Shown here: piece by piece, positions 1-64,000 of the stretch | How positions within the stretch are numbered: the stretch's first letter is position 1 | How the letters are laid out: each line of letters opens with the position of its first letter | NCBI GenBank assembly: GCA_947561715.1 | Contig: OX387204.1 | Coordinates: forward strand, 1,865,001 to 1,929,000 | Source: Ascidia mentula | Lineage: Eukaryota; Chordata; Ascidiacea; Phlebobranchia; Ascidiidae | Direction of reading: 5' to 3' | Length of the DNA stretch: 64,000 nt | The notes under the pieces: generated by a model | What the model saw: the letters and a program-made list of their open reading frames with translations, nothing else | What the model was told of the DNA's origin: nothing | Databases searched by the model: none | Position numbers and translations under genes: made by a program

Positions 1-1796
1 CGATTTTTTATAATATGTGCTGATCAGTTATATATAGTGCGAAAACAGCTATAGAGTTTACAAATCACAACAGCAGAAAAGGAATATCATATTAAAATCA
101 TGAAAGCTATTTGACGAAAGAAAACTTACGCTGGTTTCAAGCGCTAAGTAACCTGCATTTCCTTGCTCTGTTAGGGCTCTTCTGCTAAAAAAAACCTTTA
201 TATAGATTTAAAGCATTATGCCTTCGGCACCAACCTGTTCAAACTCTTGTTAAGTCCCGAAAATACACTTCAATGCACTTGCATGGAAGTTTTGTACACT
301 AAAGGCCAACATTAAAATCTGCCTTCTAATAACGATACTTAACAAACCTCATGTTTAAAATATTTGCCAACTTGACCTCCAAACCCCTCTGTTACGTCAT
401 TTGCAACCAACGCGTGAAGCCGAACGACAGTTTTTGAGGTCATAATACTGAATATTTTTACCAGATGTTACATAAATCCAAAAGAGAAAATTGGCCTCAA
501 AATCAACATTGCAGCTTTGCACAGCAATGCCCAACGTCACAATGAAGCATTAGAACGAGGAATTTCCTCCAGAGCATATGGCGACAGCAGCGTTTATGGC
601 GCAACAAACAATAACAACGATTCCAAATCGGCATTAACACAAATATTGGAAAACACCACGGCGTGATATCAACGCTTTTTGGAAGTGTGCCAATTATTCA
701 CCTGTCAATTGTAAAATCAGGATGTTGAATCAATATAGGCCACTAAAAGCACGAATAAACACCAACACGTGCTTTCAAACGCGCAAGGTTTACAGTGTTT
801 TTAGTCCATTCCTAATGTAAAGGACATAATACAAAGCTGACTGCAAATAAGTTTGAAATACGAATTGCTGAAGTGTTTCATGCAACCGCACGACTGCAAA
901 CCCTGTTTTCGAAATATTACCTGCTTTCGTTTGCATCTCTGTAGGCGCCCTCACCAACCACTGCCAGCATCACAACTTGTTCCAAGGTTGAACTATTTGT
1001 TTTTGTCGATGCATCACCACAAACGTACACCACTATGTGTTGAAGTGTTAAAATCGAGGCAAAGACGATTAAAAGGAAAAAAATACCACAATGGGCCAAG
1101 GGCCAGCTTATAGACCAGCGGGAATCTTTGGCCAGAGCCATGGGGTTCCCGATGAGGTCACAATGACCACAATGACGTCACATTGCCGAGTCGCGCCCTC
1201 GTTCGAGCAAAGCGGTTCGGTTTGCAAACACCTCTCTGCGTGATTTTGTTTAATGTTGATCCAATAAGTTGGGACTATTGTTATAAGGTTAGAAAACCAG
1301 GTTTTGTGCTTCAACAAACAGATCATTATGACGCAATTATGCGTTTAACAGGTCGAATTGGTGACGTAATAATGAAATTTGTGTTTCAGAAATAAATATA
1401 ACTTGGTGCTGTACACGGGTTAGCTATGCAGACATAAGACGCAAATATTCATAGATTTTAACACCTGGAGAATGGGTGGAATCACAAAGCAATACTAGGT
1501 GTAAAATATTAATGCGAAAAACTCGAGCGAAAAATAAATTACCTGAATTTATCCCAAATGGAAGCAACAAGAAATTACGTGAAATAGACATATTTCATTT
1601 TTTTTGGTTTTTTAAGTAAAACATCTTATTATAACTTTAAACAACACTTACGTTTAGATTATAATACCTTAAACATGGGCGTATCCAGGGGGGAGGGGAG
1701 GTTCGTGAAATATTTTGGTTTGTTTTTATAGCTAAACAAACGCCACTGTATTTTTTGGTAAAAATTCGCCCAAATACCGCACCCTGCTTGCATTTG

Positions 1797-1880
1797 CCAT
1801 TGTTTCCAAACAGGGAGCATTGTTACCGAACACTTGGCATTGTTACCAAACATGTTGCATTGTTACGAAACAAGTGTCAT
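1797..1880. repeat. 20-bp minisatellite, about four units
   Basis: Successive units begin at about 1797, 1817, 1837 and 1857 and follow the pattern GCATTGTTACCAAACA plus four variable bases; a broken fifth start (TCATTTTTCG) follows. The three central units have exactly the same 20-bp spacing. It looks like an ordinary short tandem array. Confidence 0.85.
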
Positions 1881-2480
1881 TTTTCGTCAGTCTAAGGACG
1901 AAACGTTGCTTTTTAGTGGTCACGTTGTTATGATGGCAAGCGGTTCGCTTACGTGAAAGTCAATTAGTTTTGTTCTTAAACGCGTTGCCAATATTACGCA
2001 TGTTGAAAACAACTATTGGCGCTCGAATAGGTGCAAATAGGAATATAAGGCTACTGTTTGGAAAATAGTTTTTATTTGTTTGTTTTCTTGATAACGTAAA
2101 GCTCACATTTGATCCCTTTTGGTTACAAATATATTAAAGCCTTTCTTTGAAAGTAGTAGTAATAAAACTATGGCGCAAGCACTACTGCAAAAACTCACAT
2201 CGAGTGTTCCATAGCGTTACACAATTGCGCAAGCCAGGAAGCCACCGTTTTTGTGACGATTGGCGCGAACACTGGCGTTCGTATTTTGCGATTCTCGACC
2301 ACAATTAACCTTAGTTTACACCTGAAAATCGGGGAATTCCTTCTTTGAAAAATCCTGGATACGGCATTGCATATATATGTGCAAAACAGCTCGACTACAG
2401 TTCGGACATTGTTCCAAAGTTTACAATTTATCAACAGGTAAAAGTCAAACAAAATTGTTGTAACGATTATAAACAGGTAT

Positions 2481-2580
2481 AAAGTGATTCCTAGAACTGG
2501 CCTAGATTGCTGCTAAATCATAAACAATATCTTGGTTGGATGATTTAGCAGCAATCTAGGCCAGTCCTAAGAATCACTTT
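2481..2580. repeat. Long foldback hairpin (41-nt arms, 18-nt loop)
   Basis: The arm at 2481-2521 is the reverse complement of 2540-2580 except at two positions. The loop is 2522-2539. If the minus strand is transcribed, both differences become G.U wobbles and the stem is unbroken over 41 pairs; from the plus strand they are A.C mismatches. No coding potential. It could be a palindromic MITE, an inverted duplication or a precursor of small RNAs. Confidence 0.85.
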
Positions 2581-3557
2581 TTACAAGAATTTCAATGCTT
2601 TTATCCCAAAACCAACCCAAGTTGTCAGTGGGAATTCTATAATATTTATGAATAATTCTATATAAACAGGCATACAAACTATCAATATGTAATACAACCA
2701 TTAAACCACAGTAGAGCCTTTTAAGTATACGACAGCTCTTACAATGGCACCCATCAAAATTAAAAGCAAACCAGTCTCAACAGTTCCACATGCTTTAAAT
2801 ACAAACCATTTTTACCAAGCCTTCACTACAGACCTCACAACTAAACTGATTCTACCGAAGTTACCCGGCGTCCTTAAAAAGCCGCTTGATTGTTGCGGCA
2901 TAAACGTCAATTGCTACGTAACAAGCGGTGCCGGCGGCCGGCCTAAACACCCCGCCTGCACGGAATGATTGCAAGCCGCATCAAATCACAACTTGCAATG
3001 TCATTGTGTAAGCGTCTCGGACCGTAGTAGTCGTGATGGACAGCCGAAAGCGTTACAGCGAAAATAAACATAGCGCCTCATTACCTCGACCGCATTGACG
3101 TAATAATTCTGAAATATTTTAATCGACACTGGGGGCGCTCGCTCGCCTTCAACTTTAACACGCAAGCGACAGATTTGGAATAACAGCGCGGCGGTTTCCT
3201 TGCATCTGAGAGACTGCTGGCTGCACTGTGCAGGTGTATGCAATTCCGCACGTTGCCATATGCGGCGCAGTAAGAAAATTGCACTTTCATCATCCAACCA
3301 TTGGAGAGCTTTAGGATGATTACACTGGCGTTCTACGTGGTTTGCAGATGCTTGCACGAATCTGTGCTGCAATCCTAATTTTAGGAGGCAATAATTAATT
3401 TACGCAAAAAATATCGTCATCAACTTTAATGAAATTTTAAGATGCTGCATTTTTTATGGTTGTTGTTAAACATTGTACAAGTTTATGGGTGATGTTTATT
3501 GAAACGAAGTGCGTCACCTTGTGATCAATAATTGCAATAAAATGAACAGCGCAAACA

Positions 3558-3563
3558 TTTATT
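3558..3563 (-). terminator. Poly(A) signal AATAAA, probably of the Reeler gene
   Basis: AATAAA on the minus strand about 260 bp downstream of the Reeler gene stop codon. A second TTTATT (plus-strand reading) lies near 3497. Confidence 0.45.
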
Positions 3564-3825
3564 TGTGATACGGAAAAGCAATGTTATAATGTCCAATCAT
3601 GCATTTATACATGCAATCGTCAATTCAAACACACAAGCTGATTTCATTATAAACGTACAAAAGTCTTCGTTTTTAACGCAGTTGGAAAAAAAGCAATTGT
3701 GACATGGCAAGAAGGGTCTGTTTCGTCATCAAGGGAATAGTAAACAAGGTTGACCAAGGGTGAAGCAGCACCAAAACATTACAATTACGCTGCCAAAGGT
3801 TCCAGATAGACGTTATATTTGACGT

Positions 3826-5298
3826 CTAATGAACTGATGGGCTTAAACGCAATGTGAGAAGTTGATATTGCTCTTCTGTATCTTCCGAATCCGAATCCGT
3901 GTAAAGGCGATTATCCGATCCACGGACTGTCGCTCTGAAAATGAGTATGACACAGTTTATAGTTCGTTCGGTCAAGTACCCATATTAAACACATGCTTGA
4001 ACCCAGACTTGTATTTTATATTTGGGTAGTTTTTGATTAGTTATGAATTTTATTAGAAACCAGCTTTTTTATTACTTTTTAAAAGATAAAGATTTTATAT
4101 TTTTACGCGCTAAATATAAAACAAAAAGGTAATCTGTGTCGTTGTTGTTGCTTTCGGTGTGGTACAAAAACGAACAAATAAATTATAAATTACATCATTC
4201 TTACCTTAAAGTTACATCTCCGCACGTGGGCGCTACCCACTTTCCGAAACCGGCTTTAACGACACGCCTTCCAGTGTTCAAAATCAAAGGTTCGGTGCAA
4301 CCGTTGGGTGGCGTAGCTGTTTTATTCTTTATCGTACGTGGCGTCTTGAACACCCCCAAACCTCCACATTCCTCCGTGATCGAACCGCCACTTTCGAGTG
4401 TGACGTAGAAACCAGTCATGCGAATCTTCTTTCCTCGGCGCTTGTGCATCCTCACGGTAACTGCGAAAACATTTTTCGATTTATTTTTCTCTGCGAATTA
4501 ATGCGAGGATTGTAGTCCACGGAAGTCAATCGTTAACGTTGATGCGTTGCAGAAATACACAACGTGGATTATCGGAATTTTGTATTTTCGTTTCTGTTGT
4601 TTCTTGTATTTTCGCTTCTATTGTTAAAATGCAAGTTTACGGTATAAGTAATGAAGGCGAACCGAGTAATGTTCGTTGTCATTTGCAGCTTTGACGGGGG
4701 CGTCTTTATACTGTTAAAATCCACAAATTGACCTCTCGACGCCTGGACAACTTTGAAATGAGTTTATATGTTTAAAACGATACATTGGAGCTAATTTGTG
4801 CGGGGCGATGGCAGGTAGTAGATACAACAACGAAGCGAAGGACGTTATCCGATTAAAAACTTTTCGTTAGACAAACCTGAGTGTTTCTTGCCCGGCTTGT
4901 AACGACCTTCGGAATCCAAACCCTTGACGAGCAACTTGAAGTAGGGTTGTGTGAAGTTCACCCGACCTGCAAGAATCCAGTTATCGGCCTCTTTGTAATT
5001 CCACAGTGGAATTTGGCAATTTGAAGGTGGGTTCGGGTTGGGGGCGTTGAGTAACCGTCTTGATCCTTTGAAAATAATTTCGATCATGAAAATTGCCAAA
5101 AAATGGCAGGAAATCCAACAAAATAAAGTCTGACAGCAATGTTAAATAAACGACAATGAAGAATTAACAAAAACTTTCAATTAATTTCAAAACACAGACA
5201 CAAGTGATGTCAATTTATAGTTTGATAGACTTACTCTTTGCCGACTCAGAGACGGAGAAGATCGCCAACAGAATCAAGAAACAGGTAATCAACTTCAT
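3826..5298 (-). CDS. Secreted Reeler-domain protein, 4 exons, 205 aa
   Basis: Exons (minus strand): 5298-5235, 5065-4877, 4460-4205, 3934-3826; phases agree at all junctions and the total is 618 nt. The protein opens with a clear signal peptide (MKLITCFLILLAIFSVSESA). The middle and C-terminal parts follow the Reeler pattern: YKPG and VTVRM near the start of the fold, a GFYVTLE strand, then WVAPTCGDVTLRATV and a final YTDSDS. Reeler domains occur in secreted or membrane proteins of innate immunity and matrix (reelin, spondin-1, insect Hdd11/Noduler-like proteins, ferric-chelate-reductase-like proteins). Nothing follows the domain, so this resembles the small secreted single-domain type. The N-terminal stretch before YKPG (exon 2) is not recognised. 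Ligand and role are unknown. The domain call is from motif memory; exon structure is firmer than function. Confidence 0.75.
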
Positions 5299-6671
5299 TT
5301 TCCTATATTTATCGAAACAAATCTATGTGCTTTTTCAACTGCACACAAATAAATATAGTTTCACGGAAATGATATACAAACGAGAACGATTTAAACCCAG
5401 CACGAGGTCAATAAACGAACAATCGTTAAAATTAACGAAACTGCGAAAGTTTTATTCATTCGCGCGATTCTTTCCGCAGACGCAACGACCGAATGAGGTT
5501 GCAGCTCATATCGCATCGATCTTATAGTGACGATTGCGATTCCAGCGCCTGAGGGTAAATCTTGGGTTCCTCAAACCGTAGTGTCAGCTCGCATATGAAA
5601 AGGTTATCACTGACGCATGCGATGAGTCCACGAACGTTTTGACAACAACAACCTTGGTTGAAAGTTTAAGGATTGGGTTGACGTATTGAAAAACTCTGAG
5701 TTACAAAAAACGTAATTAAACTTGAAAATTTTGTCTGGGTTTCATTTGGATTAAATAAAACTGACAAGACGTTTAATTTGGGAGGTATGGCCAGAGAAAA
5801 TATTGAAATGCTAAAACCTTTTTTAAATTTTGTTCTTGTTTTCAAAAGATTTATTTGAATATCGAGTAAAATACAAATTACGCTGCGTGATTCCATTTAG
5901 TCACAACAACGGTCATATATACTGGCTTAACCATTAGGCAAAACGTTAGTAAATTTTAAGGTTCCACAATTCATTGCATAAACCCCACATCGCGTGCTCT
6001 AATTGCATAGACGTACATTTAATTTACGTTTGATAGTTCTAACTGCATAAACGTTCAAGTCGCACAAACCTCGACCAAAGGCTGCCAATGCCAGAAGCCA
6101 TAACAAGATGGTGAAAATGTACAAAACAGGAGAACCAACCAATTTTCCCCATTCGGTTATTTTGTTTCTCACAGCGCTAAACGCTGATTTCCATTTATTA
6201 ATTTTATTTCTATGAAGTTAACCTTCGGCGAAAGGTCGCAAATGTCGGTGGTTTGGGCTAAGCGAAAAGTAGATTTTGCCTTCAGCGAAGACTTTTAAAA
6301 CGTTGCATTGGACGCAACTTGTTACAACGCTCGGTGGCTTCTGGCATGTCAACTTCAAGTGCGATTCTCGCGTAACAACACCGCGCTAAGCACCGTAATT
6401 TCGAGATCAGAAATGGAAAGTTTAAATGTAGAACGTGCCGCAATGAACTATAAATAGTCGCGCAGGCCACCTGGACAAGTGGAGCGTCCAGTTATCAAGA
6501 TTTTTCACCCGCTTTAAATTTACCAACCATGCGATCAAAGCTCGAGAACTTGCAATGTTCTCGCGCGCTTGTCAACTTTGGAGAACTACAAGTTGCAATT
6601 ATTGAGTTGTTTCGTTATTTACTAGCTCCGATGCTACGAAAAACCTGGTGGCTCCATTGGTCAACGAAGCC

Positions 6672-6746
6672 AGTAGTTCTCAAACGTTTTGTCCTTTGAT
6701 GACGCCAGAGTGGTCGCGAACCCCCTTTAGGTTTATCATTCAGGTA
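6672..6746. repeat. Fragment of hAT-like nonautonomous element
   Basis: The run TAGTTCTCAAACGTTTTGTC, then TGATGACGCCAGAGT and CCCCTTTAGGTTT, closely parallels 19113-19190 inside the transporter gene. The opening 'GGTTCTCAACCTTTT' style is typical of hAT-type MITE ends. Only one end is seen here. Confidence 0.55.
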
Positions 6747-8980
6747 AATTACAAAGATTCAATTAAAGAACGAATTTTCTCCGGTTATTCAACATCTTCG
6801 TTGATAATTTTATGAAAACAAACTAATTTCCATCTAGATAACGGATATTGGATGTGTTTGTATATTTGGAAACAAATATGTGGTCTGCGTTTTCCAAATC
6901 AACTCATGTTGTTTGGGTCGGCCCGTGCAAGATGCCTTCGATAAAAAACGGGCTTTTCGTAATTTAAATGTAGTAACGGCCAATATCATACAAAACCTGT
7001 ATGCAAGATGACAATACACTTCCCATATTCGCATACTTTTTATTTTTAAATTTGCGACAATAAAGATATATTGTGTGTCGTCTGTCGGCTTTGGGGGTTG
7101 GCAGTTTTCCTAAATTTCGAGTTCCTTGCCCGTTGAACCAGTTGTATAATAATCGAACTATTTCGTGCTGTAATTTTGTTCGCAAACACTAGACATCCTC
7201 ACAAACCGAACATAATGTTTCGACAATTTAAATCTTTTAAATTATCTTTGCATAAACGAACAATCCACTAAATGCATGGATTAAGATGGAAAAAATACAC
7301 TTTAAATAAACTGCCACTCAATAAAAGGTTGAGGGCAACGGTAGATAGGGCATTTCAGCGTTGTCCGCAAAATTGCCAAGCATAGCCAGCACCACAGAGC
7401 CAAGGAGTTAGGAGCAGATGATTAGTTGTGTGGTATCCCCCGTCTGTTTTCAATTGGCGCTTTTAGCGTCTGTCATTTAAAGGAAAAGTGCAATTCCGGA
7501 GCAAACCTACTCGGTGATTTTGTCGTACGGCGGTGCAGCGCAGAGACTGGCACAAGAATAAGCACATTCCAATATACAATTGTGGCTTCCTACAACGACA
7601 CAATGACGATTATTACGCACAATGCTTTGAAGTGGGAAGCGCTAGTCCTGCGAAACATCGCGACATAACAAGATTTCATTGGAGTTTCGGGAAAATGTTG
7701 TACAACGTGTGTCGGTTGATCCGAAGAAGACGCGTGGTTTTAGCCACGTACGTAACAAAGTATTTGAGACCGCGTAAAAATCAGGAACATAATTGCTTTC
7801 TGAGGTAAATTACAGTTGTAACATCAGATGTCTAAATAGTTCAAAAAAAATTAAACATTTTCAAAAGCAAAATTATGACTAAAGAAATTTGTTTGTAAGC
7901 TTAAAACTTATACACATCTGCCGGTTGAGGCGAAGTTTCGTGGCAATAAAATACCAATGACCAACGCATGTTCATTAAAATCAAAAACAAATTTTGTGTC
8001 TCCGAACAGGTTGGTAAACAAGCTGTGTGACGAGATGTTTTCAAGAAATTTGACATAGTTTGGAAATTGAATTTAAACGTTTTCCGCGAAGAGACACGAA
8101 GGAATCCGCATAATCCATGGGCGACCTCCGCGGGGCCACGTGGGAGGCCGACCTTGAGCGGTCGACGCAGTTTGAAGGTCAAGTCGAAGTAAGTTCACGT
8201 TTGCGGACAACGAGCCCGATATGGAAGTTTCAAGAGTCAATAACCCGACCACCGAAAGTTGAAGTCAAGTGCGAAAATATAACGATGCCTGGCAACAATA
8301 CTTAAAGTATTTATATCGTACAAACAAACAAGCGTGCACGTTGGATGCAAATGAATAAAAAATATTGCCATTCAGTTGTTATGCTGCGGGAACATGTCAG
8401 AAATGGGTGACGTAAAAGTGTTTAGTTTATTTGCATCCAACGAGTCGGTATGTTTTTATGTGAATGTTTGATCACATTTTCAGCGAAAAACCAAAAAAAA
8501 ACTGGAAATTTTATTTGCATAACAGTCCAGAAAATAATTGACTTTAAATTTTCCGGCACAACGAAGTTTAACTTTAATGAGGCAAAAAGCTGACATGCGC
8601 AAGCGGACAGCATGTAATAAGTATAAATACATGCTGCTGTTGCAAAACTTTAAGTATATGACAATTGAATTCGTCGTAGGTGTTGGTTTCTATCATCACG
8701 AAATAATTCCTATCCAGCTGGTTACATCGTTATAACGATTGACACAAATAAGCGGGACAAATGAAAATGGAATGACAATGGCTACATTCGAAAATAAGTC
8801 GACTCATTGTCGATAACAAAGGAACGTTAAACGTCCAATAAACAGTCAAATCATTGGGCATTGTGACGTAAATTTAGGAATCCGAGGTATGTCGATCCTA
8901 TCGGTTTGAAATTAAAAGCAAACGCACACAAGCATAAGGAATGTGCCTGCTAGTGTGAAAGCTAGCACAGTGCCACTCAA

Positions 8981-9041
8981 CAGCTGCACTGATGAGACCT
9001 TACAGGTCGAAACAGTGCGTGTACACACCCTGTCTGCAGCT
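8981..9041 (+). ncRNA. Type I hammerhead ribozyme, apparently intact
   Basis: All conserved parts are present in order. Stem I 5' strand AGCTGCA (8982-8988); core CTGATGA (8989-8995); stem II GACC-TTACA-GGTC (8996-9008); GAAA (9009-9012); stem III built from CAG (9013-9015) and CTG (9030-9032) with an inner GTG/CAC helix; cleavage triplet GTC (9032-9034); stem I 3' strand TGCAGCT (9035-9041), a perfect 7-bp complement of the 5' strand. Predicted cut is after 9034. Just upstream is a small hairpin, TGCTAG (8948-8953) with CTAGCA (8962-8967). Related copies with the same upstream flank lie in introns at 17.2 kb and 28.0 kb, so it belongs to a dispersed repeat. It is not inside any recognised gene. 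Confidence 0.85.
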
Positions 9042-10249
9042 TTGCAATATTATGGCTTTTTTTTGCATATAAGGAATGTATTTGTAGAATAATCTTTGTG
9101 TAAGAAGATTTTTATTTTGATGCTTAATCCTTTTTTGCAGGAAGTGATTATACCTTGGTTTGGTATATATATTAGACAGTCATGAACGCCGTTCTGGTAA
9201 AATATTTCTTGAATTCAACAGAATTCAACTAATGGTGTTTCCCAAATACTTATGAGAAACTCAAATTTATTTGCTTATTAAGGAAATCTTAACAATAGTT
9301 TCTTTTTCGTGTAAATTCAAAGTATTTTTTTACTTTCGCTACTGGTTTTACCTCAACGTTCAATTTTGCGTTCGGAATGGCGTCATTTCCAAGGAATACT
9401 GAACCCGAATACCAACAACTATTTGGGATAAACAAGTATCACCATCAAATGTATAACTGGCGATGCATTTAAACCTAAAAAAATCACAAATTGCCGCATT
9501 TGGCATTGGGGGCGTACTCTATACAATACTTGTGATTGCGCTTAATTGAGACGGTTTTATAAATATAAATTTTCTATAAAAACACACGTTTTATTAAATC
9601 TTCCTGTTATAGAATGTTGCTGCACATTTGCGGTTATGACGTCACTGAGAGTTCGGATCGGGTCATATATTTTGATAACGCGCGATTTTCTCGTTCATAT
9701 TTGGAAGTCGGCAGACAGTTTTCATTTTGGAGATCAAATGAGGACAATACAGCAGTTGTACAAACCTGATGTAATGTGTATGTTATATTGGAACTGTAGT
9801 GCGCAATTTCGTTTGGACAGGTTGTAATTAAAAACCGGAACGAGTGGTTTTCAAAACACCAAAACATTCGTTTCAACTGCAATTACAACCGAAGATACTT
9901 CTGTGTTCATTTTCGTTGTAGCCCGCGAGAATCTGGTCCTTCGCAAGACTTACAGTAGTGCAGGTACATTAGTTTGGTCCAAATGTGTGTTTTCGGCGTT
10001 AATTAGCAATTTTAACAATTCTGGAAGAGCGTTTCCCAGAGTGGGTTCAAATACTAATGGTTACATGAGCTACTATCTAGTTTTCAGCAAACACTGGTGA
10101 GCATGAACAAACGCACAAACCAAACGAAAACAAATCCCTTGAAATTTTAAGAGTTTCTTGTCATCTTAAACAACCCTTGCAGGGTTCGGCGGACAAAAAA
10201 GTCAGGGCAACACTGCTGCAGAACCTTCAATCTTGTTCACTTCATTGCC

Positions 10250-10740
10250 GTCGTCACACCTGCTCATGATATGTCACATACAGCCGGGGGTGAAATTCGT
10301 GGACGGCGACGTCAAGTTCGAGCGTCGGTACACGAAGAATGTGGCGCAATACCATAGGGATGGAGGGGTTGGAGTCGTATCGCGTGCTCCGGGGATCGTT
10401 GACAAACAGGTCATTCAGAAAGGCGCAACCAGGCACCAACGACGCAAACCTCTTCAGATAATTACCGGATGAGAAGTTGCGAAGGCGTGAATCGTGTAGA
10501 CAATACATGGGTCGTGTGTATAGCAGCGTCTCTCGTGCGGTGGTCGCGCTGTCGAAGCTGCCGCCATATTGTGAAGTCAGCTATGATTCACGCCGTGTTC
10601 GTCGAACGATAACATATCGTTATTCACCCTCCCACGGCAAAACCAAATGTCGAGGGCATCGTTCACCCGCAGGAACCACATGAGAAACGCAACCTTTCCA
10701 ATGAGGCGGTTCAACCAGAGTTAAGGCCAACATTTTCGTG
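10250..10740 (-). other. CpG-rich island with unassigned coding-like frame
   Basis: The minus strand is open from about 10508 to 10257 (84 codons), with protein-like composition containing VPGCAFLNDLF and LRHILRVPTLELDVAVHEF, and a possible donor after TYHEQ. A second short frame upstream (10725-10612) starts with ATG and reads MLALTLVEPPHWKGC. The plus strand is also open here, and no splice chain or start could be settled. It may be part of an unrecognised gene or a CpG-rich promoter. Confidence 0.2.
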
Positions 10741-11901
10741 TGTTTGTGACAGAAACGGAAAAACGCAGCAGCAGTGACGCAATTTTTATTGTTAACTTCC
10801 GGTGTTAATTAAAATTCACTCTTCACGTTGTGGTTTTTTACCAGTGACAAATTGTTCAACTTGCTCAGTTTACAAAATTACTGCCCACTGAAGAGTATTA
10901 AATTATTTAAATTCCATAAATACCTTCAGATGGCCACAAAGATCCTTAAGGAACAAAGTAAAAACGATGGCCGAGAACTGAATCCTTTTTTTCCACTCAG
11001 CGTACTGGAACCACTGAAAGACAGAGTAAGAAAAATATACACGATGGAATTTAGCAACAAGATTTATGTCGACGAGTTAAGGTGTAGAAAGTTTCACAGT
11101 TCATCAACCTCAGCTTCCATCACAGTTTCACATTTTCTTGCACGCAGTTTCAAAAACACGGGAAGGTAAAATCACGGTGACTTGAAGATTTTCTTGACAA
11201 TTTTGAGCAAAGAGAAAGTAAAATAGTGGAAAACTTTTCAGCAAAAATAACCGCAACCAAGAACAACGCAAAACAAATAAACTTTAAGCGTTGATGGAAA
11301 ACAAAAAAAAGAATGAAGAAATTGTTTATGAGACTATTAAAAACGAAATTAGTTCATTATTGTCAAAACAGTAGCCCACAGCGAAAGTGCACAAGAATTA
11401 TTTTCCGAGCGTGTAATTGGCTGTTGCAATTATAGGCAGAGTTTCGATGCATAGGAATTAAAATGGCCGATTCACTATTGTAGGCAGCCAATAAGCAATT
11501 AAGTGCTACGTTTCTAAACAAAATAATGGAACAACATGAGCACTGTGGAATACATCGCTGGAACTTTTTCACATGCGATACAAACGTGATTTCAGGCATC
11601 ATTCACCAACAGAAAAGAACAAAAAGGTTTGTCATTAGATACAGGGAAACACGAATACCGGGCGACTGCCAAGTTGGGCACGGCATTATTTGAAAAATTC
11701 TGTCACATTCAAAACATGTTCAGCATGTACACTGTTTTTTAAAGTGCTTTAAATTTCTTAAAGTGCAAAAAGTATCGTTTTCGAAACAGTATTACTTGTA
11801 CAGGTTGTGGCACGCGACCGGGTAGTGTAAAATAATTTGGCACGCATCGTCGTTCAGGTCGTGCGCCCCTACATTGTATAATAACATCAACGATCAGAAA
11901 G

Positions 11902-14900
11902 TCAACGACTTTGATCAGTAAAATCCCAAACTCTGATTGTTGCGTCATAGGAGGCACTGACAATGCGTGTGGCGTCAGCGGCGACGGCGTTGACATGACA
12001 ACCGTGTCCGTGGAGTTGATTTACCTTGCCTCGTCTGAATGTGAATCCGGTTCAGTAAAAAAGGAACGGCAACATTTTACAACGGCAACGTCATAAAGCT
12101 TACCCGAAAATGTTCCAATACTTTATTTTACCGTCTTTTCCGGCGGTAATCACGACACCGGAGGGCGCCGACGAGTCGTTGATGCGCAACAAAACGTTTT
12201 CAATCCTGAAAGTGAAGTTGGTTATTTTGAAGCTCAGGCGAGGGCGTGGTTTAATACAAAACCAACCTTTGTTTGTGAGCTTTGTAAGTGCGCATGCGCG
12301 TTCCACTCGAGTGCTCCCAAATAGTAATCCTTCCAGCGGAGGCGCTCGCGAGCAGGTTTTGCTGGCAGCTCAAGGACATAATTGATGTCTTTTCTCCCGT
12401 CCATAGGACCCGCAGGCATTGGCCGTCAGCCACTCTCCACATTCGTATGCTCTTCGAATTCGTATGAACGTTATCCACAGAATATTGCCAGGTTACATGC
12501 TTTTAAAATATTTATGCGCACAGACAGCGTTGAGAAGCCGGTTTTCACTCATACCAAATTCGCCCAAACGTCTCGAATGCGGTTTTTGGTAATGTCCAAC
12601 GCAAATATCCGTTTTGATAATCAGCAAGCGGCACGTAACATTTTATACGCAATGTAACAATTTTACGAACGAATTCAAAAGTACTAAAAAACCCTTAAGG
12701 TTAATGGTACAATCTTTCCCAACGACTAATTTTGTTAATGACTTCAGCGAATTGGCAATTAATACGGACAGTATCGACTAAATGCGGTCAAAAAGGGAAG
12801 GTTTATGATACGCCACCTTCTTAAGAGTATTTTTGTTCTTTATGATAATATCATTTATGCTTGGTTGTATATTTTTTTTCTCAAACCAAACATTACATTT
12901 GGCAACCCCAAATATAGGAATCAATCGACCCATAAATTGAAAAGCCGTGCATTGGGTGAATGCAATTCTATTGATCATTCAAATATGCGCCTTTCAGGTA
13001 ACCAACGTTGTAACATGTTTCTGTAAGATGGGTTTCCATATGCAGCTAGGCCCCTGCAGGCTGTGGCAATATGGCGGGAAAGGCTGCAATACCTGCCACT
13101 TCAAAACCGCCCTGCCCACAAACATTGCATTCCGCAACACTCAAAGGTTCTTCACCCGTCATAATCGCACTATACCGCACGTGATTATGACAGCGCAGAG
13201 GTCATTGTGTTGTCATTATAGCAGATAATCGATGGCAGAAATAATGTTTTCGTGCAGATTTCATAAACAGCAGGTTTAATTGAAGTCGTTACAGACCAGT
13301 TTTTGTTTCTTAAATAAAACAAGGTATCGTTGTTAGTTTGGGAAATTACAGTCATGATTTTCGACCCCAACTTTCCCGCTTTGAGTTAATTTAAAACGTC
13401 TCTTGTCCATCGAATAATATTAATCCTCAAGCAAGGGACATTCGGCTGCTAATTTAAGCAAAATTTTCGCGAATCAATGATTTGGGCGATTGGAACGGTA
13501 ATGAGGTCTCCTGAGAAAATTGAAGCACGGCGATTGTTTGTCATCGAACCATACATAGACAGGTCTGTTACGAATTCGTCCCATATTAATGTTACGTAGG
13601 ACACGATGCATGGAATTGTGGGCAATGCGAAAAACCGACTATAAGCGATTGATGTCACAGCGCAAGTTTCAAGGGCAATTTTTTTCAAGGTCGAGCAACG
13701 GTATAAAGACATGCTTGAATAACCACGCCAATCATAAAGTGTGCATTGAGGTGCTGATGTGTGGCTGGGATGTGTAGTATGAGCGTGTGGCGTTCTACTG
13801 TGTTATATTGTTCTACAGCGTCGTTCAGATCAAATAGAACGCATACAAGGGTAGCCTGGTGTTAGCAGTGCAACGCAGGGCTTTGAAAGTATATGTTTCA
13901 CTGAACTTGAATTAAAGAAAATGGGCATTATTGTTATCAAACAGTTGAATCAATTTAAGGTTTTTACACCTTGCAGTGCACATTTTGTGTGAAGGTGTTA
14001 AGTATGGACGAAGACATTCGCCTTTCTTGAACATGGAACATAGTCATTGTAATTAATCTGTCCTTTTGGCACAAATAAACGTAACTTTTATTCACCGACG
14101 TAAAATTCATTATGACTGGCAACAACAGCAACCAATAGTCATGTTGGCTATTATTTCCAACACGTTTTGTCCCACAGTAAGTCGAAGTTTGTCAATGCAA
14201 TAGTTAGGAGAACTTCGTCACGCACGAGCGAGCGTGGAAGCACTATCCCCACGAGCATCGAAATTGTTGTCCGACAATGTGGAGGTCGACAATTACGCTC
14301 GGAGCGGAAATACGCACGCTGAGACGCGCGATCTTGTACTTATACCCTCACTGTTGGGATGACACAACGAGATCTGTTTAGACTTAACTTACCGAGGGAC
14401 TAAGTTCAAGTAATTACAACACCGAAGCTTGTCGGCGTTCGCAGGTTTACGAAAACAAAAACGAGCGCTTGGCTCACCGCCAGTATTTACTATGCCAACG
14501 GCTTGACGCCAGCCTTGAGGTTTTGTAGCAGCTGTACGCTCAGTGCTTACCTTGTCCGCAGAGCCGGTGAACAGGGTGTGCATCTCTCTATCGGCATCCA
14601 TTGCGAATACTGCTGAACTGTGGCCTTTGAGCGTACGGTGCAGCACGCAGTGACGCATGTCCCACAGTTTAACCTGTGACGCAACAATGCGCATTGTTAG
14701 AATTTGAAATGATGGGTTCCATAACTATTGTTAGTGGCCTGGTGAGCGGAGTTATCAGTGGTTGCATGGTTTGTGGGGCATTGTTGAGTATGTGGTTGTA
14801 TAGGAGGTTAAAAATTTTGAAAACAACAAAACTTGTGAAGCAAAAAGAGTGCAAGTTAATCTTTGGTTTCATCCAATGCAAAATATATCAATCTATTCTA

Positions 14901-17900
14901 ACAGCTTATGACAGCTGAGGCCAGGAAGAATGCGAATGTCCGGACAACAGGAAATTAAGTAGACTGCTCGTCGATTTAGTAACCGTCGCGTCGTGTACAA
15001 TTTTAGCAGCAATATGATCAATGTTTACAGCAGTTGTACCACAGGGTGAAGTGGCCGAGTAGACTCGTGAGGCGACCGGTTTTTGTTATGTTTTAGCGCA
15101 TACCTCGCACGTCTGTGTGTATAAATACCACTTCGGCAAGGTTTAAAACCAGTGGAAACTTTACATGAGAACATGAAAGTTTTGGAGTAACTTGAAACAA
15201 TCATACAGATCCGGATCTTTGGCGTAACTTGTTTGGGTCATAATACCACACAAGGATTCCCAGTTAATAAGTATACAAGTGTTACGTAAGAAGCAAGTTG
15301 ATCGTTCCTAGGCTTATGTGTTTACTTAGTCGGTAAAACGTGCTTTGCAAACGCACCGTTCAGTCGATTCTGCGCTGCGTTAAAAGTTGTATGGGGCTTG
15401 TGTTATGCATATATCCACAAAGGCTTATGCACATCTTTCAATACCGGTATATCGGTACATTAACTGACCTCCAGTGAAAGTTTTTTCGTAAAGTTTTGTA
15501 CAGGAAACATATCGTTCAGTAGTTCCTGCCCGCGTTCAAAACATAGCATTTATTTGTCTTAGGGAATGCATAGAGATATAAAGGTCGGAGTTTCTGCACA
15601 TGTCGGTCATTAAATGGACATTCTGTTGTTAACCTCCAGTACACATGTTTGTGGGGATTTAAAGCCTTGCGCAGGAAAAACAGGGCGGTTGTACAAATTT
15701 GACCAATCAGCGTCGAGCCCTTGGGGGCCGACCGACCACGTAAGGTGCAGTGATTCGGACTTTGTGCGGGTCAAAGTTGCCGTAAAGCCGGAATGTAAAC
15801 AGGGTATAGTTGGTTGGCACAGCGACCTCAATGCACGTACGCAATATCGGGATTCCTTTCCCTGATGGCAGATCAGAAATTCTGAGCAGCAACGACAGTG
15901 GTGGGAGCAGCAATGATAATAATAATCAAAGAACAAGTAAAACCATCTTTTCCATAAAGTTACGCGATCTGGTTTCAAACGTTGAGCAAATCAATACTCA
16001 GAATATGTTATGGTATCCTCCCGTCGTGCAATGGTCGAAGCAGCAGAAATATGATGTTTTTTCCGCTTTAACTTTTAGAACACATACGGCCCCCGACTTG
16101 ATTTCTTGCGGTTCTTCATCGTTTCAAATATAATATTAGGTTTGTTATGTACAAGTTACATATCAGATATTGACGATGTCTTGAAGTAAAGGCAAAATAT
16201 ATATGTCAGAAAAAAGACAATCATATAGAAAATTACTTAGGATTTTTTCCAATACATCTTGTGGAAAAAAACAGATACTAAGTCTTTGTTGCTCATCAGC
16301 TTGTTTGGTGATTTTAACACTGTATCAAAGAGTTTTTTATGTGCAGTTTAAATGTTTTAGAGAAGCAATACATTCGTCGGTATGGCGTATGTGTTTCAGC
16401 TACCGTCAATCGCAGTTCAGCAAGCATTATTTTTAAACTTGTGATTTGACAGCTTTTGTTGAAACAGTATTTTGTCCCAGGATGTGCACGGTCTCTGACC
16501 ACTCGGACCTATAATGTTGCATGTAAGGTGTGGGTTGGTTTGTTTTTGTTTCTGAACGAGAACTAAAAGAAAGCATATGTCAAAAACGAGACGAATTTGC
16601 AAATATTTAACTTGCGTAAAGTTGTTCAAACAACTTGCAGACCCCCCGATAACACAACGTTGTCGAACTCCATGAACAAATATAGCTTTCCCATAGGTAG
16701 AATTGCGCTGCAGTGAGGTGCGTGGTAGTATTCAGTCTAGCCAGGTTGGTTTTGTGGCAAAAGTTGCAAAATGTATAACGATTAGGTTTTGTTGCAAATT
16801 GCAAAATGTACGACGATTAGCGCAGAACCAATTTTTCCAAGCTTAGTTGTAGACAAAACAAAGTGTACATTTGTATTTCGTCAATGCTGTAAAATTACTC
16901 TTCAACCTACTTGATATATCGTATACTGACGAAGTTTGACTTTTCAGAACGCACCACAAAGGGTTATCCAAGGTATGCCACCATTCAGTTAGCCATGGTG
17001 ATAAAGTACGACCGGCCACCAGATGGCGGGTGGGGGTGGGCGATAGTGTTCACCACCACGATGACGTACGCCATAGCGTGGGGAATCCCCCGCGCCATGA
17101 GCGTACTTTTTCTCGACCTCCAGCAAAAGTTCGAGACGTCCAATGCGAACACGTCATGGATTACGTCACTGATGTTTGGTTGCTTCGCGTGTGGAGGTAA
17201 GATACATATATTTGTTAGGGGGCCGCGTACAGGGTGTACATACTGTTTCAACCTGGAGGTCTCATCAGTGCAGCTGTTGACTGTAGCACTGGCTAGCTTT
17301 TAAACGAGCAGGCACAGCGAATTCCACTTTGTGGTACCATTCGATCAACGTCTGGGTACCAATCAACAGAGTCGAACCACCATGGAGCACACCATGACGA
17401 GACCTTACAAGTCGAAACCATGTGTGCACCCTGTCTGCAGTTCTCAATCAATATATGACGCTTTTTGGACAGATACGTGTGTGTGGTGATAGAAGGGTGA
17501 CAGGCTGTTTGTAAGTTTGTGCCCCGTCATCGTATATCACAACTCAATACTTTGCCAGGGCTTTTTGTGGAAACCTAGTATCCCGAAACCCCCTTTGAGA
17601 TTCGCTGGTCTGCATATAGTTCATTTTTTAACTTTCCTATGAATTCTCGTAAATTAAGCGTTTATAAACATGATAACGCGTATTCCAGACGACTGTTCAT
17701 TATGCTCTGCTCCATGTAGCGGACAAATATGTACAACAAGGTTGTCATATGACTGTCAACCAATTACTTACGCAAACTTCAACTGGTCGGTGTAAACACA
17801 GCTCACTTAATTGCAGCCCTGTTTGGAAGCCTTGTGACGAGTTTGATCGGACCGCGTCGCACGATGATGCTGGGAGGTCTGATTGCCTGCATGGGAATCA

Positions 17901-20900
17901 TTATCGTTTCGCAAGCTCCCTTGCTCCACCTCGTGTACGTTGGGAGCGCCATCGCAGGTCGGTCAATGTTTCAAGCCACGCTTATAATTTATGTGGTAAA
18001 TACGAAAAGTTTGTTGCTTGCGCTGCTAAGAGTTTTGTTGACACAAAAAAGGGGTTCCCTGGCAAAAATACACAATGGAATACCGATTGAAAAGTCGATC
18101 AATAGTTTTTGCCGGTTTTAGTTACGTTGGAAATCCATTCAAAACAATTCACAGTGACTCTTTGGCCATCTTAAATGTGCATAAAATGACTTTGGAATGA
18201 AAGGAGCATTTGTTGAAAAAGACACCGGTGGCTAATGCGAGTTTTCCATGCAGGTATTGGGTTCGGATTCACGTACTGCAACGCTACCTCACAACTTGGA
18301 ATGTATTTTGACAAGAAACGCGCCTTGGTCTTTGGCATTGCCACTATAGGTGCGCCGCTAGGTGGCATGATATTGCCCGTGCTGCTTACCACATGCCTAC
18401 CGACGTACGGACTGGAAGGGACCCTGCTTATTGAGGCAGGAATTTGCCTAAATTTGGTTATGTGCGGGGCTTTGCTAAGGCCGGTGATAATTGGAAACGC
18501 TACCGATACCAGTAAGGAAAGAATCGCGGGTGTAGACGACACGACTGGAGACACGTGCACTAATATCGTGTTCAGTGACACGGTTAGCATTGCATCGTTG
18601 GACGATGTTACAAGCACGGTGCTGTACAGCGCACCAAGCCCTATACTAAGGCGCAGGCACTTGTCGCCTCACAAAGCAGTGCTGATGAGGAGTCTGTTGG
18701 AGAAAGTGGATTTGAAAAAGGACGAAGATAAAGTGAAAATCCCCGGAAGTGGAAAAGATCAAGTTTCCGATGAGAACAAAAACCGCATCGATGTGAAGCG
18801 GAAACCGGAAGAGGGATGCAGTGAGAAAAAGGAGGTGACCTTGAGGTCGACATTCGGGCCGTACGTGGGCCTGTTGTGCAACTGGAGGTTTATGCTCTTC
18901 TGTATGGTCGGATTCCTCGACTTTTTCGTCCGGTGCGTTCCCACCTGGTTCATTGTGGTCCACGCGGAGTCTCTGGGCATGAGCAACACGTTGGGGGCAA
19001 CTTTGCTGATTGTTTTTTCCGTGGCTGACGGCTCGACCAAGTTGCTGACAGGTATAAAGGGTTTAAAGCGACTTTGACTGAATATACGACTACACTGCAA
19101 CAATGAGGTAGATCGTTGGTATTCAACCTTTTTGTCCCGGCGGTCCACTTTCATGACGTCAGAGTAGCCAAGAATCCCCTTTAGGTTTGCTCCTGTTTAG
19201 ATTTAAGACTAGGGTGCACGTCACATGTGTTTTTGTTTGCGATAATACTAGGCTGTAACGTGCTTCTGTAATTTTATTTTAAAATGCGAACACGCATGTC
19301 GAATACAGGTGTTTATAAATCACATAAAGTTGTCGCAGATTTCTAACAACACACTACGAAACTCCACCCCCCTGGTCGAGAACCACTGTTGTATAGGTGA
19401 ATCGACCATAGATGCTATTGTATGGGAGAAACGTTGCAGAGAACCAAATAGTTGCACAATGTTCGTATCTGTTAAAACTTACTTTCAGCATGCCTGCAAA
19501 AATGCTTCCTCAAATAACTGCAAAATTTTATTGGAGGACTTTTCCTTTTTCAATACAGGTTACTTCGGGGGAAAAATTCCGAAGGAGAAAGTTGACAAAG
19601 GATACGAAGTTCTTTGCTTCGGCGCTGCCCAAATATTCATGTGCGTTTCCAGCCTCGCTATACCGGCAGGGTATAACTACGGTACTGTAGCTTTGCCAGT
19701 AGCCTTCTATGCCGTCGGAAACGCAGTCAACAGCACGTACTGTATGATCATACTGTCAAGGTTGACCTGTCTAGAGCATCTGCACCACGCCATCGGACTA
19801 TTTCACTTTCTCAGTGGGTTGGGGATACTGATGGGCCCTCCACTCACTGGTAAGCACGTGTGTGTTAGGGGGGCAATTCATGTTACTGTTTTGAAAATAT
19901 GTTGACCAATGTTTGCTTGTTTCAATACAAGATCCATGGCTCACTTTAGTAAATTTTAAATAGAAAAACCATGGCATTGTAACTTTTTTGAAACTTTATC
20001 CAATAATTTTTGCAGTACTTCGGTAGCTTTTTTACAGGCATATGAGTTGACCTTAACTCTTTATACGTCCCCAAAGTATTTGTGAAATTATTATTCATTG
20101 CTTTGAACATTTGCAGGTTATTTGGCCGACGTCACTGGCAATTACAACATCGTATTTTATTTCACGTCTGCGTTGATGTTTCTTTCTGTGTTCGGGATAT
20201 TAGCTCTGTTCTTGCTGATCCAGAAATTCGGGATCAGAAAAAATGAGGATCGACAGAGTGTTTGAGAAGGGGTGGATGCCCTGATCTGTCCACAATTGTT
20301 TTGTTGTTTCATGAAATTTATAGGGAATTTTGCCGAAACATTTGATGACGACATTCAAAAATTTTGATTACGTCATGTCCAGTTTTTGACCAATCCTATT
20401 TTATACGAATTTATTTGTTTTGAATCACGTTTGCATTTTGTGATTACATTCTTATTATCGCAGTCATGAACTCTCAGCATACTAGACGTTTGTGACCTTT
20501 TAAAATGCAACTTTTTGGTGCACTTTTTTGCGATTCGCTTCCGGGAATTTGACGACGTCACCGGTAGCAAACCGTGTGTTTTTCTCATAATTTTTCATTC
20601 AAGTTTTGTATGGCTTTAGGGTTCTTCGTGCTGTAAAACCAATTAATACCGAAAACACGTATGCATAAACCTAGTACTTGTCCCTATTCCACGCTGTTTG
20701 TGATTTGACGAAATACAGAATAAGTTTGAAATATTCTCTGCTGTTCCTCGCACAAAATTATCACCGTTCTCACCATTCTATCCTGCGAGCCCGAAGCCAG
20801 GAAGTTTTTCTTGCAAACCATCGCCCATATCGGTCCTTGGTGGCCGAACAGAGTCCTGAGACACCCTCCTTGTTGGCCCATTCGCCATATTTTTACGGTC

Positions 20901-23900
20901 CTGTCATAGGACCCGCTTGCCACCATGTGCAAGGAGACTATGGCCACAGCCCACACTCCTTTCTGCGAAAAAATGAAAAGTAGAACAACCGGGTCGAATA
21001 ACTCTATTTATATATTACTCGTTTCCATGCTGCAAGTTACATGCACACCAGATTAAAAATTAAGACATGTGGTTCCAATGTAATATTTGATATTCACTAC
21101 AACATATCAGTTCACAGCTTTTTCTCGGCGGTTCCGTTAATGTGTAACTATCTATGTTCTACCTGGTGTCCGGTAAAAGTTTGCCTCAACTTGTAGTTTT
21201 CCAAATTCCAAACACGAACCGCAAAATCCTTTCCTCCGCTCACAAGAAGGTCATCTTTTATAGCCACGGAAAGTACACTGTCAAAAACATGTGAGATTGT
21301 ATTGCATAGGGTGACCTCACTAAGGATACAAGTCTTATATTTAGTTTAACAAAAACCGAAAAATTACGTCAAGTTAAAGGAATATTTATTACAATTCTAC
21401 TTAACATATCTTTTAAAATAACTAAAAACCTTAATTAACCAGGTCGAAATACTTTTCACACAAAAGTGGTAAACAGAAAGCAGTGTTCGCAAAACAAGAA
21501 TGCCTATTGTGACGAAACGATGTTACCTTCCCACGTGTCCAACGAGTTCGATCACGCGACATTTTCCCTCCTTCCAGTTCCGTTTCATGACGCGATCTTC
21601 CTTGTAACTGGACCGCCAGCCCCCTAAGAGGGGGGTGCAGGCAGGTCTCACCCCCATTCGCGTCTCCAGACATTTACGTTTCCAGATCATGTTGTTGTAA
21701 CACAGCCTTCGCCACGTGGTCGACACCTAAAATAACGGTTTTAAGATGTGATTAATTGGACTGAGATAGGTTTTTTGTAAAATCGTCCAAGACACCTAAA
21801 TAATTGTGTGACAATATATATTTCTCCTTTAGGATATTATGAGTATTCTAAAAAAAAACATAAAACAAGTCTTCCAAGATGATGAGGAAACAATGAAGCT
21901 TGAAAATAGTCGCGGTAAACGGACATAAAAGCGCCTTTAAATTTGTATACGTATCAGAAAACTAAATATTCCTTTGCAAACATAGAGATAAACTCTTTGA
22001 TAGGACCAGAGGTGCGAAACTATTCGAATCACGGGACAGTAATTATCAAAATTTAACAGCCAGGAAAACGGGTTCATGCGAGAATTAAAGAGTGTTTACA
22101 CTTGAAAATACAATATTCAAAAGTTGCGATCAAAAAACGTGCACTATAGAATTACATTAAACTTCAGCATGAACCACGTTCATAAGTGAGGCTAATTATA
22201 TGAAACCCTGGCGGACCAGGTTGAAAGACCCGAATTTTGAAAGAACCGAATTTGTCTCGCAGGCAGGAGTTTGTCCAGCATGTCTGCTGTATAGTCGTGA
22301 ACATACTGCATAGTTATGGTTATAACAAATTGAACAAACGGCAAGGAAAAAAACATGTGAAACTGGCATGCAACTATATCTGTCCAATAACAACATACTT
22401 TTGCGCAATTGCTCAGATCGTTCGGAGCGAGGTACGAAAGAATCTTATAGGCGACGTTGGGTGGCAGCAGAGAGAGCAAGTCGCGATGGGATCGAACCGC
22501 CAGAAAATTTGCGACGAAGTACAGCTGACGAGCGTCCAATTTCATCAGGGCAAGGCGGAAGAAAGTGGCACGCTGTGAACCTGAGAAGTCAACAAATCCC
22601 ATTATTACCTTCTTCGTCGTTCTATTTGTGAGATTCCATCCATCCTGTGCGTATAATAGGTATTCAAAAGAGCAGCGATTAACTTTGCACTCGTAACTTT
22701 GATTTTTGAGTTTGCAGTTATGTTTTTTTTACAAATTTTGCACAATCCACGTTCGTTGGTACCATGCCACCCCTCTATTTTCAACTTTTAATTAAATTTT
22801 TGGTCAGAATCAACACGCCGCGTGCTTAATTTAGAAGTTGACCACAGATTTTGTGTACGCACGTTCGGTTACGAAAACGTTCAAGTAAGTCAAAACACGC
22901 CTGTTTATAGCTCTGTTTGCTAAAAGTGTACGTCACAATGTTAAATGCTGCAACCAGATCAGCACTTGAGCTGCATTCTTTGCGGAACATTGGAAATACC
23001 AACCAGTCCAGTTTCTGTACCAATCGTACAGAAGCGATGCGTTGTTAGGGGTCGTATCGATGACCTTGAGTCGACCTTCGTTGGCCTGTAGATGACGTCG
23101 CACCTGCATTGCCGTCATCCTTCGAACAATTTACAAACGCTAAACTGCTATCTCTGAAGTTTGTGTTACAAACTTAACTTTTTTAAATGAAAAATTGCAC
23201 ACAACGTTAGAAGACGTCGCCATGCTGTTTTCGATCAGCAAAAGCCGACAATGACAGGATTGTTCCCCGAGCTTACCAGTTCGCTTTCGGGTTGTCGAAG
23301 GTGGATTTCATGTGGTCTATAGGCGTGGTTAGACTCCTCCTATGGTGTAGATGGGGAAGTCTAAAGGGAGATTCCAGGGCAGCAAAATCCTCGCGTTCAT
23401 CTATTATCTCTTCATCACCTTCAATCTGCATGAGCGTTGAATTTGTGCAATTAATGCTATATCATAACTTTTTGGATAATACTTTCACCAAATAAACTGC
23501 ACATGCTATAGGTTGTACATGTAGATAGGTAACCTGAATAACAAAAATGACAAATTGAATTCGATGAGTGCCTGACGGAGCTGCTACATGGGACTTTCTT
23601 CGATGGGGGACAAAAAAATTAACCAAAAGGGAAATAAATCCATTATTTAAACTTTGAAAAAGGTTAGTTGATTATCACAGATGCGTACAGGCTAGTTCAT
23701 TGTCTTTGTGGTGTTATGGGACAAAAAGTTACTCATACTTAGGCTCAAAGAATTCTGAAAGATAATTCCAAATACCTTTACATATACACATAGGTACACA
23801 AAGGATTTTAGCAATTTAAGATAATTCCGAATACCTTCGGAAGCAAGCCGAACTGCTTTTTGACTTCTTGGTCGCTGCGTAGATGCACGCTTTTTGCGCG

Positions 23901-26464
23901 GTGGTATCTCTGAATAGTTCGGTTTCGTGTCAGTCTCTGTCTGGTGGCTCGCGTGGTTTCTGTGCTCAGGGGTGTGAACGGGTCGCTCGGATACCTTTCC
24001 AAAGCTGAAACACATTAAAGAACTCTTTACATTCAAGCTTTGGGGATGAAAAAACCTTTGTACTTTAACACAAGGAGTTTCCACGTCCGGCTTACTGCGT
24101 GTTTATTTTACTGGTCTGGTGTATCGCTTTAACAAAGCGCTTTGAGCCAAGGTAAATATTATGCCATGCACAAGACCAGGTAAAGCATACCGCACGTATT
24201 TCAACCATCACTGCTCTGCGTGGGTTACATTTTTGTTTCTTATTTAAGCCCCTAAAACAATAAAATTACATTGCTTGCATGAATGCAGACGGGGAGTTAC
24301 TACATTTGTCCGCCCATATTCACTAATAACTAAAAATTACAAAATATTTTTGTTCTATTATTAGTGGTAGACCTTTAGAAAACTACAGAACATATAGTTT
24401 CGACCAATAAGAGCTCCTCAGTGCAACTGGTGCCGATGGCCCTGGACTACCTGGTAAACAAGTCAGGCAAGATTTTTTCCACCTTGTGGTACTTTGCAGT
24501 CGACTAGTTTCTTTGACAAATAAAACGCGGAATGCATAAAACCCTTTAAAGATCATTGACGCTTGATTGCGGACACTTGAACGCGTAACCGTAAACTATA
24601 ACACGCTAAAGGGCACGCATGCCCCAGGCTAAGGTTTACAATCTTAGACAAACCTCATAAAGTCTCATATTGCGGTCAGCACTAGGATTTACAGCGGGCT
24701 ATAAAATCACCTTTGGAAGCAGCAAAGTGACTTGTCGATAGTTTAGAACGAGAGCAATTGAAAATCTGAGAAAAGCTGAACGCTTGCTGTTGTACATTTG
24801 TAACCGTCTACATTAAGCAGGTTTGAAAGGATTTTTTAGTTTAGCAATGAAATTTTAGGTTTTTGATGCATTTAGAGACGGGCACAAATATTTTGAGAAA
24901 AATGTTCGAATTTTGCAGCGACTGGTGATTATTTTAGTCGAAAAGAATTACGGCGTGAAAGTCCTGCCAAGTTATCAGAATGATATAAGGTTGACGAAAG
25001 CATGTGTGTATATTTTGGATGCCTAGATATGTTTGTTTCAAGGAACCAAAACAAAGACGTCAAAGATCCAACATAAAGCTCCTCCCACAGACAAGAATAA
25101 TGAATGGTCGCCATCATGTTGTGTAAAATCTAACAAACAAATGGAACTCGACACCAGCGTAAGCTTGTAACCAGACAAAGGGTGTCCTCTGTCGGTCCTG
25201 CGATGGAATGAAAACGGCCATTTGTCTAAAACGACCATACCTATAATCGCCCATATTTTCAAATAGCAAAAGTTGCATTGTGACATATGAATCTGACGTT
25301 CTTCTGGTGAAAAACAACAAGTATACACCTTTTGTCTAAAAAAGATTGTATTTTGTCACCAGAAGAACGTCAGATTCGTATTTCATTATGATACCTGGTG
25401 GTCAAAACCTATTTTCAGTTTTAAAAGTTGCATTGACGTGTGCCAAAACTATAAGACAATTCGAATCCAAATCAAACATATATAGTTTAAAGACACGTCA
25501 TAGCTACGCAGTTATGTGCAAAAAACCTGCCTGCTTCAGTAAATACGTGGAAGCAACATCTTTTACAGGACCAGAAATTCAACACAATGATTTCAGCCGT
25601 CAAATCCCACACCACAAGAATTAAACTTGTGATGAACTTGCGATGACCACGAATTAAAATCAGTGAGCAACGCCAAGCTGTCCCGCGATTATGTAATCTC
25701 TCTTATGTGTGGTGCATCTTGATCACGTTTTGGACACGCAATAACCACACTCCCGAAAAACGTAAATTACCGGTTAAGCGAGTTTACCGCAGTTCGCTTA
25801 AAAAGGTGAGCTTAGGACGCAAGAACACGTATTTAGCGTATTGCTGCGGTGTGTGCTGATAAGAAGTTTCAGGTGTTTGATGCTGTTGTTACTTGAGCTT
25901 AAACCAGAAAACAGTATTTAAAGTTTGCATTTTGACGAGCCAGATATTAAAATTAGAAATATTTAGCAAGGTATTACTACATTCCTAGAATATATTTGTA
26001 TAACGAGCTGGACATGGCAAAAAACTGGATTCTCACATGTGTACATGAAGTCTCTGTGCAGCACTGGCTGGGTTGAGGTCCATAGTAACTGGAACTGGGA
26101 GTTATCTCCCATTAAAATGAGGTTTTCGAGAATCTGGCATCTCTGCAAAAACGAAAAGCCGCCAAATTAAAACACAATCATTAAGTGATAAAGTGCACAA
26201 ATTTATGGCAAATTGTTTGCTTGCCTCATCATGGGACCAATTTTCAAACCAAATCGCCAATTCATCCAGTTGTTTTTCAAATTCGATATCAACATAGTTT
26301 TGTTTCTCCAGATTTTCATCTGTAGAGTCCAATATTTTGTGATCTGCACTGCTTCTGTGTTTGCATCTTTCGTTTCTATTTGATGCTTTGTGAGAAAAAC
26401 CAACTACGGGAAACTCAACGGGTTGAATTTCGGGAGAAACACGTGCTTCGTATTCTGAAATCAT
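11902..26464 (-). CDS. F-box / seven-WD40-repeat protein, 13 exons, 685 aa
   Basis: Exons (minus): 26464-26199, 26140-26037, 24004-23835, 23425-23277, 23119-23004, 22580-22375, 21726-21527, 21277-21163, 20962-20774, 14673-14551, 12451-12267, 12205-12104, 12034-11902; total 2058 nt, all phases agree. Residues 302-355 form an F-box (DLLSLLPPNVAYKILSYL, CAKVCCYW). From about 400 to the end come seven WD40 repeats, each closing on a W-D/W-x signature (VRVWNL, VKIWRM, VKLWDM, IRMWRV, ITIWEH, IKYWNI, IRVWDF), enough for a seven-blade propeller. Such proteins are substrate receptors of SCF (Skp1-Cullin1) ubiquitin ligases: the F-box binds Skp1, the propeller binds the substrate. A helical WF/WY-x-x-W module precedes the F-box, as in FBXO16, FBXW7 and FBXW2, and a second copy lies at residues 68-120. 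Which vertebrate FBXW is the ortholog is not clear. Weak points: donors at exon 5 (GTTGGT) and exon 6 (GTTGCA), and the exon 11 acceptor. Intron 9 (14674-20773) contains a transporter gene on the other strand. Confidence 0.85.
16995..20265 (+). CDS. SLC16-type (monocarboxylate transporter family) protein, 5 exons, 526 aa
   Basis: Exons: 16995-17196, 17817-17957, 18254-19051, 19559-19849, 20117-20265; every junction splits a codon after the first base and the total is 1581 nt. The start carries the SLC16 signature PPDGGWGW (residues 8-15) at the head of TM1. Further family features are the TM4-5 stretch GIGFGFTYCNATSQLGMYF followed by DKKRALVFGIATIGAPLGG, a long polar, lysine-rich loop between TM6 and TM7 in exon 3, and in the second half the YFGGKIPKEK and GPPLTGYLADVTGNY segments. 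SLC16 proteins are 12-TM major-facilitator transporters; members carry lactate/pyruvate, thyroid hormone, aromatic amino acids or remain orphans. The substrate cannot be read from the sequence. The whole gene lies within intron 9 of the F-box/WD40 gene, on the opposite strand. A good acceptor (ending 16947) precedes the start codon, so there is probably a 5'-UTR exon or a trans-spliced leader. Confidence 0.9.
17221..17277 (-). ncRNA. Hammerhead ribozyme copy, core intact
   Basis: Read on the minus strand: stem I AGCTGCA, core CTGATGA (17268-17262), stem II GACC-TCCA-GGTT (one G.U closing pair), GAAA (17249-17246), stem III CAG...CTG, then the triplet GTA instead of GTC. The stem I 3' strand is CGCGGCC: the pair next to the cut is a mismatch, but five of the next pairs hold, one as G.U. 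GUA is allowed by the NUH rule, so weak activity is possible. The flank upstream of the ribozyme (GCTAGC..AGTGC..CAACAG) matches the 9.0-kb copy. It lies antisense in intron 1 of the transporter gene. Confidence 0.7.
17392..17440 (+). ncRNA. Decayed hammerhead ribozyme copy
   Basis: Stem II region GACC-TTACA-AGTC, GAAA (17414-17417), stem III ending CACCCTG and cleavage site GTC followed by TGCAG are recognisable. The core reads ATGACGA instead of CTGATGA (first invariant C lost), stem II has one mismatch and the 5' side of stem I does not pair. It should be inactive. It faces the copy at 17221-17277 in opposite orientation, in the same intron. Confidence 0.6.
19112..19389. repeat. hAT-like nonautonomous element (MITE), about 280 bp
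   Basis: The left end TTGGTATTCAACCTTTTTG (from 19114) and the right end CCTGGTCGAGAACCACTG (19371-19388) are imperfect inverted repeats of the CAGTGGTTCTCGACC type seen in hAT-derived MITEs. The left part resembles 6672-6746. It sits in intron 3 of the transporter gene, between exons ending 19051 and starting 19559. No target duplication could be fixed by eye. Confidence 0.55.
25289..25377. repeat. Perfect 22-bp inverted repeat with 45-nt spacer
   Basis: 25289-25310 (GAATCTGACGTTCTTCTGGT plus GA) is exactly the reverse complement of 25356-25377. It lies in intron 2 of the F-box/WD40 gene (26036-24005). Probable ends of a tiny foldback element or an inverted duplication. Confidence 0.85.
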
Positions 26465-27472
26465 CTTTTCTTCATTTTATCGAGCTATCCCTAAGTCAGT
26501 AAGTAATACTTCCGATAAGAGACGATTAATACTATTTTAAAAGCCTTAAGAACTTCCTGCTTGAATGAGTTCAGTCGTTTTACTTAAAAAACACTAATTT
26601 GATGCTTACCAATCAATCTTATTATTTACAAACACGTGCGCAATAACGCTGCAAACGTATATAGCGTATTGTATGCCGCCAACACGAGTCACAAGACGAA
26701 ATATGCCAGGGAAACTATTTCGTAATCACCACTCATCAAGACGAGTAACTTTCTTTATTAAACTCTCCAAAACCTCTTGACTTCACTTCACAACAAAACT
26801 ATCCTCAACTGCTGTTCGGACACCACTTGAAAAGAAGAAAAACCGCGCTCTGTTTCGCATCGGTGACTTTAATGTCACTGGACCGAGACAACAAAAACAG
26901 TATTTTTGGAAATTATTAAATGTCCAAAAATGAAATTAATTTATTAAATTGGATTGATTTTATTTTAAAACCTGTAACCTTAGTGCCGTTTAATTATATG
27001 CTTGGAATTTTTCGCCGCACTAGTTTCGTTCGAAACAATAGGGGCGATATAGGCCTACTGCACAACCTGTCAAAATACCGGATATACACGCGGCATTGTT
27101 TACTGACGTCAGCATCATTGAAACAAGATTGAGTTAAATGTGTTGCTGTCAATGAGACAACCATTTCTACGGCCGTAACAGTCGCTTGCAAGAGGTAAAG
27201 TCTAGTAATAGTTTGTGTTTATGGTGCGAAAACATGATGAATTGATTGTCATGCCAACTATTTTCCTGCGAAAGCCTTTTTTCAATCAGGTTTCGTATTT
27301 CTATTGGCCTATTAGGTTACTGATAGCGTTGATGGCGTATGGTCAGTGGGATGAGGCTAAAATACAAATTAACTTGCGTGTGTATATCGGAAATACACAC
27401 ATGTGTTGTGTATTGCAATACTTTAACTCAAGCAACATTATTAATTGTCATTTTTTTTGTTCTCAGTAAATT
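26465..27472. promoter_or_regulatory. Head-to-head intergenic region, probable shared promoter
   Basis: About 1 kb separates the start of the F-box/WD40 gene (leftward) from that of SLC35C1 (rightward). No exon was found in it except a polypyrimidine tract and AG at 27465-27466 just before the SLC35C1 start. No specific factor sites are claimed. Confidence 0.4.
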
Positions 27473-30001
27473 ATGAAAGATAACAAAGAAGAAGAATCCA
27501 ACGACGCCATGAAGAAGGAATCCTTATTTGTCAAGTATATGAGAGTTGTAGGAGTGGTTGCCTTGTATTGGTCTGTCAGTATTAGCATGGTATTCCTCAA
27601 CAAATACCTTCTAAAGGTTGGTAAAGTTTTTTTTTTCATATAACTTATAACTGGGCCTATAGATAAAACATCACCAATGCATGATTAGTATTTTTCACCC
27701 TGGCCTGTATCTAATTATAGTGTTTGGTCAAATACAGATGTAGGCAAAAACTACCTAACCCTTGTAATACTTTCGAAACGTAAGTGCCAGAAGAGCAATT
27801 CCTATTATTGCCCAAGTATATATTTATCACAGAGTGAGGATTTAAAGTTGAACGCCCCACTGTTTGTTACATGGTTCCAGTGTGTCGTGACTGTCACCCT
27901 CTGCTGTATATGCAGTAACATTGCCTCAAGGTTAGATGCAATTAATTTTTTATTTCATAATTATCAGTGAACTGCTTACAGTTGTACACAGTGTTTCGAC
28001 CTATCAGGTCTCATCACAACTGTCTGCAGCTCACTAAATTGGCTCATTGCCTGTTCATGATTGTTTTTTTCCAGTTTTCTCCTGTATAATATATTATATA
28101 GTATTTTTTTAAATATATTAATAACTTAGTGTTAGTTTTTGTATTCTTGGTATCATTTCTTGGTTGAAACAGCTAAAAATTAATTAAATAATTGCTTAAT
28201 CTTTCAGTTGTCCTGGATCGTTAACATTCCCCGCATTAACGTTTGATTACAAACTGTCACGAGAAGCTCTTCCACTTAGTGTTGTCTTTGTGAGCATGAT
28301 CACACTGAACAACTTGTGTCTGCTTGAAGTTGGTATTGCTTTTTATACAGTGGCAAGGTCTTTGGTCACTATTTTCAGCCTTATTTTCACATACATCATC
28401 TTAGGTGAGTGCTGTCTGACTTTATTTGCGCACATTTTTTTAATACAGATATATGTCTGCATACTATATTTATAATATGACTGTGCAAATAAGTCAGGAT
28501 ATTATCTGTATATTTCAAGTGGACAAGTTTAAGTATATGTCTGTATCCTGTATTATATGTATCCTGTTTATTGTCTGTATATTTTTCGGTCACATCCGTA
28601 TGTCTGTTTGTATTTTGTTGCTATTGTGTGTAGGATTACAATATGTATTTATTTTATGTTTTATATGGGTAGGTTCAAAGTGGTCCGTATTGAAATGTGC
28701 AATATTAATTTTGTTTCATTTACAGGTAAAAAGACAACATTTCCTGCACTTGTCTGTTGCTTTGTAATTATTGGTGGATTTTTTCTTGGTGTCAACCAAG
28801 AGGGGGAGTCCTTAGGTATGAAAGTTTTAAATTATTGTCTCATAACCTGGTTTAACTATTTTACCATTTTGTAACTTCAGAGGGTGTGTCTGTAAAGGGG
28901 GTTTTGTATGGTGTTGCTGCGAGTGCCATGGTTGCCTTGAATGCCATTTACATTAAAAAAGTGCTGCCATCCATGGATGGTGACATATGGAAACTTACCT
29001 ATTACAACAATGTCAATGCCTGCACAATGTTCCTGCCATTGATATTCCTTTTTGAGGTGGGTCATTAAAACTGATTGTGTAAATTTTTAGCTAGTGCTGT
29101 TAACTGTTTTTTTTTTATCAGCAAAACAGGCATTTTGCCATACTACTTGTTAAAAATTGTAATAAACATTTGTTAGTTTTTTGTGAAAATTACTGCCAAA
29201 TGCAGTTGTGTTAAATGACATTTTTGCAGCATTTGTTGCACCATTTCTGTAGTATTCAATTTGGGTCTGGGTTTATGCCAAAAATGGCTAATTACTATAA
29301 TTATGTTTTGTGCAGCTCAAAGAAATATGGAGTTTTGAGCGATTGTTTGATACTGTGTTTTGGATGTACATGTTTGCATCCGGATTCTTTGGCTTTATTA
29401 TGGGTTTTGTGGTTGGTTTGGAAATTAAAGTTACAACTCCTGTTACGCATACAGTCAGTGGAGTGGCAAAGGCTTGTCTGCAGACGGTCATTGCTGTAGT
29501 TTATTATCATCAGGTAAATTATTGTTTGTACATATATTATTTCTCAATGCTTGGTATTTGCCCCATGACAGTGTTTTTATCTGGAATCATTGTAATATTA
29601 GCTGAAAAGTTGATTTACTATTTCATAATCAATTCAACGTTTAATTATGGTTTGACTATTTAAGTTAACCTCAAAAAGCCCAAGGTCAAACACTCTATAT
29701 TGTGAGTGACCTTTCAGGCGCTCTGAAACTACAACAGCTGAAACGTCGAAAATCAATAGCTATTGTCAGAAAGTCTTCTTGAGCTAAATTTGCAATATGT
29801 CTGGCAGTGTCAGCAACAAACTGTTTGACTTTTTAGATTAAAACTGTTTTGTGGTGGCTTTCCAACATGCTTGTGCTGGCTGGAACTGGCTCCTACTCTG
29901 TTGTGAAAAGCATTGAGATGAGGAAGGAGCACAACAAGCTCGCAAACAAATCTATTGATGAAAGACCCAGCGACAGAAAAGAATCTCGTCCGCTGGTTTA
30001 A
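27473..30001 (+). CDS. SLC35C1: GDP-fucose transporter 1 (SLC35C1), 8 exons, 355 aa
   Basis: Exons: 27473-27616, 27833-27930, 28208-28404, 28726-28815, 28881-29056, 29316-29513, 29837-30001; a further split of 28208-28404 is not needed, so seven coding exons are seen. Total 1068 nt, phases agree. The protein has the ten hydrophobic segments of the nucleotide-sugar/triose-phosphate transporter fold and segments that I recognise from SLC35C1: [19 protein letters not shown] near the N terminus, [59 protein letters not shown] and a C-terminal [18 protein letters not shown]. It imports GDP-fucose into the Golgi lumen in exchange for GMP and so supplies all fucosyltransferases there. Length is close to the vertebrate protein (about 364 aa). 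The C terminus is short and polar. The gene body is strikingly poor in CpG. The header count of eight includes a suspected 5'-UTR exon before the acceptor at 27466. Confidence 0.92.
27970..28030 (-). ncRNA. Decayed hammerhead ribozyme copy
   Basis: On the minus strand: GAGCTGCAG, then GTGATGA (core with first C changed to G), stem II GACC-TGATA-GGTC perfectly paired, GAAA, a partly matching stem III and CTGTAAGC at the expected cleavage point. Loss of the invariant C should abolish cleavage. It lies antisense in intron 2 of SLC35C1 and belongs to the same family as the 9.0-kb copy. Confidence 0.6.
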
Positions 30002-30524
30002 GTTTTTTCACACTTGACTATTTTCTGCTAAGTCGTAGTCCCCCAGGCGACGATGCAATTATGCTATCTGCAAGTCATAAGTAGAGCTTGGTTAAATTAG
30101 AAGCAGTGTCTTTTTGCACTTTTGCGTGATGTGATGCAGACGGTTTTTATCCATTTTTAATTTTTAGGGGATTTGGTGATTCAAATGAAAATTAGTGAAA
30201 TCTTCAAAGCTAAAATCCTTGGTTTCTTCAACTTTAGATGGAAATAGATCATATTACATACATATCTTGTCACACATGTATTAGTTTGTATTGTAAGTTT
30301 GTATTAACTTCTTGCCTTTGATATGGTAGTTCTTGGCCTTTGATATCATTACTGTTGTAGATACTATTTTTCTGTTATTTGATTGACTTTTCATACTCAC
30401 ATGTTCAAACATCTTACATGAAACTGGTTTGGACGAGATTATTGTCAAAAAAGAAGTTTTTTTTGTTTTTAGTATTACTCTGATATAATTTTTACATCAT
30501 TAATTGCTTTGCGAAACATAGGAA

Positions 30525-30726
30525 AATAAACGCTAATGCTTATGTGTCTGCACCAATGAAAATCTACAGATTTGTGGCTTGGCTTAGTGATATTCTTGTA
30601 TTAACAACTGGTGCTCCTGTTATTTTGAAAAATCCAGAATTGTTTGTCCAAAACAACTTATAATATTGCTTTTTGAATATCGGCGTTTCATTTTCTACCA
30701 CAGTAGTATGCTATGCAGTTAATAAA
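30525..30726 (+). terminator. Poly(A) signals of SLC35C1
   Basis: AATAAA at 30525-30530 and again at 30721-30726, 0.5 and 0.7 kb after the stop codon. The second lies only about 50 bp from the AATAAA of the convergent AKIP1 gene. Confidence 0.5.
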
Positions 30727-30772
30727 GAAAAATAGTAGAGAGTTTTGTATGAATATGGGAAGTGACACAAAG

Positions 30773-30778
30773 TTTATT
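30773..30778 (-). terminator. Poly(A) signal AATAAA of AKIP1
   Basis: AATAAA on the minus strand, about 180 bp after the AKIP1 stop codon at 30960. Confidence 0.55.
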
Positions 30779-30959
30779 AAAATACTACCAACGCACGAAT
30801 ACATAGTTTTTGCACTTTCACAACAGTTTAAAAACAGCAAATGTAAAACTAACGAAAAAATGTAAAAAAAATTGTTGCTCTTTCTAAGCAACCTTCAGCA
30901 TCTCTGTCTTTAAACAAAGTCATTTTTTTTCGACACTTACTGGACCTTTTCTCATACAA

Positions 30960-32038
30960 TCAAATTTGAAAGTCTAATGAGGCAGTTTCACCATGACCGA
31001 CTCTAACAATATGGGTTTGTTGTTGTGGATCGGTGCCATGGGATGCAGCTGTGATACTGTATGTACCTGGTGCAACTATGATGTTCATTCCTTGCTTTTG
31101 CTCTAACTGAAAATAGAAATCATTTCAATGCATCACATTTACTTGCTGTTTGTTAGTATATGTTTGAAATAACATCAGACTGTTTGAAAATTAATAATCA
31201 TTATTGCATCACAATTTTGCTTTGTAATGAATTTACTGAAAATATGACTAATGTTTTAACAATAGATTTGGATCTAAAAATATGGTACAAACAAAATTAT
31301 TCTGTTAGTGTGATTACATTGCCAAATTGTTAGATCAGTTTAATTACCGGATTTCTTCTTTGTACTTCTGTGTATTTAGGTTTTAGATACTTCTGGCAAA
31401 ACCGCTGGTCGTGCTTATTCTGTTCATTTGGCTGAGTACTTCTGTAGTATCGCTACAAAAATATCAATAATTTGAGCAATAGTTTTGCACGAGCATTTAC
31501 TAGATTTAAACCTTCAAAAAAACCTGCAAGATTTTTCTGAATATACATACAACATTGTGTGACAAATGAAAAACAGCCTTTTTTTCTTTCGGTTAATTCA
31601 TCACAGCTATTGTAATTTTACACTAGCAGCGTTTTCTATGTCACTCACCAAACATTGCCTTGTGCATGTAGACAAGGAAGACATTACACTCATAAATGCG
31701 TCATCCAGTGACGTGTACACGTTAGGGTCCTATAAAAAAACAAATGCACAAATAAGAGAATGAAACAAAACATTAATCTGCTGAATCTGGGAATAAGATA
31801 GGGCAACAAAAATGGCTTTCCAAATTGCATGTTATTGACAAAAATGGTTGGCGATGTCACAAAAAAATAGCCTATTGCTTACGTGAAAAGTTGCAGCAGG
31901 CTTGGGTTTCGACTCTGGATACCTTAGCTTTCTGGCCTTTGTTCTGATTAAAACATTCCGTGCTTGGTCGCTGGAACGTTGCAAAGTATTGGATGTCCAG
32001 CGCGACTGACCAAGGCCATAGTTCGTCGACGTTTCCAT
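30960..32038 (-). CDS. AKIP1: A-kinase-interacting protein 1 (AKIP1)-like, 4 exons, 162 aa
   Basis: Exons (minus): 32038-31883, 31729-31649, 31452-31348, 31106-30960; all are in phase 0 and all flanks are good GT/AG (GTAAGC, GTGAGT, GTAATT donors). The last exon has the AKIP1 C-terminal core: a VAPGTYSITAAS strand followed by THIVRVGHGETASLDF, which I match from memory to the human ending (VYPGTYSVTVGS ... THVVAVDSGQS). The third exon has RYYRSTQPNEQ, similar to the tyrosine-rich middle of the human protein. The N-terminal part (METSTNYGLGQSRW..) is basic and rich in Arg/Lys as expected for nuclear targeting. AKIP1 binds the PKA catalytic subunit and the NF-kB subunit p65 and affects their nuclear retention. 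The vertebrate protein is about 210 aa, so this is a shorter form. It shares its 3' flank with SLC35C1 (tail to tail). Confidence 0.75.
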
Positions 32039-32575
32039 CCTGTTTAACTTGTACCTGCTTTGCGTTTCAATACGTTAACTACCGGCTTGTTGCTGATCAG
32101 CTGTTTTTTAAAAGAAAACAAGCGAAATGATGCTCCATAGAAATTACACTGTCAACATATTTTCATTGCAGGCGGGCAAAGGAATAAGCTTGTAATAAGA
32201 TTTTATTACACAATAAATGAAATGGAAGAACAACAAGTAAAAAATTTATGTACAGATCACACAGTTTGTACACTTGAAATATAGATGAAATTTGGTTGCT
32301 CACATGCAACATACCTACTAAATAAAATTGGTTCGCATCACATAAAAGTGAAAGACGGCGGCGTTTACATTGAACTTGTGTTAAACTGTCATATTGAATT
32401 TTAAAGAACTGTTCATTTAGCACAAAAGTTACGTAGAATTTATTGTACATAACCTTGAAGAAAAGTCTCAACGGGTGGCAGACGAAACGTCGGTTAATAT
32501 AAAATCTACACAACTTTTGTGCCAAAGGGACAGTTCTTTCAAATTTACAATCAACAGTTGCACTACGTTAAACTG

Positions 32576-33100
32576 TCAAGTAGGTGAAAATCCCTCCTTG
32601 ATTTTCACTACCTCGCTGTAGTGTGGAGGCAACTCGTTGTACATACGTCCCGACGAAACACTGGCTATTTCAGAATAATCCGGCGGACTTTCGAAATCGC
32701 TTTCTCCGCCGGAAGAGTGACCTGGCAGCCGATACAGTCTAAATAAGGAACTGGCGTTGTCGCTTCGCGATGAGGGAGAACTCGTAGGTGGGTATTCCAA
32801 AGTTCGGTACTGGTATATGCAAAGCGACACGGCAATAGCAACCATCACAAATCCGGCTAAAGTGACTCCAACACCAACTCCAACATGTGATCTGAATCCA
32901 GTCGTTGCCAGAAAAACTCCACCGCCTAACAGTTGAGCTCCCAGTATGAAAAGGACCTTTGTGCAGTTGCTCGTTCTTCTTCTGGCCCTCAGATAACCTA
33001 CACAGCAACAAATTTTCAAAAGATCAACTTCAAAGAGATTCCACGATACAATGCCATAATGTTTGGCTTGCTTATCTCGTGTTTTTATTTGAGACTTCAT
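32576..33100 (-). CDS. Small membrane protein with two PPxY motifs; last exon(s)
   Basis: The main exon is 32997-32576, ending at a TGA, with a good acceptor (TGTGTAG) before GGTTATCTG; the frame is also open to an ATG at 33100, so the true 5' end is unsettled. The product has two hydrophobic segments (KVLFILGAQLLGGGVFLAT and GVTLAGFVMVAIAVSLCIY) joined by a short loop, then a cytoplasmic tail with serine-rich stretches, PPDYSEI and PPHYSEV. PPxY motifs are ligands of WW domains, for instance of NEDD4-type ubiquitin ligases, which often control sorting of such two-pass proteins. Family not recognised; architecture resembles TMEM51-like and WBP1/VOPP1-like adaptors. A second gene with the same layout lies 2.5 kb upstream on the same strand. 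Confidence 0.6.
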   Translation of the reverse strand: MKSQIKTRDKQAKHYGIVSWNLFEVDLLKICCCVGYLRARRRTSNCTKVLFILGAQLLGGGVFLATTGFRSHVGVGVGVTLAGFVMVAIAVSLCIYQYRTLEYPPTSSPSSRSDNASSLFRLYRLPGHSSGGESDFESPPDYSEIASVSSGRMYNELPPHYSEVVKIKEGFSPT

Positions 33101-35487
33101 GTTAAAAAGCTTATGCTATGAAGGTAGACCCAGCTTGTCTTGTAATTATTAACCTGGGCCTCGTAGAAAGTTTTCTATGTTGAGTATCACTCCAATTCCT
33201 CCAAGACTGATTACTCATATATTATTTTGGGGAATGATAGGTCGACTGTGGTATTTGCAACGGTTGCAGCCTGTGATTGCAGAGCTTGCAACGATATTTT
33301 ATTGTCAAAAAAACGATTTTCTCGCTATCATTGCGCAATGTTTTGTATAAACGAGTAAGTAAAACCTTTATGTAGATACTTAACACAAATATTTTTTAAA
33401 TGCAACGATATTTTATGACATTTTAAATTAAATTATATCATGTCTATGACTTTTACGTATAAACTGATATTTAAAATTTTCATGTAAGAAAAAGTTTTAA
33501 GATACTTGAAAGTAGGCTTCATTTATTGGTAAATTATATGACATGCATACTTTCGTAAGTTGCTGGGGAAACTGTTTCCATCCTGGATTCTGTATTTTAC
33601 TTGTTCCAAGTTTCCTTCCCGCGTGACGTCACATTTACACAATTTTTTTACCCTGCCGCTATAACCCCTGTAACATAACAGTGACTTAATTTATATCACC
33701 CTCCCTCTCTGTTTTCAGTGCATTTATATCAAACTAATGCCTTCTGATATTTTCCTTGTCATGAAAACCCTCTTAGCTGTTCTTAAAACCTAAAAATGAC
33801 TCTGAAATTATCTTCTGGTCACTTGCCTACACATCCAACGTCTAAATTTGTACTGAAGCATAAGCGAACACTAGTTCGTCGAGCGGCGCCTGACTCTGCA
33901 AGTTAGTCAACCGTAAAGCCCCGAAAAAGTGGGTAACTTCCATAGGGTTTAACCACACTTCTTGTTTCGCTCTAATGATGCCTCAAAATGATCCAGTCCT
34001 CCTTTCGTTTACCTTGCCATTGTAATTCTCACTGCATAATGTGAAATAATCCTGGTCTTATCGACGAAGCAAATTTTACGTAAATTGTTTTCGTGAAACG
34101 TAATGCCCTTTAAACGACAAGCGTGATTAATTGTTATCGAAACGACCTGTTTGGAAACCAATTACTTGTTGCTATGGAATATAAAAAGCGCGCTCGGTAA
34201 CACAATTAAAATTAGGCGAGATGAATCAAGGGTTTCAGAATACGCAGTAATATTTTATGCATTGGCATGATTGGCAGGATCGCCCCACTGGTTTCAGAAT
34301 ATTATGTTTTTGCTTTCACGGCTTGGCAGTTTTTCCGCCCCAGCGGTTTTGCAACTTCGGATAAAGAAATTTTTTTGTGTTTTGCGCCCGCCTGATGGGC
34401 ATCCGTCTGTGTCCATGGCAGCAATTTGGTACACAATGAGACGCACCCATGTAGTTATTTTGCACCGCAGTTAAAATCTATTTTGAAAGTTTCGTCAAAA
34501 TCACGACATTCAATTCATGGTTGACACAAATACTCATCGGAGAAGAAACCACTTTTTTGAACAGGGACAGGGCAATAGTATTTGCATGCAAGTAAAGGCA
34601 CAATAAAAGCAGAGGCGTGGGCAAAGAAAATGGAGGTTCATTTCATAGGCAACAAACGAAACTTTCACTTTTACAGACGCGGGCAGTGGAAATTTCATTT
34701 GCTTTACATTTTCATTTGCAAGTCAGAAGATAACTTTTGCAAATAAATTAAACTGGTATTTTGTGGCTTGTAAACCTATATACGAAGTCAAACAATAGCC
34801 TTATAATCTGGGTATTAGATCAGTAATAGTCAAAGGTCGACCCAATATATAGCTTGCTATTAAGTGTACCGCTCTGCCTTAAATCTTGCCACACCGTGAA
34901 GGTTATAGAGGTTATCCGTCTTGGGGTTTTGGACAAAAATTTCCCCTTCGATATTTAACAAATTAGCAGTAATTTTCTTTCGGCAAGACATCAAATGACG
35001 TTGTTTGTGGGCGGACTTTCATTATTTTGTTTCTGCTAGCAGATAAATTCATCAAGCACAAATGGGTTAAATTAGGGTGATTATGTTTATTACTTTTGAC
35101 ACAGCTTTGAATGCCCGTTGGGATGTAACAGGATTAATGCGTCTGTATAACCATTGAAACCATAAAACCACCGAAGGTCTAAAATACTCAAAGGCTTTCA
35201 AGTAAAGCAGGAATATATATGTTGAAATTTAAGGTTAGTAATGCATGCAATGTATACATAGGTAAGTTCCAACTACCATTGTCTAGATGTTAGTGATACT
35301 GGTTTCTCATAAAACCCGCAGCGGCGATAAAGTCAAGCTTTGGCAAATGAAGCACCACAGGACTACTTATTGCGAAGGCAACACATGTTATAGCGCAGCT
35401 TTGACTGTCCGTCTCCATAGTCTTAAAACATATCATGTTTGTTTCCACTTCGCGTGACGCTTTTTTCTTTACTTACAAAGAGTGACC
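33101..35487. other. Intergenic or intronic stretch, nothing recognised
   Basis: AT-rich, no exon-like open frame with splice signals. It could contain the undetected 5' exon(s) of the 32.6-kb membrane-protein gene. Confidence 0.4.
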
Positions 35488-36271
35488 TCAAAATCCTCCG
35501 ACAACTTCGCGGTACGAAGGGGGCGGTGCCTCCTCCGCGTTCAGGGGCCTCGTTGGGCGTTCGCGTTGCGGGGAAATCACCCTGGTGATGTCCCTGTTGT
35601 GGCACCTCGTGCTTCTGTTTGATTCCAAATTTTCCATCTGAAACCTTTCGGGGTAAAATGGTCTGTGGCGCCCCGCGTGAGGGTCCATGCCTCGCCGACT
35701 AAGTATGCTCTGGTACTGCCGCTTGGTGGCGATTTTCTTCCGACAGATGCAAAAGACGGTCGCTCCAAGGCAAAGAGACAGACACCCGAGGGGCAGCATT
35801 ATCTTTCCGATGTCTGCAAGGTTTAATTAATATATACTGTACGTTTTACGAAAACCCCACAAGCTTCTAGTGGTATATTTTTTTTTATATAGTTCGAGAA
35901 GAAATTGCCATTACATGGGCACCTGACTCGATAACCTCTAAGGTTTAAACAGCTCCGTGTCATTTATCGTTTGCATTTATTTTTCATTCACTGTTTGCAT
36001 ATCTTTCGTACAAAATATAAAATATTATATGTGTTGGGTATAACGTGCTAGTTTTACTGCCTCAATAGGCCTAATATGACACCACGCACATACTATTTTA
36101 TTACGAACTTAGGACAACTTTGGACACTGATATGATACTTACGCGTCGAAGGTGGGTCTGTAACAGTTACCAAAAACATGACACCACACACCACCATTGG
36201 AACTCCGCATGATACGAGAAAAGCAATGATAATCAAGATCCGAACAGTCCACCATGTCCTTTTTTTGTAAG
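35488..36271 (-). CDS. Two-pass membrane protein with PPxY tail; first exon not found
   Basis: Two exons are seen on the minus strand: 36271-36143 (after a TTATTATAG acceptor, ending at ACGC|GTAAGT) and 35813-35488 (after TTGCAG, ending with TGA). Phase agrees. The first encodes YKKRTWW and a hydrophobic segment (ILIIIAFLVSCGVPMVVCG); the second encodes another (KIMLPLGCLSLCLGATVFC), a basic RKKIATKR stop-transfer, a polar arginine-rich tail and a terminal APPPSYREVVGGF with a PPxY. Same layout as the neighbouring gene: two hydrophobic segments then a PY tail; possibly a tandem duplicate that has diverged. The coding start must lie upstream of 36271 and could not be found. Not assigned to a family. 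Confidence 0.55.
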
Positions 36272-38263
36272 CTATAATAAAAGAATAAAATCAGTTCTTG
36301 CATAATTCTTTTACATTTTTTTATCATTAGTGTGATGGTTGTAGTTATACTTATATATTTCTTTTATACATCAATATAGTACGAAATCGCGACGAAGGAA
36401 TGTTGTTTACCAATAATGATTCTATATTGCCGCGAAACCCTTCTTCAAAGAAACCAAATTTAGTGATGAATTTCTCTATGTGTTTGCCAATAAATTGTTT
36501 GGCGTTTAATCTCAAAGTCAAAAGGTTTCCGACAAATACCGTCGAGATCTTTGCGAAGTTCAGCAAACTCTTGGTTGGCGCTGACTGGCCGTGGGTCTTC
36601 CATTGGAACATCCATTTTCAATGTCGACTTTGCCTTGAATTGTGATGATTTATCTAATCCAGAATCAAAATTAACAGGGATGGTTAGAAATCGAAGTCAA
36701 GACATTTGCAAGATTCTTGTTTAAATGGAACAACCCGTTATTTCTGGAACAAATATGTGGGCTGAATAAGCCACGATAAAACGTGGCACTGTCCAAAACC
36801 AACGTGAACCACGATAAAACTTTAACAAGTAAATGAAGTTGAAAATGCTTAAAAATCTTTAAAATTTTTATTGATGTAAAATCGCGTGTTTTCAAAATTG
36901 CACAATGCGCTGTTCAGTGTCAATGAGTTCACCTGTAAGCTACATTATAAACCATATAAGCTTATACTCGCCTGTATATTACATCTTGATCCTATAAGCT
37001 TGGCCTGGATTATCTTCACTTGTCAGCTACCTTGTCTGCGCAACCTCTCAATAATTGCCTACCATTTTTTGGTTGACTGGTTTTGCGTTCATGCCCCACT
37101 GGTTCGACGCCACCGACTGAATACCACCACTGGAAGCAACAATGAGCACTCTTTGATACGAAACCACAGTTAATGTGAAAGTGGAGATGGGTGAGCAGCT
37201 TCAAACCCACACGAAAACACATTGCTGATATTTTGTTATATATGTTTTACTTAAAAAATATTTTTACTTACTGCTATGCAAATAAGGCTACCGTACGTCC
37301 TTATTTTGAAGGACATGTCTTCCTTTGTGAAACAAAATAATATGTACTCCGAGAACACTAAAATTACCTAGAAATCCTCCTTTTTGGTCCCGTCTATTTC
37401 ACTTTTCGTTTTATAGATCTCTTTTAATCATTAAAATGCAGTGTTCAGCGTTTTTGGACGATCCGTATGTCGTATGTTATAAATATAGACAGTATTGTGT
37501 TCATGCTGGACTTCAATACGCACAATGCCTGTTCCCCTTAATAAAATGAGAATACTGTAAAATCACTAGGCTACTAACAGTAATTCTACGTGAACATTCA
37601 GTTTTTTGTTAAAGGACGCGGTACTTTTTCTTTACTTGGGCTTATTATGGCAACAAAAGTGATATAATTAAAAAACGCCTAGGCCAAAAAACTATCCTCG
37701 TATTGAAGCCTGAATGCATAGCTGCTTATATTTTTTTGAAAATCTGTTTGACTTCTGAGTAAGATCTAAAAGATTTTTCCATTGTCACGACATGTTAATG
37801 ATTTTATTAGGACTGCCTATTTTTTATTATTTTTTATTTTTTTAATGAATAATTTAAGCAGGATCCCAGAAATAACTTTTCTTTTCAATTTAATATAACA
37901 GCTTGAATTACAAAAAAGTGTTCAAAACATCAACACGTTCTAGAATTCGAAGGACGCGCTTTGTTTGTTTTATCCAACTGAAGTGGAGTAGCGTTCACCT
38001 GACTAAGTTTGTGTAGCTTTAGGCCTTCTCTTATATTCTGTGTGATAAGGCGAGCCACCTATTCTACCTTTAGAGCAGCCAGTTAACAGCTTATTTCTTC
38101 GAAGAGCAAACATCATTTGGCCTAATTTAATTTTTTATTGTTTTTTGGAGTTGTAAGCTGTATGGCAAGAAAATTACATAGATGTGGTGATTTTGGCGAC
38201 ATAACTTATGTATAACATCTTGCAGTATAATAGGTTGTTTGTAACTGTTGTGTGCAAAAAGAA
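36272..38263. other. Intergenic region; should hold the 5' exon of the PY-tail gene
   Basis: AT-rich, no recognisable gene. The start of the leftward 36.2-kb gene and the promoter of the rightward CCDC34 gene must both lie here. A cag acceptor at 38225 precedes the CCDC34 start codon by 38 bp. Confidence 0.4.
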
Positions 38264-40200
38264 ATGAGTGGATCGTACTTGGATGGGGTGTCCCCAATAG
38301 TTTCGTCTGGAAAATATCGTTCAGACTTGTTCGACAGCGATTCAAATGACACATTTTCATCAGGATCATTGTTTTCTGAAGAGGGGGGGACTTTGCATTC
38401 TAGCAAACATGATGAACATATGTAGGTTATTGTCCTTTCTCCTTATTATTAGGCTGACTGACTCCAAAGAATGTTTGTAAATTGCAGGGTTAGCTGTAAT
38501 GTATTTGCCTACAATGTCATTAAGTATATTTTTTCTAGGCGTCTGACTCCATAACCCTTATCTTTTTATTGATGCCCATGCCTTTTTATTTTGCATATTT
38601 GTCGTTAATACCTGTTCAAGTTCTTTTTGTGCAAAATTAAATTAATAATTTCCATTTACTCCATAACAAACCAATGGATTGCAAGTATGTACAAGCATCC
38701 ATTTTAAATAATTACGCCAGTTTATTACAATAACAACTGTGATTTAGGATCCTTCCACCCAGACTGTCTTCAACATGTCATAAACAAAAGCCGTTGCTTG
38801 GGATTAAAAACACAAAGCCACATAAAACTGATACCAATACTCCCAACACTATTAAAATGAATGATCATGAAATAAGCATCTGGGAACAGTGGTTGATTCA
38901 CAAGTTGGAAGTGGAAAGGGAAAAAAGCAAAGTTAAGGTATGCAATGTAAATTAGAACTTTAATTTTAATTATAGGTAAGTTGTTATCCTCTTATTAAAA
39001 CTTTTTTCTTGTTAAAGAAAATTGAAGACAAACAAAAAAACGAAACAGAAAAAGAAGAAAAGTTAAAAAAGATGGAGCGACAGAAAAAGGCCCAAGAAAG
39101 ACATCAAGAATGGGTTGAGGAAAAGTTGTTAAAGGTACGCTGTCATATACCATCGTTAAAATGATCATGTTTATTTATTGTATTTTGCAGCTTAAACTAC
39201 AGAAAAAAGCCCATGAAAGGCAAGTAAAAATTAAGCAAGAACTTGAAACTGCAAAAAAGGAACAAATAAAATTAGAGGCAAAACAAAAGTACGAACATTG
39301 GAAGGATAAACATGATCAACTGGAAAAGGAAAACAAGTTAAAGGTTGGAAAAGCTGGTCTGAAACAAAATCTAAAGTATTTAACTTGTGCCAAAACAGGT
39401 TTAGAGTTTATTTTAGTATTTGACCATTTTTAATTCTAATCGTAAATCCCTATTAAAGGCTTTAAACAGCTCATGGCAGCTCTGTATAATGTTGCATTGC
39501 ACAATTAACAGCCTGCCAGAAAACTTTTGTTCAATCCAGTTTATTTTTGCATTACACTAACTTTTCTGTATTTATATATATTCATCTTGGTGTTTTTTTT
39601 TGTGCACTTGAACATCCCTAATCAAAATTTGATTTTGTTTCCATCATTCCAAGAAAAAGCATGCAAAGGAAAAGGAGCACAAACTGAGGGAAGAAAAGGA
39701 AAGGGAAAATGAGGAACATTACCAACGATGGTTGGAAAACAACAAGGAGAGGATAAACAGCTTGGGTACTTTCAAATATTATAACTTGAACCAAGAGTTT
39801 GTTTGAAACACTTCGTCTTTTTACAGTTTTACAAAAACAACTAAAGAATCCAACACCTACATATGTAAATCCAAACCCCTGGGTAGCACCAAGCCCCTTG
39901 AATAGCAAACCTTCCCCAAGAAGTCCACGTTCGGCGCAAATCCATGCAAGGTCACGCCCAAGGTCAGAGCAAGGACATCGCAGGCCCGAAACCCATTCCC
40001 CTATGAGGGTTGGCTCGGCGAAATCGCGAAAACCAACAGAAAGCAAGTTTGGAAAAGCTGAAACCCCTCTGCGCTTTGCTGGTATTAAGTCAAGGACAAA
40101 TAGTGGAAGAAAACCCGCAAAGGCCCCTGTTCCGTTGCAAGGTTCTTTGCGAAGCACTTACAGAATAAAGGACAACGCCTCTAGCAGACCGTGGCTATAG
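38264..40200 (+). CDS. CCDC34: Coiled-coil domain-containing protein 34 (CCDC34), 6 exons, 367 aa
   Basis: Exons: 38264-38421, 38748-38937, 39018-39134, 39191-39343, 39654-39765, 39827-40200; total 1104 nt, phases agree. Residues 1-95 are polar and low-complexity. The conserved region opens with SIWEQWLIHKLEVEREK (cf. TPWEEWFIGKE in human). It continues as a highly charged coiled coil whose exons each end in a tryptophan motif: HQEWVEEK, YEHWKDKH, YQRWLENN. After the coil comes NPNPWVAP, which parallels NPIPWKP of human CCDC34, then a basic Ser/Pro/Arg-rich tail ending in RPWL. In vertebrates the protein is needed for cilia and for sperm flagella; the biochemical role is not settled. The regular W spacing and one-module-per-exon layout suggest growth by duplication of an exon. 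Confidence in the family is high. Confidence 0.87.
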
Positions 40201-40632
40201 CGTTTTACCATTCATTTGCAAAGTTTAACTGATAATGAAAACAGTGTAAAACGTAATAGTTGCAACTAAGACGTTTCGAAGATAACCTTGTATTGCATTA
40301 TATATTTTTTAAGGCCCAGTATTTGTTGCATTAAAAAAAGGATTAATTTTTGAAAGCAAAACTGGTATTGCAAAAACTTGTCACATATGTACTTGTTATA
40401 GTGTTTGCCTTTGCCTAGAGAAATTAACAGCTTTTATCGTATATTGACGTGCATAAAATCTTTCTGTGTTGTTTTCCATGTATGCTGGGAAAAGAAAATG
40501 AGATATAAGCAAGGCTTATAATGCCTATCGCTACATAGTGATATGTTGTATTTATGCAAACAAACTTACTTTATTGTTGGTTGCTTCCCAGCAGACACAA
40601 GTACGTCGTATAGACGTCAAATTGTAGTCCCG

Positions 40633-40878
40633 ACCAGTGGTCGAAATCTGGTAAAGTTTTTGGTAGAAAGTGCAAATTCAAAAGACGTCGAAACCGGACT
40701 CTAATCAGACGTGGTTAGCTGGACGTCGTATTTACGTCCAAATATGTTCCTTTTTACCAATGGTCGAAATCTGGTACAGTTTTTGGTAGAAAGTGCAAAT
40801 TCAAAAGACGTCAAAACTTGACCCTAATCAGACGTGGTTAGCTGGACGTCCTATTAACGTCCAAATATGTTCGTTGCG
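40633..40878 (+). repeat. 123-bp tandem duplication in the transposon's left arm
   Basis: Two adjacent copies start at 40633 (ACCAGTGGTCGAAATCTGG) and 40756 (ACCAATGGTCGAAATCTGG). They share TTTTTGGTAGAAAGTGCAAA, AAAGACGTC and GTTAGCTGGACGTC at the same spacing and differ at scattered positions. Confidence 0.85.
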
Positions 40879-41091
40879 TCGATATTTGGTTGTAAATTCG
40901 CATCTAAAATACGCCTGTTCTTGCCTGACGACGTACATTTTTAGCCTGTACAAGGCGTCAAATAGCCCACGATGTTAAAGCTGAAAACAAGTTTAATAAA
41001 AAAAAAGAACGCAAAGAAAGGTTTGGAAGAATTTAGGCAGAGGTGCTTGGGCTGGAGGACGGGCGACCTCCTTTTCTCCCGGGCGCATGCT

Positions 41092-41459
41092 TCAGGTAAT
41101 CTCCCACATGGAATAATCAATTTCTTTTAGATCGGGATACAATTCCCTCACTGCTTCTGTAACAAAATATTTATAAAAGTAATTATCCAGATGTTTAGTA
41201 GCAAACAGTTCTTTAGGATAACATAATATCTTTTTCGTAATCATTTGTCCCCCCTGAAGCAACCCCAAGGCAGCAACAGGTAAACAACAAGTACAAACTA
41301 TATGTATCCTTCAGGAAGGGGACAGATAAATAATAAGACACAAGAAGCACACAAAACTCACCGAGTATACAACTTTAAATAATGGAGATTTGGTGAATGC
41401 TAGTTTTCCATGCCCTCCTTGCATGTTCATGTTTGTCATCAGAGCAGTCGTAAACATCC
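41092..41459 (-). pseudogene. Decayed exons, possibly DUF4806-like, inside the transposon
   Basis: Exon-like block 41459-41367 is bounded by TTTTTTAG and TCG|GTGAGT and is open as MFTTALMTNMNMQGGHGKL.. with KLAFTKSPLFKVVY. Block 41156-41092 follows TTGTTACAG and reads AVRELYPDLKEIDYSMWEIT then stop. The order (Gly/Lys-Ala-Phe, then a hydrophobic helix, then VREL-P---) recalls DUF4806, a domain found in transposon-associated proteins of invertebrates. The phases of the two blocks do not join as read, so either a junction is wrong or the gene is broken. This is a weak family call. Confidence 0.35.
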
Positions 41460-41583
41460 TAAAAAAGAAGATTACCATGGTGAAAAGTCTACTCCCCACA
41501 CACACTACTGTTACTTTTCAAGCAACACAATTTCAATACCTTTTTAACCTGTCACAAAAAAAATTTAAATTGTGATTACCTGT

Positions 41584-41958
41584 TCAAAATTTTATTAACT
41601 TTATTCCAGTGCACTTAGTTGAGGAGTCACTCTTGTAGTAGAAATCAATATCCATATCCATATCTGAACTAGCTTGACTGTCATCATCATGTGTATTTTC
41701 CTGTAATTCCACAGCGCGAACACGTTCATAAGACGTATCTTTTTCTGGCAAACAGTCACTATCACTTGACGATGGTGCAAACATAGCATCGACAGCTTTA
41801 TTTAATCTTCTATATCGCCTCCAATACGCCACGTTTAAGTGTACAGAAAGCGCAGGAAACTTCAACTGCAAGAATAACAGTAACGAGAAACGTCAATTCA
41901 AACTCACATGCGTCTTGCCAAGTTTCTGTGTCTCGTCTCTCCCTTTTCCGCATTCCAT
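41584..41958 (-). CDS. Transposon-borne acidic protein, 2 exons, 110 aa
   Basis: Exons (minus): 41958-41908 (CAT|GTGAGT) and 41865-41584 (after TTCTTGCAG), in phase 0. The product starts MECGKGRDETQKLGKTH, has a basic patch (YWRRYRRLNKAV), then a serine/aspartate-rich part (SSSDSD, DDDSQASSDMDMDIDFYY) and a stop. Basic-then-acidic short N-terminal proteins or exons are common in uncharacterised invertebrate DNA transposons. It lies between the inverted ends of the 2.3-kb element. It may be the first half of a longer protein continuing into 41459-41092, but the stop codon before the next donor argues against this in the present copy. Confidence 0.45.
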
Positions 41959-43125
41959 GCGATTTGCGCGGGAAATATTTTGCGTCAACGATTTTGTGCG
42001 CGGGTGGAAGAAGTCGGCGGCACGCCAAAAATAAATTCAAACTTGAGACAAGTCGGTGGGAAATGGCGAATACCACATCACGCATCTAACGATTTTCATC
42101 ATGACTGCGTCGATAACAAAGTGGGTAACAGCGGTAACAAGGGCCGGCGACTGCGTTTTGATAAATTTATTAAATTCGCAAAAATAAACACTGTGCGCCA
42201 CTAGCCTTTTTAAACATGCTGTAAGTCAGAAAATGTTGTTTGAAAAATCAATACATGACTTAATGTTGAAACTGGAAATGAACAAAATTAATGTCGATAA
42301 TCAATTAAGGTTTCTACGTCTTTGGACGTCGATAGCTAGTTTTAACTTGGCCGACGGAAAATGTACCAAAAATGGACTGTTTCGCGACGTACAGAAGATG
42401 AACAAATATTGACGTCCATAATCAGTTAGGACTTCAACGTCTATGTACGTCGATAAATAGTTCTTAAATGACTGACTAAAAAATATACCAAATTGAGACT
42501 GTTTTTGGACGTACTGTAAGTGACTAAATGCGAACGTCGATATTCGACGAGTAAATCTACGTCGTTGGACGTCGAAATTATGAAACTCTCTGACCGACGG
42601 AAAATTGTTGCTATTTAGACCGCCATACGACGTACAATAATGCCCGAAAATTGGACATGTCACTTTGGTCAGTATTTCTACCAAATATGTATGTCTAAAA
42701 GACGTAAAAACATGGACCCTAAATTTTGGTTTGAGATGTACTAATATTGGACGTCTGAATGAAGTAGTTATTTTGGAAAGGCGGGGACCGAAAATCAAAA
42801 TTGGTCGAATTGACGTCGTGACCGCATTTCGACTTCGATTCGACGTCGGTATGACGTCGTGTGTCTGCTGGGTTTCCTATCAAAGAAAATAAACATTCGA
42901 AATACAGGATGTTTCACACTGGCTTTTTTGCACATATTTTACACTTAGTTTAAAGATTATCACAAGTTATTTTAAGAAGGTTTAATAATAACCTACCCTG
43001 CATCTGGCATTGACGTTATCTGATTAATACTTGATAAGATTTTAACATTACGAAATTCGACGAAATAGTCCGTTTCGTTGGCTGTACTTTTCTTTATCTA
43101 CTGGTTTGGCGTCTCGAAGCATTTG

Positions 43126-43197
43126 TCCTCGTTAGTATAGTGGTGAGTATCCCCGCCTGTCACGCGGGAGACCGGGGTTCGATTCCCCGACGGGGAG
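43126..43197 (+). tRNA. tRNA-Asp (GTC)
   Basis: A full cloverleaf: acceptor TCCTCGT pairs with ACGGGGA (43190-43196, one G.U), D arm with TTAGTATAGTGGTGAGTA (A box), anticodon stem CCCGC/GCGGG with loop CTGTCAC and anticodon GTC at 43159-43161, T arm CCGGGGTTCGATTCCCCG (B box GGTTCGATTCC), discriminator G. No intron. It is a typical animal tRNA-Asp and should be functional. Confidence 0.97.
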
Positions 43198-43201
43198 CAT
43201 C

Positions 43202-43206
43202 TTTTT
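43202..43206 (+). terminator. RNA polymerase III terminator TTTTT
   Basis: A run of five T begins five bases after the tRNA-Asp gene, as expected for Pol III termination. Confidence 0.85.
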
Positions 43207-45905
43207 CGGCCTATTTTCAACCAGGGCATTGCGTATATTTTTGCAATATTAATTCGCGTTTTTTGAATATTGTCGGGCTTCTTTTTGTCGGAAGTCGGAA
43301 GTCTTGTCATGTTGCAATCTTAAAAAATACAATATCCAACGAAAAATTATGTGTTTTAATCTGACAAGAGGGGTTTAAAATTGGTTAATTGCAAGAACAA
43401 GGTTTTGTTGTCACAATTGTTCGACCTTCAAATGACAATACCCTTCACAGCATTTTTGCGAACTGGATTACATACAACCCCTCAACCGGGCTTTACACTG
43501 CTGGCGTACATATATTATCGGTAGACAACCCGCTTCAAAGCGCCAGAAATGTAATTATCGAGGTGATCTTATAGAAAATGCACATGCGGTCGCAAGCACG
43601 GCTCTTGGGAATGGTCATACAGTTCACGAACTTGGAAGTTTCCAATGCCCAAGGAAGCAAATTAGCTTTATTGCAACTTAAATAAGTTTGCCTAGAAGTA
43701 AGATGAAAGACTGAAAGCAATAAGATTAAATTCCGCTTGGTGGTGCTAATTGCGTATTACTTAAGGATGAAATACTGCAGGCGCACAGGGGTTTTTCATG
43801 TGGTAATCCCGTTCACTCATTGACTTTGTTCATGTCGAACAAAATGTATTTTCTTCTTTAAACCATATTAGTTTTTACAAATTGTGTGATAAAATTCTAG
43901 GACAATATGCTTTGGAACGCTTTAAACACCACACTTTTAAGTTTAACCGTACACAGAATACACACACAATTTATATTTAAACATGTATTTGAAGGTAGTT
44001 CGAATTTTACATGGGTACAATTTATCTCAGGACAAAATCTTGCCTCTGTGCATTTTCGGGTGACTCTAAAAAGCATAGTGCAAAAAATAGACTCTGAAAA
44101 GAACTTTATTATTTATTGAAATCATCTTTCACATTCGAAGAATGACAAAAAAATCGAATTTTCGGAAACGTTAACACCCATTTCTATTCTAGCTATTTGC
44201 GGAAAGAGCCTAAAATGGGGTACATGCTAAAATAAATCCTATAATTACGTTCTGTAAGCCACCAGTGCATGTTTTGTAAGTGGACGCGTCAAAAAATACC
44301 GCTTAAAATAAATCCAAAAGGATATTTCCGGAGCTGAAAAATACCTGGACAGCCTGTTGTCAAATGGCCGCTGTTGTTCTGTTGGACAACCAAGCACGTA
44401 TTATGTAGGATTTTCCCGTTACGCCGTCTTCTCACCGGTGCACTTAAACCAACGTTGTTGGTTTTGCGCCTCGGTCGCGCAACGCCGCCGACACGCGCGA
44501 TGTCGTGTTCTTTTTCTCTTCTTGTCTGGTTAATGCCTCGGTACGTTATCGCGCGTGTGTTCTTGCGTGAGCGTGGCGCGCCCGTGCGTTAGCGTGGCGC
44601 CTCATTTTGGCACGTCATAGACCAGCGCGGAGTTCCGCAATTCAACGTCGAGAGAGGCGTAGATGTCTGAATCTGAACGCTGGCGATATGTTTTGTTTTT
44701 TTCTGCTGGTTGTACATTTGCAAGCGCGCGGGGTGCGTGTGCCAGAAGTGGTAACACAGCAGCAGTGCAGCGTTTAACTCAATTAGCAGATGCTGGGTGC
44801 TTCGGCGACAAGGGATTTATCTTGTCTTTGCTAAGGAAAGTTCAGTAATCCTGCTCTGACGTCAATCGTTATGATGTGCTGTGTCTATGTTTCATGTGCT
44901 TGAGCCTGTTGTCACTTTGAAGCTTATCGTTAAATACAGTGACAGAAGCTTTAGCTAGTGCCACTGTCGGGTATGCCACGAGCGTGTGTTTACAGCGTGT
45001 AAAGGTAAACTTACGTAGCGTAACCAGCAAAACAGGTCCGTCCCGCAGTGGAATTCCTTCGGACGTGGACGGCCGCTGACTATTGCGAGTCAACGTAAAG
45101 CGTTTAGAATAGGAGAGCATTTCAAGTGATATCATTAACCTGCGATGCTCGTGGGCGCCGCGGCCAAACTGTTTGATTCACCGTTATTAATATTGCATGC
45201 AACCTATATTTGTAACTGTCGCGTTGATTAGTTTGAAGTATCTTTAACGTCAATCGGTATGTTTGCATTTTTTATATCGTTAGGCCTGCAAATGAAACGG
45301 TTTTGGTCCCTCTGCAATAAGGTTTGGTTTTATTGAAGTGACGTCAATTAAACGAAATGGTTTACAACAAAAAAATGTGAAGCCTATATTTCGACCTTAC
45401 AGCTTGTACTCCAAACCAGCATTGTTGTAGACATGACTCAGATCAGCTTTTATTTATTTTGTGGGTTTGTCCAATGTTGACTGACAGAATGTGTGTGCTG
45501 GATTTCTCAAGACCGGGTTACCACTTCTTTTCCAACACATTTATATGATTTAATTCAGTTTCAAATGAGATAATAATAAGTCATTTTATACCACAACACA
45601 GGCATTTGTATCACCATTAAAACTTATCTTGTGCCTACTACTTTTTTCTTTTAAGAAAGTTTTAATACTTGTATGCTGTTTTGAATAATGCTGCATGTAC
45701 ATCATAAAACTTTAAATTTCATTATTGCTTATAGGTCTTGGATATTTAGGTGAATTTTCTGTGTACTTCAGTTTAATGAACAGCTGCAAATTTCCATGCT
45801 CTGTTGTAAAATAAGATAGCAAATCATTTTTGATAAAAGTCATCAATACCTGTTGCACTAGTTGCAAGAATACATGGGATAATCTGAAGAATCGTCTCAG
45901 AAAAA
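43207..45905. other. Intergenic region, CpG-rich block at 44.4-44.7 kb
   Basis: No confident gene. 44.40-44.65 kb is dense in CpG (repeated GCGCG, CGCCG) and may be a promoter. A minus-strand frame at 45119-44998 (MLSYSKRF..) ends in a GTAAGT donor and could be a first exon of a leftward gene, but no downstream exon was found. Confidence 0.4.
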
Positions 45906-46129
45906 ATGGAAAACGCTTCTTCTTCACCTTCAACCAATATCGTCGCCACAGCAATGTCCAAAGCTAATGTTATTTCGCCAGGTAATAAATGCATCTAAAA
46001 ATTCCTGTAAATTTTTTTGACAATTTTTTGTTCATCAGCAGACTCCCCGCAAGTTGTTCCCAAGTCTCATGTGCAAGATATTGGCCAACAGATTTCGCAA
46101 CGAACTTCTGAATCACCACGACCAAGAAG
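45906..46129 (+). CDS. Two 5' coding exons, probably of GMEB (isoform start)
   Basis: Exon 45906-45981 starts with ATG (MENASSSPSTNIVATAMSKA) and ends G|GTAATA. Exon 46042-46129 follows ATCAGCAG (a NAGNAG acceptor: 46038 or 46041, both in frame) and ends AG|GTAAAA. The product is serine/proline-rich and without a known domain. The exon ends in phase 2, and splicing to the acceptor ending 49312, before the GMEB start, gives an open frame (..PRPRS-ANMPNSDQ..). Another phase-compatible exon exists at 46643-46687. So these may be GMEB 5' exons or a separate gene. Confidence 0.45.
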
Positions 46130-49100
46130 GTAAAATTGTTGATGATGCACCATAGCTAATGTCTTTAATTATTGATTTCGGTTGTGATGGTGATGGTAAT
46201 CTTAAAAGAACTTGGGCTGCTTTTCCCCCTTACTGGTATGCAAACTCACATCAATAGAAACCATAATTTCATTAATTTTTAAGTGGTTGCAAAATGGAGC
46301 ATATTTCTAATTGTTTTATCTTGTGAAGATTTGAATGGTGGTTGAACAGGATTTATCTGTTTATTTTTATTATTTGAGTATTTTTGATTTTGGTGCTTAA
46401 GTACCTTTCCAGGTGGTCCAATATGCCTGTGGTCCAATATGCAACTTTTAAGTATGCCTGTCTAGTTTGATATATAGTGTTGAACCATTGATATGTTTTC
46501 GTAACTGCATATCGAAAATGTGAGAATTAAACATAATGTGTGATATCCATTGCTCAAAAGAACCCTTAAAATATGTTTGTTGTTGGTGTAAATTGTATTT
46601 GTTTTATTGCATTGTTGCGTTCTCTGTTATTTGATGCTCCAGTCAGGTCACCAAGCTATCAACTTGCATTTGGAATTCAGTTAGACAGGTCAATCTCCAC
46701 ATGTATTTTTGCTACAGATGCGATTTTATTGATCTCAAAACATTTTTTCAGTAAGCAAAATTTGCGAGTTCCCATGGGATTGTCGTTGTTTCATGCCATT
46801 CCTAAACTGTATAGGGCAAAATGTATCCATCGGATAAAACAGGACTTTTCTCTTCCACAAAGCCGGGAATTGGCCTTTTCTTGTATGTGCGTTCCCACTA
46901 ACTTGGCATTTTCACTTCATAACTCTGGCGCTCGGCCACGCATATCTTCGTCTCCAGCCCGCGTTCAAGTTCGCTCCTCCCGTTATGCGTCACATTGCCT
47001 TGCGAAGCGGGGAAACCTTTTCTGGCATTTCCTGCGCGCATTTCAGGCCTTCCATGAAATATCGTACTGACGTTTGTCGGTATTGGCAGAACAGCTGAAT
47101 GTGGCTCCGCGCTTTGTTCGAAAGCTTAAAACGTGGAATGGTATAGGGTCATGTATGGTCTCTGCCGCAGCCTTCTGGCCCTGGGCGTTCGCGGAAAATG
47201 TATTTTTAAACTTTTCCGCGGTTTGTACCAAGGTCGACGCTTGAACAAAGCGGCGGTATTCCTCAAAACACTAAATGGCAACCAGCAAATTCATTACTTA
47301 CAAAGCGTTAAAATAGAGGTCTTTCACGGCACGCGAAACCCAACATAAATATTGCTACTGGACCGAAGAAAATTCCGCTTCGTAACGCTCGTCTACCTTT
47401 CCCGCTTATTATAAACCTTGAGCACAGAGCAAATTGGCCCATCTGACGATTTTGTGTCCAAATAGTGAAACAGTTTTTTGATTGGGGTGCTTCCGTCGCA
47501 ACGTTGATGAGCCCGAATCCACTTGACGCGCGCGCGCACGTCGCAAAAACGTTTGTTGACGTCAGAACTAACGCAACTGCTGGAGGGTTTCGATTGTCAA
47601 GCGTTTCTCTGTGGCCTTCCAGTAGCACACTAGAGGCCTTTGTTACACCGCAGACTGAAGTTCGAGCCCCCAGAAGTTGCTGGCTGCGTCTTTAACCAAC
47701 GATCAATACAACACCGGGACTTTTGACGTCACGGCAGCGGATTCCACGAGCCTTATTCGGCCAAGTAAACTGTAGGAACGTCAATCGTGCCACAGCGGGT
47801 CCCGGGGGCCCGGTGGAACCCGTACATTATTGATGGGATGGGTCGCAATACCGCTTCACATCGGCGTGCCATGAGTCTTGCTAAAAGCGTACGGAGCGAG
47901 TTAAAATGGCAAGAGAAGGTTCGGAGGCGCGTTGGTGGGAGGCGTCACGCATGACCGAGGGCCATACACTGAACAAGACCGTCATTCACTGTGTGTTCCA
48001 ACGCTCCGCCTTGCCCTAAACGTAAATAGCACCACCGTAAATTTCTCGAGGACAAAATGCCTCGCGCCCCAACGGCTGTTGTTGGTTCTGCCTAACGACA
48101 TAAAGTCAAGACGACAAAAGCCTCAGTGGCGTAATAATAGTGGATGCGCCGCGCGCTACACACACGCACGCTCGCATTCGCGCAGCGACTCAAGGAAACA
48201 CTCGAGAATGAGCATATGTGTGCGTGACTTCGATGTCTTTTGTGACGTGCTCACGAGGGGGAGGGGAGCGCGGGCAATTATTTTTACGTTCTTCGCCTCC
48301 GGCCGAGGCACCGCTATGCGGACAAGCGCGCGTTGGTCTTTTGTTTTGTGATTGTGACGCGTTGGAGTGAGGCGCCCACGCATGCGTCATAATAAAAGAT
48401 TTAAGCGAACGCGCGCTGCGCTGCTACGAGCGAGTGGTTTTTTTGGGTCCACCAGCTTCGCTTAGTTTTTAAGTTTTTGCAGTAGTTTGATTTCAATGTT
48501 ATCAATGCTTCTGCGTCAAATAGTTGGTGTTTTTATCAATACATAAATATAAACTGTTGGGAAGAAGTCCTTCCGCGTAGGGGGCATGGCACACCACTGA
48601 AACAACTGAAAAGGCCCTCGCCAAGCATACAAAACAAGACCGTGGTCGCCGAACCATCGTCAGCAGATGTTTCTACCTTGTAACTCGTCCTAATTGACAA
48701 CTGAGACTTCGGCCCGCGTACTACGGGGCACCACTTTGCGTCAATACTTGTTAGATGACCGTCGTTAAGTTTTATTAGATTAGAGTGTTACGTGGCAAGC
48801 TCCCTACTGACCGTCAAACCCTACATCTACGTTAACAACGACGTCACGGATACCCGTTATAAATGCATCGCCAAACTGTGGAGAGGTTTAAAGTCTCCGT
48901 ATTGCGGGAAAAGTGCACTTGTAATTGTTTAGAAAACTCAGCGCGCACGTGCAGGCGTAAATAAAATATCAGGCCGGGGAATTTAAGCGGCAGCTTCATT
49001 TTCTGTGCTGTGGTTTACCAACGCAGCAAAACGCCTCATAAGGTTTTCGTTTGATTTTTGAAGAGATTTAAACAAATTTGAATGTTTTTGTGAGAAACCG

Positions 49101-49312
49101 GCCGTTTCGTTGTCGTTAGCACAATCTTTAAAATTGGAATTGTCAGGAAGTTTTGAAGGTGTGGCATGTTTAATTGTTTGCGTGGTTGACGTACCTTCCA
49201 CAAACTAAATAGAATTGTTGAATAATAGCGCGCCAAGCATTTTCTTCGAATTTGCCTTTAGTTATTTTGCAAACTCGGCCAAACTCCTTGTTGACTTTCT
49301 ATTGTTACCTCA
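46130..49312. other. Intron or promoter region upstream of GMEB
   Basis: If the 45.9-kb exons belong to GMEB this is its first large intron; otherwise it holds the GMEB promoter. 47.5-48.5 kb is CpG-rich with GCGCGC words, followed by an AATAAAAG at about 48.39 kb. Open frames here look like chance products of GC-rich sequence. Confidence 0.35.
48983..49207 (-). CDS. Possible terminal exon of a small unknown protein
   Basis: After a minus-strand acceptor (TTCTATTTAG) the frame is open for about 74 codons: FVEGTSTTQTIKHATPSKL.., then SNLFKSLQKSNENLMRRFA and NHSTENEAAA before a TAA. The second half is a plausible amphipathic helix. No upstream exon with a start codon was found, and it runs against the GMEB 5' region. 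Not assigned to a family. Confidence 0.25.
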
Positions 49313-49322
49313 CAGTGCAAAC

Positions 49323-52300
49323 ATGCCAAACTCTGACCAGATGGAAGTCGGTGATTCCCCGACACCGCCACCGACCCGTTCCCTCATCAAACAGGCTTCG
49401 CAGGTGAGGTTTTGTTATTGTGCATTCTGTAAAACATCTGCACTTCGATGCACAATGCACATGGCGGCCATTTTCGATTTCTTATTTTAACAAAAGGATG
49501 TTTTTTTTACTTTTTTTTATTTTTTTATTACTGCAACAACTACAACTTTTTTACAAAATTTTTACAAAAGGATTGCGATTCTCCCGCCCCGCGTCCCATG
49601 GAAACGGCGCCACCACCTGGCAATTTCAAGACTGAGGATCACGAGAAAACCAGGGTTCTACTCAACGAACCCAGGTATGTTTGATACTGTTTGAGGTTTA
49701 ACGATTTGCGATCGAAACAAAAACGAAATACTCGGATTTTGTTTCACGCTTTTTTACTCAAATTATGATAAACAATCCTTGGGGCCGCTAGATACCCCCA
49801 GGGCGTGTTCCCACGATTTTTTAATGCAATCACAAACAGTCATAATCAAATAGTGATTTTAAATAATTGTTTTTGTGCAAATATGTAATCCAAAATTTAA
49901 AAATTGAACGATAACCCAATGTTTTGTTAATTAAATTGCCAAACAATTCGCCGATAACGAGGGTCTTCAAAAACGCTACCTCATCAACATGTGGACGATA
50001 AACTGTTATATCGGGTTTCACTTTTTACCCTCTTGTAGGAACGACGGCAAAGAGCCCCATCTGGTGACGATAACTCCTCCAACTACACTCCACCAACAAG
50101 TGAATGGAGACACGCGACCCCAGGGCTTATACATGTACAACCACGAACGGTCAGTACTGATTTTTGATGTCATTGTTTGCCTTTAACTGCTTATATATCA
50201 GTTAAAATAACGTTGAAATAAATTGCACAATTTTTAGACGGTTAATGTTTTTAATAACAGGGCGTTGTGTTGTTTATTAACGTCGTTGTTGAGCACAAAG
50301 TCTGAATGTATTATTTTGTTGTAAAAGTACAACCGTTGTAATCAACCATTGATGTGGATTACATAACATTTTCGAGTGCCAGGAGTAAAATTTAAAAATA
50401 AATCTGTGCAAGAAAAAACTTAAACGCCGTAGGGTTTATGTGCTTAATACATACAAAGTATGCATCTTATACGAAGTAAGGACTTATACCAAAATTGTGT
50501 AATTTGCATATATATTGGCTTTCGTGGTATGTGGTATGTTCGAACTGGTGTGACCGCCCTGCAAGCCTATTTGCATCACCTTTGCCAGTGCGACCAGATG
50601 TAAAAATCCCGCTGGTTAATTTGTCAACATAAAATTTCCGATCCACTGACCCCGCGCTAATTCATATGCAAAACTGAGCGCAACGTTTGGGCAACAAGCC
50701 AAGTTAAAAAAAAACGGGACGTTGGTTTCCCCTTCTACGTTTTTCGTTGGAAAAGTTTTGTCACCATTATAGTAACGGATTTGACAGGACGCAGCAGCGT
50801 TGCAGTTTTTTTTCAGTCTCGCCCATTGTCTTAAATTTTCCATGGTCTTGTCAGCAATAAATGTGTAGTCTCTGTGTTTACGGCTTCGTGGTTGTGTACA
50901 AGTTGTTTTTGATAGGTCAATTTTTACCGTCAAAATGTCGAAGTCGAACCTTGAACCGCCTCACATTCTGCAGATCGCTAAATCCTTGCCTTTTCGACCT
51001 AAATTTAGCCGCGTCACCTTTAAACCTGTGCGGTTGTGAAAATATCACGGAAAACCGCTTGCGCCAGGCGTGCGGGTCCATCTCGACTTGCCGTTTCAAC
51101 TGCTCCCTACCATAAGACATTTAGCGGTCCAAAGTCAAATACCACGCGCAGCGCGAGGCAAGCTCGCTAAGAGTTTTAACCTTTTCCGAGATTATATTCC
51201 TGCGTCAGTGCGCGTCAATCCGTTGTCGTTGGCAACCAAGTCGCCTTTGCAGGTCGGGGGGGCATCCGGTTTTACTCGCGTGTGTTGAATAATTAAACGA
51301 TGTCCATAGTCCGGATCGGTACGGCTCACTTTGCCACAGACTTCACCGCTCCGGATATTGTGGCGTGGCCAGCGACTAAAATACACGCAATAAGTCGCCT
51401 TGTATGTTAAACGTACATTTGTACATGGTGAATACGTCTATGTTGCTGCGTCACGCCACAAAGCTGTCTTGTGACATCATCTGAGGGCTGTGTTACGTGC
51501 AATTTGTTCTGGGCATTTCCGGTATTACACTTTCCGCATTCTAGCTCCGGTTTTATGCCAGTGCTTTATTGCGGCGCATGATGATGCAGATCATGTTATT
51601 TGGCCGGCGTCGGGCAAATGTCCTTTCGCGCACCCAGTAAAAAAAACGCGCCAAAATTTTCGAGATGTTGTTTCAAGGTAACCTTTTCGCTGCAATAAAT
51701 GTCAAGTCCTTATTTACCTGGGAGGGTAGATACCTCTTTGGGGAAGCACGCCCTCGGAGTGTGGTTTGGAGGAATAAGAACCGAGCCTTCTCCACAGCCC
51801 CATATAGTGTTTACGGTCTGCAGACTGTGCAGAAGTGCAGCAAATGCGAAATTTACTGTTCAAATTTAGGACTGTATTCTGATAGCCACATGTGTTTAAC
51901 CTCCACATGTGTTTAAAATTTCGTTACACGAAAACAACATCATTATCATCTGACGCCTTTTTCGCAAACCTCGTCGTCTTTGCCGCCGTGGGCGTTTTTA
52001 ACTTTTGCGGCCAGTGTGCGGAAAAAAACTATTCCCGTGTTCATCCTGTTGTTGATGCCATCACCCGCTGTTGGAAATTCCTGGAAACGAGCGCCCGAAC
52101 CCTTGCGTTTCTGTTGCGTTCACCTTCAACGCTACACAGGGCATGAAGGTAGCCTGATATTTGTCCGAAACAGTGCATATGTTTCTCCAAATCTCGGGTA
52201 ACACTTTTCAGGGCACTTGTGTGGGGTAAATATACCCCATATGAAAAACTTCCCCCTAAAAAACTGGCTGTCGGGCTGGCCGACCTCAAACACCATAGAA

Positions 52301-55300
52301 TTACTTCAGTCATTGTTATGATCAAAACGCAAGAGCCACCAAAAATCCGATTGAGGTTGGAATAACCATCAGTGCCAACGAATTATGCACTGACGTAATC
52401 GTATGATTATATGGAAGTAATATACATCGTGACGTAATGCCCTTTATCTTCTACTCAGAGTCGACCAGCCGATGATTCCAGCCTCTCACATGCATTTGCT
52501 GCCGAAAGACTACAAGACTGACGCGCACACGGAATTGGAAAAGTAAGATATTCTACATACATACACGCACTCCCTCCTCTCTTAACCCCAAGCCTCCCGG
52601 CCGGTTTTGCTCTATTTGCTCCCTCGAGTTTGACGTAACGCATCACGTGTTTAAATAAAGCGCTGACGGTTCGAACAAAGGCGTAAATACCCTCCGATGT
52701 GTGGGTATTTTGAGAGGATGTCATAGAATACATATACTTCAAACGTGAAGATTCCTGTAAGCATGTCGTCAGTTAGTGCGATACTGATGGCCACTGTTTC
52801 GACCTTACTAGTGCAGCTTGTTGTAACTATAGGACGATCTCGCCGGTCAAACGGCCAGGTAAAGATTTCCACCAACCAGAGAAAATCTAATTGGCTCCAT
52901 GCTTGTTTATATGTATTTTGTTTTTTCTTGTGTGCAAAATTTTGTTTGTTGCTTCTTCCCCCCTCAAACAGTGACTGCAAAACCGCAGTGACGTCCCAAC
53001 CTCCAATGGTCGGATGAGAGGTACCGGTTAATCCGAAACGGGCACGTTTTTCCCGGACGCCCATAATTTAGCGACATGGTACCCGGAATGCGTTCGCTTC
53101 ACGTCGTCTATATTTGAACACGCCTATGCACGATTTCTTGTCGCTGCCACGACTAGCTTGTCCCTATGTTGAGTTGAAAGCCATGTTATGGCTGATCGGG
53201 TAACAGGGATTGGTGTGCAGTGTTGCGGTCAACCGTCGTGACCGTTTTGTCGGAATGAAGTGTCATTGCTTTGCAAACCACGGTACATTCTTCACTTAAG
53301 ACGCCTTGTGTAATTTTGCATTTCAGTTAGGGTCCTCGTTAAAAGCCATATTGTGATAAATAGTTCATCAAATATATGAAGCTGTTTATAGCTTTGAAAT
53401 ATTGAAGATAGAGTTACGTTTATATCGAAGATATGCGTTCTGCTTCAACTTCAGTCTTGTATTTTCAATGTGTAATTTCACAAGACAAGCTCTTGCAAAA
53501 TTTGTTTGTGAAACTGCATCATTTTTTCTATTGTGTATCGAAACTGTCTCATTTTCTCAGACTGCTTGTTGGTGATGGCGGAAAAACGCTCTGCTGATTG
53601 TGAAATATTGCACACCCACGCTTCATGTTGGGGCTTTTCACGATTTTGTCGGTGGGGGACGAGGTCACGATTCGTCCCCCAAACCCTGTGGGGGACGGGG
53701 TGGTTGAGTGTGGGCGAACTCCTTCGCGAAATTGGCGTACTTGCGTCAAACAACGCAAACCGCAGGCGGTTTAGGGATTTTCTTTTCAAAGCACAGATTC
53801 CGGGCAGTGCATGCGTTGCAGAAGCAAGATTTTTTTGGTTGCGCGTTTAAGCTTTTTTTCGACCATACAACGAAAATAACAATTGTTTCACATCAGAAAA
53901 AAACAAATAATCGTCCCTTTTACGACGTTGCCAACAAGAGATTAACGTATTACAGGCTCCGTTGTTGCTTTTGTATAAATAACGTGCTCCTATCCTTTCT
54001 AACCCAAGCACCGACATAAGAACGAACACAAACACCAGTCGACAACCGCTCTCGTTCGAACACGAAAAATGTTTGCGAAACCCTGCGCATATTTGACGAA
54101 ACGGAGAAAGCGTAACGCCGCTGAGTCACTTGTGTTTCTTCCGCCACGTAAACGCTTGCGCAAAACAAATGAGGAGTGAGTTTTGATTCCAGCTATTGAA
54201 ACGCACAAGTAGCATGACAGGAGCGAAGATAACGTGGGCGTCGTGTCTCGTGCATCGCCCACGCTTAAATGGAAGATACATGTCATTGCAAGCAGCAAGA
54301 AGAAAAACCCATACTTGCGCCCAAAACACCCGTTGAAAATGAAGCCTGCTGATTCGGTTTCTGCTTCGCGACGTTTTTGACTAACGTCATTAGAAATCCT
54401 TTTCGCTGGAAGGGTTCAATTTAATACTGCCAAAAGTACTGTGTGACTGTTGTGAACATATGCTCGGGGCATAGCATGATACATGTCATAAATACGAAAT
54501 TTTGATGTAATTATGTGTTTTGAGCAAACCAAAAGCGTCATCTCCACGTCACGTGTCAAAAGCGTTGCACCACAAAGCGCAATTCGATGCCAATTTTTAA
54601 AAAAGAGTTTCACAGTCGCATTTCGCCCGTTGCCGTGTGCCGCGCGTTTGTCTTGGCGTGTTTGAGATGACACGTCACACCCCAGCATGGTTTCCTGTGT
54701 TACCCTATTGTTTGCTCTCGGTCGCGGGGAATTCCGCACGCGCATTGTGCGAGTTCAAAGTCTTAATCACTTTTATATGTGGTTCGAAGAGACAGGGTCG
54801 CCCCGTAAATCGAGTGTGTGTTTTCGAGCATAAGCGACACGCGCGCGCACATTAGGTGCAATAGCGCTTCGCGCGGCCGGTCTATACTCAAGGCAGCGAC
54901 CTTAATCTTCGCTGTGAAGATCATTCTTCCAAAAACAAACCACCACCGCCCGTTTTTTAAACAAATATTGCCTTGCAAGCTTTTCTTCTCACCCCAGAGC
55001 TCACGACCCGCTCCCCAGCCTCGAAATTGGACGCTTCATAATCTGTAAATTAATAATTCATGGAGGCAACTTTGAGTCTTGCGGGAGTAGGAAATGGCTG
55101 ATGTTAGAACTGTTGGGTTTTTTTCGTACGTGCGGCTTAACTAATCCTCTCACGTCGAAATTAAACTCCAGTTACAGTCGATTTTCCCTACAAGATTTTA
55201 TCATTTTGAGTTAAGTTTTGTCATTTTGGGTGCACGTTACGTCATGACGTTATAACTGCAGTTAAAACAGGATAATATTACTTTGTAACCGCCGCCTGTA

Positions 55301-58300
55301 TGTCATGAAGTTTACGACCATAACGCAGAGAGTTTTCGCTGCCTTGGTCGTAAACTTTATAACATACAGGCGGTGGCCTTCCAAGCTCTAGAGGTCTCCA
55401 TTTAACCGCACTTTTGTGAAACCGTCCAAAAAAATCTTGTCACAAATGCAGGCGTTTAGAATATACACAAAAATTGGGTTTGTCAAAATATAAGGTTTTC
55501 TAATATCACTGCGGTTTCGAAATCACCGAATTGTAGTTGGCACCTGTTATTTTTCATTTATGCGGACATGGAAAAGTGATGGAAACTTTATCCAAATCTT
55601 CATTACCCTGGTAATCGCGAAAATGGCTTCCCGGTCATATTTTCATTTCCACTGCTTCTCGCAGTCGAGTCTAAACGAAAGAATAAATTCTCAAAAAAAT
55701 ACTTCGGGAACTGAAAGTCTGGTTTCGTATGGCAATAAATAACTTGATTTTCTTTCAGACCGAACGAGGACACGACGTACGCCATAACATGCGGAAACGA
55801 CAAGGCCGAACTCGTGTGGAAGAAATTTATCTGCCCTGGAATCAACGCCAAATGTGTCAAGGTATGTTGGTGTTTAAGCGACCACACCGCCCGTTGTCCG
55901 TTGTATACTGAAAGGTCCCCACGCGCCGAGCACCTGCTTTGAATACAGCAGAATGCCGCGTGATTGATTTTTCAAGCGTCAACACATAAATGGCATTAAA
56001 GAAACACAGACTGCCGATATTTGAGATTTACTGCTTGTTGCACCAAAACGTAAAGAAAAAACAATGAGATCATCACCTGACATTTACCTGTTCATGTAGA
56101 AAATGTCACGGTTTTAAGCAGAATTTATTTGACCTGTTTCGAGTCCAAAAAAGACCTTATGGGCTCAACGCTCCCATTTCAATATTTAACGTGGAACCTT
56201 TTTCATTTCGATTCGGTTTCGGGCGGTGTCGAGCAGTTTCGTCACTCAAAATAACATCGATCTAAAAGCGGCCACGCTATCCAATCCGCACGCGACAGCT
56301 TATATGCTCCATACGCCATGTTGCAAACTCATCCAGGCATCTACATGTATGGATAATTGCCGCAAAGCATTCTTGAATCTTACGCGTTTTGTGCGCAGCG
56401 GGCCGGTCAGTGGTTGACTCCAAAGGAATTCGTCAGTTGCGCCGGAAAGCAGACGCTCAAGGACTGGAAACGGGCGATCAGGATCAACGGCACAATGCTG
56501 AGGTAAATTGTGCAACACCGTGAGTTGGGTGTATCCATTGCTATGTGCATGTGACCACCAGTGTAAGGTGGGGATTTACAGGTCGATCAACACGGTGTTC
56601 ATGCATTCTAAACCCGATTTCCCCGAGCCCGAAGCAGAAATTACCCCGTTTTTGTGGTTCGCCACCATAAAGCAGCACGTAGACGTTTTTTTGCCACCGC
56701 AACATAAAAATTTCGTTGCGCCTACCATTGTCGTTTTTGTACATGTAAAAATTTCCAAGTATGTGATCGTGACTCGCGGCGAACTTGACCTTCACTAATG
56801 TGTATTTAAAATTGCACGAGGCCCGTGTCCCGCCTCCCCGGCCATTTCCGGCTCCAAACCGGACCCCTCGGTTCCGCATACGGCGACGTTACTTCACCCA
56901 ACCCGCCAACTCCCCATTGACTGAAAACCTTCCTCGAGGTCACAGTCCCGACAATTTCCTCTCGCTACTTGCACGCGATTCACTGTTTGTTGTTTACACC
57001 CGACGCTCGTCGCGGCGTCATGACGTCATAAATTGGCGGCGCGAGGTGGTGAGTCACCGTGTGCCACATCCGGTGCGGAGGTAGGTGGCGTCGCGCGAAC
57101 CCAACGCACGCCTCAGGTCTCACTCTACACCGAGTTTGTTCGACAACTCGGTGAACGGCGGAATGTGGGTTCGAATCCCGCCTTACGTTGGTAATGTGTC
57201 ATTAAATATTTATTTCGTAACAACAGGGCCTTTTGACATAAAAATTTGACAAGCGAAAGTACGACAAAAACACACACATCAGTTGGATCAAACCTTATAG
57301 TGTGTAGCATACCGGACTTGGCAAACTGCACCACTTCGGGCCAAATCTGGCATGTTAGGTCTTTAATTTTGGCCCGCCAAAGGAGAGTTAATTAACGTCA
57401 ACCAATTTTTTTTGAAACTGCATTTGGATATAACTTTCCAAAATTTTAATATTTTATGGCCCGCGAGCCAAAAGTATTTCCCAGTATGCCCATCCCTGGT
57501 GTATACGGAATTGGATGGTGGGCCTTTGGTATCAGGCTCAGAAACCCTCACCCATGTTCTTGTTGATATTCTTAGGAAGCTGATTGAAAGCGGTGAGTTG
57601 AATTATTACGACCACGAAAACAACTGTTCGAACCAGTGCAGAAGCAACAAAAACTCGTCGTTCGACAGCACCGAAAAACCGTACAACTCCTTCGAAAATG
57701 ATCCCAGAGAGATGGTAAGTTGACAAAGTGTCTCACCATCGGGTTCTTAACAGTTACCTGGAAGCGAAACTGCCACGAAGTGTAAACCGACCAGCAGCTA
57801 AAGCAGCCCGAACACGTCACGGTTGTGCCCCATCCGTGTAGGATTTTTCGCCCTATCGAAAAAGGTTAACCCTGACATTGCCCAACGACGCGTGCAGGGA
57901 ACAACAAGCTATCAAAGTGTCCAGGCCTCTCTCGAATCTTGTCTTGTGAGTTTAATCGAATCGACTGGGCCATAATGCCACGCGGAACTGCGTGAAAAGG
58001 TCAAGCGTGCCGGGGTTTGCAAATGCCACCCTCGCTTAACGTAATGAGTGTGCGCCCGTGTTGAGAAAGTGGAATACAAAAATGTACACCCGAAATTGCG
58101 CTGGCTCGTCTCGCGGTTACTTACTGCAGACTTCATTCTTGACACCCCCTTCATTTTTCTGCCGCTGTTTTGTTTGCTTTGCAATTTTTCTCTGGCAAAT
58201 TTTACAGGCCTGGTTCCCGCCGTGGTTAACATTTGCACGCGCGAACGAATCACCGTGCGTGACGACACAAATCGATCCATTGTTTCGTAACAAACACCGC

Positions 58301-61300
58301 GACGCGACTTAACAATGCTCCGGTGAACGGCAGATGTTTTTCGCGCGATGCATTCAATTAGCAACGAGTCTCCCCTCCTTGGGCCGCGAGAGCCTCAGGT
58401 TAGAGGAAAAGGTTGAAGCAGGTGCGAGGTCCCTGCTGGCGCCGTTCAATTACCATACGTTAGTTGAACCCGCTGCCGGTTAGGTGAATTTCTCCTGATA
58501 TGGAGCCGTGGAAAAACAACGTCAATAGGTTGCCACGCAGTTTTCTTAAATGCCAGGGAACCGGCAATTTGATATTTTTGTTGTCAGAAATTGCGCGGCC
58601 TTTTTTTAGTCGAGCGCCCTTTGGGAAAGCGAACATAGGGACGAGGATTACGTGCAGGAGATAGCGCTGCATTCTTGGCAAAGCACTCTTGTATGTTGTA
58701 GCCCTCAAAGCGTATCCTATTACCTATTTCACAACGCCTCCATGTCCTTTTGGCCAATGAGCCCCGGGGGTAATTTTAATATTTCTCAATTGACGAAAAA
58801 TGGTTAAAATCCTCAGAAAAGCATTTTATCTCTATCATATAATTTCCTACCACGTTTAACCTAGCACGCTAAGGCTTCTCGTATTCTTGATTTATTGTAA
58901 ATTAGTGAATGAATACATATTATGACATCACAAACTGAAAGTTTATATTATATAAAAACGTTATGCAGACAGATCTAATCCGGGCAACTTTTTTTTTCCT
59001 CAAAAAATGTCAGCACAGCGGGGAATCCGGAAAATTTAACGAAATCAGAAATATATAAGTGGCGAAAAGCATGGAAAGAAACCAGTCTCTAGACTTGTGT
59101 CGACTTCGGGTGTTCAGCGTTCGAATAAACCGGGTCCGACCGTTTAAAGAACGCAGTAAAATAGACGCATCATTTCGTGATGTGCTCAAACCACGCGAGG
59201 GTAGCTCTGGCTATAACGTCACGTGGATGTAAGAGTGAACACTTACAATGACCCAAAAGCCAGCAACGTTGTGTCTGTGAACGCAACGGTGAGGTGGGGG
59301 GGTTGACGTGGCAATGGAAACAAGACCTATCTATATATATATATATTACTCCCCAACCCTGTTTGACCCGAGATTTTCAACCACCACCTGCAATTAATAG
59401 ACCCTCTGCGCCTGTGGCACCTGTCATACCTGTCACTTTCATTGTTTACGGGGCATGTTACGCGTTATGAGTAATCGATAGTGACGTGCATACAACAAAA
59501 CGTCGCATCGGACGGTGCTGTATTACAAACGAATTGTTTCTCGTTAAAATTTAGGCTCGTCGCTGAAAAAAAAAGCTAGGTTCAAAGAGAAGTGAAAACG
59601 TATTCTGTATCGTGTATTCATCAAAATCGTTTGTACTTCTACACTGTAAAGGAGTTACCCCAACTTTTTCTTTCAATTTTAGCTGAATTATCGCGTGCCG
59701 TCCCAACCGTCAGGCGAGGGTCTTCTGCCCAAGTCCAACTCAGAGGATCTTCCTTACCTCCAGAAACGGCCGGGACTCCAGAAATCACAAGAAAGTGAGT
59801 CGTCATGGTTACATGTTTCGTTCACTAATATATAAAAAGAATACCGGAACAACGAGTGCTTGCTACATTTTATTCCACCTGAAACACCAGTGCGTCTTGC
59901 ACAATGATGATAAATTGCCTCAAGACCCAATACCGCCGTTCTGTGGTCAGATAGTGGAACCGTAAATCGGCGGCCCATGAGTTAGAGACCATGTTTTTGT
60001 TTTTGAGAATCGTGTTATATTCCAGGTAACACGAGCCTGTCCATCACAGGTTCTCTTGAGCGATCCAGCTCGGAAGATTCGGGTCTGGCGCCTTCTCCTC
60101 ACGTCGATTCCATTATCATGAAGGAGGCTTTCGCATCCACTGAGAAACTGCAAGGTACGTCATTGAAGTGTGTCAAGTTCGGGCGTCGTAATATGTCTAA
60201 CCATAGGGATCTACATTAACAGTTTGAAACTACGTTCTGTATATTAAAACCAAAGCTAATATGCTGTTTATTTTGTTTAGTTAAGTTGAATGAATAGTTT
60301 TAAAAGTACTGATGATGGGCGCAGTTCGTGTTCGAAACACCTACATAACTTGAGATGATTAACAGCATAATAGCTTTGTCTTTCATATTCAAAGTAATTA
60401 TCTCTTTTGCACCCTCGTTCTATATAATAACCCACATGTCACAAACTGCGGTGACATTTTGGTGCAATTTTTAAATTTTAATTCTTTTGTCATTCTTTCC
60501 TCGCCCCCTTTCCTTTTTTTGCACAACGAACGGAACGTTGACCAAGTTAAAAGTTTTTTGCCAGAAGAGCTTGTGAGTTTATTGAAGATTATGTCAGACT
60601 GCGGCAGAAACGAATTATCTACATTCCAATAACCCTAATGTCACAACCCGCAGTGGAATGTTTTTTTGGTGTAATTTTAGGACGGAGCAATTGTGTGACA
60701 TTTTGGCGTCTATTTCAGGTACACTAGCGTGTAGATAGGAACTATTTTCTTCTGCGGTCACGTTAACATTGCTTTAAATATTGGTATTTGTATGCTGTTA
60801 ATAGAGGCGCGCTAATGTTAGGAGGCCGAAACGCAATACAGTGCTTCGAATTCGACCGGGAACACGGTCCACTTTAAAATAACCATACACGTTAAATGTC
60901 GGCGTGCTTTAATTTACCAAGCGCGTTCGTTTGCCAACTTTCTTTTCTCTTTGCAAGAGTGGGTTTTTTCACTAATGGTTCTTACTTGTCTCACGGAAAT
61001 GATTTTATTACTTTCTCCGGAAAGTGGATCATTTTCTCTTGAAAATTTTTCCTTTTCTATGCAAAACGTTTGACAACGGCTTTAATTTTTTTTCTATAAT
61101 TCAACATGAAATTCAAAAAGGGTAAAAAGAAATGATTCCATTTTGAGAAGTATTGCACATTTAAATTCCACGATCGGTTTAAATTAATTGTTTTTTTTGA
61201 CATGGGATCTTCTTTATTATCAAAACAAATTTCAATTTCGACAGTGCCTGACGCAGTTTCAAAACCTCTGCAAGCTCTTTAACTTCCTTTGACCCATGCA

Positions 61301-63963
61301 CCAGGTTTCGTGGTGATGGGGTGACTCTATTGGGAAACCCCGAAGCCACAATGTTTCAGGTCCTAGATTGCCTGGTGATTTCCACCAAGTTTGCGTGCAG
61401 ATGCGTAAAGCACCTTCGGCGAGAATTCTTCTCTGAAAACAACAAACTGCAGGGTGATATCGACCCCACGTTTTTCCCAGCTTCGTTGAAATAAAATCAA
61501 CACAGCAATTTGTGACGCAAGTTAAAAGATGTAAAAATACTCTGCCAATATATCGTTTTCCATTGGTTCGATGCGGGGCAAATGCGCAGTCGTCATCCTT
61601 ACGTTTTCGTTTTAAATATTCCATGGACGAATGTGCTCATCTAAATACATTCATCACTTTGAATAAGAGATACCGATAATGCCTAACAGCATAAGCGAAA
61701 TTCATATTATTGGCTCCACTTTGCTTAGCATAGGCGAAATATAGACATCAATTGAAAACCTTGGATTAACGACATGGATTAATTACTGAAGTCATTCATT
61801 ACTTTATTATTAATTATTTGAATACAAAGAGGTTTCGGTTTCTGTCAACAGACCTCCAGAACTTCTGGAATGGCATCATACGATCTGAACTCTTTGACGA
61901 CATCGTGCGGGATGTTTTGACTCACATCAGCAACTTGCACGCCAAAACTAAAGTCACCAACGTGGTGTCGGTCGAAGGTCAGTTACTATAAATAGTGATT
62001 GTTACGTCACCGTTTCCGGTTTGTAAACATTTAATTTTAATTGGACAGACGCTGGTACTTTGACGAATCTTGTCAACTCGTTGGAAATGATCCCTAGCAT
62101 CACCCAGCGGTTGTCATTGTACAAACACAGCATGGAGGAGCAAGCCGAAAAATCAACCAGAGAAATACAAGGTAGATTCCGTCCCGCGGGCCAAAACTGA
62201 TTCGCTATGTATTACAATCTGACCCGTTATGTCCTTTTATTTGGCCCTTCAAGCCTCTCAATCTGACACGCCTGGGGTTGGTTGACATGGGCACGAGTTA
62301 AACCCATAAAGGTTATCAGGTCGGGCGCCCATGTTTAAGGTGATTTTCTCACGGAAAATTACGCCTGCGGAACAACATTCGGACTGTTTGTATGCAAATG
62401 TTTAGCCCGAGTAATATATGACCTTTACAGACTTACTGACCTTATGTAACCCCTTTTGACCAAATTAGTGAAATGACTGCTTCTGAAAAAAAATACAAAA
62501 ACGTCAAAAAAGTCCTCACTTAAATTGTTACTGACGCTGCCAGGCATATTTTATTCTGCCAAACGTCGATAAAAATAAAGATTGCCAGAAGAGTAATATT
62601 TAGCAATAAACTCCTTACTGGTCGCTTCTACTCTCTTACGAAGTTCGTGTGTTCGGAATTTTAAAATTCGATCTTTCGAACGACTTTGTATTTTCACCCA
62701 GAACTGGAGAAAAAACTGGCCGAGCAGAAGAAGTTCGAGTTGGACTTGAAACGCAAATCTCAGCATCTGGACAGCGTGATGCCTCTCATACCAAACGAGA
62801 AGCGACAGAAAAGAACGATGCTCAGATTCGTGAGACAGAAAGCCGTGGATTCGAGAATTCCACCGGGGGTCATACCTGGTAAATAAAACGATCGCTTGTT
62901 GTATACCAGGGATAACCTGTTAACCCTTGCCCTACGCATCGCATTTAACCAACTCATGCCAATGAATCGAAGCTTATAATATCGCATTTAGTTAACGCTG
63001 AAATTTTATTTTTTAATGATTTTTCAGCCTGAAACACTTACACCCTGTGTCATTTTATAACAAAAAAACCTTCCGGGCTGTTTTAGAGACCCGATATCCA
63101 CTTACATTAACCAACCTGTTTTCGCAAATAACCGGCCTGCTGTCTGCACTTAATTTTTTACACTATGAGAATTTAGTTCGGGATAATTGACACCAGCAAG
63201 CTATTCTTATCTAACCCTTGTGTGTTTTTTGGTCACAGGTACTTCGTCATCTCCGGTCCCAGCATCCCGGATGTCCGAGGTCATGATGCCATCACGTGTT
63301 CCTAACCGTGAGTTATGGCCGCAAGCACTCCAGGTAATATATGACGACGTAAGTGAGATTTCTATGTAGGCGGTTCCCGCCATTTTTAAGCTGAAACTAA
63401 ATTTGTGCTTTTTTGTTTGTTTTAATTTGGAGAGTCTTTGTTTTCTATTAGTGATGATTTAATACGCAATTCGAAGGATTTAATGATAATAATGAAAATC
63501 TGGGGGCGCTTATCCTCACAAAAGTAGATCTAGTTTGCACTTGGAAAATATGTTCTTACTAAGGATGATTTCGATTCGAAACATGAAATATTATTTAACA
63601 TGTCGAAATTTTTTACCAAAACAGTTTTCTATAAAAGCGTTTCTGCAAAGCAAGTTTTAGTAGTAGAGCATACAAAATCATATGACCTCAAAAAGAACCC
63701 GCAACTTCCAGGAACTTCCGTAACCACACTTCCCCATTATACTCTTTCCACAGGCCACCTCAACCCAGCTCTCAAGGCTTAACGTATCCGGGTGCGTGGC
63801 CTCTGCTCTGCCCGGCATAGCTCCAATGTTCCTCACCCACGCCAACATACACACACCTCCGGAGGGTTTCCCCCCATCGTCACTCTCCCAAGCCTTCATG
63901 GCCTCGCAGCAGGCGGCGCATCAGCATTCGCCCCGCGACACACAGTCGCCCAGCAAGAAGTGA
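49323..63963 (+). CDS. GMEB: Glucocorticoid modulatory element-binding protein (GMEB), SAND-domain factor, 14 exons, 565 aa
   Basis: Exons: 49323-49403, 49571-49674, 50039-50149, 52459-52542, 55759-55861, 56399-56502, 57576-57714, 59683-59794, 60026-60154, 61852-61977, 62049-62171, 62702-62878, 63239-63333, 63754-63963; 1698 nt in total, all phases agree. Residues 134-218 are a SAND domain: YAITCGNDKAELVWKKF, CPGINAKCVK, TPKEFVSCAGK, the DNA-contacting KDWK (182-185) in LKDWKRAIRINGTMLR, and a closing zinc-type set YYDHENNCSNQC. This matches GMEB1/GMEB2 more closely than DEAF1. After a serine-rich linker come the conserved LQNFWNGIIRSELFDDIV helix (residues 323-340), corresponding to the DTLMFWKGIADVGLMEEVV segment of GMEB1, and a coiled coil (ELEKKLAEQKKFELDLKRK) used for dimerisation. 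GMEBs bind tandem CGTPyA sites and modulate steroid-receptor responses. One gene here corresponds to the two vertebrate paralogs. Introns are long (up to 3.2 kb) compared with other genes in the window. Start chosen at MPNSDQ; an in-frame extension upstream is possible. The stop lies 37 bp from the window end. Confidence 0.92.
55292..55373. repeat. Foldback hairpin, 29-nt arms, 24-nt loop
   Basis: 55292-55320 (CCGCCTGTATGTCATGAAGT..) is the reverse complement of 55345-55373 apart from two positions. It lies in GMEB intron 4 (52543-55758). Probably a palindromic MITE or inverted duplication. Confidence 0.8.
57350..57502. repeat. hAT-like repeat end
   Basis: TGGCCCGC words at 57370 and 57456 and a closing TATGCCCATCCCTGG (57483-57497) have the look of hAT-type MITE ends (CAGGGATGGGC in reverse). 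It lies in GMEB intron 6, just upstream of the exon at 57576. A related TCCCGCGGGCC run occurs at about 62.19 kb. Confidence 0.4.
59330..59347. repeat. (TA)n microsatellite
   Basis: A run of about nine TA units in GMEB intron 7. Confidence 0.9.
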
Positions 63964-64000
63964 CCGCGAGACGGCGCCCGAGAGAGCACAGACTTGATTT

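Follow-up and report, generated by a model that had tools for sequence, protein, structure and literature searches.

Penelope-type insertion scars of a tunicate retrozyme in Ascidia mentula

We analyzed a 64,000-nucleotide stretch of chromosome 8 of Ascidia mentula (positions 1,865,001–1,929,000; hereafter referred to as the window) bearing a type I hammerhead motif. In this genome, COX1 (contig C79) can be read well only if AGA/AGG are translated as glycine, as in the ascidian code. The motif lies in a 5'-truncated piece of a dispersed retrozyme with a predicted self-cutting RNA, and the copies of this retrozyme probably owe their insertion to a Penelope-like element (PLE), through its reverse transcriptase and endonuclease. 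The object is a tunicate retrozyme, and the new part is its insertion anatomy: in inverted insertions, the two outer 3' ends fall at two different, opposed sites, as in the PLEs of the host. The features on which the analysis is based are as follows.

8934–8944: left target-site duplication (TSD), ATAAGGAATGT, 11 bp
8945–9068, plus strand: 5'-truncated retrozyme copy, 124 bp, single orientation, with a long 3' end at about +34
8948–8967, plus strand: hairpin TGCTAG..CTAGCA, upstream of the ribozyme
8982–9041, plus strand: type I hammerhead motif, predicted cut 9034/9035 (sequence, fold, 74/82 copies)
8982–8988, plus strand: stem I, 5' strand, AGCTGCA, pairing with 9035–9041
8989–8995, plus strand: catalytic core, CTGATGA (sequence)
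8996–9008, plus strand: stem II with its loop, GACCT (8996–9000) and AGGTC (9004–9008) (sequence, fold)
9009–9012, plus strand: catalytic core, GAAA (sequence)
9012–9033, plus strand: stem III with its loop, ACAG (9012–9015) and CTGT (9030–9033)
9019–9026, plus strand: palindrome GTGTACAC in the stem III loop
9034, plus strand: C directly 5' of the predicted cut 9034/9035
9035–9041, plus strand: stem I, 3' strand, TGCAGCT, 7 bp, perfect
9043–9068, plus strand: tail, from the mean short end of the family (about +8) to the long 3' end of the window copy
9069–9079: right TSD, ATAAGGAATGT, 11 bp
17212–17280, minus strand, and 17382–17451, plus strand: diverged inverted pair of related copies
24372–24433, minus strand: weak, decayed related copy (E 0.0059)
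27961–28029, minus strand: diverged related copy, with GTGATGA replacing CTGATGA

The ribozyme and its repeat

The motif has the core residues CUGANGA, GAAA and UH, three helices and an open stem I (sequence, fold). An earlier reading of the letters (hereafter referred to as the sequence-only reading) had reported all the catalytic residues, all three helices, a perfect 7-bp stem I and a predicted cut after position 9034; the sequence agrees on each of these points and on the coordinates. Stem III consists of four pairs, and there is no inner loop within the seven pairs of stem I; tertiary contacts between stem I and loop II are also mostly missing in a published mussel family (PMC7229834). 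Among the 82 full ribozyme copies in the fetched loci, CTGANGA..GAAA was intact in 78, and the core together with the GTH/TGCAG cleavage site was intact in 74. The ribozyme is also kept in a second repeat family (hereafter referred to as family B), the body of which is mostly different from that of the family of the window copy (family A). This conservation of the core and the retention of the ribozyme in family B confirm that the motif is real rather than the chance match that the sequence-only reading had considered very unlikely; self-cleavage is its predicted activity.

The sequence-only reading had also expected an Rfam type I match well above threshold, and this expectation was disappointed. 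The scan of the window yielded no hammerhead at the gathering threshold: the best matches, RAGATH-1-hammerhead (RF03152; 28.3 of 56.3 bits) and Hammerhead_3 (RF00008; 24.9 of 48.5 bits), align at the core residues and score about half the gathering cut-off. Four related loci gave no Rfam matches at E 0.05. Just one feature of the window reaches an Rfam threshold, a tRNA gene at 43126–43197. The minimum-energy fold of the 61-mer is the hammerhead (−19.5 kcal/mol; 15 of 200 shuffled sequences folded equally well), but its centroid is a competing GCACUG/CAGUGC pairing, which also becomes the structure of lowest energy when the sequence is shortened to a 56-mer. In the ensemble of the 60-mer, pair probabilities were about 0.7–0.8 for this competitor versus about 0.2 for stem III. 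Constraining the 291-nt unit to the hammerhead carries a penalty of 1.4 kcal/mol if the RNA is circular and of 3.2 kcal/mol if it is linear. Covariation in 13 family sequences was no higher than in shuffles (141/500 reached the score).

The stem III loops contain palindromes, GTGTACAC in family A and TGGCCA in family B, with shuffle P values of 0.075 for A, 0.019 for its variant L014, and 0.18–0.20 for B, two C and E segments; nine segments were tested, of which D, B_L085 and B_L030 had no palindrome of more than 4 nt. The dimer folds better than two monomers in both families, a result matched by 15 of 200 shuffled loops for A and by one of 200 for B. The palindromes provide hints, as a hypothesis, that the ribozyme might act as a dimer; dimeric hammerheads have been described (PMC7229834, PMC7761336).

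The window copy is 98.5% identical to the 291-bp unit over 130 nt. Genome searches yielded at least 48 matches with positions 8930–9060 and at least 97 with 210 nt from the rest of the unit, excluding the ribozyme (40 candidates scored in each case). The motif is thus carried on a dispersed element, as the sequence-only reading had proposed, and the search that it recommended, for copy number, tandem dimers and flanks, revealed head-to-head tandem arrays with a period of 291 bp. One of these arrays (L009, C70:2551–2555 kb) displays 13 cut sites in total, a run of eight in minus orientation followed by five in plus orientation. Within the window, the copies at 17212–17280, 17382–17451 and 27961–28029 belonged to the training set of the search model that recovers them, and no exact TSD of at least 7 bp was found for the pair spanning 17212–17451. 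The hairpin upstream of the ribozyme, which the sequence-only reading had called conserved, is present in family A but was not seen in family B. An unrelated observation in the window is a tandem repeat at 40633–40872, with a period of 123 and two copies matching at 93%.

By the features tested, the repeat is a metazoan non-LTR retrozyme. It has a unit of 291 bp, a hammerhead in each unit, TSDs of more than 4 bp and no long ORF: in three joined units, the longest frame from an ATG has 70 codons, and stop-free stretches of 96 occur in two frames. The GC content of the unit, 47.8%, is below the limit of 50% in the published text but not below the 45% of the figure legend. As described (PMC7229834), metazoan non-LTR retrozymes also have type I hammerheads, dispersed tandem repeats of about 170–400, a GC content below 50%, TSDs of more than 4 bp and PLEs in the same genome. 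The repeat differs from this description in its tunicate host and in its head-to-head insertions, the 3' ends of which occupy two opposed sites; the words “inverted”, “head-to-head” and “tail” are absent from the main text of that paper. Newt and schistosome hammerhead satellites (PMC7229834, PMC8490949) likewise combine, as described, a type I hammerhead with a short repeat. For tunicates, the one report found lists type I hammerheads at nine loci of Didemnum vexillum (PMC8704543).

Insertion ends of the retrozyme

We mapped 41 family A loci: the window copy and 40 loci picked, not at random, from the genome-search matches. Exact TSDs of at least 9 bp (9–14 bp) flanked 27 of the 41 loci (median over all 41 of 11), whereas only 34 of 1640 mismatched pairs of left and right flanks reached this length. 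Twenty-three loci have a 3' end on each outer side, and their arms are therefore head to head; the other 18 loci are in a single orientation. Sixteen of the inverted loci had a TSD of at least 9 bp, and in 15 of these the two ends were opposed, one lying at +3 to +12 and the other at +33 to +41 past the cut (means of 8.4 and 36.1), leaving a tail of 27.7 ± 3.7 nt on one arm. The long end was on the left in nine of these 15 loci and on the right in six. Random dealing of short and long ends would give at least 15 opposed loci of 16 with P = 2.6e-4. The sixteenth locus (L049) had one long end, with the other at 279. Of the inverted loci outside this TSD set, three (L024, L048 and L054) were short/long by uncorrected ends and four (L025, L046, L056 and L061) had one end elsewhere. 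One end thus lay at neither site in five of the 23 inverted loci, and none of the 23 had two short or two long ends.

Eleven of the 18 single-orientation loci had a TSD of at least 9 bp; 10 of these ended at the long site (30–38) and one (L011) at the short site. The 5' end fell within 4 nt of the cut in three of the 18 (P = 0.017, post hoc), and two of the 18 spanned about one complete turn (P = 0.19, post hoc). In a comparison aimed at a shared template, 24 of 144 variants at multiply covered sites were common to all copies of a locus, against a between-loci background of 260/8093; the remaining 120 were private or partial.

It is very improbable that recombination spread the repeat as satellite or foldback DNA, with the hammerhead being a fossil. 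The tandem arrays, the inverted order, the weak covariation and the alternative fold would all fit such an origin, but the TSDs, the constant 3' end combined with variable 5' ends, and the retention of the ribozyme in two families with differing bodies argue against it. A satellite origin was set aside because of the TSDs and the truncated copies.

Family B provides a second set of ends. The genome search returned at least 44 matches, and six of the 20 loci read were inverted. Three of these (L089, L091 and L106) had TSDs of 8, 12 and 10 bp, with ends at +10 to +17 versus +37 to +47, all opposed. A fourth (L090) had ends at 16 and 42 and no TSD, and in the other two (L092 and L097) one arm each extended into the tail, as judged by eye. 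Among the 14 single-orientation loci, an ungapped script placed six ends at +16, four at 38–42 and four at 20–23, although one of the last group (L095) runs on further by eye. Unlike the situation in family A, single copies with the short end are common in family B. The parts common to the two families in alignment are chiefly the ACCACAAAGTGGAA hairpin, the ribozyme and the tail, ATATTA.TGGCT..TTTGC.

Penelope-like elements and the mover of the retrozyme

A genome search for GIY-YIG endonucleases yielded at least 121 matches (150 of 382 candidates scored), some of which lie in tandem and inverted arrays. Two families, hereafter referred to as PLE1 and PLE2, were compared with the retrozyme. 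The PLE2 frame (L042) matches RVT_1 and GIY-YIG, and the PLE1 fragment (L030) matches GIY-YIG only. Hammerhead-like motifs are present 3' of the endonuclease, GAAACGTT in PLE1 and GAAAGCTT in PLE2.

A search with 102 bases of PLE1 gave at least 41 matches. All five inverted PLE1 loci (L069–L072 and L073/L074) had ends at +46 to +52 versus +75 to +80, TSDs of 11–13 bp and tails of 34, 30, 27, 28 and 25 nt; the PLE1 tail, of 28.8 nt, thus matches the 27.7 nt of the retrozyme. Of 15 further PLE1 ends, nine were at 50–53 and six at 78, three of these six sharing a flank and therefore not being independent. One arm was also extended, by about 33–44 nt (boundaries read by the author), in PLE2 (L040, TSD of 12, and the array L041/L065, TSD of 12) and in L034, from another PLE family (TSD of 13). 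No TSD was found for L031, the ninth inverted PLE locus, so that opposed ends with TSDs of 11–13 bp were observed at eight of the nine inverted PLE loci examined. One PLE2 array (L041–L043 and L065; C67:6132528–6147700) is arranged head to head, with copies 2870 bp apart in each arm, the same layout as in the retrozyme array in L009.

Similar ends are known from other endonuclease-bearing PLEs (PMC3846280, PMC11167929), which share with the retrozyme head-to-head arms, a tail of about 30 nt on one of them, TSDs of 8–13 bp and a hammerhead near the ends. In the rotifer Adineta vaga, a 31-bp tail is present on one inverted pLTR, TSDs are 8–10 bp long, head-to-head order is preferred and pLTRs have carried a foreign gene in trans (PMC3846280). 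The protein of the Anolis PLE (PAc) cuts and extends both DNA strands in vitro, with cDNA starting inside the RNA at two adjacent sites, the interval between which corresponds to the genomic tail (PMC11167929). The retrozyme differs from PLEs in lacking a reverse transcriptase/endonuclease frame, in its four-pair stem III and in its short unit. No long frame (reverse transcriptase/GIY-YIG) was found in the unit that would make it a PLE.

Head-to-head arms, a tail of about 30 nt and a TSD occurred together at 15 of 16 retrozyme loci and eight of nine host PLE loci of the inverted type. As the scars of the retrozyme match those of the host PLEs, it is likely that PLEs copy it around the genome; given these marks and the lack of a long frame in the retrozyme, we infer that a PLE enzyme inserts it. 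Mobilization by PLEs, previously a proposal, is thus strongly supported, with one PLE family having the same tail length. The sequence-only reading had left the carrier open among retrozymes, PLEs and satellites; it can now be narrowed to a retrozyme with Penelope-type scars.

The fixed position of both ends also bears on a second possible mover, a LINE-type enzyme, which we consider improbable. The inverted copies would in that case be products of twin priming. Twin priming would start the inverted arm at scattered places, but the second end, too, keeps a constant position, some 28 nt away from the first, and so it does in the host PLEs. Target-primed reverse transcription in general would account for the TSDs and the 5' truncation, and published authors allow LINEs as movers (PMC7229834, PMC11722881).

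It is also unlikely, if somewhat less markedly so, that the repeat is a solo pLTR or pLTR tandem of another PLE, a deletion derivative rather than a separate retrozyme lineage. PLE pLTRs bear hammerhead-like motifs and tails, solo pLTRs are known (PMC3846280) and the end signatures of the repeat and the PLEs match. Nevertheless, no PLE matching the unit sequence was found: the best match in 15 PLE loci was a stretch of 44 nt at 75% identity (E 0.11) in two of them, which sits inside a retrozyme-like relative near the PLE. The four-pair stem III also sets the ribozyme apart from the motifs seen in PLE1 (GAAACGTT) and PLE2 (GAAAGCTT).

The tails were also compared in sequence. The test against PLE1 gave P = 0.09 for A and 0.044 for B (PLE2 control: 0.61 and 0.993), so the resemblance of the A/B tail to that of PLE1 is suggestive only; even A and B are not connected by this test (P = 0.339), and the A/B tail pattern had no matches in the PLE loci compared. 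Family-B-like relatives of the ribozyme are located no more than a few hundred bases from PLE1 3' ends (L030 931–999 and L085 377–445). The window itself contains a PLE1 3'-end piece at 60305–60394 (about 78–80% identity), with a hammerhead-like CTGATGA..GAAACACC near 60309, and, at 32447–32537, a stretch that matches the end of a further PLE family (L034) at 76–78%.

Proposed route of insertion and its meaning

Cervera and de la Pena (2020, PMC7229834) called PLEs a “strong candidate” for the mover of retrozymes because both have the ribozymes and the tandem arrangement and occur together, and a review from 2024 named LINEs or PLEs (PMC11722881). No title or abstract opening in the literature searched, from which subscription papers were mostly absent, dealt with head-to-head retrozyme insertions with paired end sites.

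We favor, with some confidence, a model in which animal retrozymes are parasites of Penelope elements: the PLE would start cDNA at two fixed sites past the hammerhead, one per strand, and write the ribozyme-cut, probably circular RNA as head-to-head arrays. By analogy with published retrozymes (PMC7229834), multimeric RNA would be cut by the hammerhead into monomers, which would probably then be made circular. A Penelope-like enzyme would cut both strands of the target DNA, and cDNA synthesis would begin at +33 to +41 (long site) on one strand and at +3 to +12 (short site) on the opposite strand, after which the two products would be joined head to head. Priming on one strand only would leave a single 5'-truncated copy, like that in the window.

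Animal retrozymes make abundant ribozyme-cut circular RNAs, and for the copying of these RNAs into DNA an enzyme has so far just been proposed (PMC7229834). The end signature common to the retrozyme and the host PLEs would make the mover readable from any assembly and the role of PLEs testable with purified PLE protein, for which the retrozyme could serve as a compact RNA in studies of how the Penelope enzyme chooses its start sites. If the model is true, the mover that was previously only proposed can be told from the scars, possibly in any animal with retrozymes.
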